Source of the DNA: an uncultured Spirochaetaceae bacterium
Lineage (GTDB): Bacteria; Spirochaetota; Spirochaetia; Sphaerochaetales; Sphaerochaetaceae
DNA: 64,000 bases
Direction: 5' to 3'
NCBI GenBank assembly: GCA_944392985.1
Contig: CALXYL010000005.1
Coordinates: forward strand, 1 to 64,000
In this document: positions 1-64,000 of the stretch, in pieces
Layout: every line of letters begins with the position of its first letter
Position numbering within the stretch: position 1 is the first letter of the stretch
Made by a program: the position numbers and the translations under genes
Notes under the pieces: generated by a model
What the model saw: only the letters and a program-made list of their open reading frames with translations
The model's database searches: none
What the model was told of the DNA's origin: nothing

Positions 1-15
1 TATTGGTTAGATAAA

Positions 16-64
16 CCCGGCTATGATTGGCTGTTTTTCCCCGGCTACGGTTGGCTTTATTTTA
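16..64. repeat. two tandem 24-base units
   Basis: CCCGGCTATGATTGGCT and CCCGGCTACGGTTGGCT recur 24 bases apart with T-rich tails. The length is a multiple of three and both read PGYxWLxF in frame 1, suggesting a coding repeat cut by the window edge. Confidence 0.5.
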
Positions 65-245
65 CCGTCCCCAACAGGATAAGGATACAAATAATGCAAG
101 TAAGCCGTATTATGCAATCTATGTTTATCAGAATAATGACGAAGCAGAGTATCAGGTTTCTGTCATCGGAACGCTTGCTGCAGAGTCTGCAACAAATGAT
201 GGAGATAAGGGAGGGGCTACCTACAGCGTAACTGCTGCGGAATAA
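27..245 (+). pseudogene. possible 3' fragment of a repeat-containing gene
   Basis: This frame opens with a TTG, has stops just upstream at 12-14 and 24-26, and runs to a TAA at 243-245. The part from about 80 on reads like a real, acidic C-terminus. Bases 16-64 hold two near-identical 24-base units that in frame 1 (open from base 1) translate as PGYDWLFF and PGYGWLYF. The simplest reading is a gene entering from the left in frame 1 that shifts to frame 3 near the CCCC run at about 68. Alternatively the repeats are noncoding and this is a short independent gene. A clear terminator follows. The family is not recognised. Confidence 0.3.
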
Positions 246-266
246 AAGCCATAATCATCGTTTAGA

Positions 267-310
267 GAGGATGCCTGTTTTACTATCCAGACAAGGCATC
301 CTCATTTTTT
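267..310 (+). terminator. Rho-independent terminator
   Basis: A 10-bp stem (GAGGATGCCT at 267-276 pairing with AGGCATCCTC at 294-303) is followed by six T at 305-310. It sits just after the stop at 245 and shows that transcription enters from the left edge. Confidence 0.85.
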
Positions 311-335
311 ATATTTTGCTCATTGCTTTTTTTTT

Positions 336-397
336 CCTAATCTTGCCGATTCTTTTTTCCTAATCTTGCCGATTCTTTTTTCCTAATCTTGCCGATT
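336..397. repeat. three 23-bp direct repeats upstream of the DUF4143 ATPase
   Basis: CCTAATCTTGCCGATT occurs at 336, 359 and 382, separated by C plus T-runs, giving an exact 23-bp period. Each unit holds a small dyad, AATC-TTGCC-GATT. The third copy contains TTGCCG (389-394), which can act as the -35 of the promoter of the gene at 425 (18-bp spacer to TATCAT at 413-418). This arrangement fits an array of operators, possibly for autorepression. That role is inference. Confidence 0.8.
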
Positions 398-412
398 GTT
401 TATTTTTGGTGG

Positions 413-418
413 TATCAT
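413..418 (+). promoter_or_regulatory. -10 element of the ATPase gene, leaderless
   Basis: TATCAT ends 6 bases before the ATG at 425, so transcription should begin at or next to the start codon. The likely -35 is TTGCCG at 389-394, inside the third 23-bp repeat. Confidence 0.55.
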
Positions 419-424
419 ATTGCT

Positions 425-1690
425 ATGGTTGCTTATCTTACGAGGCTGATTGATAGAAAACTCGATGTGTGGCTGAATACCTTTGGTGCTGTTTCCATTG
501 AAGGACCTAAATGGAGTGGCAAGACAATGACATGTGAACAGCGGGCGAAGAGTGCTTTCTATTTTACAAGAAGGCCGGGAGAGGCGGATCCTTATGAGCT
601 TGCCATGCTTGATTCATCGTACGTATTTGAAGGGGAGAAACCCCGTTTGATTGATGAGTGGCAGGTGATGCCGGAGATATGGGACATGGTGAGGGCAGAT
701 GTCGATATGCATCGAGGAGAGAAGGGTCTGTATCTTCTGACTGGATCCTCTGTCCTCCCACAGAAAAGCAGGAATAAGAATCAGATCCGCCATAGTGGAG
801 CAGGACGTATTGCTTCTCTGAAAATGTCCACTATGTCCTTGTATGAAACTGGTGATTCTTCTGGTGCTGTCAGCCTGTTGTCACTTTTCGATGGAGAAAC
901 CGTAAAGGATGATATCCGCAGAACCTCACTCAAGGATATTGTACGGTTCATCGTAAGGGGTGGCTGGCCTGGTAATCTTGGCATGGAAGATGCTTCAATA
1001 ATACCAGCGGATTATATTGAAAGGGTTTATACGGCAGAGCTTGATAAGCTGGATTTCAGGGTGGATCAGACGAAATTCCGTCATCTGATGCTTTCCCTTG
1101 CGCGCAATGAGAGTACGGTATGCTCCATTTCGACGCTCGCTAAGGATGCCGGAGGAAATGGCAGGTCTCTTGATGAGGCTACTGTCAGTACATACCTTGA
1201 TATAATCGACAGCCTTTATCTGAGGGCAGATCAGGAAGCATTCTCCCCGGATTTCAGATCCCGTACGCGGCTTAAGATCGGCGTCAAACGGCATTTCGCT
1301 GATCCTTCTCTTCCCGCAGCTATCATTGGTGCAAATGAAAAGAATCTCATGGATGATCTACAGTATCTTGGATTCCTGTTTGAGAGTCTTGCTGAACATG
1401 ATCTCAGGATCTATGCCGAAGCGGCTGGAGGGCGGCTGTTTCATTATCAGGATTATGATAATGATGAAGTGGATGCGGTTGTCGCTTTGGATGATGGACG
1501 ATATGGCCTGATAGAGATCAAGCTGGGTTATGAAGGCGTTGCAGAAAAGGCGGCTTCGAGCCTTTTGAAGGTTGCGGCCAAACTTGAAAGGAAGCCATCC
1601 TTCCTTGCGGTTGTGTCGGGGATGGCCGCAGCACCTGCCAGAAGAAGCGATGGTGTCTACGTCATCCCCATTGTCTCGCTTGGGCCCTGA
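425..1690 (+). CDS. AAA ATPase with C-terminal DUF4143 domain
   Basis: This 421-residue protein has a P-loop near its start (EGPKWSGKT, about residues 26-34), a Walker B-like RLIDEWQ near 75, and a C-terminal DUF4143 region. The latter carries a PD-(D/E)XK-like pattern: VDAVV, then GLIEIKLG about 15 residues later. Proteins of this kind are abundant, often in many copies, in host-associated anaerobes, and their role is unknown; a DNA-linked or stress function is usually guessed. I chose ATG 425 because an upstream TTG at 389 lies within the repeats and because a -10 box sits 6 bases before 425. It ends one base before the convergent oxidoreductase gene. Confidence 0.85.
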   Translation: MVAYLTRLIDRKLDVWLNTFGAVSIEGPKWSGKTMTCEQRAKSAFYFTRRPGEADPYELAMLDSSYVFEGEKPRLIDEWQVMPEIWDMVRADVDMHRGEKGLYLLTGSSVLPQKSRNKNQIRHSGAGRIASLKMSTMSLYETGDSSGAVSLLSLFDGETVKDDIRRTSLKDIVRFIVRGGWPGNLGMEDASIIPADYIERVYTAELDKLDFRVDQTKFRHLMLSLARNESTVCSISTLAKDAGGNGRSLDEATVSTYLDIIDSLYLRADQEAFSPDFRSRTRLKIGVKRHFADPSLPAAIIGANEKNLMDDLQYLGFLFESLAEHDLRIYAEAAGGRLFHYQDYDNDEVDAVVALDDGRYGLIEIKLGYEGVAEKAASSLLKVAAKLERKPSFLAVVSGMAAAPARRSDGVYVIPIVSLGP

Positions 1691-1691
1691 A

Positions 1692-2684
1692 TCAGGCTTT
1701 CAGCTCATAGCCCAGCTTTATTCCCCAGACAGAACGCAGGGCATCTGTTATGCGGAGCACCCTGAGTGTCTCCCTCCATGGCATCGCCTCCGGTTCTGTC
1801 CTTCCTTCTGCGATGGCAGCTGCGGCGGCATCGAGCTCATACTCATAGCCGTTGATCTCATGGGTGATCTGGATCGTCTCCTTGAGCACAGCGGGTCTAT
1901 CGGCAGAGTATATCCTGATGATTTCGGGATTGTTCACGTTCTCTACTTCGATCATGCCCTCTGTACCGCAGATGATGCCTCTTCTGTCGGATACGCATTC
2001 AGCATCGGAGAAGATCGTCGCGGCCGCGCCTGACTCGAATGTGAAGGAGATCATATTCCTTCTGTCGACACCCCCTTCGCTCTTCACCGCAAGTCCTGAC
2101 ATCGAGGAGATGGGATCGCCTTCTGTTGCCATCAGGACGAAGTTGAGAGGGTAGACACCGACATCAAGCAGAGCGCCTCCGCCAAGTGCAGGATCAGAGA
2201 TGCGCGGTTTCTGGAGTATCTTGTATCCGAGGTTTGCAGTGATGGATGTTATACGTCCGATCCGTCCCGATGAGATGATGTCATTGATCATCTTCCGCGA
2301 TGGCATATAACGCGTCCAGATCGCCTCTGCAACATACAGATGCTTCTCGGATGCAAGGGCGAATACCTCTTCCGCCTCCTTCTCGTTGATGCAGAATGCC
2401 TTCTCGGCGAGTATGTTCTTTCCGTGCCTGAGGGCTTCCATCATCTGGTCATGGTGGAATGCGTGCGGAGTCGCTACATAGACAAGCTCCACATCCTTGT
2501 CCTCATAAAGCTCCTCATACGATCCATAGGCCTTGCTTACGCCGAAGCGTGATGCGAATTCCTCTGCCTTTGCCTTGTCGCGGCTCGCGACGGCTTCGAT
2601 CGAAACCCTGCCAGGCATCTTCACCATTGTGCCTGCGAGGGTCGCTGCGATATTCCCGCATCCGATAATCCCGATTCTGAGCAT
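1692..2684 (-). CDS. Gfo/Idh/MocA-family oxidoreductase
   Basis: This 330-residue protein begins with a Rossmann nucleotide-binding loop (IGIIGCGNIAATLAG), followed by VYVATPHAFHHDQ and the family's EKP-type motif as AEKAF near residue 95. Gfo/Idh/MocA enzymes oxidise or reduce sugars and cyclitols with NAD(P); the substrate cannot be told from sequence. The nearest generic match is dihydrodiol or 1,5-anhydrofructose dehydrogenase-like proteins. The start ATG has an AGGAG ribosome binding site, and a TATAAT on the minus strand (2708-2713) lies upstream. It is transcribed alone, divergent from the acidic protein at 2770. Confidence 0.9.
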   Translation of the reverse strand: MLRIGIIGCGNIAATLAGTMVKMPGRVSIEAVASRDKAKAEEFASRFGVSKAYGSYEELYEDKDVELVYVATPHAFHHDQMMEALRHGKNILAEKAFCINEKEAEEVFALASEKHLYVAEAIWTRYMPSRKMINDIISSGRIGRITSITANLGYKILQKPRISDPALGGGALLDVGVYPLNFVLMATEGDPISSMSGLAVKSEGGVDRRNMISFTFESGAAATIFSDAECVSDRRGIICGTEGMIEVENVNNPEIIRIYSADRPAVLKETIQITHEINGYEYELDAAAAAIAEGRTEPEAMPWRETLRVLRITDALRSVWGIKLGYELKA

Positions 2685-2707
2685 TTGTCTTTTCTCCTAT
2701 GCTGTTG

Positions 2708-2751
2708 ATTATAACATGCGTGTGGCCTAATGGAGAGATTCCCGTTATAAT
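2708..2751. promoter_or_regulatory. divergent promoter pair
   Basis: A minus-strand TATAAT (complement of 2708-2713) serves the oxidoreductase and a plus-strand TATAAT (2746-2751) serves the gene at 2770. The -35 boxes are weak for both. Confidence 0.5.
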
Positions 2752-2769
2752 CGGCATCAGGAGATTGCT

Positions 2770-5616
2770 GTGGATCCTCTTTTTGCAGATTTTCGATCCC
2801 TTTCATCCATGACACGGGAGAAAGCGGACAAAAACATCCAGGAAGCGCTGAATTATCTCAGGCTTGATTTCCGTAATCTGGGTATCATCATCGGCCAGTA
2901 TCATCCTCTTGAAGTGCTTAAGATGGCAGCCTGGGAATCCCGGAGGATCTCACGCACGAAGGCGAAGGAACCGATAGCCGCGGCTACAGGAAGGCTGCTT
3001 CCGGTGCTTCTCCAGTCGATTGTGCAGAGTACCTTCTATGACGCCTCCCATATCTCCGGTTCCCGTGATATCAAGGAGAAGGACTGGCAGCGGATCAGAA
3101 CACTTGCAGATGATGTCACGAAAAGGCTTCTCAGAAGCATTGAAAGCTATGCTGTCCTGATGGTCAGGACCGGACGTATCGATGAAAGCAATGCCGAGCT
3201 TTACCGGACAACGCTCTTTGAGGAGGCATTTCCTCCAGAGGAGGATGTGGATCGCATAGAGAAGCTCTCCTATCTGACATATGCTTCAATGCAGTCCTCG
3301 TCTGAGATCATCAATGAAAGATACGGGGCATCTCCAGAGGTCCTTATCGATGGGATGTACAAAGTGATAAGGCGCGGTCTGGAAGGCATAGACAGGCTTT
3401 CTGAGGAAGCAAGCATCTACAAGGCAGAGGTCGAGACGCTGATCGCACAGAAGAGGGCCGCAGATCCGACGCGCATCGTCTCTGAGGAGGATCTTATCCA
3501 TGAGATCATCAGGGAGAACGGCTGGGAGATGCGTGTGAAGCGCCTTGCCGGTGAAAGGGATGATTTCGATCTCTTCCGGCCTGAGTTCGCCGCGAACCTT
3601 CCTTCAAAGACGTATCAGGCGCTATCTGCTGCACCGGGAACCCTTGATATCGACAAGATGATGCTCAAGGGGCTCTGGCCGGCAACGGTGTATCCATTCC
3701 TCCGTTTCGGCGATATGTACTTCTCTTTTGTCTCGGAGCATATCCAGTCATATAGCCTGAGGATACTCCAGGAGACGGCAGGGCTTCCGCTGCAGTACAC
3801 GGAAGCAACGCTTGAGGCGCTGCGCCAGATCTTCACTGAAACAGATGACGAGTCCGTCTATTCCTTCGATGGAAACAAGGTCGATGTCCAGATCCTTTCA
3901 TCGCTGGTTGAGGTCAATGCATTCACATCCCCTGATCTCTTCCAGTCCCGTATAGTGAGAAGGGCGGAGGAGATGAACAGGAAGCCCAGCATCGGGCATA
4001 AGGAGCTCTTTGTTGAGCCTGATGATTTCGAGGATCTCCATCAGATCTCTGATGGCATATTCTCCTCCTCTTCCTATTTCCTTATCAGATCTGCATCCAT
4101 TCCTGAGAAGAGGACATCATTCTATCGGGCTGTATTCGGTCAGCTTGAGATGCCGGAACCAACTGAGTTCGATGCCATCATCGATCCGGATGAGGTGGAG
4201 AAGGAGATCCCGGAGGATGATGATGTCCTCTCTGACAGCATCACCGATGAATATGAGTATGAGGTGGAGGATGAGGACGAGAAGGAAAGGGAGATAGAGG
4301 AACGGGAGAAGGCTCTTGAAGAGGAGATCCCGGAGGATCGGCTTGATTATGAGAAGAGCGTTGAGCTCGAGAAGCTCGCTGATAAGTATGCGCTCACCAG
4401 TGATATCATCAGGCGCGACGAGGAAGCCGAGGCGGAAGCCGATGAGTATGAGAAGGAACTCGATGATGATGACTTCCTGTATGATGATGACAGCGAGGAT
4501 CATGATGAGATACATGATGATGTCGATCCAGAGGCTGAGAAGATCTATGATGAGGCAGAGAAAGAAGATACATATTCTGATGAAAGCTACAGTGATCCAG
4601 ATCAGCTGACATTCCTCGATGACCTTCTATCGGATGATGGTGAGGAGGATGAGGTTTCCCGTCTTGCGGATGAGGAGCTTGCCTCAGAGGATGAGGAGGA
4701 ATTCGAGAGATCAGAGAAGGAAGCCGAGGCCTTCCTTGAAAGCAGCCAGAGCGCGATTCCCGCAGCTTCTATCCAGCAGGCATCCGATGCTGATGAAGCT
4801 GATAATCCTCCCGAAGCTGAAATGGATGACTTCCCATGTTTCTCTGAAATGAAGGAAGAGCCATCCTCTCCTGAAACTGAGCACTCTCCTGCAGAGCCTC
4901 CTGCTGATGAAGTCCTGCCGGATGAGCAGGGAGAGCTTCTGTCGGAATCTGATGAGATCGTCGTGGATAGCGAGGTTCCTGCTTCACCTTTGGAGGAGTC
5001 TCCAGAAACAGAGCCGGTACAGGAGAACGCAGAAGATGAAAAGGAGGCTCCCGATGATGACATTCAGCCAGAGACGACTGAATCGCTCATTGACAAGGGG
5101 CTTGTGAAGCCTGTCGAGCTTGCAGGGGGCGGAAGGGTATTCGTCATGACCGAGGCGCCCGTGCCTGAGACGGAGGCAAGGACAGAAAAGAGGCTTCCGG
5201 GAATACTCGAGGCAATCGCTTCACGTCTTGATGGGAAGAGCGCTTTCAGGGAATTCCTTTCTGAGGCTGAGGATGATGTCATCGATTACCTTGGCGGTGT
5301 CATCAGGTCAAGCTGGGAAAAGCAGGTGTCAGATGGCAAGGATAAGCTCTTCTCAATCTATGATTATTCCATTTCCGTGATCATCGCTGCCAACAAGGTC
5401 AATGATGAGCTCAGGCGTGAGGAGCTGCTGAATAACGCAGGGGCTGTGATGTATTCCAGACATAAGGAGCAGTGGAATGCTCTCATCATCTCAATCAATG
5501 ATGATTTCGAGCTCATCGATGCCTATGAGAAGGTCATTTCCCCCTCATCATTCTCCGTATCGAACTGGAAGATATGCAGGATGATCGGAGAGCAGCTTAT
5601 CGCGAGGGGCAGATAA
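2770..5616 (+). CDS. large acidic protein of unknown function
   Basis: The 948-residue protein starts at a GTG with AGGAG six bases upstream. Three zones are visible: residues 1 to about 460, helical and of normal composition; about 460 to 770, extremely rich in Asp and Glu with runs such as EIPEDDD and DDDDFLYDDD; and about 770 to 948, which again looks folded. There is no signal peptide or membrane segment. I do not recognise the family. The acidic zone could be a flexible linker, a metal or basic-protein binding surface, or a DNA mimic. It overlaps the next gene by one base (TAATG) and heads the 2770-7424 operon. Confidence 0.85.
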   Translation: MDPLFADFRSLSSMTREKADKNIQEALNYLRLDFRNLGIIIGQYHPLEVLKMAAWESRRISRTKAKEPIAAATGRLLPVLLQSIVQSTFYDASHISGSRDIKEKDWQRIRTLADDVTKRLLRSIESYAVLMVRTGRIDESNAELYRTTLFEEAFPPEEDVDRIEKLSYLTYASMQSSSEIINERYGASPEVLIDGMYKVIRRGLEGIDRLSEEASIYKAEVETLIAQKRAADPTRIVSEEDLIHEIIRENGWEMRVKRLAGERDDFDLFRPEFAANLPSKTYQALSAAPGTLDIDKMMLKGLWPATVYPFLRFGDMYFSFVSEHIQSYSLRILQETAGLPLQYTEATLEALRQIFTETDDESVYSFDGNKVDVQILSSLVEVNAFTSPDLFQSRIVRRAEEMNRKPSIGHKELFVEPDDFEDLHQISDGIFSSSSYFLIRSASIPEKRTSFYRAVFGQLEMPEPTEFDAIIDPDEVEKEIPEDDDVLSDSITDEYEYEVEDEDEKEREIEEREKALEEEIPEDRLDYEKSVELEKLADKYALTSDIIRRDEEAEAEADEYEKELDDDDFLYDDDSEDHDEIHDDVDPEAEKIYDEAEKEDTYSDESYSDPDQLTFLDDLLSDDGEEDEVSRLADEELASEDEEEFERSEKEAEAFLESSQSAIPAASIQQASDADEADNPPEAEMDDFPCFSEMKEEPSSPETEHSPAEPPADEVLPDEQGELLSESDEIVVDSEVPASPLEESPETEPVQENAEDEKEAPDDDIQPETTESLIDKGLVKPVELAGGGRVFVMTEAPVPETEARTEKRLPGILEAIASRLDGKSAFREFLSEAEDDVIDYLGGVIRSSWEKQVSDGKDKLFSIYDYSISVIIAANKVNDELRREELLNNAGAVMYSRHKEQWNALIISINDDFELIDAYEKVISPSSFSVSNWKICRMIGEQLIARGR

Positions 5617-6392
5617 TGGACAGAGCCGGTCTTGAAGCGCGTTTTGAGGCAGCGAAGCGCATAGCCCATAAAGCTGCTCTCTTCCTCCTTTCCCATGAGG
5701 ATCTTCGCTCGGAGATCTCAGAGAAGGCTGAGAATGATTATGTGACATCTGCGGACAAGGAGTGCGAGCGGCTGATCATAGATGAGATCTCATCAGAGTT
5801 CCCGGATGATGGGATCCATGGGGAGGAAAGCGGTGACAGCAGCCATGGAATGGAGAGGAAATGGATCATAGATCCTATCGATGGAACAGTGGATTTCATG
5901 GCATCTTTTCCGGATTACACCATTTCCATCGCATTCCAGGATGAGGATGGGCTGGCTCTTGGTGTTGTGATGGTTCCCCGCCAGAATGAGGAGTTCTCCG
6001 CGCTGCGGGGTGGGGGAGCCTTCCTGAATGGCAAGCCCATCCATACCGATGAGAAAACCCCGCTAGGAGAGACTCTTGCGATCCTGGTACCGCCGCATCG
6101 TCATCACAGTCTCCTTCATGCGTATATGGAGAGGATGGAACGCTTCTATTCCTTCGTTTCGGATATGCGTTCTCTGGGAAGCGCCGCGATTTCTCTCTGC
6201 TATGTGGCCAGTGGGCGCTGCTCCGTATATTATGAGATCGGGCTGCACATCTATGATATAGCCGCAGGGGCTGTTATCCTTACCGAAGCGGGTGGCTGTC
6301 TTTCCCTTGTTGAGAAGGAAGGCGATTGGATAGAGGTCGCAGCCTCTTCCAGAAAGGCTCATGGGAAGCTATTGGAGACAATCAATGGTTAA
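5616..6392 (+). CDS. inositol-monophosphatase family phosphatase
   Basis: This 258-residue enzyme shows the full metal site of the family: GEESG near residue 68, DPIDGT near 86, and YDIAAGAVILTEAGG near the C-terminus. Members dephosphorylate inositol 1-phosphate, fructose 1,6-bisphosphate or PAP, using Mg2+. ATG 5616 overlaps the stop of the acidic protein, so the two are translationally coupled. It overlaps the following HAD gene by 8 bases. Substrate is unknown; a CysQ or SuhB role is equally possible. Confidence 0.9.
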   Translation: MDRAGLEARFEAAKRIAHKAALFLLSHEDLRSEISEKAENDYVTSADKECERLIIDEISSEFPDDGIHGEESGDSSHGMERKWIIDPIDGTVDFMASFPDYTISIAFQDEDGLALGVVMVPRQNEEFSALRGGGAFLNGKPIHTDEKTPLGETLAILVPPHRHHSLLHAYMERMERFYSFVSDMRSLGSAAISLCYVASGRCSVYYEIGLHIYDIAAGAVILTEAGGCLSLVEKEGDWIEVAASSRKAHGKLLETING

Positions 6393-7044
6393 GGCAGCGC
6401 TCTTTGATTTCGACGGTACCCTTGCCGATTCCTCCGAAGGTATCTTCCGCACAGCGCTTCTTACGGTAAGGAAGCTGGGAATCACCAGGGAGTATTCCGA
6501 TGAGGAGCTTCGGCGCTTTGTCGGCCCACCGCTCCGCGATTGCTTCCGTATCGCATTCTCCCTTGATGAGGAATACCTTGATGATGCTCTGAGGATCTAC
6601 AGGGAGGAGTATGACAGGTCCGGGCGGTTCGGGATGCATCTCTATCCAGGGATGAAGGAGACGCTTGAGGATCTTAAAGCAATGGGGCTTCGGCTTGGAG
6701 TCGCTTCCTATAAGAATGAACATCTCGTAAAGGCTTGTCTGGAGTATCTTGGCGTTGCGGGTCTTTTCGATTCGGCGCATGGCTCATCACTGGAGGAGGA
6801 TCTTACTAAGGGGGATATCATCAGGATGACGCTCGCAGATCTCGCTGCAGAAGGAGATGAGGTTGTCATGATCGGTGATACCCAGGCTGATCAGAAAGGT
6901 GCAGATGAGGCCGGCACGCTCTTCGTCGGCGTGTCATATGGTTTCGGATTCCAGCACCGTGATGCTGAAAACGGAATCCTCATGGCATCTTCACCGTCAG
7001 GGATTGTCGGTATCATAAGGAATATGAATGGAGGAATGATATGA
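6385..7044 (+). CDS. HAD-superfamily phosphatase, phosphoglycolate-phosphatase-like
   Basis: This 219-residue protein carries the HAD motifs: DFDGTLADS at the N-terminus (nucleophile Asp), a SYKNE motif II near 110, and [13 protein letters not shown] near 165. Family members hydrolyse small phosphates such as 2-phosphoglycolate or pyrophosphate. The start at 6385 places the DxDGT motif near residue 8, as is usual. It is coupled upstream to the inositol-phosphatase-like gene (8-base overlap) and downstream to ridA (ATGA overlap). Confidence 0.9.
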
Positions 7045-7424
7045 TCGTAAAAGTCGAGACAAAGGCGGCTCCAGCAGCCATCGGACCCTATAGCCAGGCA
7101 GTGAAGGCAAACGGAATGGTGTTTGCATCGGGCCAGATCCCAATCGACCCCGCGACGGGAAGCATCGTTGAGGGATGCGCTGCCGATCAGGCAAGGCAGG
7201 TGTTCAGAAACATCAAGGCTGTGCTTGAAGCTGCGGGTACCAGCATTGAGAAGGTCGTGAAGGCGACAGTGTTCCTGAAGGATATGGGTGACTTCGCTTC
7301 TGTCAATGAGGTTTACAGCGAGGCATTCAAGGATGCGCCTGTCCTTCCAGCGCGCTCTGCTGTTGCAGTGAAGACCCTGCCGAAGGATGTGCAGGTCGAG
7401 ATCGAGGTCATAGCACTGCAGTAA
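7041..7424 (+). CDS. ridA: RidA family enamine/imine deaminase
   Basis: At 127 residues this is the normal RidA length, with the signature AAIGPYSQA near residue 12, ASGQIPIDP, and the C-terminal [14 protein letters not shown] containing the active-site region. RidA hydrolyses reactive 2-aminoacrylate and related enamines made by PLP-dependent enzymes. It is the last gene of the 2770-7424 operon, starting within the ATGA overlap with the HAD gene, and is followed by a hairpin. Confidence 0.95.
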
Positions 7425-7427
7425 GAA

Positions 7428-7450
7428 GAAGGCGCCATGACGGCGCCTTC
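7428..7450. terminator. hairpin shared by convergent ridA and fucO
   Basis: A 9-bp GC-rich stem, GAAGGCGCC at 7428-7436 with GGCGCCTTC at 7442-7450, lies between two convergent stops. T-rich sequence follows only on the minus-strand side (TTCTTCTTA), so it suits fucO better. Confidence 0.6.
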
Positions 7451-7467
7451 GCATATCAGGGGTTCCC

Positions 7468-8616
7468 TTATTTCATTATCTTCCTGAAGAGTGCCTTGAA
7501 ATCCTCGATGGAAGCATCCTTCGGGTTTCCGGGAGCACATGCATCCGCTGCAGCGCTCTCTGAGAGGAACTGAAGATCCTCCTCCTTGATTGCATCGAGC
7601 TTCTCAGGGATTCCTACGTCCTTTGAAAGCTGCCTTACGGCGTCGACTGCTGCCTTGCGGTACTCGTCCTGTGACATTGAGTCAACACCCTTCACTCCCA
7701 TCGCCCTCGCGATCTCCCTGTACTTCTCGCCTGTGGCTTCCGCGTTGAACTCCATGACGATAGGAAGCATCATCGCGCATGCGACTCCGTGCGGTGTGTC
7801 ATATACAGCACCAAGCGTATGAGCCATCGAGTGAGCGATTCCAAGACCGACATTCGAGAAGCCCATTCCCGCGATATACTGGCCGAGAGCCATATCCTTC
7901 TTGCCCTCTGCATCCCCTGCCACGGATGACCTGAGGCTCCTAGTGATGATCTCGATAGCCTTGAGATGGAACATATCTGTCATTTCCCACGCGGCCTTTG
8001 TCGTATAGCCTTCGATCGCATGTGTCAGGGCATCCATTCCTGTTGCGGCGGTGAGGCTCTTAGGCATGGTAGCCATCATATCGGGATCGACTACAGCGAC
8101 AACCGGCATGTCATGCGGATCGACGCAGACGAACTTCCTCTTCTTCTGCACATCGGTGATGACGTAGTTGATCGTGACCTCTGCTGCTGTTCCCGCGGTT
8201 GTAGGTACTGCGATGATAGGAGTGCAGGGGTTCTTCGTCGGGGCTGTCCCCTCAAGGCTCCTGACATCTTCGAACTCAGGGTTTGCGATGATGATTCCGA
8301 TTGCCTTGGCTGTATCCATTGAGCTTCCACCGCCGATGGCGACGATGCAGTCTGCCGCGGCATCCTTGAATGCCTGCACACCGTGCTGGACATTCTCGAT
8401 TGTCGGATTTGCCTTGATATCCGTGTAAAGAGAGTATGCGATTCCCGCTTCATCAAGCACGTCGGTGACTTTCTTCGTCACTCCGAACTTCACAAGATCA
8501 GGATCGGAGCACACAAATGCCTTTGCAAAGCCCCTTGCCTTGATTTCCGCTGCGATTTCCTTTATCGCTCCGCTTCCATGATAGGAAGTCTCGTTGAGCA
8601 TGATTCTGTTTGCCAT
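7468..8616 (-). CDS. fucO: lactaldehyde reductase (Fe-dependent alcohol dehydrogenase)
   Basis: This 382-residue protein closely follows E. coli FucO along its whole length: MANRIMLNET at the start, IAIGGGSSMDTAKAIGI (NAD loop), TTAGTAAEVTINYVITD, GMDALTHAIEGY and the iron-binding AHSMAHTLGAVYDTPHG. FucO reduces lactaldehyde to 1,2-propanediol in fucose and rhamnose fermentation. ATG 8616 has GGAGG seven bases upstream. An in-frame upstream ATG at 8670 also has a GAGGAGG site and would add 18 residues. No fucose genes are nearby, so a general alcohol or aldehyde role is possible. Confidence 0.93.
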   Translation of the reverse strand: MANRIMLNETSYHGSGAIKEIAAEIKARGFAKAFVCSDPDLVKFGVTKKVTDVLDEAGIAYSLYTDIKANPTIENVQHGVQAFKDAAADCIVAIGGGSSMDTAKAIGIIIANPEFEDVRSLEGTAPTKNPCTPIIAVPTTAGTAAEVTINYVITDVQKKRKFVCVDPHDMPVVAVVDPDMMATMPKSLTAATGMDALTHAIEGYTTKAAWEMTDMFHLKAIEIITRSLRSSVAGDAEGKKDMALGQYIAGMGFSNVGLGIAHSMAHTLGAVYDTPHGVACAMMLPIVMEFNAEATGEKYREIARAMGVKGVDSMSQDEYRKAAVDAVRQLSKDVGIPEKLDAIKEEDLQFLSESAAADACAPGNPKDASIEDFKALFRKIMK

Positions 8617-8626
8617 GAGTATTCCT

Positions 8627-8662
8627 CCACATCGGAATATAATGGAAGAACGGAAGATGTGG
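8627..8662 (-). promoter_or_regulatory. inverted repeat around the fucO -10
   Basis: CCACATC (8627-8633) and GATGTGG (8656-8662) form 7-bp arms flanking a minus-strand TATATT (complement of 8636-8641). It could be a repressor site on the fucO promoter or an RNA stem next to its ribosome binding site. Confidence 0.35.
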
Positions 8663-8720
8663 AAGTGCATATTGCCTCCTCATTCTCAGGAAGCTGACAG
8701 TACATGTTAAGTTGACATTA

Positions 8721-8749
8721 TGGACAGCTTCGCCTCCTTCTGATATCCT
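8721..8749 (+). promoter_or_regulatory. promoter of the pyrimidine operon
   Basis: TGGACA (8721-8726), a 17-bp spacer and TATCCT (8744-8749), preceded by TGA as in an extended -10. Predicted transcription start is near 8756, just ahead of the leader ribosome binding site at 8758-8762. Confidence 0.6.
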
Positions 8750-8769
8750 ACGGCATCGGAGGTCAGAGG

Positions 8770-8862
8770 ATGACAGATAGGATGGAACATCTTTCGATAT
8801 CTTCATGCTCACCCTCGTATTGTTTCTGTATGGATGCCGGCTCTGTCCGGCTTTTTTATTAA
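8770..8862 (+). CDS. pyrL-like leader peptide of the pyr operon
   Basis: A 30-codon reading frame opens with ATG 8770 behind a perfect GGAGG (8758-8762, seven-base spacing). It runs through a pyrimidine-rich stretch, then the terminator hairpin, and stops at 8860-8862, three bases after the T-run and nine before pyrB. The peptide starts MTDRMEHLSIS and ends SVRLFY. This is the same geometry as the E. coli pyrBI leader, where a ribosome translating PyrL close behind a paused polymerase prevents terminator formation when UTP is low. The function here is inference from layout. Confidence 0.65.
   Translation: MTDRMEHLSISSCSPSYCFCMDAGSVRLFY
8836..8857 (+). terminator. attenuator ahead of pyrB
   Basis: GCCGG (8836-8840), loop CTCTGT, CCGGC (8847-8851), then six T (8852-8857). 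The stem is only 5 bp but GC-pure and is followed directly by the T-run. It lies between the promoter and the pyrB ribosome binding site, inside the leader peptide frame, as expected for an attenuator. Confidence 0.65.
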
Positions 8863-8871
8863 GGAGAGGCT

Positions 8872-10464
8872 ATGTCAAATGCATTCGCAGCAAGATCGCT
8901 CAATGTGATAGACGATCTATCGATCAATGAACGCCGCTATTTCTTCTCAAAGGTGAAGGAGCTGAAGGACGGTATCCTTTCAGGTGATGAGAAGGTGATG
9001 GACAGCTTCCGCATCAATGATCCTGATTTCGGTATCTATGAGGTATTCCTTGAGGACAGTACCAGAACGAAGGAATCATTCAGGAACGCAGCCGCATTCC
9101 ATCATGTCAAGGTTTCTGAGCTGATCTCATCCTCATCATCAATCAACAAGGGTGAGAGCTATGCCGATACATTCAACATGCTTTCCGGCTACCACAATTC
9201 CATCTTCATCGTCAGGAGCAAGGTTGAGGGGCTGACGAAGTGGCTTTCCGAGGAATGCAGCGATTACGCCGAACGCAACCATCTTCCGTACAGACCGGCT
9301 TTCATCAATGCCGGCGACGGCAAGCACGAGCATCCGACGCAGGAGCTATTGGATGAGTTCACATTCCTTGAGGATCTCGGCATGAGCTTCGATTCGATAC
9401 ACGTGGCGCTTGTCGGCGATCTCTATCATGGGCGCACTGTGCACTCAAAGGCAGATGGCCTCAGAATCTTCGACCACGTGAAGGTCGATCTTATCGCTCC
9501 CGATGAGCTGATGATGCCCGAATCATATATCGAGAAGATGAAGGAGAACGGCTTCGAGGTTTCCGTGTTCTCGTCTATCGAGGCGTATCTCAAGGCAGGA
9601 AGGCCCGCGAAGCTCTGGTACTTCACAAGGCCGCAGCTTGAGAGGATGGGCGAGAGGATACTGCAGAAGCAGGATATACTCCGCGAGGCGATTACATTCC
9701 GCAGGGACTTCCTTCCGATGCTTGCGGAGAACACGAAATTCTATCATCCGCTTCCGCGCCATAAGGAGCATCCGACTATCCCTACGTGGCTTGACAAGAC
9801 ACCTCTCAATGGCTGGGAGAGACAGGCGATCAATGGCATGTACTGCCGCATCGTGCTGCTGTCGCTGATCGGTGGCAGGATCGGGGAGGATTATATTCCT
9901 GTTCCTGGTGAGCATGACACCGACAGAAGGACTGAGGAGTACATCATCCAGGTGGAGCCGTCGAAGGACAGGAAGGACAAGAACTACTCAGAGGGTGTGC
10001 GCCCGATCACTGATGGTATCGTGATCGACCATATCTGCAAGGGCGATGAGCCGGGCGTGATCAGAAGCCATATGAGGCTCATCTCATCTGTTCTCGGGCT
10101 CGATGATGGAAAAGGCGGGGAATGGGTTTCCCGTGGAAGCGATGGGCAGTACAAGGGAATCATCTTCCGCCCCGGTGCAGGACCGCTGGAAAGAAAGGAT
10201 CTCAAGCGCCTTGCGGCTGTTGCTCCGCACTGCACTCTGAACATCATCAGGGATGGCCGTGTCGCCGAGAAGTACAGGACGCACATGCCGCCGCGCATCT
10301 ACAACTTCGATGATCTCTGCTGCCAGAATGATGCCTGTGTTTCCAATCCGGTCAACGGTGAAGGTGTTCCTGCTTCGTTCTACCGCACTCCCGATGGCCA
10401 TTTCGCCTGTGCATATTGCGGCCGTTTCCATAACTTCAAGGAAATATGGAAAAAACGCCCATAA
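8872..10464 (+). CDS. pyrB: aspartate carbamoyltransferase, catalytic-regulatory (PyrB-PyrI) fusion
   Basis: At 530 residues this fuses both chains of ATCase. The catalytic part has the carbamoyl-phosphate motif DSTRTKES near residue 62, GDGKHEHPTQ near 145 and FYHPLPRHK near 300. The C-terminal third is PyrI-like and ends in a four-cysteine zinc site (CQNDAC near 483 and CAYC near 513). The enzyme makes carbamoyl aspartate, the first committed step of UMP synthesis; the fused regulatory domain predicts nucleotide feedback control. AGGAGAGG precedes ATG 8872. It is the first structural gene of the operon. Confidence 0.95.
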   Translation: MSNAFAARSLNVIDDLSINERRYFFSKVKELKDGILSGDEKVMDSFRINDPDFGIYEVFLEDSTRTKESFRNAAAFHHVKVSELISSSSSINKGESYADTFNMLSGYHNSIFIVRSKVEGLTKWLSEECSDYAERNHLPYRPAFINAGDGKHEHPTQELLDEFTFLEDLGMSFDSIHVALVGDLYHGRTVHSKADGLRIFDHVKVDLIAPDELMMPESYIEKMKENGFEVSVFSSIEAYLKAGRPAKLWYFTRPQLERMGERILQKQDILREAITFRRDFLPMLAENTKFYHPLPRHKEHPTIPTWLDKTPLNGWERQAINGMYCRIVLLSLIGGRIGEDYIPVPGEHDTDRRTEEYIIQVEPSKDRKDKNYSEGVRPITDGIVIDHICKGDEPGVIRSHMRLISSVLGLDDGKGGEWVSRGSDGQYKGIIFRPGAGPLERKDLKRLAAVAPHCTLNIIRDGRVAEKYRTHMPPRIYNFDDLCCQNDACVSNPVNGEGVPASFYRTPDGHFACAYCGRFHNFKEIWKKRP

Positions 10465-10485
10465 ATGATAGAATTGGAGGAAGAT

Positions 10486-11184
10486 ATGAAAAGACTTGAA
10501 GAAATAACCGAATACTATGGGCCGATCCTGGCCAAGGGGGCGTTCGAGCTCGGAGCGATCAAGCTCTCTCCATCCGCGCCTTTCACGTGGGCATCTGGAT
10601 ACAGGATGCCGATCTACAACGACAACAGGATGTTCCTCTCCTCCCCGAAGTACAGGGCTCTCATCCGCGACGCATTCGCTGATATGCTTGCTGCTACGGG
10701 AGAGAAGTGCGACAACATTGCCGGTACTGCGACTGCGGGCATCCCCCACGCGACAAGCCTTGCAGATATGCTCTATAAGCCGCTTTCCTATGTGCGTTCC
10801 TCATCAAAGGATCATGGACTTGGCCATCAGATCGAGGGAATCGGCAAGGATGGGTATGGTTCGCAGAAGGTTGTCCTGATCGAGGACCTCATCTCAACTG
10901 GTTCCTCCTCCCTCAAGGCTGTTGAAGCCATCAGGGAATCCGGTGGTGACTGCTCCCTCTGCCTTGCGATATTCACATATGGCCTTCAGGCGGCTTCAGA
11001 TGCATTCGCGGCGCTCACTCCAGCGTGTGTATACCACACGATACTCTCATACGACACGATGATCCATACAGCATGTGAGACCGGGTATATCTCATCTGAT
11101 GAGGCTGATGTGCTCCATGAGTGGAGGGAGGATCCGTTTGCATGGGGAGAGAAGAGAGGCTGGCCAAGGGAGGTGAAGGCATGA
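10486..11184 (+). CDS. pyrE: orotate phosphoribosyltransferase
   Basis: This 232-residue enzyme has the PRPP-binding signature VVLIEDLISTGSSSLKAV near residue 125 and the early substrate region SGYRMPIYNDNR. It converts orotate and PRPP to OMP. ATG 10486 has GGAGG five bases upstream; the ATG at 10465, directly after the pyrB stop, lacks a site and would add seven residues. It overlaps pyrF through ATGA. Confidence 0.93.
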   Translation: MKRLEEITEYYGPILAKGAFELGAIKLSPSAPFTWASGYRMPIYNDNRMFLSSPKYRALIRDAFADMLAATGEKCDNIAGTATAGIPHATSLADMLYKPLSYVRSSSKDHGLGHQIEGIGKDGYGSQKVVLIEDLISTGSSSLKAVEAIRESGGDCSLCLAIFTYGLQAASDAFAALTPACVYHTILSYDTMIHTACETGYISSDEADVLHEWREDPFAWGEKRGWPREVKA

Positions 11185-12065
11185 GCTATATCGACACGCT
11201 CCGCAAAAGCGCTGAGGAAGCAGGGAATGTCGTATGCATGGGGCTTGATCCTGTCATTTCCGTGCTTCCTGCATCTGAAGAGCCCATACGCGAGAGGCTT
11301 TCAGGGTACTTTGCCACGATCTTTCGCCGCATGAGGCTTGAAGGGGTGTCCCCAGCGGCATTCAAGCCGAATCTCGGATACTATTCCTCCCTCGACAACC
11401 CGCGCGAGGAGGATTTCCAGGGTTCCCTTGCTCTTGTGGATATCCTGGATCTCATTGAGAACTTCTTCCCCGGTGTACCTGTCATTCTGGACAGCAAGCG
11501 CGGGGATATTGCGCGTTCAAGCGGCAATTACGCCAAGGAGGCTTTCGATTGCTGGAAAGCCGATGCAGTTACTGTCTCTCCATATATGGGAACTGATTCC
11601 GTCCTGCCTTTTGCATATGAAGGCAAGGGCGTATATGTCCTGAACAGGACGTCCAATCCCGGAGCGGTCGATCTTCAGAATATGCTGACTGTCGATTCTG
11701 TGGATGAGAAGGAGCTCTATCCGATGTATATCGCTGTTGCGCATCGCATTGCATACTGGGCTTCCGAGCATCCCGGCATCGGCGCTGTCGTAGGAGCGAC
11801 AAGCATGAAGGAGCTTGGGGAGATCGCGGCATACTATGCTGGAAGGGATATCCCGATGCTCATCCCCGGAGTCGGTTCGCAGGGTGGAAGCGCTTCCGAT
11901 GTCATTGATGCTCTTGGAAAGGCTGGTTATCCGCTTTCGCTTGCACGTATCAATTCCTCCTCTGGCCTTACCCATCCATGGAAGAAAGGGGAGGCCCCGG
12001 ATGACTGGCTTGACCAGGTGATGGCTGCCATCCACGCGCTCTTTGAGGAGGCTTCTCTCAGATGA
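11181..12065 (+). CDS. pyrF: orotidine 5'-phosphate decarboxylase, type 2
   Basis: The 294-residue length and the motifs FKPNLGYY near 70 and VILDSKRGDIARSSGNYA near 105 place this in the longer (type 2) OMP decarboxylase group. The Lys and Asp of DSKRGD are catalytic. It makes UMP from OMP. The start lies in an ATGA overlap with pyrE, and the end overlaps pyrD the same way, so the operon is translationally coupled throughout. Confidence 0.94.
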   Translation: MSYIDTLRKSAEEAGNVVCMGLDPVISVLPASEEPIRERLSGYFATIFRRMRLEGVSPAAFKPNLGYYSSLDNPREEDFQGSLALVDILDLIENFFPGVPVILDSKRGDIARSSGNYAKEAFDCWKADAVTVSPYMGTDSVLPFAYEGKGVYVLNRTSNPGAVDLQNMLTVDSVDEKELYPMYIAVAHRIAYWASEHPGIGAVVGATSMKELGEIAAYYAGRDIPMLIPGVGSQGGSASDVIDALGKAGYPLSLARINSSSGLTHPWKKGEAPDDWLDQVMAAIHALFEEASLR

Positions 12066-13729
12066 AGATTGATGATCTCAGGGGCAACCATCTCAGGAAG
12101 AAGGCAATCCTTGCTACCGTATCGGGCGTTGCTTCAACGAAGAAGGAGCTGATAGAGCTCTTCGACAGGAAGATACCGAGCATCGATATCATCACGACAA
12201 AGAGCTTCCAGGTCCAGCCGAACCATGGGAACAGGGAGCCGATCGTATGCTCTCCTTCCCCCGGGGACTTCGGCAATTCCGTAGGGCTGAGGAATCCTGG
12301 CATGGATGTCATTATCCCGGAGATCAAGGCGATAAGGGAGAAGGGGATGAGAGCACTGCTCAATATATCCCTCTCCGCTTCGAGCCCGGAGGATTTCATC
12401 ACGCTCATCAAAGCATCCGATCCGTACGCGGATCTCCTTGAGCTGAATTTCTCCTGTCCTCATGCTGCCGCGGGGTATGGAGCATCGATCGGAAGCGATA
12501 AGGGTATCGCATCGTCATATGTGAAGGCCATCAATGAGGCATATCCTGAAAGGAAGGCTCCTCTGATCATAAAGCTGACGCCGAATGTCGAGGACATAGG
12601 TGCGATCGCGAAGGCTGTGATAGATGCCGGTGCCGATGGCATCGCGGCAATCAACACCGTGGGGCCGAAGCAGTACATCGAGCCTCATGCGGGTAAGCCT
12701 ATACTGAACAACAAGCTGGGCGGCAAGGGAGGAGCATCCGGTGAGTGGGTCAACAGTACCGCTCTTGAAGCCATACGCTCAATCCGCGCTGCCATAGGGG
12801 ATGAGCCGATCATCCTTGGAATGGGTGGAGTAACCCGTCCCGGTGATGTCCTTGCGATGCTTGAGGCGGGAGCTGACAGCGTTGGGATAGGCTCTGCACT
12901 CTCACGTGTCATGCCCACTGAATGGGAGGATTACCTCCATGCCATGAAGACCGGAGGGGATGCGGAGCGCTATCTCTCGAAGGAGAATGCGCTTGTCTAT
13001 ACGCCGCATACGGTTGTAAGCAAGGAGATGCATGGCTCTGATGTGATGATCCTCACCCTTTCAGGGAAGATGGACTGCCAGCCGGGCGAATTCGTGTTCC
13101 TGTGGCTTCCTGAGGTGGGGGAGAAGCCTTTCTCCGTCGCTGTCAATGATCCTCTGACATTCCTCATCAAGAAGCGCGGTCCTTTCACCGAGGCTATCTT
13201 CGGTATCAAGGAGGGAGATACGGTCTACACAAGGGGACTCTATGGGCGTCCGATGGTCTACACGCCTTCACAGTCAGCCTTGCTGATAGGCGGGGGAACC
13301 GGAGCTGCAGTCCTTCCTCTCATTGCTGACCGTCTGAAGAAGGATGGCACAAGGATGGATATCCGTGTGGGAGTCGTGGAAAGAAGCGATGGAAAGGATC
13401 CTCTGCAGGAAGTGCTTGAGGGCTATGGAAGCTATCTTTCCGTGGCTGATGACGGAAAGCCTGGCAGGGTTCTCGATACGATAGTGAAGGAGGATATCGA
13501 GGATGATACCTCCGCTTATATCGTCGGGCCAGGAAGGATGATGGAGAAGGCCGCAGAGCTTCTTGAATCGCTTGGAATGGATGATGACCGTATCTATCTC
13601 TCGATGGAGAAGAATACGATGTGCGGCATCGGAATGTGCGGGGAGTGTGTCTGCGGCGGTCATCTGCCTTGCAAGGAAGGGACATTCTTCACATGGAAGG
13701 TGCTCAAGGAGAACGGTGTCCAGCTATGA
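12062..13729 (+). CDS. pyrD: dihydroorotate dehydrogenase fused to its electron-transfer subunit (PyrD-PyrK)
   Basis: The 555-residue protein joins two proteins usually separate. Residues 1 to about 300 form the FMN barrel of class 1B dihydroorotate dehydrogenase; NFSCPH near 135 holds the expected catalytic Cys, and GMGGVTRPGD the phosphate site. Residues about 310 to 555 resemble PyrK, with a flavin/NAD module (LIGGGTGAAVLPL near 405) and a [2Fe-2S] site MCGIGMCGECVCGG plus a later LPCKEG. The fusion would pass electrons from dihydroorotate to NAD+ within one chain. ATG 12062 overlaps pyrF; the end overlaps pyrC. Confidence 0.93.
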   Translation: MKIDDLRGNHLRKKAILATVSGVASTKKELIELFDRKIPSIDIITTKSFQVQPNHGNREPIVCSPSPGDFGNSVGLRNPGMDVIIPEIKAIREKGMRALLNISLSASSPEDFITLIKASDPYADLLELNFSCPHAAAGYGASIGSDKGIASSYVKAINEAYPERKAPLIIKLTPNVEDIGAIAKAVIDAGADGIAAINTVGPKQYIEPHAGKPILNNKLGGKGGASGEWVNSTALEAIRSIRAAIGDEPIILGMGGVTRPGDVLAMLEAGADSVGIGSALSRVMPTEWEDYLHAMKTGGDAERYLSKENALVYTPHTVVSKEMHGSDVMILTLSGKMDCQPGEFVFLWLPEVGEKPFSVAVNDPLTFLIKKRGPFTEAIFGIKEGDTVYTRGLYGRPMVYTPSQSALLIGGGTGAAVLPLIADRLKKDGTRMDIRVGVVERSDGKDPLQEVLEGYGSYLSVADDGKPGRVLDTIVKEDIEDDTSAYIVGPGRMMEKAAELLESLGMDDDRIYLSMEKNTMCGIGMCGECVCGGHLPCKEGTFFTWKVLKENGVQL

Positions 13730-14775
13730 TCGATCCCCATGTGCATCTCCGTGACTGGGAACAGAGCGGGAAGGAGACGATACTGCATGGCATGAGCGTT
13801 GCCTCACGCCTTGGTTTCACCCATCTGTTTGATATGCCGAACACAGCGCCTCCCTGCACTGACAGGGATACGATCCTTTCCCGCCTTGCCGATGGAGGGA
13901 AGGCGGCTGAAGAGACAGGTGTTTCGTATCATCTATACGCCGGGCTTACTGCAGATAAATCCCAGATAGAGGAGATGGCGGCGCTCCATGGTGAGCTATT
14001 CCCTCTGGTTGTCGGTCTGAAGATGTTCGCCGGGCAGTCAACGGGGAATATGGGGATCATTGGGAAGGAAAGGCAGCGTTCTGTCTTTGAGACCCTTGCT
14101 TCCTGCTCCTATTCCGGCGTGCTTGCGGTGCATGCGGAGAAGGAGGAGCTGATGAGGCCCGATCTCTTCGTGAAAGGAAAGTGGGAGACCCACTCGGAGG
14201 CGCGTCCTTCTGCAGCGGAGACGGAAAGCGTACGTGATCTCATCGATGCGGCTGTGGAAACAGGATTCCGCGGTACGCTGCACATATGCCATGTCTCCGC
14301 GTCCTCGACGATAGAGCTTGTCAGGAAGCGCCGGGAAGATGTGTCTTTCAGGATAACGATGGGAGCGACACCGCATCACGCGCTTCTTTCCGTGAAGGAC
14401 AGCAGAGACCATAGCCGCCTGCTGAAGATGAATCCGCCCCTCAGGAGCGATGCGGACAGGGATGCCGTATTCAATGCGCTTCTTGATGGGACGATCGATT
14501 GGGCTGAGTCAGACCATGCTCCGCATGCTATCAGCGACAAGGAGAACGGGGCATCGGGGATTCCAGGACTCCCCGGCATGCTTCTCCTGCTTTCCTCCCT
14601 TCGACGCGCGGGTGCTTCGGAAGCGCATCTCAAAGCTCTTTTCGGAGGGAATGCTGCCGAGGCTTTTGGTCTGGAGTATGATGACGGCTGCCTTCCGTCA
14701 GATCCGTACTGCCTTTATGAGCGTGAAGCGGGGGAGTATCCATGGAATCCGTTCTGTTCAGGGGAGGGAAGATGA
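13726..14775 (+). CDS. pyrC: dihydroorotase
   Basis: This 349-residue amidohydrolase starts right at its metal motif (DPHVHLRDW), which is why ATG 13726 was chosen. GLKMFAG near 95 carries the Lys expected to be carboxylated, and LAVHAE, HICHVSA and ESDHAPH supply further metal ligands and the catalytic Asp. It cyclises carbamoyl aspartate to dihydroorotate. It shares ATGA overlaps with pyrD and with the small exported protein that follows. Confidence 0.94.
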   Translation: MIDPHVHLRDWEQSGKETILHGMSVASRLGFTHLFDMPNTAPPCTDRDTILSRLADGGKAAEETGVSYHLYAGLTADKSQIEEMAALHGELFPLVVGLKMFAGQSTGNMGIIGKERQRSVFETLASCSYSGVLAVHAEKEELMRPDLFVKGKWETHSEARPSAAETESVRDLIDAAVETGFRGTLHICHVSASSTIELVRKRREDVSFRITMGATPHHALLSVKDSRDHSRLLKMNPPLRSDADRDAVFNALLDGTIDWAESDHAPHAISDKENGASGIPGLPGMLLLLSSLRRAGASEAHLKALFGGNAAEAFGLEYDDGCLPSDPYCLYEREAGEYPWNPFCSGEGR

Positions 14776-15212
14776 AACGCATAGCTATTGCAGTCCTTCT
14801 CATTGCGGCGGCCATTATGCCTGCCGCTGCGAATACCATTGAGATCAGCGATGCAGAGGGAGGACTTTGGGTCGTATGCATCTCCGATCAGGAAATCGCT
14901 GTTCCGGATGCTGGGGATATCGTGGAAGCGGGATCAGGTATTCCTGCTGAGCTGACCATCACGGAGCGGGGTTCATTCGAGGAAGGTCTTGAGTATCTCA
15001 GCTCCTCACTCGCTGCAAGGATCCTTGCTCTTCTGCAGCTTGCCGGTCCGGAGAGTACGATGGGCTCGTATATGTATGAAGGCGAGGAAGGCCGTTATGC
15101 CATGCTGACCCTTGCTTCCCCGGACAGCAGAGCCAATGCCGAGGCTGCTGTTGCCTTCTTCCTCGGGCATCTGGATTATGATAGCTCTGTGATGAGCTTC
15201 TCTGATATGTAA
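14772..15212 (+). CDS. small exported protein of unknown function
   Basis: The 146-residue product begins KRIAIAVLLIAAAIMP, a standard signal peptide probably cleaved after AAA near residue 20. The mature part is acidic and has no cysteine pair, repeat or motif that I recognise. It starts within an ATGA overlap with pyrC, so it is made with the pyrimidine enzymes, although an exported protein has no evident place in that pathway. The link may be fortuitous. Confidence 0.75.
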   Translation: MKRIAIAVLLIAAAIMPAAANTIEISDAEGGLWVVCISDQEIAVPDAGDIVEAGSGIPAELTITERGSFEEGLEYLSSSLAARILALLQLAGPESTMGSYMYEGEEGRYAMLTLASPDSRANAEAAVAFFLGHLDYDSSVMSFSDM

Positions 15213-15248
15213 CTCCATTTACATCCTCTTTTCCTCCTCCTTCCGTTG

Positions 15249-15257
15249 TGATACTAT
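15249..15257 (+). promoter_or_regulatory. extended -10 promoter of corA
   Basis: TGATACTAT is TG-N-TACTAT, an extended -10. A start near 15264 puts the leader ribosome binding site at the 5' end of the RNA. No good -35 is visible. Confidence 0.5.
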
Positions 15258-15276
15258 CGCCGAAGGAGGAATCGCT

Positions 15277-15357
15277 ATGGATGAAGGCGGCAGTATAAAA
15301 CCCTTGCCTGTATGTACCGAAGCGGAGTATGCGGCCTTTCCTCCTCATTCCATCTGA
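15277..15357 (+). CDS. 26-residue leader peptide upstream of corA
   Basis: ATG 15277 follows AAGGAGG (15263-15269) at seven bases, one of the best ribosome binding sites in the window. The frame ends at 15355-15357, 33 bases before corA. The peptide begins MDEGGSIKPLP and ends FPPHSI, with four prolines. Its last codons overlap GGCCTTTCC (15333-15341), which can pair with GGAAGGCC (15369-15376), and CTCCT (15341-15345), which can pair with the corA AGGAG (15380-15384). Translation of the peptide could therefore decide access to corA. Short leader frames regulate corA and mgtA in enteric bacteria; homology is not claimed. Confidence 0.5.
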   Translation: MDEGGSIKPLPVCTEAEYAAFPPHSI

Positions 15358-15390
15358 GAACGCGGATCGGAAGGCCCTTAGGAGAGCCGG

Positions 15391-16428
15391 ATGATTGCGA
15401 AAAGAACAGATTTAACACCTAATCAGAAATATACCTGGATTGATGTCAGGGAGATCGACAAGGATGATATCTCGATCCTTACCGATGAATACCTTGTCTC
15501 GTCGGAGCTTCTTGCGGATATCATGGATGCCGATGAGCAGAGCCGTATAGAGAAGGAGGATGACTATACTGTCATCATATGCCGTCTCCCTTCCGCGGAG
15601 GAGGATGAGGATAAACCTCTGGAGCGTACGACGATACCGCTTGGAATGCTTCTGTATCCTGACAAGATCATAACGATATGCCGCGGGGACAGCGTCGTCA
15701 TCGATGATTTCGCCCGCCATCGCTTCCGCCAGTGCCCTGTGGAGACGAAGGAGGGATTCGTTGTTTCCATCCTTGGCCGCGCGGCGCTTGTCTACATCCG
15801 CTTCCTTAAGTACATCAACAGGCAGAAGGACCTTGTCGAGGAGCAGCTGCATCAATCCATCATGAACTATGAGCTTATACAGTTGCTGCAGATCCAGAAG
15901 TCCCTTGTATACCTTACAACAGGTCTGACAGATAATGAGGTTCTCCTTGAAAAGCTGCAGAAAACGCCGTATTTCCATCTCTCAACAGAGGAGGAGGTTG
16001 AGTTCCTGGAGGACAGCATCACCGATAACAAGCAGGCTATCGCTATGGCCGATATCTATTCCGATATCCTTACCGGCACGATGGATGCCTTCGCGTCTGT
16101 CATCGGCAATAATATGAACCTCATCATGAAGCGCCTTACCATAATCTCCCTTTCCCTGATGTTCCCGACATTCATCACGGGATTCTTCGGCATGAATGTC
16201 ATGATACCGGGCACGGATGGCAAATGGGCATGGCTCTTCCTGCTTGGACTGTGTCTCATCGCTGCGGTGATCGGTACGTTCATCATCTCAGACAGGCGGA
16301 ATAAATCCATAGTCTCTGCAGGTCTCAAGGAAAACCGCCTCGGGAAGAGGCGGCGCAGGAAGGATCAGTCGCCATCGGAGATCAAATACCTCAGGCGCAA
16401 GAAGCATACGCTTGAAAGCGATGACTGA
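15391..16428 (+). CDS. corA: CorA family Mg2+/Co2+ transporter
   Basis: This 345-residue protein has the CorA plan: a cytoplasmic alpha/beta and helical domain, then two transmembrane helices at about 250-270 and 285-305, with the selectivity motif GMN in FFGMNVM between them. CorA forms a pentameric inner-membrane Mg2+ channel. The C-terminal tail is very basic. AGGAG lies seven bases before ATG 15391. It converges with rlmI, leaving two bases between the genes. Confidence 0.93.
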   Translation: MIAKRTDLTPNQKYTWIDVREIDKDDISILTDEYLVSSELLADIMDADEQSRIEKEDDYTVIICRLPSAEEDEDKPLERTTIPLGMLLYPDKIITICRGDSVVIDDFARHRFRQCPVETKEGFVVSILGRAALVYIRFLKYINRQKDLVEEQLHQSIMNYELIQLLQIQKSLVYLTTGLTDNEVLLEKLQKTPYFHLSTEEEVEFLEDSITDNKQAIAMADIYSDILTGTMDAFASVIGNNMNLIMKRLTIISLSLMFPTFITGFFGMNVMIPGTDGKWAWLFLLGLCLIAAVIGTFIISDRRNKSIVSAGLKENRLGKRRRRKDQSPSEIKYLRRKKHTLESDD

Positions 16429-16430
16429 GC

Positions 16431-17654
16431 TCAGCGCATGACCCTTATGATGAATCCCTTGAGATATTCGCTCTCGGGGAATGAGAGTCTTATCGGGTGG
16501 TCAGGTCCTGCGGAGAGTGTTTCCAGTATCTGCACGTCGCAATGCGCGTCCGAAGCTGCCCATCCGAGCATCATGCGGAAATCCTCCCGGCTCATTGCAC
16601 CGGAGCATGAGAATGTCGCTATGATCCCATTGTCCGGCGCTTTCGTCATGGCAACCCGGTTGAGATCCTTGTAGGCTTTCATTGCGCTCTCAAGCGTCCC
16701 TTTCGTCCTTGCCAGCTTCGGGGGATCGAGGATCATCAGCCCATATTTTCCCTCGGGAGCGTTCCTGATCCAGTCAAATGCATTTGCCTGCTCCGTTGAT
16801 ACCTTCTCCCTTGAGAACAGAGGAATCGATCCTTTCTCCTCGTTGAGATGAACCTGGTAGAGCAGATGGCGGAGCGCTGCTTCCGAGGAATCGACAGCAT
16901 CTACTGATAGCGCACCTGCCTTGAGCGCATGGAGCGTGAATCCTCCCGTGTATGAGAAGAGATCGAGTACGGCCTTGCCTGCTGCGTACCGCTCTATTGC
17001 GCTCCTGTTCACCCTCTGATCGCAGTAGAAGCCCGATTTCTGCCCACGTCCTGGTACTGCCTCGAACCAGATCCCGCGTTCAATGAAGCGAGCGTTCATC
17101 CTGTCCAGTCCTTCCGTGGTCTCCTTGCCGCCGATATAGCGCACGATCCTTTCGGGAATGGCCTCAAGGGATGAGAACTGCCTGTCGGTGACAGCTTCGA
17201 TGATCGAAGGGTGGAAAAGGGTATCGATCTCAGAAGCGATGACGCTCAGGAAGCGGTCGGCGAAGCGGGAGGAGATGATGATCCTGACCTCCGTTCCATA
17301 TGCATCCGCGGCTACGCCTGGAAGGAAGTCAGCCTCCCCATGGATCAGGCGGAAAGCGGTGGTATCAGGGAGCGAGAAGAATTCCATGCGCCTCCTGATG
17401 GATGAGTGCACCAGCTTCCTGATGAACATTTCCCCCATTTCATCTGACTTCTCCCATGACATGAGGCGCAGCGGTATATGGCTTTTCACGTCATACCAGC
17501 CATAGGCTATGAAGCTCCCATCTGCGGAGACTGCCTCTGCCCAGCCGTTGCCTCCTTCCTCTCCTTCGATGCGCTCTATGGCACCGGAGAATACCCATGG
17601 ATGGCGGCGGCGGGGTGCCTTGTCCTTTCCTTCTTTCAGCGTGATTCGAAACAT
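16431..17654 (-). CDS. rlmI: 23S rRNA (cytosine-C5) methyltransferase, RlmI-like
   Basis: At 407 residues this matches RlmI/YccW. An N-terminal PUA domain (RRRHPWVFSGAI) is followed by the SAM-binding VLDLFSYTGGFTLHALKAGA near 230, MILDPPKLA near 300, and the catalytic-cysteine segment FSCSGAMSREDF near 350. It should methylate C5 of a cytosine (C1962 in E. coli) in 23S rRNA. The start at 17654 puts the PUA motif at residues 15-25. It diverges from gph. Confidence 0.9.
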   Translation of the reverse strand: MFRITLKEGKDKAPRRRHPWVFSGAIERIEGEEGGNGWAEAVSADGSFIAYGWYDVKSHIPLRLMSWEKSDEMGEMFIRKLVHSSIRRRMEFFSLPDTTAFRLIHGEADFLPGVAADAYGTEVRIIISSRFADRFLSVIASEIDTLFHPSIIEAVTDRQFSSLEAIPERIVRYIGGKETTEGLDRMNARFIERGIWFEAVPGRGQKSGFYCDQRVNRSAIERYAAGKAVLDLFSYTGGFTLHALKAGALSVDAVDSSEAALRHLLYQVHLNEEKGSIPLFSREKVSTEQANAFDWIRNAPEGKYGLMILDPPKLARTKGTLESAMKAYKDLNRVAMTKAPDNGIIATFSCSGAMSREDFRMMLGWAASDAHCDVQILETLSAGPDHPIRLSFPESEYLKGFIIRVMR

Positions 17655-17705
17655 AGCCGCATCGTACAGCCTAGCCTGTCTATGTGCAAGAAGCCTCAGG
17701 AAGGG

Positions 17706-17711
17706 TAGAAT
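17706..17711 (+). promoter_or_regulatory. -10 element of gph, leaderless
   Basis: TAGAAT ends exactly six bases before ATG 17718, predicting a transcript that begins at the start codon. The -35 (TGTGCA, 17683-17688) is weak. Confidence 0.5.
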
Positions 17712-17717
17712 AGGGCC

Positions 17718-18380
17718 ATGAAAGCTGTTTTCTTCGATCTTGATGGTACTCTTCTCAATACACTTCCCGATATAAGGGCGGCTATCAACTACGCGCTCAG
17801 GGCATACGATGGAAAGGAAGCTGATGATGAGGATGTAAGGCGCTATGTCGGCCACGGTCTGCATCGCGCTCTTTCCCAGGCTGTCATAGAGAAGGAGCCG
17901 AAGGGGCTGGATGAGAATGAGATGTCCCTGATGTTTGCCCTGATGCTCAATGCATACCGCCGCCATCCCATTGAAGGTACCGTCCCATATCCCGGGATAG
18001 CAGAGCTTCTATCTGCGCTTAAGGAGCGGGGAATCAAGCTGGGGGTGGTTTCCAACAAGGAGGACAGCATCGTGCAGGAGATCATTGATGGACTGCTTCC
18101 TGATACCTTTGATTTCGTTTCCGGCGAAAGGCAGGGATTCCCGCTGAAACCAGATCCATCCCTCCTCTTGTACGGTCTTGGGAAAGTCGGCGCATCCTGT
18201 GGTGAATCAGTCTATGTCGGGGACAGCGAGGTGGATGCCGAGACGGGTCGTAGAGCGGGTATAAGGACAGTTATTGTCTCCTATGGCTTCAGAACAGAAG
18301 AGGAACTCAAGGCTTCAGGTATCCGAAGTGAAGCGGAAAATGCGTACAAGCTCGCGGAAATACTGGAGAGTATTCCCTAA
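17718..18380 (+). CDS. gph: phosphoglycolate phosphatase-like HAD hydrolase
   Basis: This 220-residue protein has FFDLDGTLLNTLPDI at the N-terminus (as in Gph), GVVSNKEDSIV as motif II and YVGDSEVDAETGRRAG as motif IV. Gph removes phosphate from 2-phosphoglycolate formed in DNA repair. It is distinct from the HAD gene at 6385, to which it is a distant paralogue. A second promoter-like TAGAAT (18386-18391) after it may serve the phosphoglucomutase. Confidence 0.85.
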   Translation: MKAVFFDLDGTLLNTLPDIRAAINYALRAYDGKEADDEDVRRYVGHGLHRALSQAVIEKEPKGLDENEMSLMFALMLNAYRRHPIEGTVPYPGIAELLSALKERGIKLGVVSNKEDSIVQEIIDGLLPDTFDFVSGERQGFPLKPDPSLLLYGLGKVGASCGESVYVGDSEVDAETGRRAGIRTVIVSYGFRTEEELKASGIRSEAENAYKLAEILESIP

Positions 18381-18415
18381 TATGGTAGAATCATAAGGTA
18401 AGAAGGAGGATTTGA

Positions 18416-20131
18416 ATGGAATTCACTGAGAAGATGAAGGCAGATGTCCTTGCAGCGGCAAGGGAGTATATCGCATCCGAGACAGAGGTCGTATTCAGCC
18501 GTGAGGTTGAGAATGCGGTGGAGCTTGGGGATTGGGAGGGGCTTTATGATCGCTTCTACACATCCCTTTCATTCGGTACGGCCGGCATGCGTGGCATGAT
18601 CGGAGGTGGAACGAACAGAATCAATACATTCATGGTCAGGAAGGTCACACAGGGCCTTGCGGATTATCTTGTCGCTTCTGTGTCTGATCCTTCCGTTGTC
18701 ATAGCCTATGATTCAAGGCTCTTCTCCCCGCAGTTCGCGCTTTCAGCGGCAAGGGTTCTCGCTTCCAACGGCGTCAGGGTCTATCTCTATGATTCCCTTC
18801 ATCCAGTACCGATGCTCTCCTTTGCCGTCAGGCACATGAAGGCCTCGGCAGGAATCGTTGTCACTGCTTCCCATAATCCATCCAAGTACAATGGCTATAA
18901 GGTCTACTGGTCGGACGGCGGCCAGGTCACTCCTCCTCATGATATCGAGATCGCGAAGAGGGCAAATGCAGTCAAGGCTGAGGATATCAAGGACGAGGAG
19001 GAGAGCGTGCTGCGTGAGCGCGGAACGCTACAGTCTGTGCCTCAGGAGGTCGATGAAGCATACTACAGCATGGTGAAGGCATCCCTTCGCAGGCCGGAGC
19101 TTATCAGTTCATCGTCGGTCAAGGTCGCTTACACGCCTCTTCATGGATCGGGTAACAAGCCTGTCCGCCATATGCTCTCATCCCTCGGTATTGAATGCCA
19201 TGTAGTGAAGGAGCAGGAGGAGCCCGATGGCAATTTCCCGACTGTGAAGCTGCCGAACCCTGAAAGCGCAGAGGCGATGCAGCGTGTTATAGCGCTTGGA
19301 AAGGAGATCAAGGCAGATATAGTCCTTGGAACGGATCCCGATGCCGACAGGCTTGGAATCGCTATACCGACTGATCCGGCCAAGACTGATTATCTTCTTC
19401 TCACAGGCAACCAGATAGCTACGCTTCTTGTTGATTATCTCCTGACAACCGCCCGCGAACAGAACAGGGAAGGCACTCCGTTTGTTGCAAAGAGCCTTGT
19501 GACGACTGATCTTGTCAGGAAGATCGCTGAAAAGAATGGTGGTGTCTGCAAGGATGTCCTGACTGGATTCAAGTACATCGCAGAGGAGATTGAGCGCATT
19601 GAGCGTGGAGAGAATCCGGGGAAATACTTCCTCTTCGGGTGCGAGGAGAGCTATGGATTCCTCACCGTCACATCAGTCCATGACAAGGATGCAGTCTCCT
19701 CCGCCGTTGCGGCAGTGGAGATGATGTGCTATTACGCTTCCCGCGGCATCACTCTGCAGCAGCGCCTCGATGCGATCTACGCATCCTACGGCTACTCGAC
19801 GGAGGTCGTGTTCTCGAATGAGTACGAAGGAGCGGCAGGAAAGGAGAAGATGGCTTCGATCATGGCTTCGATGCGTGCGCTGAAGAAGGGCGATACGCTT
19901 GTCGGACGCCAGATTGAGAGCGTTGAGGATCTGAAGAGCGGCAATACAGGCTTCCCCAAGGCTGATGTCATCATCATCCGCTTCGCATCAGGCGAGAAGC
20001 TCGTGGTAAGGCCCTCGGGCACCGAGCCCAAGATCAAGTATTATCTCTTCCTTTCAGAGGGACCGGACGGAAGAAAGGCCCTTGAGGAGAAAGTCGCTTC
20101 AGTCAAAGCGGAGTTCATGGCAGCTCTTTGA
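18416..20131 (+). CDS. phosphoglucomutase/phosphomannomutase
   Basis: This 571-residue enzyme has the four-domain alpha-D-phosphohexomutase plan: FGTAGMRGMIGGG near 60, the phosphoserine loop TASHNPSKYNGYK near 151, the Mg2+ loop GTDPDADRLGI near 300, the sugar loop FGCEESYGF near 400 and the phosphate-binding RPSGTEPKIKYY near 530. It interconverts hexose 1- and 6-phosphates and resembles the long PgcA/Pgm2 group. AGGAGG precedes ATG 18416. Confidence 0.93.
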   Translation: MEFTEKMKADVLAAAREYIASETEVVFSREVENAVELGDWEGLYDRFYTSLSFGTAGMRGMIGGGTNRINTFMVRKVTQGLADYLVASVSDPSVVIAYDSRLFSPQFALSAARVLASNGVRVYLYDSLHPVPMLSFAVRHMKASAGIVVTASHNPSKYNGYKVYWSDGGQVTPPHDIEIAKRANAVKAEDIKDEEESVLRERGTLQSVPQEVDEAYYSMVKASLRRPELISSSSVKVAYTPLHGSGNKPVRHMLSSLGIECHVVKEQEEPDGNFPTVKLPNPESAEAMQRVIALGKEIKADIVLGTDPDADRLGIAIPTDPAKTDYLLLTGNQIATLLVDYLLTTAREQNREGTPFVAKSLVTTDLVRKIAEKNGGVCKDVLTGFKYIAEEIERIERGENPGKYFLFGCEESYGFLTVTSVHDKDAVSSAVAAVEMMCYYASRGITLQQRLDAIYASYGYSTEVVFSNEYEGAAGKEKMASIMASMRALKKGDTLVGRQIESVEDLKSGNTGFPKADVIIIRFASGEKLVVRPSGTEPKIKYYLFLSEGPDGRKALEEKVASVKAEFMAAL

Positions 20132-20910
20132 TGAGAGCGTTCTATATGAGGAGAAGGGGAGTGCCCCTGGTGCTCTCCTTCCTCCGGGATGAGGACATGG
20201 AATCATTCGCTCCTTCGCCTTTGGAGCTCATCGCATCCACCCCTGTCGGTCTGGATGAGGCGTTCCTTCTTCGCTCCTTGTCAGATGATCTTCTCTCATC
20301 CCTTCGACGGTGGCGGCAGGAAAGGCGGTATATTCCCCGCCTTCTTGTGTCTGCGCTGGCATTTCTCCTCCTTTACCTCTTCTTCTCTCTTGTGCTTCTC
20401 GATCCTGTTCCGATGATCGATGAGCTTCTTTTCTCATTCATCGGAGCAGGGGCAGCGTGGATCATCATGTCCCGTGCCGATGAGCGCTCATCATTCATGA
20501 AGGGCAAGATGGAGATGATTGAGGATATGCTGGATTCATACAGCCTCGTGCTCTCAGGGGATATGGCAGCACTGGAAGAGTATTATGATGGGCTTTATTC
20601 ATATTCCCCCGTTGAGCTTGCTTCCATGATAGCCACGGGAACGCTTCCTCCGCTGCCTTCCCTCAATGAAGGATGGAAGGAGGAGTTCTCCTTATCCCTC
20701 CTTTCCCACCTCCGTGCGGTTGACAGCGGTATCGATCATACGCTCAGGAGGATAGAAAGCGATCATGACAGGGAGAGGACTGCGCATTTCCTTGTCCATC
20801 AGGTCTCCGTTGGGTCCCTTGATCTTCTGGATCTGGCGCTGTATCAGGCTCTGGGTCCCGCTTCATTTCAGAGAAAAAAGCCGTCGGATCCAGCAGTTTC
20901 CTCAGTTTGA
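20131..20910 (+). CDS. two-TM membrane protein of unknown function
   Basis: The 259-residue product has an N-terminal cytoplasmic segment, two adjacent hydrophobic helices at about 68-90 and 97-112 (LLVSALAFLLLYLFFSLVLL is the first) and a soluble helical C-terminal part. It starts at ATG 20131, overlapping the phosphoglucomutase stop (TGATG), so it is coupled to it. No family is recognised. Confidence 0.75.
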   Translation: MRAFYMRRRGVPLVLSFLRDEDMESFAPSPLELIASTPVGLDEAFLLRSLSDDLLSSLRRWRQERRYIPRLLVSALAFLLLYLFFSLVLLDPVPMIDELLFSFIGAGAAWIIMSRADERSSFMKGKMEMIEDMLDSYSLVLSGDMAALEEYYDGLYSYSPVELASMIATGTLPPLPSLNEGWKEEFSLSLLSHLRAVDSGIDHTLRRIESDHDRERTAHFLVHQVSVGSLDLLDLALYQALGPASFQRKKPSDPAVSSV

Positions 20911-20989
20911 GGGAATCCTTATCTTGATTTCAGACAAATTGCCGCATTAGTGCTGTTTTTCCTGTTTTCGTATCGCTATCCTGTGTTAC

Positions 20990-20995
20990 TATAAT
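20990..20995 (+). promoter_or_regulatory. -10 element ahead of the BMP ABC operon
   Basis: A consensus TATAAT lies upstream of the ABC ATPase. It overlaps an ATG at 20994, which argues that translation starts downstream, at TTG 21015. Confidence 0.55.
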
Positions 20996-21014
20996 GACAT
21001 CGAGAGGTAAGGCT

Positions 21015-22547
21015 TTGGAACGTAACTGTGCAATCGAGATGAAGGGCATTACCAAGCGCTTCGGTGAAGTCGTTGCAAACGATGGCATCGATCTCTCTGT
21101 CGAGTGGGGCGAGATCCTTGCCCTCCTTGGTGAGAACGGAAGCGGCAAGACCACGCTGATGAACATGCTCTCAGGAATCTATCAGCCGGATGAAGGCGGT
21201 ATATGGGTCGATGGCCAGCAGGTCTACATCCAGTCACCGAAGGATGCTTTCCAGAATGGGATCGGAATGATCCATCAGCATTATAAGCTCGTTGAGGTCT
21301 TCACTGCAGCCCAGAATATCATCCTGGGGCTGAATGAGGAGAAGATGGATCTCAAGGCCACGAATGCGAAGGTCAAGGAGATATGCGATCGCTATGGCTT
21401 CGAGATCGATCCCACGATGAAGGTGTATGATATGTCTGTCTCCCAGAAGCAGACTGTCGAGATTGTCAAGGTGCTGTATCGTGGAGCCAATATCCTCATC
21501 CTTGATGAGCCGACAGCAGTCCTCACGCCGCAGGAGACAGTCAAGCTGTTCAATGTCCTCAGGAACATGAAGGCTGACGGGAAGGCGATCATCATCATCA
21601 CCCACAAGCTGAATGAGGTCATGGAGGTCTCTGACCGTGTCGCTGTCCTCCGGAAGGGGCAGTACATCGGTACTGTCAATACACAGGAGACCAATCCACA
21701 GGCGTTGACGGATATGATGGTCGGCCATGCAGTGAGCCTCAATATTGAGAGACCGAGATATGACAATCCGCAGTGCAAGCTCGTTGTCGAAGGGCTGACA
21801 TGCATAGATGAGGAGGGTGTGACAAGGCTTGATGATGTCTCGTTCACAGCCAATACAGGCGAGATCCTCGGGGTTGCCGGCATCTCAGGTTCCGGCCAGA
21901 AGGAGCTGCTCGAGGCCATGACCGGGCTCTACCCCGTCAAATCAGGCAGCGTGCGCTATGTAAGCGACAGCGGCGAGGAGGTGGAGCTTATCGGCAAGAC
22001 CCCGATGCAGATAAGAAAGACGGGGGTAGGCATGGCATTCGTGCCTGAGGACCGCCTTGGCATGGGGCTTGTCGGGTCGATGGGCATGACTGGCAACATG
22101 ATGCTCCGCTCATGGAGGAACGGCAGGGGGGCGCTTCTGAAGAACAAGGAACCGCAGGCGCTTGCCAACCGGATACTTGATGAGCTGGAAGTCGTAACGC
22201 CCGGTACGGAGTATCCTGTCCGACGGCTTTCCGGTGGCAATGTCCAGAAGGTCCTTGTCGGACGCGAGATCGCAATCCAGCCATCTGTGCTCCTGACCGC
22301 CTACGCAGTCCGCGGTCTGGATATCAACACATCGTACACGATCTACAACCTGCTTACGGAGCAGAAGATGAATGGTGTTGCCGTTGTCTATGTCGGGGAG
22401 GATCTTGATGTCCTTCTGGAACTCGCGGACCGCATCCTCGTGCTCTGCGCTGGCAAGGTGAGCGGCATAGTCGACGCCCGTACCGCAACGAAGGAGGAAA
22501 TCGGCCTTATGATGACGCATCTGGCAGATAAGGAGGTGGAAGGATGA
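21015..22547 (+). CDS. ABC transporter ATPase, double domain (BMP/nucleoside type)
   Basis: This protein of about 510 residues has two ABC cassettes. The first has GENGSGKTT and LILDEPTAVLTP; the second has GISGSGQKEL and the signature LSGGNVQKV. Its Walker B differs, reading LLTAYAVRGLD where LLxAxPTRGLD is usual. This layout is that of the MglA/RbsA and YufO/NupA proteins. TTG 21015 is favoured because GAGAGG precedes it and an upstream ATG (20994) lies inside the TATAAT; ATG 21039 is also possible. It energises the two permeases that follow. Confidence 0.93.
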   Translation: MERNCAIEMKGITKRFGEVVANDGIDLSVEWGEILALLGENGSGKTTLMNMLSGIYQPDEGGIWVDGQQVYIQSPKDAFQNGIGMIHQHYKLVEVFTAAQNIILGLNEEKMDLKATNAKVKEICDRYGFEIDPTMKVYDMSVSQKQTVEIVKVLYRGANILILDEPTAVLTPQETVKLFNVLRNMKADGKAIIIITHKLNEVMEVSDRVAVLRKGQYIGTVNTQETNPQALTDMMVGHAVSLNIERPRYDNPQCKLVVEGLTCIDEEGVTRLDDVSFTANTGEILGVAGISGSGQKELLEAMTGLYPVKSGSVRYVSDSGEEVELIGKTPMQIRKTGVGMAFVPEDRLGMGLVGSMGMTGNMMLRSWRNGRGALLKNKEPQALANRILDELEVVTPGTEYPVRRLSGGNVQKVLVGREIAIQPSVLLTAYAVRGLDINTSYTIYNLLTEQKMNGVAVVYVGEDLDVLLELADRILVLCAGKVSGIVDARTATKEEIGLMMTHLADKEVEG

Positions 22548-23638
22548 AGAATGATATCAGAACTCCTTTTGTCCGCCTTGCAAAGAGGAATGACATAGAT
22601 CCGAAGAAAGCGTGGATCATCCGTGTCTCGTCGATCATCATCGCGCTGATCCTCGGCTTCATTCCGATTCTTATCACAGGATCGAATCCATTCGAGGCGT
22701 ATTCGGTTATTGTCCAGGGATCGTTGCTGAGGCCGACTTATTTCAGGCAGACAGTGAAGATTGCGATTCCTCTCCTCGCATGTGCCCTTGCCATAGCGCC
22801 ATGCTTCAAGATGAGGTTCTGGAATATCGGAGCTGAGGGACAGATAACGATCGGTGCCATGTGCGCCTCGTATTTCGCGCTCTATTGGGTTGGGAAGGTT
22901 CCCCATGTCGTACTGCTTCTTATCATGTTCCTTGCTGCGCTTGCGGGAGGAGCGGTCTGGGGCCTGATCCCCGCATTCTTCAAGGCGAAGTGGAACACGA
23001 ATGAGACCTTGTTCACGCTGATGATGAATTATATCGCGATCGGTATAGTCGCCTGGCTCCAGGGCGGTCCCTGGGAAGGACGTCAGGGAAGCCAGCTGAT
23101 TCCGCAGTTCAAGGATGCCGCACGCCTTCCCGATGTGTTTGGAGTGCATATCGGATGGATATTCTCCCTCATCCTCGTTGTTCTCATGTATTTCTACATG
23201 AACAAGACGAAGCAGGGATATGAGGTTGCTGTCATCGGCGACAGCGTCAACACCGCGCGGTATGCCGGGATGAATGTCGGATACATCATCATGCGCACGA
23301 TGGCTATTTCCGGTGCTATCAGCGGTTTTGTGGGCTTCATGATCGTTTCCGGCGCAAATTATACGCTATACAGCGGGGTCGCCGACGGTGTCGGCTTCAC
23401 ATCGATAAGCGTTGCCTGGCTCAGCCAGCTCAACCCATTCGCGATGATAGTCATATCGATGCTCCTGGCTGTGCTGGACAAGGGATCCACGACTCTCCAG
23501 AGCCGCATGAGCATTCCTGCTTCCATCTCGGATATCATCACTGGCATCCTGCTTTTCGCGATGCTCAGCTGCGAATTCTTCATCAATTACCGTCTCATCT
23601 TCCGAGGACGTGCAGAAGGCAAGGAGGATGGAAAATGA
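22544..23638 (+). CDS. ABC permease, BMP/nucleoside type (YufP/NupB-like)
   Basis: This 364-residue protein has eight to ten hydrophobic segments and the conserved region FWNIGAEGQITIGAM near 100, with NETLFTLMMNYIA near 150 and TARYAGMNVGYIIMRTMAI near 240. It is the first of two unlike permeases of the importer. ATG 22544 lies in the ATGA overlap with the ATPase. Confidence 0.92.
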   Translation: MKNDIRTPFVRLAKRNDIDPKKAWIIRVSSIIIALILGFIPILITGSNPFEAYSVIVQGSLLRPTYFRQTVKIAIPLLACALAIAPCFKMRFWNIGAEGQITIGAMCASYFALYWVGKVPHVVLLLIMFLAALAGGAVWGLIPAFFKAKWNTNETLFTLMMNYIAIGIVAWLQGGPWEGRQGSQLIPQFKDAARLPDVFGVHIGWIFSLILVVLMYFYMNKTKQGYEVAVIGDSVNTARYAGMNVGYIIMRTMAISGAISGFVGFMIVSGANYTLYSGVADGVGFTSISVAWLSQLNPFAMIVISMLLAVLDKGSTTLQSRMSIPASISDIITGILLFAMLSCEFFINYRLIFRGRAEGKEDGK

Positions 23639-24618
23639 ACATGATAGTCACTCTTGTCACCGCTGGAATCACATTCGGAACCGTATTGATGTACGGAACG
23701 CTTGGAGAGATCCTTACGGAGAAATCCGGGAATCTCAATCTTGGCGTGGAAGGCATCATGTATATGGGAGGTGCGTTCGGTCTTGCTGGTGCATTCTACT
23801 ATGAGAAAGCCGCTGGAGCGGCTGCAAGCGGACCTATCGCCATCATCCTTGCGCTCCTTGCCGCCTTTGCAGCCGGTGCTGCTGCAAGCGCCATCTACAG
23901 CTTCCTGACGATAACGCTGCGTACGAACCAGAACGTAACCGGTCTTGCCCTCTCCATCTTCGGTACTGGAGTCGGGCAGTTCGTCGGTGAGTTCATGCGT
24001 CTGAGCGAGGGAGGTTATGTCGCGCTGAGCAACAATCTGAAGAATGCGTTCTCTGCAGCCGTGATGCCTTCGTTCCTGCAGGGAATACCGATCATCGGAC
24101 CGATTGCATTCAGCCATACGATCTTCTTCTACATGGCCGTTGTCCTGGCTGTGCTGATGCATCTGTATTTCTCCAGGACGCGCTCCGGTCTCTATCTCAG
24201 GGCAGTGGGTGAGAGCCCTGCCACCAGCGACGCTGCGGGAATCAATACGACAAAGTACAAGTATCTTGCGACGATCATCGGTGGTGGTATCTCCGCTATC
24301 GGAGGAATGGTTTATATCGTCACCACTGCCGGATGCGTCTGGAATCATGAGGGGCTTTCGGGAGTCGGCTGGCTTGCTGTCGCGCTTGTCATCTTCTGCA
24401 TCTGGAGGCCGCTGAACGCCATATGGGGAAGCATCGTATTCGGAGCCATGATGATCATGTATCTGCGCGTCTCGATTCCATTCATCCCGCAGCAGCTCTA
24501 TAAGATCCTTCCGTATGTCGTAACGGTTATCGTCCTCATCTTCACAAGCATGCGCAACAGCCGTGACAAACAGCCTCCAGCTTCGCTTGGATTGAACTAT
24601 TTCAGGGAGGAACGCTGA
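23635..24618 (+). CDS. ABC permease, BMP/nucleoside type (YufQ/NupC-like)
   Basis: The 327-residue second permease carries EKSGNLNLGVEGIMYMGGA near 30, RTNQNVTGLALSIFGTG near 100 and GESPATSDAAGINTTKYKY near 195. All are typical of the partner of YufP. It starts in an ATGA overlap with the first permease. A short gap of 71 bp with a small hairpin precedes the binding protein. Confidence 0.92.
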   Translation: MNMIVTLVTAGITFGTVLMYGTLGEILTEKSGNLNLGVEGIMYMGGAFGLAGAFYYEKAAGAAASGPIAIILALLAAFAAGAAASAIYSFLTITLRTNQNVTGLALSIFGTGVGQFVGEFMRLSEGGYVALSNNLKNAFSAAVMPSFLQGIPIIGPIAFSHTIFFYMAVVLAVLMHLYFSRTRSGLYLRAVGESPATSDAAGINTTKYKYLATIIGGGISAIGGMVYIVTTAGCVWNHEGLSGVGWLAVALVIFCIWRPLNAIWGSIVFGAMMIMYLRVSIPFIPQQLYKILPYVVTVIVLIFTSMRNSRDKQPPASLGLNYFREER

Positions 24619-24689
24619 GCAAACAGACTGCATTTCATGCGGTTTTATGATAATCTGGGATCAGGCTAAGAACCTGAAAGGAGAGAAAC

Positions 24690-25904
24690 ATGAAGAGAGC
24701 ATTGACACTTCTCGTTGTTCTGGGTCTCGTATGCAGCTTCGCTTTCGCCGCTGGAGGAGCAGAGTCAGCATCATCTGCTGCTGATTCCAACACGATCAAG
24801 GTAGGCCTGATCTGCATTGGTGATGAGAATGACCAGGGCTACACCTACAACTTCATCCGCGGACGCGATGAGGCGACGGAAATCCTCGCGAAGGAGGGCA
24901 TCAACATCGAGTGGCTGACGATCTACAACATCGGCGAGGACTCGAGCTGCATCGATGCCAATATCGAGGCTGCAGAGGAAGGATGCGAGATCATCATCAA
25001 CAACAGCTATGGCTTCGAGCCGTTCATGCTTGAGGTCGTTGATGACTATCCTGAGATTGAGTTCATCAGCTGCACGAACTGCGCTTCCGTTTTCGATGGC
25101 AGGGATAACACCCATAATGCATTCGCAAACATCTTCGAAGGCCGCTATATTGCAGGTGTTGTCGCTGGTATGAAGCTCCAGCAGATGGTCGATGAAGGCA
25201 CGATCAAGCCTGAAGAGGCTGTTATCGGCTACGTCGGCGCATTCCCGTTTGCAGAGGTTGTTTCTGGATACACCAGCTACTTCCTCGGTGCAAGGAGCGT
25301 CTGCCCATCTGTGACGATGAAGGTCATGTATGTAAGCTCATGGTCCGATGCGACAGCCGAGTCTGATGCTGCGCTTGCCCTTATCGATCAGGGATGTGTC
25401 CTCATCAGCCAGCACTCTGACAACACGACACCGGCAACTGCTGCACAGTCACGCGGTGTCTTCCATACCGGATACAACAACGATATGACGGGAATCGCTC
25501 CTGAAGCATCCCTCATCGGAACAAGGATTGACTGGGGCATTTACTTCTCCGAGGCTATCAGGGCATATGCAAATGGAGAGGAGATTCCGCAGGATTGGTG
25601 TGCAGGAATGGCTGACGGCGCAGTCGTCATGACTCCGCTCAATGAGGCTATCGCAGCCCCTGGAACAGCAGAGAAGGTCGCAGAGGTTGAGGCAGCTCTT
25701 GCTGATGGCTCACTCCAGGTCTTCGACACAAGCACATTCACAGTCGGCGGTGAGGAGCTTACGCATGCGTTCGCACTCGATACCGATGGTGACTTCACTC
25801 CTGATTCGGAAGAGGCTGTCTATGATGGAGCCTTCCACGAGTCCGTTTTCCAGTCAGCACCGTATTTCACGGTCCGCATCGACGGAATCACAGAGCTCAA
25901 CTGA
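24690..25904 (+). CDS. BMP family substrate-binding protein
   Basis: This 404-residue protein has a signal peptide ending AFA, with mature start AGGAES, as seen in spirochaetal binding proteins; a clear lipobox is not evident. The BMP domain follows (IKVGLICIGDENDQGYTYNF). Relatives bind nucleosides (PnrA, YufN). AAGGAGAG precedes ATG 24690, and a TATGAT at 24646 may provide its own promoter, giving the excess of binding protein usual in such importers. The operon order ATPase, permease, permease, binding protein differs from many Firmicutes, where the binding protein comes first. Confidence 0.93.
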   Translation: MKRALTLLVVLGLVCSFAFAAGGAESASSAADSNTIKVGLICIGDENDQGYTYNFIRGRDEATEILAKEGINIEWLTIYNIGEDSSCIDANIEAAEEGCEIIINNSYGFEPFMLEVVDDYPEIEFISCTNCASVFDGRDNTHNAFANIFEGRYIAGVVAGMKLQQMVDEGTIKPEEAVIGYVGAFPFAEVVSGYTSYFLGARSVCPSVTMKVMYVSSWSDATAESDAALALIDQGCVLISQHSDNTTPATAAQSRGVFHTGYNNDMTGIAPEASLIGTRIDWGIYFSEAIRAYANGEEIPQDWCAGMADGAVVMTPLNEAIAAPGTAEKVAEVEAALADGSLQVFDTSTFTVGGEELTHAFALDTDGDFTPDSEEAVYDGAFHESVFQSAPYFTVRIDGITELN

Positions 25905-25921
25905 TCTCTGTCAATCGTTTT

Positions 25922-25952
25922 CCCTCCTCGCTTTGAGGAGGGATTCTTTTTT
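25922..25952 (+). terminator. Rho-independent terminator of the BMP operon
   Basis: CCCTCCTC (25922-25929) pairs with GAGGAGGG (25935-25942) across a five-base loop and is followed by ATTCTTTTTT. It is a strong, textbook terminator. Confidence 0.95.
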
Positions 25953-25954
25953 GC

Positions 25955-25960
25955 TATCAT
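25955..25960 (+). promoter_or_regulatory. -10 element of rsmA, leaderless
   Basis: TGC-TATCAT, an extended -10, ends six bases before ATG 25967 and directly abuts the T-run of the preceding terminator. The -35 region would overlap the terminator stem. Confidence 0.5.
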
Positions 25961-25966
25961 CAAGGC

Positions 25967-26815
25967 ATGTGGAATCTGAATTACAGCAGCGTCAGTGAGA
26001 TTGCCAGCGTCCTTTCCAGTCATGGTCTGGCTATGACGAAGAAATTCGGGCAGAATTTCCTGATCTCTCCGGAGGCTAGGGAGCGCATCGTCTCGCTGAT
26101 CCGGCCGAGGAAAGGAATGAATGTCTGGGAGATAGGTCCCGGTCTTGGTGCTATCACGCACCACATACTGCAGCAGGGCGCACATGTTACGGCATTCGAG
26201 ATCGATCATGGCTTTGCTTCCGTCCTTCGTGAGGAGGCGTTTGCTGATGAGGATTTCACCCTTGTGGAAGGGGATGCGCTCGAGACACTGTTCTCCGTCG
26301 ATCCTGACTTCTCCACCATTGTCGGCAACCTGCCGTATAATGTCGGATCCCAGGTCATCGCCAGACTGATCGAGTCAGGGCTCCTTCCTGATTCCATGGT
26401 ATTCACTCTCCAGAAGGAGGTGGCGGCGCGGATGGCGGCAAGGCCAGGAAGTGACGACTACTCATCCTTCTCCATCCTTACCCAGATCGACTATACCAAT
26501 GAGACGGCATTCACGCTGAGTCCTGGATGCTTCTATCCGCCACCAAAGGTCGAGAGCGCTGTTGTTCTGATGCGCAGGAAGGAGGTGCCGCTTGTGCCGG
26601 ATGAGGACAGGGTGCTGTTCCTTTCCATGGTGAGGGCGCTCTTTGCCCAGAGGCGCAAGACGATCCGCAACAACCTCCTGGCTTCTCCATCCTTCTCATC
26701 CCGTGGGCGGGATAGGATTGAGGAGGCATTCCGCAGTGCCGCCCTTTCTGGCAGCGAAAGGGCGGAGAAGCTGGGTTTTGATGAGCTTCTTTCATTGATG
26801 GATGCATTGAAATAG
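25967..26815 (+). CDS. rsmA: 16S rRNA A1518/A1519 dimethyltransferase
   Basis: This 282-residue KsgA homologue has KKFGQNFLI near residue 25, VWEIGPGLGAITHHIL near 48 (SAM binding), the catalytic VGNLPYNVGSQ near 120, and FYPPPKVESAVV near 185. It dimethylates two adjacent adenines of the 16S 3' hairpin. It appears to be monocistronic and converges on pta. Confidence 0.96.
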   Translation: MWNLNYSSVSEIASVLSSHGLAMTKKFGQNFLISPEARERIVSLIRPRKGMNVWEIGPGLGAITHHILQQGAHVTAFEIDHGFASVLREEAFADEDFTLVEGDALETLFSVDPDFSTIVGNLPYNVGSQVIARLIESGLLPDSMVFTLQKEVAARMAARPGSDDYSSFSILTQIDYTNETAFTLSPGCFYPPPKVESAVVLMRRKEVPLVPDEDRVLFLSMVRALFAQRRKTIRNNLLASPSFSSRGRDRIEEAFRSAALSGSERAEKLGFDELLSLMDALK

Positions 26816-26818
26816 GAA

Positions 26819-26840
26819 GCTCCCCTGCAATGAGGGGAGC
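26819..26840. terminator. hairpin between convergent rsmA and pta
   Basis: GCTCCCCT (26819-26826) pairs with AGGGGAGC (26833-26840). Tails are only moderately T-rich on the minus side, so it is a weak or bidirectional terminator. Confidence 0.6.
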
Positions 26841-26860
26841 CGTCCGTATGTTTGGAATGC

Positions 26861-27865
26861 TCAGTTCAGCGAACCGGCCTGTGCCAGTGTGATAGCAGCT
26901 GTGACGACGATATCATCGACGGAGCAGCCTCTGGAAAGATCCGAGACCGGCTTTGCAAAGCCCTGGAGGATCGGTCCATATGCCTCTGCTCCCGCAAGGC
27001 GCTGCACGAGCTTGTATCCGATGTTCCCCGCCTGGAGATCAGGGAAGATAAGTGTGTTTGCATGTCCGGCAACTGTAGAACCCTTTGCCTTGAGCGCGGC
27101 GACTTCAGGAACGATTGCCGCATCAAGCTGAAGCTCTCCATCAACCTGGAGATCAGGGCATTTCTCCTTGACCATTGCCAGTGCCGCCGTGACCTTGTCG
27201 ATGAGCTCGCCCTTTGCTGAACCCTTTGTTGAGTAGGAGAGAAGGGCGACCTTCGGCTCAGTGCCAAGGAATGTGCGGCATGACGCGGCGGATTCCTCTG
27301 CGATCTCAGCAAGCTGCTCAGCTGTCGGATTCGGGATCGTAGCGCAGTCAGCGAAGATGAATTCTCCATTGTATCCGAATTCCTTCTTATCCGTTGCCAT
27401 GACAAAGCAGGATGATGCGCTCTTGATGCCTGGCTTGCACTTGATGATCGTGAATGCCGCGCGGAGCACGTTGGCTGTTGTTGACTCAGCGCCTGCAACC
27501 ATCGCATCTGCGTATCCAAGATGGACCATCATCGCGCCCCATCTCAGTTCATCGACTATATCGATAAGGGCCTGCTCCTCTGTCATTCCCTTATGCTTGC
27601 GCATCTCATAGTATTCATGGGCGAACTCTGCCTTCTTGTCGGAGGCTTCTGGATCGCTTATGGCGATTCCGTCAAGCGAGACACCAAGAGAGGCTGCGTT
27701 TGCTCTGACCTTCTCCTCGTTGCCAACGAGTGTCACAGAGGCGGCGAGCCCCTCATCTGCGATCTTCCTTGCAGCACGGACTGTCCTTGGCTCAAGTCCT
27801 TCCGCGAGGACGAGCTTCTTTCCAGCTGCCTTTGCAAGTCCCTTCATCTTTTCTGCGAATGTCAT
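26861..27865 (-). CDS. pta: phosphate acetyltransferase
   Basis: The 334-residue length matches the short Pta form, a single PTA_PTB domain, with KLVLAEGLEPRTVRAA near 18, MVAGAESTTANVLRAAF near 125 and LSYSTKGSAKGE near 205. It converts acetyl-CoA and phosphate to acetyl phosphate, the entry to acetate and ATP in fermentation. Acetate kinase is not in this window. An AGGAG precedes ATG 27865. Confidence 0.95.
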   Translation of the reverse strand: MTFAEKMKGLAKAAGKKLVLAEGLEPRTVRAARKIADEGLAASVTLVGNEEKVRANAASLGVSLDGIAISDPEASDKKAEFAHEYYEMRKHKGMTEEQALIDIVDELRWGAMMVHLGYADAMVAGAESTTANVLRAAFTIIKCKPGIKSASSCFVMATDKKEFGYNGEFIFADCATIPNPTAEQLAEIAEESAASCRTFLGTEPKVALLSYSTKGSAKGELIDKVTAALAMVKEKCPDLQVDGELQLDAAIVPEVAALKAKGSTVAGHANTLIFPDLQAGNIGYKLVQRLAGAEAYGPILQGFAKPVSDLSRGCSVDDIVVTAAITLAQAGSLN

Positions 27866-27946
27866 ATTCTGATCTCCTTCAGGATTCCTGGATCCACATT
27901 ATCTGATGATATAACCAAACCGCATACTAGTGAAGCAGGAATGTGC

Positions 27947-27952
27947 TATGAT
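27947..27952 (+). promoter_or_regulatory. -10 element of the LRR gene, leaderless
   Basis: TGC-TATGAT, an extended -10, ends seven bases before ATG 27960. Confidence 0.5.
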
Positions 27953-27959
27953 GCGCGCT

Positions 27960-29057
27960 ATGCGCATAGGAGATTTCGAAATCAGAAAGGAAGGGAGCGA
28001 CACTTGCTCCGTCATCCAGTACAAAGGAGATGATGAGGATGTCATCATCCCGCCGCTTATTGGGAAGTACAGGCCGGTATCGATAGCCTCCTCATTCCTC
28101 CGCCGCGGCAACAGAGTGCGTTCCATCTCGATTCCCGCTTCTGTCGAGTCAATCGATGATTCATTCTTCCCCGTGTTGGAAAAGCTCTGCGCGGTTTCCG
28201 TCGGGAAGGGCAGCAGGTCATTCTGCAGTGTGGATGGCGTCTTGTATGATGCTTCTCTCTATAGTCTCCTTCTGTACCCGGCCGGTAAGGATACAAAGGA
28301 TTTCATAGCTCCTTCCCGCTTGGGAAGGGTAGCGTCGAACGCGTTCTCCGCCGGTGTCCAGATGGAGACATTCTCATATCCTCAGCGGCTTGAGGAGTTC
28401 CCCGTATTGCCTTCACAGTGCCCGCACCTGCGATCATTCATACCCCAGAGCGGAAGCGCAGAGGATGGTCCTCTTATCCATGGTAAGACGCTTCTTTTCT
28501 ATCCTCCTGCTTCGACTGCCCAGACATTCTCGATTCCCGAAGGGGTAGAAGCAATCGCGCCGATTCCTTCAGAGGCGTTCTTCCCTCCTGCCCTCCGCCG
28601 GCTATTTGTGCCTGCATCCCTGAAAAGCGGCCTTGAGAAGGCTGTCTCCAGCGTCCAATCCATTGAGGTCGATAGTATGTCATCCTGTTACCGTTCACTT
28701 GACGGAGTGCTTTTCTCCCGGAAGAGGGCCCTTCTTGCTTATCCCGGAGGCCGTAAGGACAGTATCTATTTGACTCCAGATGGAACTGACCGCATCGGGG
28801 AAGGGGCTTTCCGCTTTTCAGGGCCGAAGATCCTGGTCATCGGTGATGGGGTCACTGCCATCGGGGCAGATGCTTTTGAAGGCTCCCCGATCGAGGTGAT
28901 GATCATACCACCTAGCGTGACGGAAATCAGTGTCCATGCGCTGTATGGCGCGAAAAGGCTAAAGGAGATCCATGTACGCAAGGCAAGCATCGCAGAGATG
29001 TTCCTACGAGGAGAGGGCCGCGATGATCTCATCCGTACCACTCCGTCCTTTTTCTGA
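27960..29057 (+). CDS. BspA-like leucine-rich repeat protein
   Basis: The 365-residue protein is built of LRR_5/BspA-type units, for example SISIPASVESIDDSFF near 45 and VLVIGDGVTAIGADAFEG near 295. A short N-terminal segment (FEIRKEGSDTCSVIQYKGD) resembles the usual head of such proteins. There is no signal peptide, so it is probably cytoplasmic despite relatives being surface proteins. The start was set at 27960 by the -10 box seven bases away. Binding partner is unknown. Confidence 0.85.
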   Translation: MRIGDFEIRKEGSDTCSVIQYKGDDEDVIIPPLIGKYRPVSIASSFLRRGNRVRSISIPASVESIDDSFFPVLEKLCAVSVGKGSRSFCSVDGVLYDASLYSLLLYPAGKDTKDFIAPSRLGRVASNAFSAGVQMETFSYPQRLEEFPVLPSQCPHLRSFIPQSGSAEDGPLIHGKTLLFYPPASTAQTFSIPEGVEAIAPIPSEAFFPPALRRLFVPASLKSGLEKAVSSVQSIEVDSMSSCYRSLDGVLFSRKRALLAYPGGRKDSIYLTPDGTDRIGEGAFRFSGPKILVIGDGVTAIGADAFEGSPIEVMIIPPSVTEISVHALYGAKRLKEIHVRKASIAEMFLRGEGRDDLIRTTPSFF

Positions 29058-29086
29058 TTGTCCTCATCCTTCGATAAAGGTATTCT
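29058..29086 (+). promoter_or_regulatory. promoter of tyrA, leaderless
   Basis: TTGTCC (29058-29063), 17 bases, TATTCT (29081-29086), then seven bases to ATG 29094. Confidence 0.55.
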
Positions 29087-29093
29087 GTTCCGT

Positions 29094-29825
29094 ATGAAAG
29101 CAGCTGTTTACGGACTCGGAAGGTTCGGATCCTTCTGGGCATCATGTTTGCGGAATGCTGGGTGCGAGACCATTGCCTATTCGCGTTCAGAGCATCCGCT
29201 GCCTGAGGGCGTGAGGCGCGCGAGCGAGGAGGAGGTACTCAATGCACCGCTGCTCTTCTTCTGCGTTGCGATTTCATCCTTTGAGGATGTCCTCAGACGC
29301 GTAGGGCCTTCGATCGGGCCTGATACGATCGCAATGGATACCTGTTCGGTCAAGATACTGCCGTCCAGATGGATGAGCGACAATATCCATAATGCCCGTT
29401 CCGTGATCGCGACGCATCCGATGTTCGGCCCGGATTCAGGACGTGAAGGGATCAAGGGGCTTCCTCTTGTGATGTGCCCCGTCTCCGGTAAGGACGAGGC
29501 TTATGGGGAAGTGAGGTCGCTCTTCCTTTCAATGGGGCTTGATGTCCTTGAGATGAGCGCTGAGAAGCATGATGAGGAAGCGGCATATTCCCAGGGTGTT
29601 ACCCATTTCGTCGGGAGGACGCTTCATCAGATGGGAATGAAGCCCACTCCCATAGCAACACAGGGATACCGGAACCTGATGACGATCGTGGAGCAGACAT
29701 GCAATGACCCGATCCAGCTCTTCTACGATCTCCAGCGCTACAATCCATATGCAAAGGAGATGAGGCTTTCCCTGCAGGTTGCCATCGAGAAGGTGCTGAA
29801 TGCCCTGAGGAGGGAAGAGGGTTGA
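29094..29825 (+). CDS. tyrA: prephenate/arogenate dehydrogenase family protein
   Basis: This 243-residue protein starts with a Rossmann loop (VYGLGRFGSFWA) and carries DTCSVK near 82 and the TyrA signature THPMFGPDSG near 105, where the His is catalytic. It should make 4-hydroxyphenylpyruvate or tyrosine from prephenate or arogenate. It lacks a chorismate mutase or ACT domain and is at the short end of the family. No other aromatic gene is near. It overlaps mtaB by four bases. Confidence 0.85.
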   Translation: MKAAVYGLGRFGSFWASCLRNAGCETIAYSRSEHPLPEGVRRASEEEVLNAPLLFFCVAISSFEDVLRRVGPSIGPDTIAMDTCSVKILPSRWMSDNIHNARSVIATHPMFGPDSGREGIKGLPLVMCPVSGKDEAYGEVRSLFLSMGLDVLEMSAEKHDEEAAYSQGVTHFVGRTLHQMGMKPTPIATQGYRNLMTIVEQTCNDPIQLFYDLQRYNPYAKEMRLSLQVAIEKVLNALRREEG

Positions 29826-31102
29826 ACGTATATATCTACACCCTTGGCTGCCGGCTCAACCAGGCGGAGAGCGAGGCGATTGCCGACAGCTTCTCCCGCT
29901 GTGGATTTCCTGTCATGGAGACAGGGGAAAGCGCTGATCTCGTCATCGTCAATTCCTGTACTGTCACGCAGAAGGCCGAGCAGAAGGCAAGACGCATGAT
30001 CCGCCTGTTTGCAAGGCGCTCAGAGGTCATCGTCACTGGATGCTATGCTGCTGTGAGCCCTGACGAGGTGAAGGCCCTCTCCCCACGTGTCACGGTTTTC
30101 TCGCTCAGGGAGAAGGCTTCGCTTCTTTCCCTGCCTAAGCACGTCAGGGCCTCCATCGAAGCAGGATTGTCCCTGCATGAAGCTGTTTCATCCTTTGCAG
30201 GAAGCGTCGCAGATCCGTTTGCGTTCGATGCCACCTCGTTCCAGTACCATTCGAGGGCTTACCTGAAGATCCAGGATGGGTGCGACAACAGCTGCGGCTA
30301 CTGCCGGACGACAGTCGCAAGAGGACCATCTGTATCACTTCCATCGGATGAAGCTGTAAGAAGGGCCCTGAGGCTTGAGGAGGAGGGCTTCCATGAGATC
30401 ATGCTTACCGGTGTAAACCTGACGATGTATGATCATGATGGCTCAGGTCTGGGAGGTCTTGTCGAGAGGCTCCTCTCCGTCCTTGGCAGCGGTATCAGGC
30501 TGCGTCTTTCGTCGATGGAGCCTGACCATGTCGATGACAGGCTGCTTGATACGCTCAGCGACAGCCGCATGCAGCCTCATTTCCACATCCCGATACAGTC
30601 CGCATCTGAAAAGGTCCTGCGTATAGCGGCGAGACGGTATTCGATTGACCATGTCGACAGCATCATAGCGCGGATGAGAAAAGCCAAGGATGATCCTTTC
30701 ATTGCATGTGACGTCATCGCCGGCCTTCCGGGAGAAGGTGAGGAGGAGTTCATGGAAACCTATGATTTCCTTCTCTCCCATGATTTCTCTGCCATGCATG
30801 TGTTCCCGTATTCGCCGCGTCCTGGCACGCCCCTTTTCAGGGAGCCTCATCCGGAGGAACGTGTCAGGGATGAAAGGGCGGAGCGGCTGCGCGCCCTTTC
30901 TGCAGAGCAGAGCAGGCGGTATCTCGAGCGCCAGCTTGGCCGCAGCGTGGAGATACTTGCGGAAGAGGGATGCGAAGGTACGACAGGCAACTATCTCAAA
31001 GGCAGTCTCATCCTGCCAGATGGACGCGTTCCGATAAAGGGGATGATATACAGCGGCACGATAACATCCATCGATCCTGTGGAGGTCACTGCCGGGAGAT
31101 AG
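29822..31102 (+). CDS. mtaB: tRNA t6A37 methylthiotransferase
   Basis: This 426-residue radical SAM enzyme has an N-terminal UPF0004 domain with GCRLNQAESE at residues 9-18. The radical SAM cluster CDNSCGYC lies near 154-161, and a C-terminal TRAM-like region follows. GCRLNQAE rather than GCQMN marks MtaB/YqeV over MiaB. It adds a methylthio group to t6A at tRNA position 37. It starts with TTG 29822 overlapping the tyrA stop. Confidence 0.9.
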   Translation: MNVYIYTLGCRLNQAESEAIADSFSRCGFPVMETGESADLVIVNSCTVTQKAEQKARRMIRLFARRSEVIVTGCYAAVSPDEVKALSPRVTVFSLREKASLLSLPKHVRASIEAGLSLHEAVSSFAGSVADPFAFDATSFQYHSRAYLKIQDGCDNSCGYCRTTVARGPSVSLPSDEAVRRALRLEEEGFHEIMLTGVNLTMYDHDGSGLGGLVERLLSVLGSGIRLRLSSMEPDHVDDRLLDTLSDSRMQPHFHIPIQSASEKVLRIAARRYSIDHVDSIIARMRKAKDDPFIACDVIAGLPGEGEEEFMETYDFLLSHDFSAMHVFPYSPRPGTPLFREPHPEERVRDERAERLRALSAEQSRRYLERQLGRSVEILAEEGCEGTTGNYLKGSLILPDGRVPIKGMIYSGTITSIDPVEVTAGR

Positions 31103-31970
31103 GTTCCACGATGATCTCTGTATTCGCAGTCCTGACAACTGAATACGGCGGGATGTCGGAGGTGATCATCGTCCCCGGGTATACAGTGCTTCCCTTGCCG
31201 ATTGTCACTGGGCCGAGGATTGTCGCATTGGCATAGATCCTCACATCATCCTCAATCGTCGGATGCCTCTTCTTCCCCTGTATCGCATTGCCATGGTTCT
31301 CGACAGAGAGGGCGCCAAGGGTCACTCCATGGTGCATCCTGACATTGCATCCTATTGTGGATGTCTCCCCGATCGAGACACCTGTTCCGTGATCGATGAA
31401 GAAGCTCTCCCCGATCTCAGCACCAGGATGGATGTCGATGCCCGTCCTTGAATGGATGCTCTCGCTCATCATCCTTGGAACAAGCGGGATTCCGAGCTTG
31501 TGCATCAGATGTGCGACACGATGGACAGCCATCGCTTCCATATATGGATAGCAGAGTATGACCTCATGCACGCTCATGGAAGCGGGATCCCCTTCGTAGC
31601 CGGCAGCGGCGTCTGTCTTGAGGATCCGTCTGATTCCGGGCAGCGCTTCGCCGATCCTGTCGGAAAGGCGCTCCGCTTCCGCGTTGCTTTCCTCCTCGCT
31701 CATTCCTTCCCTTGAGTAGCGCAGGGCAAGGGCAATGGAATCACAGAGCAGATGCATCGTGCTCTCCATCAGGTATTGGATGACCCTTCTGAGCTTCTGG
31801 GGTGTCTCTGTTCCCTGATGGCCGGGGAAGAACAGCTGCATCAGCATCCTCTCAAGCGTCTCGATATCATCCATGCGGGGCAGTGGCGGGGTTTCCCTTA
31901 CGAAACCTTCCCTGTGCATCCTTGCGAAAGAATCGATGAATGGGTCAATGAATCTGTCTGGATCGTACAT
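31086..31970 (-). CDS. cysE: serine O-acetyltransferase
   Basis: The 294-residue protein has a helical N-terminal domain, then the left-handed hexapeptide-repeat region DIHPGAEIGESFFIDHGTG, with catalytic histidines in IDHGTG and VRMHHGVTLG. It makes O-acetylserine for cysteine synthesis. The start at 31970 follows from a minus-strand promoter with a seven-base gap; two upstream ATGs (31985, 32012) would lie in the promoter. Its 3' end overlaps mtaB tail to tail by 17 bases. Confidence 0.92.
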   Translation of the reverse strand: MYDPDRFIDPFIDSFARMHREGFVRETPPLPRMDDIETLERMLMQLFFPGHQGTETPQKLRRVIQYLMESTMHLLCDSIALALRYSREGMSEEESNAEAERLSDRIGEALPGIRRILKTDAAAGYEGDPASMSVHEVILCYPYMEAMAVHRVAHLMHKLGIPLVPRMMSESIHSRTGIDIHPGAEIGESFFIDHGTGVSIGETSTIGCNVRMHHGVTLGALSVENHGNAIQGKKRHPTIEDDVRIYANATILGPVTIGKGSTVYPGTMITSDIPPYSVVRTANTEIIVEPISRQ

Positions 31971-31977
31971 GTATTGG

Positions 31978-32022
31978 ATTATCATATGCCATGTGCTTTC
32001 CATCAAGTACATGGGGTATAAT
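31978..32022. promoter_or_regulatory. overlapping divergent leaderless promoters
   Basis: Minus strand for cysE: TTGATG (complement of 32001-32006), 17 bases, GATAAT (complement of 31978-31983), then seven bases to ATG 31970. Plus strand for the 83-residue gene: TATAAT (32017-32022) six bases before ATG 32029. The two promoters interleave, so polymerase occupancy of one may affect the other. Confidence 0.6.
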
Positions 32023-32028
32023 CATCAT

Positions 32029-32280
32029 ATGGCAAGGAATCCAAAGCAGAGACTGCTATCCAGAATGGCAAAAGGCCAGCATTCGGGGCCTGATGATCTT
32101 TCAGTCGGGAGGGAGGAGTTCATCCAGCTTGTGCAGCAATGCGCTGATGAAGGCCTGATCAGCGGTGCCTTCATCTCCTTCTGCGATAGCGTGAGCCCAG
32201 ACGGCATACTCGCTTCTGCTGTGCTTACGGACAAGGGGCGTGAAGCGGCAGGGAGAAGGCGGTGGCGGCTTTTCCGATGA
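32029..32280 (+). CDS. small winged-helix-like protein
   Basis: This 83-residue basic protein has a region FIQLVQQCADEGLISGAF followed by two strands and LTDKGREAAGRRR. That pattern, helix then wing ending in LTxKG, is typical of small winged-helix proteins such as YjcQ-type regulators. The assignment is tentative. It lies between cysE and birA on a leaderless promoter, and no ribosome binding site is present. Confidence 0.7.
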   Translation: MARNPKQRLLSRMAKGQHSGPDDLSVGREEFIQLVQQCADEGLISGAFISFCDSVSPDGILASAVLTDKGREAAGRRRWRLFR

Positions 32281-32304
32281 TTGCAGAAGGTGAGGCTATT
32301 TCAT

Positions 32305-32310
32305 TACAAT
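32305..32310 (+). promoter_or_regulatory. -10 element of birA, leaderless
   Basis: TACAAT ends seven bases before ATG 32318. A weak TTGCAG (32281-32286) sits 18 bases upstream. Confidence 0.45.
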
Positions 32311-32317
32311 CCATCTT

Positions 32318-33253
32318 ATGAATGTGAAGGATGAGCTATTGTCCATTCTCCTTGATGAGGAGGACGGCATCTCCGGAACCGAGCTTTCCGAGAGGATCGG
32401 CTGCTCCAGGATGGCGATTTCCAAAAGCGCCGCAGGGCTTGCCGACGAAGGCTACAGGATCCTTGTCTCCCGAAGCGGAGGCTATCGTCTTGAGAAGAGC
32501 GATGTCCTTTCGTCTGTGACGCTTGGCCATTCCTTCAGTATTCCCGTTTACTACCGCCCTGTATGCAAAAGCACGATGATTGAGGCCAAGGCCCTTGTGA
32601 ACCAGGGAGCAGAAGCGCCTTTCGCAGTTATCGCTGGCCGTCAGGAAGGAGGAAGGGGAAGGCTTGGCCGCAGTTTCTTCTCCCCCGAAGGCGGGGTCTA
32701 TCTCTCCATCGTCATCCCAGGAACCTCGATTCCTTCCCCTGACATGCTTACAACGGCATCCTGCCTAGCTGTCGTGAGGGCGATCGAGGCACTGACGGGA
32801 ATCGGATGCTCGATAAAATGGGTCAATGATATCTACATCCACGGACGGAAGGCAGTCGGGATCCTTACTGAGGGGCTTGTCAATATGGAGGAGGGCGGTC
32901 TCTCAAGCGCTGTTGTCGGCATCGGTGTCAATCTGAGGCCAGACGCAGAGCCGATACCCGATGAACTGAAGGATAGGATGATCTATCTTTATCCTGCGTC
33001 TGAATGTCCCATAACACGTGCAGAACTTGCCTCAAGGATCGCTGATGAGGTGCTTTCGATCCTTGATGAGGATTTCATCGATGAGTACCGCAGCCGCTGC
33101 TTCATACTCGGCAGTGCCGTCACTGTGATAAGGAATGGACTCTCCCGCGCGGCAGTTGCGCTGGACGTGGATGATCATGCCCATCTTGTGGTAAGGTATC
33201 TCGATGGCAGTATAGAAGCCCTCTCTTCCGGAGAGGTCACACTTAGAATCTGA
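32318..33253 (+). CDS. birA: biotin operon repressor / biotin-protein ligase
   Basis: The 311-residue protein is the bifunctional form: an N-terminal HTH (GTELSERIGCSRMAISKSA near residue 20) and a ligase domain with GRGRLGRSF near 111 (biotinyl-AMP loop), KWVNDIY near 167 and a C-terminal SH3-like domain. It attaches biotin to carboxylase carrier proteins and represses biotin genes. It is eight bases upstream of argS. Confidence 0.95.
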   Translation: MNVKDELLSILLDEEDGISGTELSERIGCSRMAISKSAAGLADEGYRILVSRSGGYRLEKSDVLSSVTLGHSFSIPVYYRPVCKSTMIEAKALVNQGAEAPFAVIAGRQEGGRGRLGRSFFSPEGGVYLSIVIPGTSIPSPDMLTTASCLAVVRAIEALTGIGCSIKWVNDIYIHGRKAVGILTEGLVNMEEGGLSSAVVGIGVNLRPDAEPIPDELKDRMIYLYPASECPITRAELASRIADEVLSILDEDFIDEYRSRCFILGSAVTVIRNGLSRAAVALDVDDHAHLVVRYLDGSIEALSSGEVTLRI

Positions 33254-33261
33254 GGTAGCAT

Positions 33262-35043
33262 ATGCTCAATGAACTGAAGAATGAATGGAAGAACGCGATA
33301 GAATCAGAGCTTAGGTCATATCTTGGCGTGGATGATATCATCCCGCTGACAATCGGGGTTCCTCCTAAGAGCGATATGGGGGATGCGGCGTTCCCGATGT
33401 TCCCTTACGCCAAGGCGGCGGGTAAGGCTCCTGCCATCATCGCGAAGGATATCATGGCAACGCTTTCTGAAAAGCCGCATCCTGAAGGGGAGATGCTCGT
33501 TGCCGGTCCTTATCTGAATATCCGCTTCGATATCCCCTCATTGGCGGATGCGATCCTTTCCGAAGCAGAGGAGAAGGATCAGGAGTATGGTCATGTCACG
33601 GATCTTGCGGGAAAGCGCGTGATGGTCGAGTTCTCCTGCCCGAACACAAACAAGCCGCTCCACCTCGGTCATATGAGGAATGACTCCCTCGGTCAGTCCG
33701 TGTCGGAGCTTCTGAAGGCTGCGGGGGCGGAGGTCATGAAGGTCAATCTGATCAACAACCGCGGCGTGCATATCTGCAAGTCGATGCTTGCGTACAAGCT
33801 CTTCGGAAACGGTGAGACTCCTGAGTCGACAGGGGAGAAGGGCGACCATTTCGTAGGCCGCTACTACGTGCGCTTTGCTGACTGGGAGAAGGAGGTTGAG
33901 AAGAGGAAGGAGGCAGATCCTTCCATCGTCTCTGATCCATCTTTCGTCGACCCTGATGAGAAGGCACAGGAGATGCTCCGCGCATGGGAATCCGGGGATC
34001 CGGAGACCAGGGCTCTGTGGGAGAAGATGAACAGATGGACGCTTGAGGGGCTTGAGGAAAGCTACAGGAACATGGGTATCTCCTTCGACAGGCTCTACTA
34101 CGAGAGCGAAACATACAAGCTGGGAAGAAGCGAGGTGATGAAGGGCCTTGATATGGGTGTATTCAGGAAGGAGGAAGATGGATCTGTGCAGGTTGATCTT
34201 TCCCCGATAGGACTGGATAAGAAAGTCCTCCTCCGCCGCGATGGCACGACGCTTTATATGACCCAGGATATCGGAACGGCTGTGAAGCGCCATGAGGACT
34301 GGCCCTTCGATTCCCTCATCTATGTCGTGGCTTCTGAACAGAACTACCACTTCAAGGTGCTCTTCTATGTCCTCTCCCTCCTTGGCTACACCTGGGCGGA
34401 AGAGCTTCACCATCTTTCATATGGCATGGTGAACCTGCCGGAAGGGAAGATGAAGAGCCGCGAAGGCACAGTCGTTGATGCCGATGATCTCCTGGAGGAG
34501 CTTACGGCACTTGCTGCATCTGAGATCGAGGCGAAGGGAAGGGAAGAGGCAGTCGGGTCTGTCAGCGAGACTGCAAGGAAGATAGCCCTGGGTGCCCTGA
34601 ACTACTACCTGCTGCAGGTCCAGCCGCAGCATGACATGGTATTCGACCCGAAGAAGTCCATCTCATTCAACGGCAATACAGGACCCTATCTGCAGTACAC
34701 CTGTGCGCGCATCTCCTCGATACTGAGGAAATCTGATGAAGGCGCAATGGGCAAGGGTGATGGATCACTGCTTGTCATTGATGATGAGAAGGCACTTCTG
34801 AAGGCTATTGAGTCCTTCCCGGAGACAGTGAGGAAGGCTGCGCTTTCATATGATCCATCGATCATAGCCTCCTTCCTCTATGAGTGTGCTAAGACATTCA
34901 GCCATTATTACCATGACAACCAGGTGCTCAAGGCTGAGACAAAGGAGCTTTCAGAGGCTCGTATCAGGCTTGTCAGGGCGCTCCGGACTGTCATGAGGAA
35001 TGGATTTGCCCTGATCGGCGTGCCCTATCTTGAGTCGATGTGA
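33262..35043 (+). CDS. argS: arginyl-tRNA synthetase
   Basis: This 593-residue class I synthetase has an N-terminal Add-1 domain, SCPNTNKPLHLGHMRN near 127 (HIGH motif as HLGH), GMVNLPEGKMKSREGT near 390 (KMSKS-type loop) and a C-terminal DALR anticodon-binding domain. It charges tRNA-Arg. Its 3' end overlaps the convergent tetR gene by 19 bases. Confidence 0.97.
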   Translation: MLNELKNEWKNAIESELRSYLGVDDIIPLTIGVPPKSDMGDAAFPMFPYAKAAGKAPAIIAKDIMATLSEKPHPEGEMLVAGPYLNIRFDIPSLADAILSEAEEKDQEYGHVTDLAGKRVMVEFSCPNTNKPLHLGHMRNDSLGQSVSELLKAAGAEVMKVNLINNRGVHICKSMLAYKLFGNGETPESTGEKGDHFVGRYYVRFADWEKEVEKRKEADPSIVSDPSFVDPDEKAQEMLRAWESGDPETRALWEKMNRWTLEGLEESYRNMGISFDRLYYESETYKLGRSEVMKGLDMGVFRKEEDGSVQVDLSPIGLDKKVLLRRDGTTLYMTQDIGTAVKRHEDWPFDSLIYVVASEQNYHFKVLFYVLSLLGYTWAEELHHLSYGMVNLPEGKMKSREGTVVDADDLLEELTALAASEIEAKGREEAVGSVSETARKIALGALNYYLLQVQPQHDMVFDPKKSISFNGNTGPYLQYTCARISSILRKSDEGAMGKGDGSLLVIDDEKALLKAIESFPETVRKAALSYDPSIIASFLYECAKTFSHYYHDNQVLKAETKELSEARIRLVRALRTVMRNGFALIGVPYLESM

Positions 35044-35576
35044 GATGTGATGAGGGATGCGAACGCGGCGGCTTCTCCAACGATGTCCGCATCCTCTCCT
35101 CTGAGCACCGCCTCAAGATGCTGCATCATAAGCGCGGAGAAGAGCGATGACAGGAATGCATCGCTCTCTCCAAGGGATGACATAATGACATCCACCTGGC
35201 TCCTGATCATCAGCGTCAGCGCTCTCGCTTCCTCCTCTGCCCTTATGTCTGTGTACCTTAGGGAGAACACTGTCCTTAGATACGGCAGCAGCCCATCATC
35301 GGAGAATATCCTGGACCATCTTTCCGCGGCCTTCCTGAGAACGCTCTCCGCATCCCCTTCAAGCTCAAGCCGGAAGCCTTTTTCCATCAGCTTCCTGTGA
35401 CCATGCTCGAACACTGCCTCGAGTATACCTTCCTTGGATGAGAACCAATGGTATATGGAAGCCTTGCTGATCCCCAGCTCCTCCGAAAGCGTCTGCATCG
35501 TCAGCCTGTCAATTCCCGAGAAAGCGATTAGACCTGTCGCTGCCTCTATGATCGCATCTTTTCCGCCTATTTTCAT
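35025..35576 (-). CDS. TetR family transcriptional regulator
   Basis: The 183-residue protein has an N-terminal TetR helix-turn-helix (RLTMQTLSEELGISKASIYHWFSSK, about residues 25-49) and an unspecific ligand domain. ATG 35576 was chosen because TATACT on the minus strand ends six bases before it. A near-palindrome between its -35 and -10 suggests that it represses itself. No neighbouring transporter or enzyme reveals the ligand. Confidence 0.9.
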   Translation of the reverse strand: MKIGGKDAIIEAATGLIAFSGIDRLTMQTLSEELGISKASIYHWFSSKEGILEAVFEHGHRKLMEKGFRLELEGDAESVLRKAAERWSRIFSDDGLLPYLRTVFSLRYTDIRAEEEARALTLMIRSQVDVIMSSLGESDAFLSSLFSALMMQHLEAVLRGEDADIVGEAAAFASLITSHIDSR

Positions 35577-35582
35577 GGGATG

Positions 35583-35611
35583 AGTATAATCTACCAAACG
35601 TTCGGTTGTAA
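35583..35611 (-). promoter_or_regulatory. tetR promoter with operator
   Basis: Minus strand: TTACAA (complement of 35606-35611), 17 bases, TATACT (complement of 35583-35588), then six bases to ATG. ACCAAACGTTCGGT (35593-35606), a 14-bp dyad with one mismatched pair, fills the spacer. Its AACGTTCG core is typical of TetR-family operators. Confidence 0.6.
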
Positions 35612-35655
35612 ATGAGGTTTTTTCGCAATTGGCCGCATTTTCCGCTCAGATCATA

Positions 35656-35684
35656 TTGCAACGGAATCTGGAATGCTGTAGAAC
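35656..35684 (+). promoter_or_regulatory. promoter of the rplU operon
   Basis: TTGCAA (35656-35661), 17 bases, TAGAAC (35679-35684), about 30 bases before rplU. Confidence 0.55.
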
Positions 35685-35714
35685 ACACAACAGACTAAGA
35701 ATAGAGGACAGGAC

Positions 35715-36026
35715 ATGTACGCACTAGTTGAAATCCTCGGCAAGCAGTACAAGGCTGAAGAAGGCAAGGAGCTGGTTGTCGATAAGCTCAGCATGGAAGA
35801 GGGTTCTTCCTATGAGATTGAGAAGGTTCTGGCTGTTGTCGATGGCGATGTGGCTAAGTTCGGCGCTCCCTATGTTGAGGGTGCCAAGGTCACAGCAACC
35901 GTTGGCAGTGAGTTCAGGGGAGAGAAGGTCAAGGTCTACAAGTTCCACAGAAGGAAGGGCTATCGCCGCACCCAGGGACACAGGGAGACCTATACCACGA
36001 TCAAGGTCGAGAAGATCGAAGGCTAA
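35715..36026 (+). CDS. rplU: 50S ribosomal protein L21
   Basis: At 103 residues this is the standard L21 length, with [16 protein letters not shown] at the start and the RNA-binding [15 protein letters not shown] near the end. It binds 23S rRNA. It begins the rplU-rpmA-obg operon, a conserved bacterial order. Confidence 0.98.
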
Positions 36027-36038
36027 GGAGGGAGAGAA

Positions 36039-36308
36039 ATGGCACATAAGAAAGGTGGCGGATCATCCCGCAACGGACGCGATTCCAACGCGCAGCGCCT
36101 TGGCGTCAAGAGATTCGGCGGCCAGACTGTGAAGGCAGGCGAGGTTATCGTCCGCCAGAGAGGTACGAAGATCCATCCCGGCGCAAACTGCGGCTGCGGA
36201 AAGGACTATACGCTCTTTGCGCTCGTAGCAGGCACGGTTAGGTTCCACGAGAGAAAGAACCGCAAGTTCTGCTCGATCGTTGAGAATGCAGAGGTCAAGG
36301 CCGAGTAA
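36039..36308 (+). CDS. rpmA: 50S ribosomal protein L27
   Basis: The 89-residue protein starts [16 protein letters not shown], the L27 N-terminus that reaches the peptidyl-transferase centre, without the cleavable extension found in Firmicutes. It carries extra cysteines (ANCGCGKD) that are unusual for L27 but leave the fold intact. It follows rplU by 12 bases. Confidence 0.97.
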
Positions 36309-36310
36309 GG

Positions 36311-37360
36311 ATGTTCGGTTTCTCCGACGAGACTTACATTGATATCGCTTCCGGCAATGGGGGACATGGATGTGTCTCCTTCCGCCGGGAGAAGTTCGTC
36401 CCCAAGGGCGGTCCCGACGGCGGTGACGGCGGGCGCGGAGGGGACGTTGTCTTTGTTGTCAAGGACAATCTCCGTACACTCGGGCATCTGAAGATCCAGA
36501 GATCATTCCGCGCCGAGAACGGCAGACCCGGACAGGGTGCGCGCTGTGCTGGCCGTGATGGACGTGATGTGGAAATCCCGGTACCGCGTGGAACAGTCAT
36601 ACGCAATGCTGAGACCGGTGAGCTTATTAAGGATCTTACAGGATTGGATCGGTATGTATTCCTTGAGGGCGGCCGCGGAGGTCTTGGGAACTGGCATTTC
36701 CGCACGGCAGTCAGGCAGACACCGCGCTTTGCACAGCCCGGAGGAAAGGGGACGGAGATGCGCGTTGGCCTGGAGCTGCAGATCATCGCTGATATCGGGC
36801 TGGTGGGCTTCCCGAATGCCGGCAAGTCATCGTTGATCAACCTCTACACCAATGCGCGTTCAAAGGTTGCAGGATATCCATTCACCACGAAGATCCCTGT
36901 GCTGGGAGTGCTCCGTGAAGGAGATCAGGATGTCGTTATCGCTGATATCCCCGGAATCATCGAAGGAGCAAGCGAGGGATCAGGTATGGGTTATCGATTC
37001 CTCCGCCATATCTCAAGGACGAAGGGACTCTGCTATCTGGTGGATCTGTCAGACGATCGCTATCTCGAAGGATTTGACATCCTCTCCTCGGAGCTGTCGA
37101 AATACAGTGAGGAGCTTGGCTCCAAGAAGAGCATCATCGTTGGAACCAAGATCGATGAGCCGGGTACTGAGGAGCGTTTCGAGGAACTTCGCAGGAAGTA
37201 CAGCGATAAGAAGGTGCTTCCTCTTTCGATCTATCGCGATGATCTGATCGAGGCTCTCCGTCATGAGCTTTTCCGGCTCTCGGAAGGTGGGAAAGCGGAG
37301 GAGAACGGCGGATTCACCGCACGGATGGATACCGATGCCTATTACAGAGACGAGGCCTAG
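36311..37360 (+). CDS. obg: Obg/CgtA GTPase
   Basis: The 349-residue protein has the glycine-rich Obg fold (GGDGGRGGD near 40) and a P-loop GFPNAGKSSL near 166. DIPGIIEGAS follows near 220, as does the NKxD-like GTKID. It ends without the long OCT domain of some species. Obg assists 50S subunit assembly and links it to ppGpp. It starts three bases after rpmA and overlaps nadD. Confidence 0.96.
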   Translation: MFGFSDETYIDIASGNGGHGCVSFRREKFVPKGGPDGGDGGRGGDVVFVVKDNLRTLGHLKIQRSFRAENGRPGQGARCAGRDGRDVEIPVPRGTVIRNAETGELIKDLTGLDRYVFLEGGRGGLGNWHFRTAVRQTPRFAQPGGKGTEMRVGLELQIIADIGLVGFPNAGKSSLINLYTNARSKVAGYPFTTKIPVLGVLREGDQDVVIADIPGIIEGASEGSGMGYRFLRHISRTKGLCYLVDLSDDRYLEGFDILSSELSKYSEELGSKKSIIVGTKIDEPGTEERFEELRRKYSDKKVLPLSIYRDDLIEALRHELFRLSEGGKAEENGGFTARMDTDAYYRDEA

Positions 37361-37937
37361 GACCGCGCTTCTTGGCGGTACATTCGATCCTGTGCATATC
37401 GGGCACGTGCATCTTTTCCATGAGGCGTCTGAGAATGGGATCGGTCGTCTTATCGTGATACCGGCCAGCCTCTCGAACTTCAAGCGTTCATCTCATCCGG
37501 CATCGTTTTCCGACAGGATTGAGATGCTTCGCCTTGCAGTGGAGGATTACAGGACGTTGTACCCTCAGGATTGCATGGAGATCATCATCTCCTCCTTTGA
37601 GGGGGAACGTGGCGGTGTCAGCTATACATCCGAGACCATCAAGGCGTTCTTTGAAGAGGCTGAGGATGATGGCAAGGTCAATTTCATCATCGGCGATGAT
37701 ATCATCCCTACGCTTGGACATTGGCATGATTTCAGCTATCTGCGTACCCATGTGCGCTTTCTGTGCTTCACAAGGCTTGGCAGTGTGCATGATGATTCAG
37801 GGGCGGAGGTCATCTTCATAAGAAGCGAGGCGGTGCATGCCTCTTCGTCGGAAGTGAGGGCTGGGGATCTGTCGATGCTCAGCAGCAGGGTCAGGGAATA
37901 TGTCTATGAGAATCGGCTATACGGAACTGGAAGCTAA
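37335..37937 (+). CDS. nadD: nicotinate-nucleotide adenylyltransferase
   Basis: This 200-residue enzyme has TALLGGTFDPVHIGHVHLF near residue 10 (nucleotidyl-transfer GxFDPxHxGH) and ISSSEVR-like HASSSEVRAG near the end. It adenylates nicotinate mononucleotide for NAD synthesis. ATG 37335 lies inside the last 26 bases of obg; a weak GGATGG precedes it. It overlaps yqeK. Confidence 0.93.
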   Translation: MPITETRPRTALLGGTFDPVHIGHVHLFHEASENGIGRLIVIPASLSNFKRSSHPASFSDRIEMLRLAVEDYRTLYPQDCMEIIISSFEGERGGVSYTSETIKAFFEEAEDDGKVNFIIGDDIIPTLGHWHDFSYLRTHVRFLCFTRLGSVHDDSGAEVIFIRSEAVHASSSEVRAGDLSMLSSRVREYVYENRLYGTGS

Positions 37938-38490
37938 GGTCAGGGGAATGATCAAGGAGAAGCGCTTCATCCATTCGGAGGGCGTTGTTTCCGTCTCACG
38001 CATGCTTGCCGAACGCTTCGGGCTCTCTGCCGATGATGCCGCATATATCGGCATATACCACGATGCGTATCGCTATTCATGCGACAGTGCAACGCCTGGT
38101 TTCTGCCGTGTCCATGGCATAGAGGTATTCCCTGAGGAGGAGAAGGAGCCGATGCTGCTCCATGGAGCGCTCTCGGCAATACATTTCCCCTCGGATGCGG
38201 AAGGGGATGTCCCGGAGCATTTCCTCAGGGCGGTGCGCCATCACACGCTTGGACACAGGGAAATGGGGGTATATGGTGCCGTGCTTTATATCGCGGACTA
38301 TATTGAGCCCGGGCGTACGCATCTTGACTGCGACGACAGGAGGAAGATACTCTCAGGGGAGTGTCTTGAGGACATGATCCTGACAATCATGGAGATGCAG
38401 GGCGCGTATTTCAAAAGGAAGGGCATCGAGGAGGCTGAAGTCTCCAGGGAGCTCTATGATTTCCTCCGTTCAGGTGGAAGATTACAGTGA
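37900..38490 (+). CDS. yqeK: YqeK-type HD-domain hydrolase
   Basis: The 196-residue HD protein has IHSEGVVSVSRMLA near 24 and IGIYHDAYRYS near 50 with the metal-binding HD, then HGALSAIHF and ADYIEPGR. YqeK homologues hydrolyse diadenosine tetraphosphate and sit next to nadD and rsfS, as here. ATG 37900 or 37906 may be used. Confidence 0.92.
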   Translation: MSMRIGYTELEAKVRGMIKEKRFIHSEGVVSVSRMLAERFGLSADDAAYIGIYHDAYRYSCDSATPGFCRVHGIEVFPEEEKEPMLLHGALSAIHFPSDAEGDVPEHFLRAVRHHTLGHREMGVYGAVLYIADYIEPGRTHLDCDDRRKILSGECLEDMILTIMEMQGAYFKRKGIEEAEVSRELYDFLRSGGRLQ

Positions 38491-38510
38491 TAAAGAAAGG
38501 TAGTTTTGGC

Positions 38511-38855
38511 ATGAAAGAGAATACAAAGGAAACTGCAGATAAGCTCAGGGCATTCCTTGAGGATCATAAGTGCACCGATACCGTCGTGCTCGATGTCTCG
38601 GCGGAGTGCAGCTGGACAGAATGCTTCATCATCGCGACTGTCTCTTCCGTCGGCCATCTCAGAGGCGTTGTCCATCAGATATGGGATGAGATCAATGGGC
38701 TGGGACTCAGTGTCATCAACAGGCACAAGTCACCTGATACAAGCGGATGGGAACTCATCGACTGCGGCGATATCGTCATCCACCTGATGTCATCCGAGCT
38801 CAGGGAATTCTACAATCTTGAGAAGCTCTGGAAGGCCACGGAGAATCTTGTCTGA
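38511..38855 (+). CDS. rsfS: ribosomal silencing factor RsfS
   Basis: This 114-residue Iojap-family protein contains DTVVLDVSAECSWTECFIIA and the conserved GWELIDCGDIVIHLMSSELR ending in FYNLEKLW. RsfS binds L14 and blocks subunit joining in starvation. ATG 38511 fits the family length; a GTG at 38487 overlapping the yqeK stop would add eight residues. Confidence 0.93.
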   Translation: MKENTKETADKLRAFLEDHKCTDTVVLDVSAECSWTECFIIATVSSVGHLRGVVHQIWDEINGLGLSVINRHKSPDTSGWELIDCGDIVIHLMSSELREFYNLEKLWKATENLV

Positions 38856-39226
38856 TGGCCGATAGGCGAGGAGAGAGGACAGCTGCCGAGATTGACAGGC
38901 AGATAGAGGAGCGTGGCTACTGCACTGTCCCCGATGTGTTTATAGGGATAGGGATGCTGAGCCAGGCGAGATTCGAGGAGTGGAAGCGTGGTGCTCTCTT
39001 CTGCCTTGAGGATGGCTGCTCTGCGGATCTTGTGCGCCTGCAGGCCGTGCTGAAAGCAGTGAAGGCATACGCCGAGGAGATTGGGCTGAAACCCTCTGTC
39101 AATCGTTATTCATCCGGTGGACGCCAGCTTCGCTTCACCAAGAGCGGCAACACCGTGATGGAGAGGCTTTATTCAACGCATTACCTCGATCCTTCCCGCG
39201 TGCAGGAGCTGAGGCGTCGGCGCTAG
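38855..39226 (+). CDS. conserved-looking hypothetical protein
   Basis: The 123-residue basic protein starts at ATG 38855, overlapping the rsfS stop (TGATG), so it is translated with rsfS. It has GYCTVPDVFIGIGMLSQARFEEWKRG in its first half and ends in a run of arginines. I do not recognise the family. It may bind RNA or ribosomes, given charge and neighbours. It ends one base before the convergent MATE gene. Confidence 0.8.
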   Translation: MADRRGERTAAEIDRQIEERGYCTVPDVFIGIGMLSQARFEEWKRGALFCLEDGCSADLVRLQAVLKAVKAYAEEIGLKPSVNRYSSGGRQLRFTKSGNTVMERLYSTHYLDPSRVQELRRRR

Positions 39227-39227
39227 C

Positions 39228-40571
39228 TTATACGACTGTCTTGCTGCGCCATTTCCCTCTTAGGAAGCGTGTCAGGAAGAAGAAGCCGCGGCAGTACCAA
39301 TCAATGAACATTCCCCATGTGACCCCGATGAATCCCAGTCCCAGCGTGATGCCGAGGATGCGGGAAAGCACGACGCGGAATATCCACATCGATAGTATGG
39401 ACACGACCATGGTGAAGCGTGCATCCCCTGCGGCGCGGAGGAAGTTCGGAACTCCGAACGCAAGCGGCCAGAACAGCGCGGACTGTATCATGGCAAGGCG
39501 GGAAGCCTGTATCGCCAGTGCATCCGCTTCCGGGGAGAGGTTGTAGAGCCATGTGATCTCAGGTGTGAGCACGTACATCGCTAGGCATGTGGCTCCCATC
39601 ATCATGTATATCAGCCGCAGCAGCTTCTTTCCGTAGAAGAATGCGGCATCATAGTCGCGGGCGCCGCAGCATTGCCCGATGACGGCAACTGCCGCCATGC
39701 CTACCGCGGATCCTGGGATGTTGGCGAATGTCGATAGGGAATTGAATACCGCATTCGCCGCGATTGATGCGGTACCAAGGGAAGCGACAGTAGAACTAAC
39801 GAGGATCTTCCCGATATGGAATACGCTGTTCTCGATTCCGGAAGGAAGCGCAATGCGCATGATCCTCGCTATCATCCTGAAATCGATCTCAACCTTCAGG
39901 ATCCTGTCGACATGTATGATCTCATCCTTCCTTGTCACCTTGTAGAGCATGAAGCAGCATGCCGCGATCCTGGACAGAAGGGATGCAATCCCTGCACCGG
40001 CTGTTCCCATGTCGAAAACATAGATCAGCAGCGCGTTGCCTGAGATGTTGATCACATTCATTATGATCGAGACGGTCATCGTGATACGGCTTTTGCCCAT
40101 CGCCCGGAAGATCGCGTTGCAGCTGTTGAGAAGAGCGAGGAAGGGGAATGAGAGGAGTATCGGCAGGAAGTAGGCAAGGGCTGCGTCCATGACAGACTCC
40201 TCGATGCTTCCATATACCACCTCCATTGCTGTGCGGCGGAAGATGATGAGGATTGCTGCAACCAGTATGGAGAATGCCGCAGAGACGTAGATGAGCTGCT
40301 TGGAGGCAAAGCAGGAGGATTCCCTTTCCTTCTTCCCCAGATACTGCGAAGCGACGACTGCACCGCCTGTTGAGAATGCAGAGAAGAGGAATACGAATAG
40401 ATTGGAGATTGAATCGACAAGGGAGACACCTGATACGGCGTGCTCCCCGACTGTCGATACCATCATCGTATCCATCGCTCCGATCGTGACAGATAGAAGC
40501 GTTTCTATCAGGAGCGGGATGATAAGGGCCCTGAGGTAGCGGTTGTCAAAGATCTTCGGATCGGATTGCAT
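39228..40571 (-). CDS. MATE family efflux transporter (second copy)
   Basis: This 447-residue membrane protein has twelve predicted helices and the MATE signature region SNLFVFLFSAFSTGGAVVAS near 50. MATE proteins export drugs or metabolites against Na+ or H+. It is clearly a paralogue of the MATE protein encoded at 40639-41985, sharing the N-terminal RALIIPL, AVSGVSLVDSISN and C-terminal FIGVTWGMFIDWYCRG patterns. It has its own leaderless promoter. Confidence 0.94.
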   Translation of the reverse strand: MQSDPKIFDNRYLRALIIPLLIETLLSVTIGAMDTMMVSTVGEHAVSGVSLVDSISNLFVFLFSAFSTGGAVVASQYLGKKERESSCFASKQLIYVSAAFSILVAAILIIFRRTAMEVVYGSIEESVMDAALAYFLPILLSFPFLALLNSCNAIFRAMGKSRITMTVSIIMNVINISGNALLIYVFDMGTAGAGIASLLSRIAACCFMLYKVTRKDEIIHVDRILKVEIDFRMIARIMRIALPSGIENSVFHIGKILVSSTVASLGTASIAANAVFNSLSTFANIPGSAVGMAAVAVIGQCCGARDYDAAFFYGKKLLRLIYMMMGATCLAMYVLTPEITWLYNLSPEADALAIQASRLAMIQSALFWPLAFGVPNFLRAAGDARFTMVVSILSMWIFRVVLSRILGITLGLGFIGVTWGMFIDWYCRGFFFLTRFLRGKWRSKTVV

Positions 40572-40577
40572 ATCCTG

Positions 40578-40606
40578 AATCTAACCCGGCTGAGTGATAA
40601 TCGCAA
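40578..40606 (-). promoter_or_regulatory. promoter of the second MATE gene, leaderless
   Basis: Minus strand: TTGCGA (complement of 40601-40606), 17 bases, TAGATT (complement of 40578-40583), six bases to ATG 40571. Confidence 0.5.
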
Positions 40607-40638
40607 TCAGAAAAACCGATCAGCGCTGTGCAGTTTTC

Positions 40639-41985
40639 TCAGATTACCCTGTGTGTGATCCATTTGCCCCGTATGACACGCTGCAGATAGAGTATCCCGC
40701 GGAGTGCCCAGTCGATATACATGGCGTACCAGATCGCTTCAACACCCATCCCGAACGCCCTTACCATGAGGTATGCGCCGCCGACACGGCAGATCCACAT
40801 CGACGAGAACGATGCAAGGAGTATGAAGCGCACATCACCAACAGCCTTGAGCATGTTTGGCAGGGTGAATGCGAAAGGCCATAGCGAGAAGCACATGACA
40901 AGGCAGAGACGGCACATGGGGACTGCCTCTGCAAGCGAGGATTCCTCAAGCCCATAGAAGCCGATGACGGCAGGAGTGGCTATCAGGAGAGGCAGGCAGA
41001 TGAGGACAGTCGTTGAAAGCGATAGGGCCATCAGCAGCTTCGTGTAGTATTTCACGTCCCTGATGTTGTCCTGTCCCCTGCATTGCCCGATGATCGTTAT
41101 CATCGCGAGGTTGATTCCGTTTCCTGTGATATTCGCATAGGCATTGAAATTGCCTGTGACTGCATTGATCGCGATCGCCGATGTCCCAAGTGATGCAATC
41201 AGCGACTGCACCATGATCTTCCCGATATGGAACGCCGCGCCCTCAAGTCCTGATGGGATTCCGATGCGGAGCATCCTTGATATAAGGTATGGTGAGAATG
41301 GCCCTTTCGTGATTCCCCTTATATTCAGTGCTTCCTTTGGGTTCATCATCATTATGAACATGACAAGGCAGCCTGCGACACGTGAAAGGAGAGAGGCGAT
41401 GCCAGCCCCACGGGGGCCGAGACCGACTGCGTAGATCAGAATGGCATTACCTCCGATGTTGATCGCGTTCATAAGAAGAGAGACCATCATCGTCCTGAAG
41501 CTCTTTCTCTCGGATCGTGAGAGCGCCGTCAGTCCTGAATAGATCGCAAGGAATGGATAGGAGATGAGGATCGGCACGAAGTAATCATCTGTATAGCCTT
41601 TCACTTCCGGCTCGATTGCCCCGAAGAGCAGATCGATGATACTGGAGCGGATCGGAAGGATCACTGCGGTCATGATGACTGAGATGATGATTGAGATGTA
41701 TATGAGGTTCTTCGCGCTTTCCTTGGCCTTGTCATTGTCGCCATGTCCCAGATACTGTGAGACGACAACAGCTCCGCCTGTGGCAAACGCTGAGAATACG
41801 GTAATGAGCAGATTGGAGATGGTGTCAACAAGCGATACGCCGGAGACAGCCGCTTCCCCGCATCCTGAGACCATTATCGTGTCTGCCATGCCTATGAGGA
41901 TGGAGAGAAGCGAATCAGCGATCAGCGGAATGATCAAAGCCCGGAGATCCCGGGCTGAGAACATGTGCTCATTCATGTTGGTCAT
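40639..41985 (-). CDS. MATE family efflux transporter (first copy)
   Basis: The 448-residue protein has twelve hydrophobic helices and MATE motifs (VSGVSLVDTISNLLITVFSA near 45). Its ATG sits in an ATGA overlap with the ABC ATPase upstream, so an exporter is translationally coupled to an importer. ATGs at codons 4 and 7 are alternative starts. It is a tandem paralogue of the gene at 39228-40571. Confidence 0.94.
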   Translation of the reverse strand: MTNMNEHMFSARDLRALIIPLIADSLLSILIGMADTIMVSGCGEAAVSGVSLVDTISNLLITVFSAFATGGAVVVSQYLGHGDNDKAKESAKNLIYISIIISVIMTAVILPIRSSIIDLLFGAIEPEVKGYTDDYFVPILISYPFLAIYSGLTALSRSERKSFRTMMVSLLMNAINIGGNAILIYAVGLGPRGAGIASLLSRVAGCLVMFIMMMNPKEALNIRGITKGPFSPYLISRMLRIGIPSGLEGAAFHIGKIMVQSLIASLGTSAIAINAVTGNFNAYANITGNGINLAMITIIGQCRGQDNIRDVKYYTKLLMALSLSTTVLICLPLLIATPAVIGFYGLEESSLAEAVPMCRLCLVMCFSLWPFAFTLPNMLKAVGDVRFILLASFSSMWICRVGGAYLMVRAFGMGVEAIWYAMYIDWALRGILYLQRVIRGKWITHRVI

Positions 41986-42770
41986 TCTGTAAGGAGTCCC
42001 TCGTCAGAGGTGAAGTCCTTCTTCCTGATCTCCCTGAACTTGTTGACAAGGCTCTGCACTGTCAGCTTTGACTTCTCCTCACCCTTGATGTCCAGGATTA
42101 TATGGCCTTCGTCCATCATGATGAGCCTGTTGCCGTAGTCGATGGCGAACTGCATGTTGTGCGTTACCATCATCGCCGTCAGCTTCCTTTCCTCGATGTA
42201 TTTCTTAGTCAGGTCCATGACAATCTCCGCGTTGCGGGGGTCAAGTGCAGCTGTGTGCTCGTCCAGAAGCATCATGGAAGGGTTGGAGAGGGTAGCCATC
42301 AGCAGGGTAAGTGCCTGCCTCTGCCCTCCTGAGAGGAGCCCGACATTGTCAGTCATGCGGTCAGAGAGCCCGATCGGTTCCAGAAGCTCCCTGAATTCCT
42401 TCCGGCGTTCTGCAGTCAGGCTGAACCTGATTCCCTTCATTCCCTTCGTATATGCGAGATTCATGTTGTCCTCAACGGACATATTGGCGCTTGTTCCCTT
42501 CGTCGGATCCTGGAATATCCTTCCGATGTAGAACGCCCTCTTATACTCAGGTTCATTCGTGACGTCCTTGCCCGCGACGGAGATCCTTCCTGATGTGACT
42601 GGGAATGTGCCTGCTATCATATTGAAGAGCGTTGACTTTCCCGATCCGTTGGATCCGATGACGCATACGATATCTCCCTTATCGACATGGAGGTTGATAT
42701 TCTCCAGCGCGACTTTCTCATTGACGGTGCCAGGGAAGAACACCTTCGTAACGTGCTGTATATCAAGCAT
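41982..42770 (-). CDS. ABC transporter ATPase, ABC_sub_bind (TrpXYZ-like) system
   Basis: This 262-residue single-cassette ATPase has GSNGSGKSTLFNMIAG near 40, the signature LLSGGQRQALTLLMA near 145 and MMLLDEHTAALDP. The usual DEP is DEH, as in TrpZ and related ATPases of this importer class. It pairs with the permease gene that it overlaps by eight bases. Confidence 0.93.
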   Translation of the reverse strand: MLDIQHVTKVFFPGTVNEKVALENINLHVDKGDIVCVIGSNGSGKSTLFNMIAGTFPVTSGRISVAGKDVTNEPEYKRAFYIGRIFQDPTKGTSANMSVEDNMNLAYTKGMKGIRFSLTAERRKEFRELLEPIGLSDRMTDNVGLLSGGQRQALTLLMATLSNPSMMLLDEHTAALDPRNAEIVMDLTKKYIEERKLTAMMVTHNMQFAIDYGNRLIMMDEGHIILDIKGEEKSKLTVQSLVNKFREIRKKDFTSDEGLLTE

Positions 42771-43701
42771 TGCTACCTTCCTCCTTCTTCATCGTCCTCT
42801 CGATAGCCTTCTTCCTCGCGCCTTTGTCCGAAGCCATTGTCCTTGTCTTCGCGACGGTGAGGGAGATGATGACGAGTATGCCTGTGAGGAGCTTGAAGTC
42901 ATTCGGCGTGATCCCGACAAGGTATCCGTACTTCCTTCCAAGGAACATCAGCCCCTTATAGATGATCGCTCCCAGGATACAGCGGAGCGTTATGAGCGAG
43001 ATCCTGTTGGAGGAGAAGAGGAACTCTCCGATCATCACGGCAGCAAGTCCTTGAACGACCATGCCCTGTCCAAGATTCGCGTCAGCAAAGCCCTGGTACT
43101 GGGCAAGAAGCCCTCCCGAAAGCGCGATGAATCCATTGGAGAGCCCAAGTCCTATCAGCTTGAGTATTGCAGGATTCATTCCTTGGGATACGATGACCTG
43201 CTCATTGCCGCCCATTGCGCCGATCGCCATTCCAAGATCTGAGCGGAAGAAGAGATCCATCAGTACAGTGACAAACACGACAAAGACCAGCGTCCCGAGA
43301 AGGGAGGCGACGCTTGTCGATGCGAACGGGAACCATGTGGAGAAGCTGTCATAGAGCGTGTTCACCCTGACAAGCGATACATTCGCCTTGTTCCCGAGTA
43401 TGCGCAGATTCACCGAATAGAGCATCGTCATCGTGAGGATGCCGGCAAGCAGCACGGGCAGCTTGAGCCTGTTGTGTATTGTCGCAGTCACGAGGCCGCA
43501 GAGGACACCGACCAGGAAGCTCATGATGAGCCCGACTGTTATGCCGAGTCCGTTGACGATGCACATCGTGGCAACGGCAGCTCCTGTAGCTACCGATCCG
43601 TCGCAGGTCAGGTCCGCCATGTCCAGGATCCTGTAGCTGATAAGGATTCCGAGAGCCATTATGGCGAAGATAAGGCCTTCTACGAGTATTCCTTCAATCA
43701 T
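42763..43701 (-). CDS. ABC permease, ABC_sub_bind (TrpY-like) system
   Basis: The 312-residue protein has eight or nine hydrophobic segments and YRILDMADLTCDGSVATGAA near 25, the hallmark of permeases that work with ABC_sub_bind proteins. It also has GLSNGFIALSGGLLAQYQGF near 195. Substrates in this group are thought to be aromatic amino acids in streptococci; here unknown. Confidence 0.92.
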   Translation of the reverse strand: MIEGILVEGLIFAIMALGILISYRILDMADLTCDGSVATGAAVATMCIVNGLGITVGLIMSFLVGVLCGLVTATIHNRLKLPVLLAGILTMTMLYSVNLRILGNKANVSLVRVNTLYDSFSTWFPFASTSVASLLGTLVFVVFVTVLMDLFFRSDLGMAIGAMGGNEQVIVSQGMNPAILKLIGLGLSNGFIALSGGLLAQYQGFADANLGQGMVVQGLAAVMIGEFLFSSNRISLITLRCILGAIIYKGLMFLGRKYGYLVGITPNDFKLLTGILVIISLTVAKTRTMASDKGARKKAIERTMKKEEGSNA

Positions 43702-43719
43702 TTCTCACCTCAAGCAATA

Positions 43720-43746
43720 GGGAAGGCCACCAGAGGCGGCCTTCCC
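43720..43746 (-). other. intercistronic hairpin
   Basis: GGGAAGGCC (43720-43728) pairs with GGCCTTCCC (43738-43746) between a binding-protein gene and the permease. It has no T-run on the minus strand. Such stems often stabilise the upstream mRNA and so favour the binding protein. Confidence 0.6.
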
Positions 43747-43770
43747 ATCCATTCCTATATATATGGATTC

Positions 43771-44775
43771 TCAGCGTTCTGTCTTAACGCCATTTTCGAT
43801 GATAACGGCGGCAGTATCAAGATATTCCTGCGGAATTGTGTATCCGAGCTTAGCCGCTGTGTCGAGATTGAACCACAGCTCGAAGTCAGCGGGATCGGTG
43901 AGGAACACTGTCCCGAGTTCGCCCGCATTGGTTCCATTTGTGACGATATCCTCAACAAGGCGTCCCGTTGCGGTTCCGATCGAGTAGTAGTTGAATCCCC
44001 ATGCGATCATGCACTCAAGCCCGTCGATCCCCGATGGATCTGCGCTGAAGAGCGGGATTCCCGCCTGATTGCACACATCATCGATTGTCGCAATGGCGGA
44101 GATGACGTTGTTGTCCGTCGCGATGTACACGGCATCAACGCGGTCTATGATCGACTGCAGTGCCATCCTCACCTCAGAGGAGTTCGATACTGCGACAGGA
44201 ACAAGTTCAAGTCCAAGCTCATCGCATGCCGCCTGGGCCTGCTCCATCAGCACGACTCCGTTCTGCTCTCCAGATGAGTAGACATTGCCGATCCTCGTCG
44301 CCCCCGTGATCTCATGCAGCAGTGCGATTTGCTCTGCAACAGGATTCATGTCGGAGACACCGCAGACATTGGTGTCGGGGCTTCCGTCGTTGGAGGCAAC
44401 AAGACCTGCATCAACTGGATCCGTGACTGCCGCGAAGAGCACAGGGATATCTGTGAATACGTTTGCAAGCGCCTGTGCCGAAGCTGTTCCGATTCCGAGT
44501 ACGACATCGCATCCTTCGCTCTTGAACTGCTGGGCGATCGAGGCGGCTGTCGAGATGTCGCCATTTGCATTCTGGAAATCATACCTGACTTCAAGGCCAG
44601 TGGTGGCAAGATAGTCCTGAAATCCTACCTCAACCGCGTCCAGCGCTGCATGCGAAAGGAGCTTCGATACGCCGATGAGGAGCGTTCCGTCATCTGCCGC
44701 GGCTTCACCGGAGCCACCTGCTGCGAGGCTGAAAGCGGCAAGGAGCATAAGGAGTATTGCAATGTGCTTTTTCAT
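43771..44775 (-). CDS. ABC_sub_bind family substrate-binding protein (second copy)
   Basis: The 334-residue protein has a signal peptide and a mature start near AGGSGEAAADD. The ABC_sub_bind domain follows: IGVSKLLSHAALDAVEVGF, GIGTASAQALANVF, SDMNPVAEQ and AVYIATDNNVISA. It shares these blocks with the protein encoded at 44866-45825, a tandem duplicate. It has its own promoter and a ribosome binding site GGAGG. Confidence 0.93.
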   Translation of the reverse strand: MKKHIAILLMLLAAFSLAAGGSGEAAADDGTLLIGVSKLLSHAALDAVEVGFQDYLATTGLEVRYDFQNANGDISTAASIAQQFKSEGCDVVLGIGTASAQALANVFTDIPVLFAAVTDPVDAGLVASNDGSPDTNVCGVSDMNPVAEQIALLHEITGATRIGNVYSSGEQNGVVLMEQAQAACDELGLELVPVAVSNSSEVRMALQSIIDRVDAVYIATDNNVISAIATIDDVCNQAGIPLFSADPSGIDGLECMIAWGFNYYSIGTATGRLVEDIVTNGTNAGELGTVFLTDPADFELWFNLDTAAKLGYTIPQEYLDTAAVIIENGVKTER

Positions 44776-44798
44776 GGTTCCTCCAATTTGTTTCTTAG

Positions 44799-44827
44799 AC
44801 TATAGCCAAACCATTTTTTGTTTTCAA
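44799..44827 (-). promoter_or_regulatory. promoter of the second binding-protein gene
   Basis: Minus strand: TTGAAA (complement of 44822-44827), 17 bases, TATAGT (complement of 44799-44804). A direct repeat lies just upstream of the -35. Confidence 0.65.
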
Positions 44828-44867
44828 TATTCTGTATGCATGTTTCTGAATATTTATGCATGTTTTT
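44826..44867. repeat. 20-bp-spaced direct repeat upstream of a promoter
   Basis: ATGCATGTTT occurs at 44836-44845 and 44856-44865, each preceded by AATATT. The spacing, two helical turns, and the place right behind the -35 of the binding-protein promoter fit a pair of activator sites. Another ATGCATGTT lies at 48417-48425. Confidence 0.5.
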
Positions 44868-45825
44868 AACTGTTATCAGCAGTGATGACGTACCGCGCCT
44901 CGCTGAGGAGATCCTCCGGTACGGAAATCCCCAGCCGGGTTGCTATATCCATGTTGATATATATCTCCATATCCTCCAGATAGAGCGTGCCGATGGATGC
45001 TGGATCCTCACCGTTGAGGACACGCTGTATGACGCTTCCCGTCAATCTCCCCGACTTGTAGTAGTCGAATCCACCGGAAGCGAGGACATCGGTACCGAAA
45101 GACGATGTGATGTCCGCGGAGAAGAGTGGAACCGCTGCATCTGACGCGACATCCGAGACTGCGGCGATTGCTGAGATCACCGTGTTGTCGGTTGAGACAT
45201 AGAGGGCATCAACGCGGTCGATGATGGACTGCACTGCGGCTCTTACCTCAGCGGAATTCGAGACGGAGGCTGCGATCAGGTCTATTCCTTCTTCCATGCA
45301 TGCCTCTTCCATCGCGTCCTTGAGCGTGATGCCATTTGCTTCCGCGACGCAGTAGACCATGCCGATGCTTTCGGCTCCTGTCAGCCTCTCGATGAGTGCA
45401 AGATGCTCCTTTACAGGAACCATGTCCGATGTACCGCACACGTTCGGAAGCCCATCAAGCCCCGCGGCTTCCGGATCTGTGACTGTAGCGAATATGACAG
45501 GAGTGTCCTGGAAGGTGTTCGCTAAAGCCTGTGCAGTCGGAGTTGCGATACCGACGACTATGTCCTTTCCCTCCGTCCTGAAAAGCTGTGCGATTGATGC
45601 TGCGGTGCTGATCTCCCCATTTGCCACCTGTGTCTCGATATCTGCATCGATTCCATTCTCAGCAAGATAGTCCTTTATGCCCTGTTCGATGGCATCGAGC
45701 GCTGGGTGGGCGATCAGCTTGGATATTCCGATCCTGACCTTGCCTTCCTCTTCATGCGAGCCCTGTGCCAGGACTGCTGCCAAAACCGTTGCCAACGCGA
45801 TGAGAAGAATGATGAACCGACGCAT
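44866..45825 (-). CDS. ABC_sub_bind family substrate-binding protein (first copy)
   Basis: This 319-residue exported protein begins with a signal peptide (ALATVLAAVLAQG) and has VRIGISKLIAHPALDAIEQG, GIATPTAQALANTFQ, GTSDMVPVKEH and ALYVSTDNTVISAI. It differs enough from its neighbour to bind another ligand. It heads the minus-strand transport operon, with a consensus-like promoter and a dyad at the expected start site. Confidence 0.93.
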   Translation of the reverse strand: MRRFIILLIALATVLAAVLAQGSHEEEGKVRIGISKLIAHPALDAIEQGIKDYLAENGIDADIETQVANGEISTAASIAQLFRTEGKDIVVGIATPTAQALANTFQDTPVIFATVTDPEAAGLDGLPNVCGTSDMVPVKEHLALIERLTGAESIGMVYCVAEANGITLKDAMEEACMEEGIDLIAASVSNSAEVRAAVQSIIDRVDALYVSTDNTVISAIAAVSDVASDAAVPLFSADITSSFGTDVLASGGFDYYKSGRLTGSVIQRVLNGEDPASIGTLYLEDMEIYINMDIATRLGISVPEDLLSEARYVITADNS

Positions 45826-45839
45826 ATGTTTCTCTCCTT

Positions 45840-45855
45840 AGTAACATGTGTTACT
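45840..45855. promoter_or_regulatory. operator-like dyad at the transport operon start
   Basis: AGTAACA-TG-TGTTACT is a perfect 7-bp inverted repeat. It lies between the -10 and the ribosome binding site of the first binding-protein gene. A repressor bound here would block initiation. The regulator is not identified. Confidence 0.65.
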
Positions 45856-45881
45856 TTAGAAAGAATCATTATGACTGTCAA
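45853..45881 (-). promoter_or_regulatory. promoter of the ABC_sub_bind/MATE operon
   Basis: Minus strand: TTGACA (complement of 45876-45881), 17 bases, TAAAGT (complement of 45853-45858). It partly overlaps the dyad at 45840-45855. Confidence 0.65.
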
Positions 45882-45900
45882 GATACTTTTTGTAGAAACA

Positions 45901-46074
45901 TCAGAACCCGCAGTCGAATTCCTCATCATCGAGATCGTCGTACTGCCTTTCCTCGCTGTCATCCACTCCGCTGTCTATCACGGGAATGATAGTGTAGAGC
46001 TCCTCGATCTCCTCAATCGCCTCTTCGTCATCGTCGAAACACATAGCCAGATTGTATCGCATGTTGTTGGACAT
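45901..46074 (-). CDS. small acidic protein
   Basis: A 57-residue frame (66 if it starts at 46101) begins MSNNMRYNLAM and is dominated by Asp and Glu (CFDDDEEAIEEIEEL, YDDLDDEEFDCGF). It diverges from the pdxA-like gene with the two promoters overlapping. TAGGA lies directly before the ATG, which is closer than ideal. Composition favours a real gene. Its function is unknown. Confidence 0.45.
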   Translation of the reverse strand: MSNNMRYNLAMCFDDDEEAIEEIEELYTIIPVIDSGVDDSEERQYDDLDDEEFDCGF

Positions 46075-46095
46075 TCCTACCCAAAGCGGTATAAT
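46068..46095 (+). promoter_or_regulatory. promoter of the pdxA-like gene, leaderless
   Basis: TGGACA (46068-46073), 16 bases, TATAAT (46090-46095), then six bases to ATG 46102. Confidence 0.6.
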
Positions 46096-46101
46096 CCCCA
46101 T

Positions 46102-47115
46102 ATGAAGCGATACTCCGTCATATCAATGGGGGAGCCTGCTGGCACATCCCCTGAGATCATAATCAGAGCTGTTTCATCATATGTTGATGACCCCTCAGCA
46201 TTCCTTATCGTGACCGGGGACGAGGGTATCTTCAGGAAAACCGCGAAGGATCTTTCCCTCGTCCTTCCATTCTCTTTCTATGCGGATGACAAGGCTTCGC
46301 TGGAGGAGGCTGTGGGGAATGGGGAGCAGTTCATATTCTATCAGTCATCATCCATCGATACCGATTCATTCTCATATGGCACTGTCTCCGCTGATACGGG
46401 ATACGCCGCATTCAGATCGCTGGAGAGCGCTGTTGCGATCATCCAGAACGGTCAGGCCAGATCCCTTGTCACATGCCCTGTCTCCGGGGATTCCCTCGCG
46501 GCGGCAGGATATGCAGAGCGTTCGGTTTTCGAGCTGCTTTCACGCTTCGCATCAACGGACAGGCTCTCCAATATGCTCAGCTCCGGTCCGCTGAATATCT
46601 TCGGCCTGAGCCATCGCCGCGCCATAAGGAAGGCGATTGAATCAGTGAAGAGGGAGAATATCATATCGGCGCTGGTTGAGATCGATTCGATAACATCCAC
46701 ATCATATTTCGACAGAAGCAAGCCGATCGGCGTTGCAGCGCTTAACCCGATACGTCCTGACGGCACATGGACGGATACCGATGAGGAGAAGGCAATCGGA
46801 CCTGCGGTGGAAATCGTCAGGAACCTTGGTATCAATGCAGAAGGGCCTCTTTCGTCGGAAGTCCTCTATTCCCGGGGGATGCACGGTGAATTCTCCTCCA
46901 TCCTTGTAATGACAGCAGGGGAGGGCTTTGCCGCCGCTTCTGCCGCTTCTCCTGACAAGGCCGTCGTGATCACATGGGGATTGCCGTTCATGAGGGTCGG
47001 TCCGCTGATGGAAACGGAGCTTCCGATTGCAGGAAAGGGTATTGCTGATATGAGGAAGCTCAGGGCCGCGATTGATAAGGCCCTGCTGTTCCGGGCCGCA
47101 TCATTCATGGCTTGA
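46102..47115 (+). CDS. PdxA-like protein, probably lacking the metal site
   Basis: The 337-residue protein aligns end to end with 4-hydroxythreonine-4-phosphate dehydrogenase: SMGEPAGTSPEI at the N-terminus, LVTCPVSGDSLAAAGY, AALNP and VVITWGLPFMRVG. Key residues of E. coli PdxA are altered: NPHAGEGG reads NPIRPDGT, YHDQG reads MTAGEG, TGHTE and the DHGTA segment are gone. Only the His of LSHRR may remain of the three metal ligands. It may act on another substrate or be non-catalytic. The start is set by the leaderless promoter. Confidence 0.75.
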   Translation: MKRYSVISMGEPAGTSPEIIIRAVSSYVDDPSAFLIVTGDEGIFRKTAKDLSLVLPFSFYADDKASLEEAVGNGEQFIFYQSSSIDTDSFSYGTVSADTGYAAFRSLESAVAIIQNGQARSLVTCPVSGDSLAAAGYAERSVFELLSRFASTDRLSNMLSSGPLNIFGLSHRRAIRKAIESVKRENIISALVEIDSITSTSYFDRSKPIGVAALNPIRPDGTWTDTDEEKAIGPAVEIVRNLGINAEGPLSSEVLYSRGMHGEFSSILVMTAGEGFAAASAASPDKAVVITWGLPFMRVGPLMETELPIAGKGIADMRKLRAAIDKALLFRAASFMA

Positions 47116-47122
47116 GGGTATC

Positions 47123-48232
47123 ATGAGAAGGGTTTCTGCTGCTCTGCTTGCTGCCATGCTCGTCCTCCTTTCCTCCTGCGCGACCTCAGTCTCCCTGCGC
47201 TATATGCAGCCATCCGTCGTTGACATGGGAGGCTACCGCAATCTTGCCGTGGCATCCGTTGTGCCATACAATGGCTTCATTCCTTCGACAGGATGGGTTC
47301 GTGCTGCTGATATCCACGCTTCCGGGCTGCGTATCCATTCGGGATACTCCTATTCGACAGCTGCCTCCGTGGCATCGTATGCTACTGATCAGCTGTACAC
47401 GGCGCTTTCCTCGACAGGTTTCTTCAATCTGCTTCCTCCCGGTGAGACTGACAGGGTAATCGCAGGGGGTGGAATCGGCGACGACATCTCTTCCATGCTC
47501 CACAGCCTAGGCTATGATGCCGTGCTGATACCAAGGATAAGGATGATGAGTGTTGATGAGACTGTCTATTCCGTTCCACGTGAGGAGTGGTGGGTCGACG
47601 AGGATGGGGTGAGGCACCGGATCATCGAATTCGATTACCGCTATACCCAGACGGCCTCGATTGAGTATGTGCTCACTGTGATAGACACATCCACAGGACG
47701 GATTGTCTCGCAGCGCACGTTCGCTGATTCTGAGACAAGGAAGGGCTATCTCGACTCAGCATGGATGCGCCTCGATGATGCATCCTATCTTTTCAGACGT
47801 ATGATCCGCTCTTTCAGCGACGGGATCATCATGCAGTATGTTCCCACAGAGCGTACATACAGCACTTCGCTTATGGCGAACAAGCCGAAGAACGAAAGTG
47901 TGGAAGCAGCGTATGAGGCTGCGTCAGATGGCAACCTTGCTGCTGCCAGGGAAATCTTCCTCTCATCGTGGCAGTCGCAAGGGCATCTTCCCTCCGGATA
48001 CAATGCGGCTCTCCTCATGGCAGCAGATGGCGATTATGATGGATCGCTGTCCCTTCTTTCCTCTATCAATGAGAGGTTTGACAGCTTGGAGGCGCGTTCG
48101 CTTTACCGTGATATACAGACAATACGCACGCGCAACGAGGTTGCTATGGGGCAGGTGAGCGGTGAAAGCAGTGCCATCCCTGTGGGCTCGGGAAACGGCA
48201 ATGAGGTCTATCGGCTTGTCATGGGATTGTGA
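47123..48232 (+). CDS. lipoprotein of unknown function
   Basis: The 369-residue product has a signal peptide with lipobox LLSSC, so Cys near residue 18 should be lipidated. The mature part starts ATSVSLRYMQPSVVDMGGYR, followed by an alpha/beta region resembling proteins that compile stress or curli-type outer-membrane assemblies. The last third has a TPR-like stretch (EAASDGNLAAAREIFLSSW). It is eight bases after the pdxA-like gene and probably in its operon. Confidence 0.8.
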   Translation: MRRVSAALLAAMLVLLSSCATSVSLRYMQPSVVDMGGYRNLAVASVVPYNGFIPSTGWVRAADIHASGLRIHSGYSYSTAASVASYATDQLYTALSSTGFFNLLPPGETDRVIAGGGIGDDISSMLHSLGYDAVLIPRIRMMSVDETVYSVPREEWWVDEDGVRHRIIEFDYRYTQTASIEYVLTVIDTSTGRIVSQRTFADSETRKGYLDSAWMRLDDASYLFRRMIRSFSDGIIMQYVPTERTYSTSLMANKPKNESVEAAYEAASDGNLAAAREIFLSSWQSQGHLPSGYNAALLMAADGDYDGSLSLLSSINERFDSLEARSLYRDIQTIRTRNEVAMGQVSGESSAIPVGSGNGNEVYRLVMGL

Positions 48233-48490
48233 GAATCCCTCATATTGCTTAACTAAAATTAAGTATATTTCCTAAGTTTTTTTCGTTTGATATCCTGAGA
48301 TAGCCATGATATTGCGCTCTTTTGTAGTTTTGTGCCGCGATATTCCATCGTTTTTGGTATCATTTGCGATGGCTTCGGGCAATTATTCTGCTAAACCCGT
48401 ACATTGTCCGATTTTTATGCATGTTCTGCGCTGTTCTGGCTATAATCAGTAGCAAAGGATGGAAATGCATATCCAAGTAGGAGGTGGCTT
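48233..48490. other. AT-rich intergenic region before the AAA/RloB unit
   Basis: 258 bases, much richer in A and T than its surroundings. It contains ATGCATGTT (48417-48425), a TATAAT (48441-48446) serving the ATPase gene and a TAGGAGG ribosome binding site (48478-48484). No gene or terminator with a T-run was found in the rest. Confidence 0.6.
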
Positions 48491-49771
48491 ATGCTGCTAA
48501 ATATGACTATTGCGAACTTCAAGTCCGTGAAGTCTCCCCAGACGATCAGCTTCGTTGCTGTCAAGGATTCGCGTCTTGCCGCATCGAAGGTGATGCCTGT
48601 CAATGAACGTCTGAATGTGATAAAGACCAGTGCCATCATCGGTCCGAACGGGGCTGGAAAGAGCTCCTTTGTCAGGGCTCTTGAGGTTCTCAAGAGGATA
48701 GTCATGGCGGAGGATGGCCCGGAGAATCCCCTTCAGGGAGCGCTGACGGGAACGACATTCGCCTATGGCATCGATAAGGCTACGCCGGCAACGATCTCCA
48801 TAGAGGTCCTTCTTGACAAGGGCGAGGAAGGAAACGAGGAGAAGCCGACGATCATCGCCTGCTATACCCTCCGCGCGAACAAGGAGAAGATCTTCGAGGA
48901 ATCCCTCTTCTATACGATCGCAGGCTCAAGGAAGCTGATGTTCGAGAGGAAGCTGACTGATGAGGGCTATGCCTATCGCTTCGGCAAGTTCTATCGCGGC
49001 GAGAAGAAGAGGCAGGCATCGAAGCTGCCTGAGAACAGGACATTCCTCGCCGGATCGGCACGCAAAGGCGGCCAGACATCCCTCGAGCTCTATACATGGT
49101 TCGAAAAGACGCTCAACATCCTCCCGATGGGTGTTTCCGCGAAGGCGGAGGCATATGCATGCGAGATGCTCAAGGCCCATCCGGGATGGGGAGAGCAGAT
49201 CCTGAACTACCTCTGGGCTGTGGATATCACGGATATAAGCCGCATCGAGGTGAGGACGAACGACAAGGGAGAGGATCACCTGAGATTCACCCACATCTAT
49301 GTGAACGACAAGAAGGCTGAAGGATACGCGAATATGTTCGCTGGAGAAAGCCTTTCGCTTAGGCGTCTTGTCGTCATGGGCTTCGCATTCTTCGAGGCAT
49401 TCATCACTGGAAAGGTGCTTGTGATCGATGATTTCGGGCAGCTTCTGCATCCGGATGTGCTCTGCCATCTCGTGGAGATCTTCGAGAACTGCGACAAGGA
49501 AAGCCAGATGCTCGTCGTCGACTGCAATCCGTCCCTGCTTCGCGATGGTCTTCTCAGGCGTGATTCGATCTGGTTCGCGCAGAAGGACCAGGAGAGTTCC
49601 ACTGTCTACTATTCGCTCTCTGACTTCAAGGGCGCGAAGGGCAGGATCCCGACATCACAGCGCTATATGCAGGGTGCTTATGGCTCGCTTCCTATCATCA
49701 GCGAGTTCTGGTTCGTGCATGATGGCACGCCGGTGGAGCAGGAGAAGGAGGTAACGGATGAAAACGCGTAA
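48491..49771 (+). CDS. AAA ATPase, AbiL-i/RloA-like
   Basis: This 426-residue ABC/SMC-like ATPase begins MLLNMTIANFKSVKS and has GPNGAGKSSFVRALEVL near 51 (Walker A). FAGESLSLRRLVVMGFA near 285 resembles the ABC signature. VLVIDDFGQLLHPDVL near 311 is a Walker B with Asp-Phe where Glu is usual. AAA_15/AAA_21 ATPases of this type act with a nuclease-like partner in anti-phage systems. Here the partner is the overlapping RloB-like gene. TAGGAGG lies six bases before ATG 48491. Confidence 0.88.
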   Translation: MLLNMTIANFKSVKSPQTISFVAVKDSRLAASKVMPVNERLNVIKTSAIIGPNGAGKSSFVRALEVLKRIVMAEDGPENPLQGALTGTTFAYGIDKATPATISIEVLLDKGEEGNEEKPTIIACYTLRANKEKIFEESLFYTIAGSRKLMFERKLTDEGYAYRFGKFYRGEKKRQASKLPENRTFLAGSARKGGQTSLELYTWFEKTLNILPMGVSAKAEAYACEMLKAHPGWGEQILNYLWAVDITDISRIEVRTNDKGEDHLRFTHIYVNDKKAEGYANMFAGESLSLRRLVVMGFAFFEAFITGKVLVIDDFGQLLHPDVLCHLVEIFENCDKESQMLVVDCNPSLLRDGLLRRDSIWFAQKDQESSTVYYSLSDFKGAKGRIPTSQRYMQGAYGSLPIISEFWFVHDGTPVEQEKEVTDENA

Positions 49772-50396
49772 GAAGAATACAACGGCACCGAAGCAGACTC
49801 TGCTTCTTGTATGTGCTACCGAGGCTGAGGCTCTCTACTTCTCCCAGATGAGGAAGGACTGTCGCTATGTGAATCTCACCGTGCTTCAGGCTCCGGAAGG
49901 CAAGGGCCAGACGCTTCAGGGTATCATTGACTGGACCGGAAGGCAGAGGAGCAAGGGACGCTTTGATTCCGCATGGGCCCTCTTCGGCTTCGATGATCTG
50001 CAGACAAGCGTAGAGGAGGTGAAGGAAGCTGAGGAGTACGCGGAGAAGAAGAAGGTGAAGATGCTTTACTTCAATCCTTCGTTTGAGCTCTGGTTCATCA
50101 TGCACCTTGGTGCTCCTGGCGCGTTCCTGAAGGATATCTCACCGCTTGTAGAGAAGCTCAAGGCAGCGATTCCAGGCTATGAGCTTTCCTCCGAGTATTT
50201 CCTGACGAAGGGCCTCAATATGCACATCAAGCTCTTCCCGAGGCACAGCGCCGCTGATCTCAACGCACGCAACTACAACAGCCTAGCGCTTGCCGCAACA
50301 GGGCTGAAGGCGACGACGATGCCTGATTTCGACGAGGATCTGACCGCGATCTGCGGCCTTGCCGATATGTCGCACAACCAGAAGGTGCGCCGATAG
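49758..50396 (+). CDS. RloB-like (AbiL-ii type) protein
   Basis: The 212-residue protein shows the RloB pattern: LLLVCATEAEALYF near 17 (usually VCEGExTExxYF), WALFGFDDLQ near 74 (usually VxFDRDD) and NPSFELWFIMHLG near 107, the family hallmark. RloB proteins have a Toprim-like fold and pair with AAA ATPases in restriction-linked and abortive-infection loci. AAGGAGG precedes ATG 49758, which lies 14 bases inside the ATPase gene. The changed acidic residues may alter nuclease activity. Confidence 0.85.
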   Translation: MKTRKKNTTAPKQTLLLVCATEAEALYFSQMRKDCRYVNLTVLQAPEGKGQTLQGIIDWTGRQRSKGRFDSAWALFGFDDLQTSVEEVKEAEEYAEKKKVKMLYFNPSFELWFIMHLGAPGAFLKDISPLVEKLKAAIPGYELSSEYFLTKGLNMHIKLFPRHSAADLNARNYNSLALAATGLKATTMPDFDEDLTAICGLADMSHNQKVRR

Positions 50397-50397
50397 G

Positions 50398-51294
50398 ATG
50401 GATGCAGTCCCTCTTCTGCTTTCGTTCCTGGCCCTCTCTGTAGTGAGCATGGATCTGGCTCTGGCGATTGTCTGGACCCGCCGTGCCCGCTATTCGTGGT
50501 CCTGGGCGCTGATAGCGTTCACGGCATCCCTCTTGGGTGCCGTGGTTGTTTTCGCTCTTGATCAGTATGCGTATCTGGCATTCACGGGAACGGCCCGCAT
50601 GGTTCTCCATTACATCTGGGAAGGACTCATGGTGGCTGTCTCTGCTTTCATTCTCGTGCTTGTGCTGTTCGCCATCAACTGGATCATAGCACGTCCGATG
50701 GGCACTCCAGAGAAGATAGGGGCCTTCGTTGCCGGGGGTCTCTATCTTGGAGTATCCGTGCTCTGGATCATACTGGGGCTGCCGGTATTCTCCATACTCC
50801 AGTACATACTCTGGACGCTTGCAGTCCTTTACTGCATCCTGATGCTCCTTCATGAGAGGAAGAGCATCGAGGAGAAATCCGTACGTACGGCCTGCTTCAC
50901 CCTGATCATCGTCTCGCTGGCGCTTCTGCCAGTTGTGATCCTGTCGATGGTGATGCCGTATTTCAGGAGCATCTCGATCCCGATCCTCTGCCTGGCATAT
51001 ACGATTGCCTTCCTCGTGTTCCTCTTCACTGCGATACATCATCAGACTGAGCTTGTTGAAAAGCCTGAGCACCCGGAGTTCTCCTATGAGGCAGTCAGCA
51101 TGAAGTACCATATCACTGAGAGGGAATTCGAGGTCATCAAGCTGATCAAGGCAGGGCTTACGAACAAGGAGATCGCTTCCGAGCTCTCGATATCGGTGAA
51201 TACGGTGAACAACCATATTGCAAACATCTTCTCAAAGACGGGTGTGGGAAGCAGGATCGATTTGCTGAATCTGCTTCAGGAGGCTTCCTGGTGA
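50398..51294 (+). CDS. seven-TM LuxR-type transcription regulator
   Basis: The 298-residue protein has seven hydrophobic helices in residues 5 to about 220 and a C-terminal LuxR/GerE helix-turn-helix at about 239-292 (GLTNKEIASELSISVNTVNN). It resembles membrane-anchored LuxR regulators that sense a signal through the membrane domain. It starts two bases after the RloB-like stop and its stop overlaps the hydrolase start (TGATG). Whether it controls the ATPase pair is unknown; its position suggests it. Confidence 0.85.
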   Translation: MDAVPLLLSFLALSVVSMDLALAIVWTRRARYSWSWALIAFTASLLGAVVVFALDQYAYLAFTGTARMVLHYIWEGLMVAVSAFILVLVLFAINWIIARPMGTPEKIGAFVAGGLYLGVSVLWIILGLPVFSILQYILWTLAVLYCILMLLHERKSIEEKSVRTACFTLIIVSLALLPVVILSMVMPYFRSISIPILCLAYTIAFLVFLFTAIHHQTELVEKPEHPEFSYEAVSMKYHITEREFEVIKLIKAGLTNKEIASELSISVNTVNNHIANIFSKTGVGSRIDLLNLLQEASW

Positions 51295-52133
51295 TGGAGT
51301 ATTCAGTTCCATTCGGATGGTATGAGGGCGTGTACCAGGACAGCAGGACGCCGTTCAGCGCCGCAAGGCCGTTCTCGCTCGTGCATGAGGAAGGAGCGGG
51401 CAGGGCAGTGCTGCTGATCCATGGCTATGCTGGGTATCCGGGAGAGCTTGTGCGTCCGGCAAGGGATCTATATGAATCCGGCTTTGATGCTTATGTTCCC
51501 CGGCTTCCTGGATGCGGAACGTCAGGGGATGATTTTTCCCGTTCGATGCGCAATGACTGGGTAAGGCTGGCTGTAAACGCCGCAATGGACCTCAGGACAC
51601 GCTACAGTGAGCTGTATATCGTGGGCCATTCGATGGGGGCATCGATTGCGGTTGAGGCTGCGGCGAAGGCGGGCGTGAAGCGCCTTGTCCTTGCCGCTCC
51701 TGCAATAGGAAGCATGAAGCCTCCCAAGCCGCTTCCTGTGATTTATCTCTATTCCCTCCTGAAGAAGCGGATACCCACTCCATGGCACCATCAGAGCGAA
51801 TTCGTCATGTACTATGAGAACGCTCCTGCAGATGATGAGGGCCTTGGACGCGAATACTGGTCCTGGGTGTATCTCAGGCAGATCTATGAGCTTTACCGTC
51901 TTGTGCATGAAGCGGGAGCCGTTCTTTCCGGGCTTGATGCGGATATTCTCACGATATCATGCGGCCACGATATGATCGTCGGCGAAAGGACGGCGGAGGA
52001 GATCGCGGCTCTCGGAAGCGGAAAACGGGAGCATGTGCATATTCCTGAATGCACGCATTATCTCTTCTATGATCCTGATAAGGACGGAGAGGAGAAGGCT
52101 GTCAGGGCCACTGTCAGCTTCCTTCTGGGCTGA
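51294..52133 (+). CDS. alpha/beta hydrolase, carboxylesterase/monoacylglycerol-lipase-like
   Basis: This 279-residue enzyme has LLIHGYAGYPGEL near 40 (oxyanion region), the nucleophile elbow VGHSMGAS near 110, the acid in ISCGHDMIVG near 224 and the His in ECTHYLFYD near 254. Est30 and YvaK-type esterases have this plan. It starts at ATG 51294, coupled to the LuxR gene. The substrate is unknown; a lipid or ester signal read by the LuxR protein is conceivable. Confidence 0.88.
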   Translation: MEYSVPFGWYEGVYQDSRTPFSAARPFSLVHEEGAGRAVLLIHGYAGYPGELVRPARDLYESGFDAYVPRLPGCGTSGDDFSRSMRNDWVRLAVNAAMDLRTRYSELYIVGHSMGASIAVEAAAKAGVKRLVLAAPAIGSMKPPKPLPVIYLYSLLKKRIPTPWHHQSEFVMYYENAPADDEGLGREYWSWVYLRQIYELYRLVHEAGAVLSGLDADILTISCGHDMIVGERTAEEIAALGSGKREHVHIPECTHYLFYDPDKDGEEKAVRATVSFLLG

Positions 52134-52217
52134 ATGTCCGTATCAATATGTTTTCGCGTTGCTCATTGCTGAAAGCGGCTAAAGATTGTAATCTTCTCAT
52201 TTGATTAGGAGATGACA

Positions 52218-53696
52218 ATGGACGTTAGGGTTCGCTATGCGCCATCGCCCACCGGCTTGCAGCATATCGGGGGCATTCGTACAGCGCTGTTCAACTATTT
52301 CTTCGCTAAGGCAAACGGGGGGAAGTTCATCCTCCGTGTTGAGGACACGGACAGGGAGAGGTATTCGGATGAGTCCCTGGAGGATCTCTACAGCACGCTT
52401 GACTGGCTGGGCATCAAATGGGACGAGGGGCCTGTCGTAGGTGGGCCATATGGTCCATATATCCAGTCGGAACGTTTTGATTTATATAAGGAGTATGCCG
52501 AAAAGCTCGTTGAAATGGGCAAGGCATACTACTGCTTCTGCACACCTGAGCGGCTTGAGGAGGTAAGGAAGCAGCAGGTTGAATCGAAGAGCGAATACCA
52601 GGGGTATGACAGGCACTGCGCCCATCTTTCCGATTCGGAGATCAAGGAGAATCTGAGGCAGGGAATCAAGCCCGTGATCAGATTCCGCGTGCCTACTGAA
52701 GGCAAGACGACCTTCCATGACATCCTCATGGGGGATATCTCGCGCCGTAACCGCGATATCTCGCCAGATCCCATCCTTCTCAAGAGCGATGGCTTCCCGA
52801 CATACCATCTTGCGAATGTCGTTGATGACCATCTGATGCATATAACCCATATCATGCGCGCCCAGGAATGGATTCCTTCCGGGCCTCTGCATGTGCTGCT
52901 GTATGAGGCTTTCGGCTGGGATGTGCCGCAATACTGCCATCTGCCGATGGTCATGGGCAAGGACGGGCAGAAGCTCTCAAAGCGCCATGGCTCGACAGCC
53001 GTCAGGGATTTCCGGGCAAAGGGTTATCTTCCTGAAGCGATTCTCAATTATGTGACGCTTGTTGGATGGTCACTTGATGGTTCCACTGAGTTCTTTTCAA
53101 AGGAAGCTCTCGAGAAGTGCTTCACGATGGAAGGCATCCACAAATCACCTGCCGTCTTTGATTACAAGAAGCTCGACTGGTTCAATGGCCAGTACATCAG
53201 GCAGGCTGACAATGATCGCCTTGCCTCGCTGATTGCGCCCTATCTGCAGGAAGCAGGGTACATGCATAAGCCCCTCACGGAGGAGGAGAGCGCGCTCCTT
53301 AGCCGCATCGTGCCACCGGTGAAGGAGAGGATGAAGGTTCTTTCCGATGCTGTCCCTCTCACTTCATTCCTCTTTGAGGACAGACCTGTGGAGGATAAGG
53401 CAGTCTATGTAGCGAAAGGCTCTGACGAGGCTTCCACTGCAGCTGCGCTTTCACGTGGCAGTGCCATCCTCCTTTCTGGCCTGAAAAGCGGTGAGGAGGA
53501 GAGCTCGATAGAGGAGAAGCTCTCAGCACTCGCTTCGGAGCTTGGCATCAAGGTAAACGGAGTATTCCAGCCCATAAGGGTTGCGATCACGAATTCAACT
53601 GTTTCGCTTCCTCTCTTCGATTCCATAAGGCTTCTTGGCATCGATGAGACGGAGAGACGCCTGATAAGGGCTGATAAGCTATTTGAGGAGAATTGA
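52218..53696 (+). CDS. gltX: glutamyl-tRNA synthetase
   Basis: This 492-residue class I synthetase has RYAPSPTGLQHIGGIRTALF at the start (HIGH motif), the KLSKRHG loop near 252 and a C-terminal anticodon-binding domain. ATG 52218 has AGGAG six bases upstream; ATG 52212 overlaps that site. It leads an aminoacyl-tRNA synthetase cluster with glyQS and tyrS. Confidence 0.96.
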   Translation: MDVRVRYAPSPTGLQHIGGIRTALFNYFFAKANGGKFILRVEDTDRERYSDESLEDLYSTLDWLGIKWDEGPVVGGPYGPYIQSERFDLYKEYAEKLVEMGKAYYCFCTPERLEEVRKQQVESKSEYQGYDRHCAHLSDSEIKENLRQGIKPVIRFRVPTEGKTTFHDILMGDISRRNRDISPDPILLKSDGFPTYHLANVVDDHLMHITHIMRAQEWIPSGPLHVLLYEAFGWDVPQYCHLPMVMGKDGQKLSKRHGSTAVRDFRAKGYLPEAILNYVTLVGWSLDGSTEFFSKEALEKCFTMEGIHKSPAVFDYKKLDWFNGQYIRQADNDRLASLIAPYLQEAGYMHKPLTEEESALLSRIVPPVKERMKVLSDAVPLTSFLFEDRPVEDKAVYVAKGSDEASTAAALSRGSAILLSGLKSGEEESSIEEKLSALASELGIKVNGVFQPIRVAITNSTVSLPLFDSIRLLGIDETERRLIRADKLFEEN

Positions 53697-53697
53697 T

Positions 53698-55026
53698 ATG
53701 GCAGAAGTCACAATGGACAAGATCGTGTCCCTTTGCCGCCGCCGCGGCTTCATATTCCAGTCGAGTGAGATCTATGGTGGTCTCAATGGTGCCTATGACT
53801 ATGGTCCGATGGGCGTTGATCTCAAGAACAACATCCGCGACTTCTGGTGGAAGGAGATGACGCAGCTCCATGATAATATCGTGGGGCTTGATGCGGCGAT
53901 CCTGATGCATCCGCGCGTCTGGGAGGCCTCCGGCCACGTCTCGAACTTCACTGACCCGATGGTTGACTGCAAGGTCTGCCATTCGCGTTTCCGCGCCGAT
54001 CAGATCGACCTCAGCGCAGCCTGCCCTGTGTGCGGCAACAAGGGCACGTTTACGGAGCCGAGGAACTTCAACCTTATGTTCCAGACCCATATCGGGCCGA
54101 CATCAGATGATGCCTCAGTCGTTTACCTCCGCCCGGAGACTGCGCAGGGCATCTATGTCAATTTCAAGAATGTCGTCCAGTCATCTCGCGTGAAGATCCC
54201 GTTCGGCATTGCCCAGATCGGGAAGTCTTTCCGCAATGAGATCACGACGAAGAACTTCATCTTCCGCTCCTGTGAGTTCGAGCAGATGGAGATGCAGTTC
54301 TTCTGCAAGCCAGGCACAGATGAGGAGTGGTTCCCTTACTGGAGGGAGCAGAGGATGGAGTATTACAAGAAGATGGGAATCCATCCAGAGCATCTGAGAT
54401 GGCATCAGCATGGACCTGATGAGCTGGCGTTCTATGCAAAGGATGCCTATGATATCCAGTTCCTCTTCCCGATGGGATGGCAGGAGCTTGAGGGTGTCCA
54501 TTCCCGCACCGATTACGATCTGTCGCAGCATCAGAAGTTCTCCGGCAAGGATCTGACATATCTTGATCCAGAGTCGAATGAGCGCTATGTGCCATACGTC
54601 GTGGAGACATCGGCAGGTCTGACGAGGAATGTCCTGATGGCGCTCTGCGATGCCTATGACGAGGAGGCGACACCTGAAGGGGATACACGCACAGTGCTCC
54701 ACTTCCATCCGGCCATCGCTCCTGTGAAGGTCGCTGTCCTGCCGCTTGTGAAGAAGGATGGTCTTGCTGAGTATGCTTCGGCTCTTGAGCATTCTCTCCG
54801 TGACGATTTCGTCACATTCTATGATCAGAGCGGTGCTGTAGGCCGCCGCTACAGGAGGATGGATGAAATCGGCACGCCGTACTGCGTCACCGTTGATTAC
54901 CAGACCCTTGAGGACCATACGGTCACTGTCCGCTTCCGTGATTCGATGAAGCAGGAGAGGGTTGGGGTGGATCATATTGTCCAGTTCATTCATGACGCGA
55001 TGAAGAGCTATGAGAGGGTCCTCTGA
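53698..55026 (+). CDS. glyQS: glycyl-tRNA synthetase, single-chain (alpha2) type
   Basis: The 442-residue class II enzyme has LCRRRGFIFQSSEIYGG near 12, HPRVWEASGHVSNF near 70 with a zinc-like CKVCHSRF and CPVCGN, and GIAQIGKSFRNEIT near 170. This is the alpha2 form, not the split alpha/beta form found in many bacteria. The start is one base after gltX; tyrS overlaps its stop. Confidence 0.95.
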   Translation: MAEVTMDKIVSLCRRRGFIFQSSEIYGGLNGAYDYGPMGVDLKNNIRDFWWKEMTQLHDNIVGLDAAILMHPRVWEASGHVSNFTDPMVDCKVCHSRFRADQIDLSAACPVCGNKGTFTEPRNFNLMFQTHIGPTSDDASVVYLRPETAQGIYVNFKNVVQSSRVKIPFGIAQIGKSFRNEITTKNFIFRSCEFEQMEMQFFCKPGTDEEWFPYWREQRMEYYKKMGIHPEHLRWHQHGPDELAFYAKDAYDIQFLFPMGWQELEGVHSRTDYDLSQHQKFSGKDLTYLDPESNERYVPYVVETSAGLTRNVLMALCDAYDEEATPEGDTRTVLHFHPAIAPVKVAVLPLVKKDGLAEYASALEHSLRDDFVTFYDQSGAVGRRYRRMDEIGTPYCVTVDYQTLEDHTVTVRFRDSMKQERVGVDHIVQFIHDAMKSYERVL

Positions 55027-56273
55027 TGAATAGTGCGATACAGACGCTGATCGATCGTGGCTTTGTAAATAACTGCACTGATTTCGAAGGGCTCTCCGAC
55101 CTGATGGACAAGGGGCCCGTCACATTCTACTGCGGTGTCGATCCGACAGGCCCGTCACTCCACGTCGGCCACATCGTGCCGTTCTTTGCCATGCACCATC
55201 TCCAGGAAGCCGGGCATAACCCGATCGCGCTTGTCGGCGGCGGTACTGGGCTTATCGGGGATCCATCGGGAAAGACCGAGATGCGAAAGATCCTCTCGGA
55301 GGAAACCATCGCATCCAACGTCAACGCGATAAAAGGTCAGCTGGGTAGGATCGTGGATTTCTCCGAGGAGCCGAAGCCTGGCCATGGAAAGGCCGTGATG
55401 ATGAACAATGCTGACTGGCTTGTAGACCTGAATTACATCAGGTTCCTCCGCGATGTCGGCGTTTACTTCTCAGTGAATAGGATGCTGACTTTCGAGGGGG
55501 TCAAGCAGCGTCTGGAGAGGGGGCTTTCCTTTATCGAGTTCAATTACCAGCTGCTGCAGTCATATGACTACAGGATGCTCAATGAACGGACTGGATGCCG
55601 CCTGCAGATCGGCGGTGCTGATCAGTGGGGCAATATCGTGGCAGGCATCGATCTGATACAGAGGATGGGTGGCGAGCAGTGCTATGGCCTGACATTCAAC
55701 CTCATCATGCGTGCTGACGGCAAGAAGATGGGCAAGAGCGAGAAGGGGGCGGTGTTCCTTTCTCCCGAGCTCTATTCACCTTATGATTTCTTCCAGTACT
55801 GGAGGAATGTCGCTGATGCCGATGCTGTGCGCTTCATGAAGCTCTTCACATTCATGTCACTTGATGAGATCAGGGAGTACGAGGATCCGAAGAGGAATAT
55901 CAATGAGGCGAAGGAGCGCCTTGCATATGAGGTGACGAAGATCATCCATGGCGAGGAGGAGGCGGAGAAGGCGAAGGCTGCAGCCGCAGCGCTCTTCGCT
56001 CCGTGCGGAGCAGGAAACAAGGAGGGGATGCCTTCCGTAACCGTTTTCAGGTCCGATCTTGAGAATGGGATCGGCGTTCTCGATCTCTATACCCGTTCCG
56101 GACTGACAAGCTCGAATGGAGAAGCAAGGCGCCTTGTGACGCAGGGCGGCGCGGAGATCAACGGACAGAGGATCTCAGATCCGAAGGCTGTGATAACCCT
56201 TTCCGATGCGGAGGATGGCGAGTTCATCCTGAAAGCTGGAAAGAAACGCTTCATGCGCGTCATACCTGAATGA
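55026..56273 (+). CDS. tyrS: tyrosyl-tRNA synthetase
   Basis: At 415 residues, this carries DPTGPSLHVGHIVPFFAMHH near 37 (HIGH motif as HVGH), GGADQWGNI near 198, KMGKSEKGAVFL near 234 (KMSKS) and a C-terminal S4 RNA-binding domain. It starts in a TGATG overlap with glyQS. A terminator follows. Confidence 0.96.
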   Translation: MNSAIQTLIDRGFVNNCTDFEGLSDLMDKGPVTFYCGVDPTGPSLHVGHIVPFFAMHHLQEAGHNPIALVGGGTGLIGDPSGKTEMRKILSEETIASNVNAIKGQLGRIVDFSEEPKPGHGKAVMMNNADWLVDLNYIRFLRDVGVYFSVNRMLTFEGVKQRLERGLSFIEFNYQLLQSYDYRMLNERTGCRLQIGGADQWGNIVAGIDLIQRMGGEQCYGLTFNLIMRADGKKMGKSEKGAVFLSPELYSPYDFFQYWRNVADADAVRFMKLFTFMSLDEIREYEDPKRNINEAKERLAYEVTKIIHGEEEAEKAKAAAAALFAPCGAGNKEGMPSVTVFRSDLENGIGVLDLYTRSGLTSSNGEARRLVTQGGAEINGQRISDPKAVITLSDAEDGEFILKAGKKRFMRVIPE

Positions 56274-56277
56274 CGGG

Positions 56278-56320
56278 AAGGCCATCTGATGGGAATACCT
56301 GACGATGGCCTTTCCTTTCC
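56278..56320 (+). terminator. terminator of the gltX-glyQS-tyrS operon
   Basis: AAGGCCATC (56278-56286) pairs with GATGGCCTT (56304-56312), followed by the T-rich TCCTTTCC. Confidence 0.75.
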
Positions 56321-56379
56321 TGGTTTCTCATCATACTTTAATGTTGAGGTGTTATCTTCTGGTCATGGAGGAAACAGAA

Positions 56380-57099
56380 ATGAAGAAAGCAATCGCAATC
56401 ATAATGGTTCTCGCACTCTCCCTGAGCGTGCTCGTGGCATCGGTTACTGAGGATGAGGCTGTGTCCATCGCCCTCTCTGACGCAGGCATTGCAAGGGAGG
56501 ATGCCGAATGGCTCAGATCCCATAGGGACCGTGATGATGGGCGTCTGTACTATGATGTGGAGTTCCGTTCCGCTGACGGCAAATGGGAGTATGAGATCGA
56601 CAGCGAGAGCGGCCGAATCGTTGGGTTTGAGTTCGATGAGGAGAAGGCAAGGGCCATTCCTTCCGGAGGAATTGACAGGGCTGAAGCCGAGCGTGTTGCG
56701 CTCTCTGATGCTGGTCTTGGGCGCGGGGATGTCTCCGCATTCAGGATGGAGAGCGACCGTGAGCATGGCATGCTCATCTATGAGGTCAGCTTCCGCACCT
56801 CTGATTCTGAATATGAGTATGATATAAGCAGCGAGGATGGATCTGTACTGAAGGCATCTTGGGAGAAGAGGGGACGTGTCAGGGGAGACCGTGATTCCCG
56901 CCTTTCCAATGATGAAGCGGAATCCATCGCGCTTGAGGCAATAGGCGGCGACGCTGATAGGATCTCAGTCTGGGAGGAGCGCGATGATGGACGCTACTGG
57001 TATGAAGCCACTGCTGAGATCGATGGCTATAGGTTCGAGGTTGATATCGCGGGGACAGGTGAGGTTGTCTCCATCGAAAGAAGCCTCAGAGGATTCTGA
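56380..57099 (+). CDS. exported PepSY-domain protein
   Basis: The 239-residue product has a signal peptide (KKAIAIIMVLALSLSVLVAS) and three successive PepSY-type units. Each pairs a TEDEAVSIALSDAGI-like helix with a strand region such as LYYDVEFRSADGKWEYEID. PepSY domains often inhibit proteases or bind envelope partners. GGAGG precedes ATG 56380. It is transcribed alone. Confidence 0.85.
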   Translation: MKKAIAIIMVLALSLSVLVASVTEDEAVSIALSDAGIAREDAEWLRSHRDRDDGRLYYDVEFRSADGKWEYEIDSESGRIVGFEFDEEKARAIPSGGIDRAEAERVALSDAGLGRGDVSAFRMESDREHGMLIYEVSFRTSDSEYEYDISSEDGSVLKASWEKRGRVRGDRDSRLSNDEAESIALEAIGGDADRISVWEERDDGRYWYEATAEIDGYRFEVDIAGTGEVVSIERSLRGF

Positions 57100-57129
57100 T
57101 GAATGTGCCGCCGGAAGGCGGCATTCATC
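57098..57129. terminator. long stem spanning two convergent stops
   Basis: A stem of about 14 bp (GATGAATG..GCCGCC with GGCGGC..ATTCATC, loop GGAA) overlaps the stop codons of both the PepSY gene and the gene at 57128. It lacks a T-run but may serve both. Confidence 0.6.
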
Positions 57130-57475
57130 ATCTCTGTCTGAATGATACTGCGGCGTCCCACCTTCCAGCTGCTGCCTTGAGTCCTTCTGCATCCCTGATC
57201 TTCCCGATCCTGGTATACGAATGCTCTGCTGTGAGTGAATCGTAGAAGAGGACGATGCAGGATGCCCCGAAGAGCATGATGTCGCCAGGCTCTATCTTCC
57301 CGACTGGCTCTGCAGCTGCAGGCAGCTTCCTGGATATATACCTGCACTTCTCGTTTCCGTTGAGATCCTCCATCTCGAAGGAAAGCGGAAGCATCTCCAT
57401 GAACGCATTTCCTGTGCTGCTTTCAGCGATGTCTGCGATGAAATCCCTTCCGTTGACAGTTGCTGTTATCTCCAT
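57128..57475 (-). CDS. cyclophilin-like fold protein
   Basis: The 115-residue protein matches the small cyclophilin-like family: ITATVNGRDFIADIAESSTG, MLPLSFEMEDLNGNEKCRYI and GDIMLFGASCIVLFYD ending in SYTRIGKIRDAEGL. Members look like cyclophilins but lack prolyl isomerase evidence. It overlaps lysA by ten bases, as the last gene of the lysine operon. Confidence 0.85.
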   Translation of the reverse strand: MEITATVNGRDFIADIAESSTGNAFMEMLPLSFEMEDLNGNEKCRYISRKLPAAAEPVGKIEPGDIMLFGASCIVLFYDSLTAEHSYTRIGKIRDAEGLKAAAGRWDAAVSFRQR

Positions 57476-58743
57476 TTCCCAACCTCCGCCATCAGCTTCC
57501 TTTCCGGAAGCATCGTACGTACATAATCATCATATGTCTCAGCTCTCCTGATCATGTATATCCCATCATCCTCGATGAGATACTCCGCGCTCCTCAGTTT
57601 CGCATTGTAGTTGAACCCCATCGAATGTCCATGCGCCCCGGTATCATGTATCGCCAGGATATCTCCTTTCCCAAGTTCTGGGAGGGGGCGGTCTACAGCG
57701 AATTTATCATTGTTCTCGCATAGCGATCCTGTCACATCGTAGATATGGTCCCTCTCCATGCCCTCCTTGCCGATGACACTGATATGATGGTAGGCGCCGT
57801 AGAGGGCAGGCCTCATGAGGTCAGCCATCGAGGCATCAAGGCCGGCATAGTCCTTGTACTTGTGCGCGATATGTCTCACACGCGTTATAAGCCAGCCATA
57901 TGGCCCTGTGATGCAGCGTCCGCATTCAAAGGACAGCCTTACGTCATTGAGCCCTTTTTCCTCTATCATCTCATGATAGAGATCATGCAGACGTGACGAA
58001 AGATGAGAAAAGGAGATGGCGGTATCCTCTGGGCGGTAAGGTATCCCGATGCCTCCTCCCATATCGATCTGCTCTATGCTTATCCCGGTCTCCTCCTTTA
58101 TTCTTCCCACAAGTGAGAAGAGCATCCTCCCAGTCTCTGTGATGTAGTCCTCGTTGAGCTCATTTGAAGCGACCATCGTATGGAGCATGAAGTGCTTCAC
58201 CCCATGTTCCGAAGCCAGACGGAAGCACTGAACGATCTGATCATCCCTGACGCCGTACTTCGCTTCGACGGGATTCCCGATGATGGCATTGCCGGTTCTT
58301 CCCGGTCCTGGATTGTAGCGGAACGAGATCGTCTCAGGCAGTTTGCCGCATACCCTGATGACATCATCAATGTGGGATATATCATCGAGATTGATGATTG
58401 CTCCGAGCCTGAAAGCCTCCGCGAATTCCTCATCCGGGGTATCATTGGAAGTGAACATGATCCGCTCTCCGGGGATTCCCGCTTCTGTTGCGAGCCTCAG
58501 CTCAGGAAGGGAGGAGCAGTCCGCACCGAATCCTTCCTCTGCAAGCAGCCTCAGGATCGATATATTCGGCAGCGCCTTCACAGCGAAGTAGTTGATGAAG
58601 CCTTCCGACCAGGAGAACGCCTTTCTCATCGCCCTGGCATTCGCTCTTATCGCGCGGCCATCATAGATATGGAACGGTGTGCCGAGGTGTTCTGCCAGGT
58701 TCCTGATCGAATCATCCGCAAGCGGCAGCTTCTTCTCAGTCAT
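57466..58743 (-). CDS. lysA: diaminopimelate decarboxylase
   Basis: This 425-residue PLP enzyme has the lysine motif NYFAVKALPN near 56, the GGGIGIPY loop near 235, the CGRC-type ECGRCITGPYG near 275 and a C-terminal NYNAKLRSAEY. It decarboxylates meso-diaminopimelate to lysine. Its start overlaps dapL by ATGA. A diaminopimelate epimerase, needed between DapL and LysA, is not in this window. Confidence 0.93.
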   Translation of the reverse strand: MTEKKLPLADDSIRNLAEHLGTPFHIYDGRAIRANARAMRKAFSWSEGFINYFAVKALPNISILRLLAEEGFGADCSSLPELRLATEAGIPGERIMFTSNDTPDEEFAEAFRLGAIINLDDISHIDDVIRVCGKLPETISFRYNPGPGRTGNAIIGNPVEAKYGVRDDQIVQCFRLASEHGVKHFMLHTMVASNELNEDYITETGRMLFSLVGRIKEETGISIEQIDMGGGIGIPYRPEDTAISFSHLSSRLHDLYHEMIEEKGLNDVRLSFECGRCITGPYGWLITRVRHIAHKYKDYAGLDASMADLMRPALYGAYHHISVIGKEGMERDHIYDVTGSLCENNDKFAVDRPLPELGKGDILAIHDTGAHGHSMGFNYNAKLRSAEYLIEDDGIYMIRRAETYDDYVRTMLPERKLMAEVGKWR

Positions 58744-59969
58744 CGCACAGCCTCCGCGATTGCATTCACAGCCTTTTCGATATCCTCCTTGTGCCCATAT
58801 GCAGATACACGCACATATCCTTCTCCAGCCCTGCCGAATCCTGAGCCGGGTGTAACGGCGGTATGGGCCTTGTCGAGAAGGAAATCGAAGAAATCCCAGC
58901 TTGTCATGCCATCAGGGCAGGCTACCCACACGTAGGGGCTGTCCACGCCTCCAGTGCAGGAAAGGCCGGCTTTCTGGAGCCCATCCAGTATGATGCGGGC
59001 GTTGTCCTTGTAGTATCTGACGAGTCCGAGGCATTCCTTGCGCCCTTCCTCAGATAGAGCGGCGAGCCCTCCGCTCTGGGAGATGTTCGAGGCGCCGTTG
59101 AAGAATGTACACTGCCGTCTGTTCCATATGCGGTGGATCTCTCCCTCCGGCGCATCTTCTGCCTTCAGCGTCTCCGGAACGATCGACCAGCCAAGCCTTA
59201 CACCGGTGAATCCTGCGTTCTTTGAGAACGATCCGATCTCTATCGCACAGTCCTCCGCTCCTTCGATCTCATAGATGGAATGGGGGATGCCTTCTGTCTC
59301 GATATAATCCGAATAGGCGCTGTCGAAGATGATGATGGCATTCTCCCTGTGCGCATAGTCTACAAAGGCCCTGAGCCTGTCCGCTGTTGCCACTGCTCCC
59401 GTGGGATTGTTCGGGAAGCAGAGGTAGATCAGATCCGCATGCTCCTCTGGAGGTTCTGCGACAAAGCCATTCGAGGCATCGGATCTCATATATACGATGC
59501 TGCTGTAGCCTCCTTTGCTGCTGTCATAGGCACCTGTATGGCCACCCGCGACTGAGGAGTCGACATAGACAGGGTAGGAAGGATCCTGCACCGCGGGAAT
59601 GGAAGAGCGGGAGAAGATCGACTGTATGTTCGCCGCATCGCTTTTCGCCCCATCGGAGATGAAGAAGCTGGAAAGGGGAAGGCAGACACCATACTCCTTC
59701 CTGTAATGCTCCATAAGCGCTTCCCTTAGTGCTGTATCCCCCTGTTCATCTCCGTATCCGGTGTATGTCCTCCTGTCCGAGAGCATGCAGATCCTCTTCT
59801 TCATCGCCTCTGCAATATGAGGGGTTATCGGTTCTGTCGTGTTCCCTATGCTCAGCCTCATGACATCTGCACCCGGGTTCCTTTCCTGCCAGCGCCTTAT
59901 CCTCCTGGCAACCTCCGGGAAAAGATATCCCGATTCAAGACGTGCGAAATCCTCACTGATCCTCGCCAT
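58740..59969 (-). CDS. dapL: LL-diaminopimelate aminotransferase
   Basis: The 409-residue class I/II aminotransferase has VMRLSIGNTTEPITP near 37, YLCFPNNPTGA near 185, and the PLP-binding lysine in GSFSKNAGFTG (about K250), followed by GVRLGW. This is the DapL pattern. DapL makes LL-diaminopimelate straight from tetrahydrodipicolinate, bypassing the succinylase route. The ATG overlaps the dapA stop. Confidence 0.93.
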   Translation of the reverse strand: MARISEDFARLESGYLFPEVARRIRRWQERNPGADVMRLSIGNTTEPITPHIAEAMKKRICMLSDRRTYTGYGDEQGDTALREALMEHYRKEYGVCLPLSSFFISDGAKSDAANIQSIFSRSSIPAVQDPSYPVYVDSSVAGGHTGAYDSSKGGYSSIVYMRSDASNGFVAEPPEEHADLIYLCFPNNPTGAVATADRLRAFVDYAHRENAIIIFDSAYSDYIETEGIPHSIYEIEGAEDCAIEIGSFSKNAGFTGVRLGWSIVPETLKAEDAPEGEIHRIWNRRQCTFFNGASNISQSGGLAALSEEGRKECLGLVRYYKDNARIILDGLQKAGLSCTGGVDSPYVWVACPDGMTSWDFFDFLLDKAHTAVTPGSGFGRAGEGYVRVSAYGHKEDIEKAVNAIAEAVR

Positions 59970-60874
59970 CAGATCATCCCTCCTTCGATGCAGCCCTGCA
60001 CCCTTTCGACAGCTTCCATGAGCACCCTTCTGTGCTCTGGTGATTCCAGAGGGCACATGGGAAGCCTGAATGACTCTCTGCACCAACCCATGCGCGCCAT
60101 CGCTGTCTTGACGGGTATCGGATTGGTTTCGATGAAGAGCGCGGAGAAGAGAGGGGAGAGGACTGCCTCGATCCTTTCCGATTCGTCCCAGTTGCCTTCA
60201 AGCTCAGAGTGGATCATCCTCACCATCTCCCGTGGAAAGAGGTTGGAGGCGACGGATATCACGCCATCACCACCCATGCGTATCAGATTGAGAGCGAGAT
60301 TGTCATCTCCGGAGAGCACTGAGAAGCCGCTGCTTGTCGTTTCTATCACATTCCCCATCTGCTCAAGAGAGCCAGAGGCTTCCTTGACAGCGACGATGTT
60401 GCTGCAGTCCCTTTCGAGGCTGGATAGCGTCTCTGTTTCGAGATTCACACCAGTCCGCCCCTTGATGTTGTATAGGATGCAGGGGATGCGCACGGATTCC
60501 GCGATAGCGCGGAAATGGAGATACAGGCCCTTCTGTGTCGGCTTGTTGTAGTACGGATTGACAAGGAGAAGTGCATCCGCGCCTGCATCCTCTGCGTGCT
60601 GGGAGAGCCTGATCGCCTCTGTAGTCGCATTGGATCCCGTTCCGGCAATGACCGGCACGCGTCCCTTTGCGTACTTTATCGTCTGTGCTATGACGCGGTC
60701 ATGCTCTTCATGGGAAAGAGTAGGGCTCTCTCCTGTCGTTCCGCATGGAACCAGGCCGTCGATGCCTGCTTCTATCTGGTTCTCGACTATCCTCTCCAAT
60801 GCCTGGTAGTCAACAGTCCCGATATCCGTGAATGGTGTGATCAGTGCTGTGTAGACACCTCTGAACTCATGCAT
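59969..60874 (-). CDS. dapA: 4-hydroxy-tetrahydrodipicolinate synthase
   Basis: This 301-residue aldolase has PCGTTGESPTLSHEEH near 43, Tyr in CILYNIKGRTGV (about Y135) and Schiff-base Lys in IVAVKEASG (about K164). It condenses pyruvate with aspartate semialdehyde. ATG 60874 has AGGAGG eight bases upstream; 60880 is also possible. It overlaps dapB. Confidence 0.94.
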   Translation of the reverse strand: MHEFRGVYTALITPFTDIGTVDYQALERIVENQIEAGIDGLVPCGTTGESPTLSHEEHDRVIAQTIKYAKGRVPVIAGTGSNATTEAIRLSQHAEDAGADALLLVNPYYNKPTQKGLYLHFRAIAESVRIPCILYNIKGRTGVNLETETLSSLERDCSNIVAVKEASGSLEQMGNVIETTSSGFSVLSGDDNLALNLIRMGGDGVISVASNLFPREMVRMIHSELEGNWDESERIEAVLSPLFSALFIETNPIPVKTAMARMGWCRESFRLPMCPLESPEHRRVLMEAVERVQGCIEGGMI

Positions 60875-61634
60875 GTTCATTTCCTCCTCTGATTGAAGCG
60901 ATGAGGTCATCCATCGTGTAGAATCCTGGGGAAGCGGCAGCTATCCATCGAGCAGCCATGATCGCTCCCTCGGCGAATCCTTCCCTGGTCCTTGCCCTGT
61001 GTGTGATCTCGATTGTATCGAACGGGCTGTCGAGCATAAGGGTATGCGTACCCGGAACTGCCCCGACTCGTTCTGAGGCGATGGAAATGGCCTCTTCTGC
61101 GATCGGGCCGCAGGATGCATCTGTCTCGATCCGTTCCTTCCTGTCCACCGTCCTGAGTATCCTTTCTGCGGCCATCAGTGCCGTTCCTGATGGAGCGTCA
61201 GCCTTTGCCCTGTGGTGCACTTCTGATATAGCTGCATCATAGGAAGGGAACTGGTTGATCAGGCGTCCTGCGTCCTCCACGAGGGAGAGGAAGATGTGAA
61301 CACCTATCGAGAAATTGGCTGACCATATGATCCGCGCCTTGCCATTGCCGATATCCTCCTGAAGGCCAGGCAGGCTGTCATACCATCCTGTGGTGCCTAT
61401 TACGGCCGGAAGCGCAAGATCGGCGTATAGCCTGATGTTATCTGCTTCGGCCGCAGCTGAAGAGAAGTCGATCACCACGTCGCTTGATGCCAGGCTCTCC
61501 CTGGAGAGGAGAGCGTGCGTTGCTCCTTCTGCAGCGGGGTCGATCACAGCGGATACCGTATCAGTTCCTTCTTCCTCCACCATCCGCTTTATGAGCCTTC
61601 CCATCCTTCCATAGCCTACGATCGCTATCCTCAT
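60867..61634 (-). CDS. dapB: 4-hydroxy-tetrahydrodipicolinate reductase
   Basis: The 255-residue reductase has the NAD(P) loop IAIVGYGRMGRLI, GTTGWYDSL near 92, NFSIGVHIFL near 120 and the substrate region EVHHRAKADAPSGTA near 150. It makes tetrahydrodipicolinate. It leads the lysine operon. ATG 61637 is one codon upstream and also possible. The region upstream is very AT-rich. Confidence 0.93.
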   Translation of the reverse strand: MRIAIVGYGRMGRLIKRMVEEEGTDTVSAVIDPAAEGATHALLSRESLASSDVVIDFSSAAAEADNIRLYADLALPAVIGTTGWYDSLPGLQEDIGNGKARIIWSANFSIGVHIFLSLVEDAGRLINQFPSYDAAISEVHHRAKADAPSGTALMAAERILRTVDRKERIETDASCGPIAEEAISIASERVGAVPGTHTLMLDSPFDTIEITHRARTREGFAEGAIMAARWIAAASPGFYTMDDLIASIRGGNEHA

Positions 61635-61696
61635 CATATCCTCCTTCCTTTGTATGGTAGAAGAAAATAACGGAAATGTCTATATAATAACATTAA

Positions 61697-61710
61697 GTTA
61701 TTTTAATAAC
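61697..61710. promoter_or_regulatory. inverted repeat upstream of the lysine operon
   Basis: GTTATT-TT-AATAAC is a perfect 6-bp dyad. AATAAC occurs three times within 61660-61710. It lies upstream of dapB and is a candidate regulatory site. The dapB leader is too short for a lysine riboswitch. Confidence 0.45.
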
Positions 61711-61781
61711 ACAATGTCAGCTGTTCTCCATTCATCTTGACTGAATAGCGCTTTCAATATATGTTCTTATGGTGTCCGATA

Positions 61782-61810
61782 TTGACGGTGGCAGGCTCTT
61801 CTGTTACCAT
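61782..61810 (+). promoter_or_regulatory. promoter of rpmF-acpP-rnc
   Basis: TTGACG (61782-61787), 17 bases, TACCAT (61805-61810); GGAGAGG follows before rpmF. Confidence 0.6.
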
Positions 61811-61844
61811 CGGCGGATGGTATAACAGAATGGAGAGGTGAGAA

Positions 61845-62030
61845 ATGGCAACGCCTAAGTATAAAACATCCAAATCCAAGGCAGCTTCAAGGAAGGCTGC
61901 AAACATGAAGCTCTCGGCTCCGACTCTTTCGGAGTGCCAGACATGCGGCAATCTGATCCCGCCGCATCGCGTTTGCCCGAAGTGCGGGTACTATGCAGGC
62001 AAGCCTGTTGTCGTAAAAGACGAGGAGTAA
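61845..62030 (+). CDS. rpmF: 50S ribosomal protein L32
   Basis: The 61-residue protein starts MATPKYKTSKSKA and has a zinc ribbon (CQTCGN and CPKCG). That is the zinc-binding C+ form of L32. It heads the operon with acpP and rnc. Confidence 0.95.
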   Translation: MATPKYKTSKSKAASRKAANMKLSAPTLSECQTCGNLIPPHRVCPKCGYYAGKPVVVKDEE

Positions 62031-62034
62031 AGAG

Positions 62035-62277
62035 ATGACAGAGAATGAAGTTTTCGAGAAAGTGAAGGCACTTGTTGTTGAGAAGCTCAGCATCGATCCT
62101 GCAAAGATCACGATGGATGCTGATTTCCGCAAGGATCTCGGAGCTGACAGCCTCGACACATACGAGCTTGTCTATGCTATCGAGGAAGAGACAGGAATCA
62201 CGATTTCCGATGACATGGCAAATGAGTTCGAGACCGTCGGAGACGCAGTCCGCTATCTTGCCAAGGAACTGAAGTAA
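62035..62277 (+). CDS. acpP: acyl carrier protein
   Basis: At 80 residues, it has the phosphopantetheine Ser in LGADSLDTYELV near 38. It carries acyl chains in fatty acid synthesis. The fatty-acid genes often found between rpmF and acpP in other bacteria are absent here. Confidence 0.97.
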   Translation: MTENEVFEKVKALVVEKLSIDPAKITMDADFRKDLGADSLDTYELVYAIEEETGITISDDMANEFETVGDAVRYLAKELK

Positions 62278-62278
62278 A

Positions 62279-63022
62279 TTGCTTTCATACCTTGAGAAGG
62301 CTCCCGTTCTCTCCGATGAGAGGAAAGCGGAGCTTTTTTCTTTTACAGAAGGACTTGGAATCCATTTCGATGATTACAGGCTGCTGAACCTTGCTTTCAC
62401 ACATACGTCCTACGCGAATGAGTACAAGGGCTATGCGGATAGCAATGAGCGCCTGGAGTTCCTTGGGGACAGCGTCCTTGGGATGATCACGGCTGAGTAT
62501 CTTTTCTCGTCATTCACGCGCTTTCACGAGGGGGAATTCTCGAAGATCAAGGCTGTTGTGGTTTCCGAGGAAAGCCTTTCAGAGGTTGCTCTTTCCATCC
62601 ATCTTGATCGCTATATCCTTGTTGGAAGGGGGGAGAGGAGCCAGCAGGGGACGATGAAGAAAGCGATACTTGCCGACGCGCTGGAGGCTGTCATCGCTGC
62701 TCTCTATCTCGATCAGGGGCTGGAGACGGCAAAGCGCTTCGTCCTTTCGTTCATTCCTGCACAGGTGGAGAAGATGCTGGAGAACAAGCTGAGCTACAAG
62801 GACTACAAGACAGAGCTTCAGGAGTATCTCCAGAAGCGCAGGGGCAAGGTGCCGCGCTATGTTGTCGTATCACAGTCCGGCCCTGACCATGCGCAGGTGT
62901 TCCATGTCAATGTTGAGATGGGAACGAAGAGCTTCGGTCCGGGAGAAGGACGGAGCAAGAAGGCGGCGGAGCAGGCCGCGGCTCGCATGGCGCTTATCGC
63001 TCTTGGCATTGAGAGAGGGTAA
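62279..63022 (+). CDS. rnc: ribonuclease III
   Basis: This 247-residue enzyme has the signature NERLEFLGDSVLG near 57 with catalytic Glu and Asp, and a C-terminal double-stranded RNA-binding domain (YKTELQEYLQKRRGKVPRY). It starts at TTG 62279, one base after acpP; no nearby ATG would fit. Its end overlaps the convergent cca gene by 29 bases. Confidence 0.95.
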   Translation: MLSYLEKAPVLSDERKAELFSFTEGLGIHFDDYRLLNLAFTHTSYANEYKGYADSNERLEFLGDSVLGMITAEYLFSSFTRFHEGEFSKIKAVVVSEESLSEVALSIHLDRYILVGRGERSQQGTMKKAILADALEAVIAALYLDQGLETAKRFVLSFIPAQVEKMLENKLSYKDYKTELQEYLQKRRGKVPRYVVVSQSGPDHAQVFHVNVEMGTKSFGPGEGRSKKAAEQAAARMALIALGIERG

Positions 63023-64000
63023 GCGCCCTTTTCTCGAGGTATTCGCTGCAGTTCCTTCCGGGATCCTCAATCACCTCATCGAGCAGCCTTGCGAGGATTT
63101 CCCCCATCTTGGGCCCTGGCTTTATCCCAAGCTCGATAAGCCTCCTTCCGTCTATCCTGAGATCCTTGAGGGATAGCGCGTTCTCCTTGTCCAGTTCCTC
63201 GTTGATCCTTTCGGAGAATGCGAGCAATGCATCTGGCTGGGGTGGGTAGCCGATGGTTGCCGACATATCACAGACACGCAGGAAGAACAGATTGTTGATA
63301 TTCTCGATTCCGACGCGCGCGATAAACCGTCTGACAGCGCTGTCTGACCAGTCCGGCGTATAGCAGAACATATGGTTCCTGATAAGGTGCGTGACGCTTT
63401 CCCTTTCATCATTTGAAGTCTTGAGGCGACGGAAAACCGTGTCAGTCAGCTGTGCCGAAAGGGTGTCATGCCCGTAGAATGTCCATTCCCTCCCGTTCTC
63501 GCTCCGCTTCCTCGTGCCGATCTTCCCGATGTCATGGAAGAGTGCGGCGAGCTTCACTTCCATTGGATAGCCATGGTTCACAGCGCATTCAAGAGCGAGT
63601 ACCAGATGCTCGTATAGCGTCTCGCTGTGCATCCCACCCTGCTCGAAGCCGTATGTGGCATCCAGCTCGGGCAGGATCCCTGCCATGATACCGGATGCTC
63701 TCATAGCCTCAAGGCCCTTCCTGGGATGAGGGCTGGAAATGAGCTTCCATAGTTCTTCCCTGATCCTTTCGGCAGAGACCTTTGTTATCGTTTCATGAAG
63801 CTCCTTCATGGCCTCAGCTGTCCTTTCTTCGATGCTGAATCCCAGCTGGGATGCAAAGCGTGCTGCCCTCATCATCCTGAGCGCATCCTCACAGAACCGC
63901 TCATGGGGATCCCCGATTGCCCTGATCGTCCTCGATCTGAGATCCTTCATGCCTCCATTGAGGTCTATGATCCTTCCATCAGGAAGGGAGGCTGCGAATG
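62994..64000 (-). CDS. cca: CCA-adding enzyme / poly(A) polymerase family, 5' part outside window
   Basis: About 335 C-terminal residues are visible. The frame continues past the window edge (SLPDGRIIDLNGG precedes DLRSRTIRAIGDP). It contains the nucleotidyl-transferase RNA-binding region ALRMMRAARFASQLG and an HD domain with ALFHDIGKIGT. This pattern suits tRNA CCA-adding enzymes carrying an HD domain. The catalytic nucleotidyltransferase motif lies outside. Confidence 0.88.
   Translation of the reverse strand, partial: FAASLPDGRIIDLNGGMKDLRSRTIRAIGDPHERFCEDALRMMRAARFASQLGFSIEERTAEAMKELHETITKVSAERIREELWKLISSPHPRKGLEAMRASGIMAGILPELDATYGFEQGGMHSETLYEHLVLALECAVNHGYPMEVKLAALFHDIGKIGTRKRSENGREWTFYGHDTLSAQLTDTVFRRLKTSNDERESVTHLIRNHMFCYTPDWSDSAVRRFIARVGIENINNLFFLRVCDMSATIGYPPQPDALLAFSERINEELDKENALSLKDLRIDGRRLIELGIKPGPKMGEILARLLDEVIEDPGRNCSEYLEKRALTLSQCQER

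Follow-up and report, generated by a model that had tools for sequence, protein, structure and literature searches.

The pyrimidine operon of the window (the whole 64,000-nucleotide stretch of DNA that was analyzed) is, judging from its sequence and those of its relatives, probably controlled by a pyrBI-type device, i.e., a UTP-timed, translation-coupled transcription attenuator, the kind of which is known from E. coli pyrBI, while its occurrence in a spirochaete and the helix over the leader ribosome site described below (P1) are new here. Attenuation of pyrBI is a textbook case from enteric bacteria; in the open-access literature, to which the search was confined, no report was found of a pyrBI-type attenuator in a spirochaete or of P1 in pyrBI. 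The parts themselves (Table 1), a hairpin, a U-rich zone, P1 and a leader frame showing the marks of selection, can be read directly from the sequences compared.

The window belongs to the genome of a gut spirochaete of the Candidatus Ornithospirochaeta type (Sphaerochaetaceae), the named relatives of its PyrBI being Candidatus Ornithospirochaeta (91%), Bullifex and Sphaerochaeta, and its operon runs in the order pyrB(I)-E-F-D/K-C with the genes overlapping or abutting one another. The initial annotation, which had read the locus as a fused pyrBI heading a whole-pathway operon in a spirochaete, was right in all three respects, as seen from the PyrBI relatives and the profile matches of the operon genes, and its promoter, strong SD, 30-codon leader, terminator and pyrB start nine bases beyond the leader stop are exact to each base. 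Transcription would start at about 8755-8757, and a promoter of the form TNGACA/TTTACA-15..19-TAWNNT lies 5' of the leader start in 55 of 72 relatives (0.15 in shuffles). As the upstream neighbor is encoded on the opposite strand, the terminator before pyrB cannot be that of this gene; the hairpin (five pairs, -8.7 kcal/mol) is modest when taken alone, with 9 of 200 shuffles being equally stable.

Table 1. Features of the pyrimidine operon and its leader region (positions within the window).
Feature	Position	Strand	Details
Lactaldehyde reductase gene, 5' neighbor, divergent	7468-8619	-	
Promoter, sigma-70 type	8721..8749	+	TGGACA-17 bp-TG-A-TATCCT (TG before -10); consensus scan
Leader Shine-Dalgarno (SD)	8758..8763	+	GGAGGT, 6 nt 5' of ATG
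P1 helix, 5' arm	8759..8773	+	GAGG, GAG, AUGA; leader SD and start codon
Leader ORF, pyrL-like	8770..8862	+	30 codons, MTDRMEHLSISSCSPSYCFCMDAGSVRLFY, through terminator; ATG 8770, TAA 8860-8862
P1 helix, 3' arm	8803..8816	+	Anti-ribosome-site segment adjoining the U-rich tract on its 5' side; pairs 8759-8762/8813-8816, 8766-8768/8808-8810, 8770-8773/8803-8806
U-rich pause zone (putative)	8818..8835	+	TATTGTTTCTGTATGGAT; kept core TGTTTCTG, 8821-8828
Intrinsic terminator (predicted)	8836..8857	+	Hairpin GCCGG-CTCTGT-CCGGC, 8836-8851; T6, 8852-8857
pyrB ribosome-binding stretch	8863..8871	+	GGAGAGGCT, nine bases, leader stop to pyrB ATG 8872
pyrB-pyrI fusion, aspartate carbamoyltransferase catalytic and regulatory chains	8872..10464	+	NF009916, 803 bits (cut-off 800)
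pyrE, orotate phosphoribosyltransferase	10465..11184	+	TIGR00336
pyrF, orotidine-5'-phosphate decarboxylase	11181..12065	+	TIGR02127
pyrD fused to PyrK-like electron-transfer domain, single ORF	12062..13729	+	TIGR01037 (14-280) and NF000796 (326-550), both matches under their cut-offs
pyrC, dihydroorotase-like	13723..14775	+	TIGR00857, 194 bits, under cut-off 279

A pyrBI-type gene is present in 119 of the 139 genomes of the family, and a terminator lies at most 110 nt from pyrB in 103/110 of the family's loci, where 3.1 would be expected from shuffles. Among the 125 leaders with a terminator (Sphaerochaetaceae plus Treponema, Clostridia and deeper spirochaetes), 89 have a strong start, i.e., a start codon with at least five matching SD bases, and in 87 of these the frame stays open to 12 nt or less from the hairpin (11.4 expected from shuffles), vs. 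23 and 27 when the same starts are read in frames +1 and +2; for the non-redundant leaders the figures are 69/71, vs. 16 and 21 in the other two frames. The comparison therefore indicates that the leader frame is under selection to stay open. The terminator stem has its first three pairs canonical in 88/88 leaders, with the pair types interchanging and the sequence changing freely. A comparison of leaders among relatives had been named with the initial annotation as a test that could have gone against the proposed E. coli pyrBI-like design, and it found the frame conserved and the layout kept while the peptide varies, so that this claim, too, is supported.

With two upstream exceptions, the leader stop falls at one of three positions: it precedes the stem by 0-9 nt, lies 5-14 nt into it or comes after it. 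Each of the three would put a ribosome over the hairpin's 5' arm. The stop just past the T-run, given by the initial annotation as part of the design, is real in the window but does not hold as a conserved feature: only a minority of leaders share with E. coli a stop beyond the stem, and most relatives have theirs 0-9 nt before the hairpin or inside it. Placing a stop codon 5 nt ahead of a terminator in E. coli cuts termination from ~90% to <10%, an effect that requires a translated gene (PMC4824070).

A segment lying 40-11 nt 5' of the hairpin is complementary to the leader SD and start codon, with which it would form P1. The mean duplex energy is -13.6 kcal/mol for the native partners vs. 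-10.9 kcal/mol with a shuffled partner (the native one being better in 62/77), and swapping partners within a genus weakens P1 (permutation p 0.0000 for both g1-close and g2, 0.001 for g1-far, 0.0003 for g16 and 0.04 for g12). These shuffles and swaps, rather than column counts, were used to test P1; MAFFT misplaced the short arms of close leaders. Sister species carry arm variants such as AAGGG/CCCTT, AAGGT/ACCTT and AAGGAT/ATCCTT. The signal is limited to the -40..-11 segment and the SD-AUG zone, and none like it was seen at the pyrB ribosome site or in 178 ordinary genes. Within the window genome alone, P1 is not exceptional, as 6.7% of ordinary genes reach -14.4 kcal/mol, and the support for it is hence comparative. 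No swap signal was seen in Clostridia (three non-redundant leaders). Another candidate for an SD-hiding segment, 8730-8760, was dropped, as it lies 5' of the presumed transcript start and does no better than shuffles.

When co-transcriptional folding is considered with 14 nt assumed to be hidden in the polymerase, P1 becomes complete only once the polymerase has come to ~8830, where the U-rich core ends. We would give about an even chance to P1 acting as a timer, whereby the leader ribosome site stays open while the polymerase is in the U-rich tract. RNA polymerase would start at ~8756, and the leader ribosome site would emerge at once; were UTP plentiful, the polymerase would cross the tract fast, 8803-8816 would emerge, and P1 would close over the SD and AUG, after which no ribosome would follow, the hairpin 8836-8851 would fold and transcription would end in the T-run. 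Were UTP scarce, the polymerase would hesitate in 8818-8831 with the P1 3' arm still inside it, a ribosome would load on the open leader and read up to the polymerase, and the latter, released with the hairpin covered, would transcribe pyrB-E-F-D/K-C. That termination actually takes place, and that UTP is the signal, we infer.

A reading that should be taken seriously, even if we find it rather unlikely, is that P1 only shuts off the leader once the terminated RNA is complete, as a helix does in trpL, with no role in timing and with the switch being otherwise E. coli-like. It agrees with the compatibility of P1 and the terminator, which fold together with no overlap between P1 and the terminator stem, and with the window's terminated RNA, which would lack a stop codon, so that a hidden start would spare ribosomes; P1, however, is equally present where the leader stop precedes the hairpin.

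As for UTP as the signal of the proposed timer, T makes up 43% on average of the 30 nt before the hairpin in the family, as compared with 24% for gene-end terminators (p=2.5e-11), and T-rich windows are found in most genera, yet genus g16 (Sphaerochaeta proper), which keeps the leader, terminator and P1, has only 29% T, and a U-rich sensor is thus not universal. The lack of clear U-enrichment in g16, together with the P1 3' arm being itself pyrimidine-rich, which could partly reflect the complementarity of that segment to the purine-rich SD, speaks for a leader-coupled attenuator with no UTP pause, whose leader would report translation rate or ribosome supply and whose U-rich zone would serve only as an anti-SD arm and terminator context. 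We nevertheless deem it improbable, as the controlled gene is always pyrB, the T-rich windows recur in most genera, and in genus g1 the U-rich core lies downstream (3') of the P1 arm with its distance to the hairpin kept.

In the closest relatives, 14-16 nt separate the core TGTTTCTG from the hairpin, and the core is read in frame 0 or 2: the window has TGT-TTC-TGT, most close relatives ATT-GTT-TCT-GAA. The leader peptides are unlike one another, with no conserved run of control codons; going by these comparisons, the conserved element is the RNA and not the peptide. An amino-acid-sensing leader peptide of the trp/his type, which works through control codons plus a terminator/antiterminator pair, would also put a short ORF ahead of a terminator, but it is made very improbable by the unconserved peptides, the missing codon run and the different frames of the core, and also by P1 and the terminator being compatible, with no antiterminator that excludes the terminator being seen.

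PyrR-type attenuation is common for pyr operons in Bacillota, and five relatives do carry PyrR; that this or some other protein-dependent attenuation governs the operon is, however, scarcely credible, for such a mechanism needs no open translated leader. PyrR attenuation in B. subtilis also controls the pyr operon by termination but needs PyrR and its RNA site, whereas the window genome yielded neither: in this genome (95.9% complete), the best PyrR match reaches 28.5 bits with a cut-off of 138, and the Rfam scan of the window gave no element, including no PyrR-binding RNA.

Region-wide consensus scans are, by themselves, at chance level (promoters, 8 vs. 6.5 expected; terminators, 4 vs. 4.8), and the locus stands above chance because of its uniqueness, its T-richness and its conservation in relatives: it is the only SD-led ORF reaching a terminator before a gene in 444 kb (~1/5) of the same genome, and the 43% T in the 30 nt 5' of its hairpin exceeds that of every scanned gene-end terminator (mean 24%; 35 from the window's genome, a control replacing the set of relatives' loci with its 8 terminators). 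That the terminator is an ordinary one and the ORF unused, the two being brought together by chance, would be in keeping with the bare consensus scans but can be dismissed for practical purposes, being refuted by the conservation in relatives as well as by the open frame, the stem pair changes, the T-richness and the P1 tests. Inspection by eye of the region 5' of carA, also in this genome, showed no attenuator like that of pyrB.

The comparison with E. coli pyrBI/pyrL covered layout and P1, the leaders being short and diverged: both have a short 5' end, a strong SD, a leader ORF running through the terminator, a U-rich zone before the hairpin and an intrinsic terminator just before pyrB. The ATG-to-hairpin distance, however, is 89 nt in E. 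coli and 66 nt in the window, the stop is at +45 and +26, respectively, and the leader has 44 codons in E. coli vs. 30 in the window, where the operon, unlike that of E. coli, spans the whole pathway and begins with a fused pyrBI. The E. coli start also has an AAUUU run for reiterative control, which the presumed transcript start of the window lacks. In the E. coli rph-pyrE attenuator, a ribosome near the terminator likewise controls a pyr gene, but its leader is a complete gene lying upstream, whereas the window has a divergent gene in that place. The B. subtilis yxjB (tlrB) leader (PMC6851288) likewise combines a leader peptide and a terminator with polymerase pausing and a hairpin that sequesters an SD; that leader, however, serves a structural tylosin-resistance gene and has tylosin as its signal, while in the window, it is the leader's own SD that would be hidden, with UTP as the supposed signal. 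According to a 2010 survey, no leader-peptide system had been demonstrated beyond Proteobacteria and Actinobacteria until the Firmicutes cases that it presented itself (PMC2965389).

P1 could be placed at -34..-17 for E. coli, at -37..-16 for Klebsiella, at -32..-19 for Proteus and at -35..-16 for Photobacterium, while in Aeromonas and in the fusobacterium Ilyobacter it would lie farther 5'; the six-way permutation p is 0.004, with the helices being mostly weak singly and the gammaproteobacterial sample consisting of five genera. That pyrBI attenuators generally (those of Spirochaetota, Bacillota, Fusobacteriota and Gammaproteobacteria) contain a P1-type helix timing ribosome loading by UTP, overlooked even in E. 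coli, is a tentative proposition to which we give somewhat less than an even chance. In Ilyobacter polytropus (L283:130-300), the 56-aa hypothetical protein annotated 5' of pyrBI has the look of a leader ORF that ends at a terminator, and a AGGTAGAAAA/TTTTCTACCT pairing would cover its SD.

The same layout is found in Treponema (L197-L202), with peptides such as MIYSLITRSCKFCHPRLF, while the PyrBI sequences of deeper spirochaetes, eleven in the sample, fall into a clade of their own without the device. The device, which may be convergent or very old as the initial annotation had it, goes back at least to the Sphaerochaetaceae/Treponema PyrBI clade. Clostridial PyrBI sequences (L166, L168-L170) branch inside the Ornithospirochaeta clade (support of the enclosing fork, 99/98), their loci have the leader and, in most cases, a clear terminator, and pyrE- and pyrF-like ORFs follow pyrBI in L166; such nesting, with the device in front, suggests that gene and device moved together, and the operon was probably transferred with its device into Clostridia (L166-L170). 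A pyrBI-type device that is standard in Sphaerochaetaceae and Treponema, and has moved into Clostridia, would be widespread, and more than 100 natural versions with a varying peptide and a constant layout would allow the essential parts to be separated from the accidental ones; they also point to a helix closing the ribosome site, which is directly testable in E. coli, the original host of the mechanism.

Some loci depart from this layout. One genome (G041) has near-identical pyrBI on two contigs (C7 and C8), be it a duplication or a mixed assembly. The small leader ORF is gone at L087, L091 and L105 (G025, G023 and G028, from two sister genera), where a polysaccharide-type tyrosine-kinase-like gene stops shortly before the pyrB terminator in an arrangement resembling rph-pyrE. 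Nine loci (L074, L078, L081, L082, L090, L072, L084, L099 and L100) have a leader without an SD, and their -10-like TGATAGATT is just a few nt 5' of the leader ATG; their ORFs may be read from leaderless RNA. The first five of these belong to G031, G032, G033, G057 and G058, the family's only true PyrR carriers.
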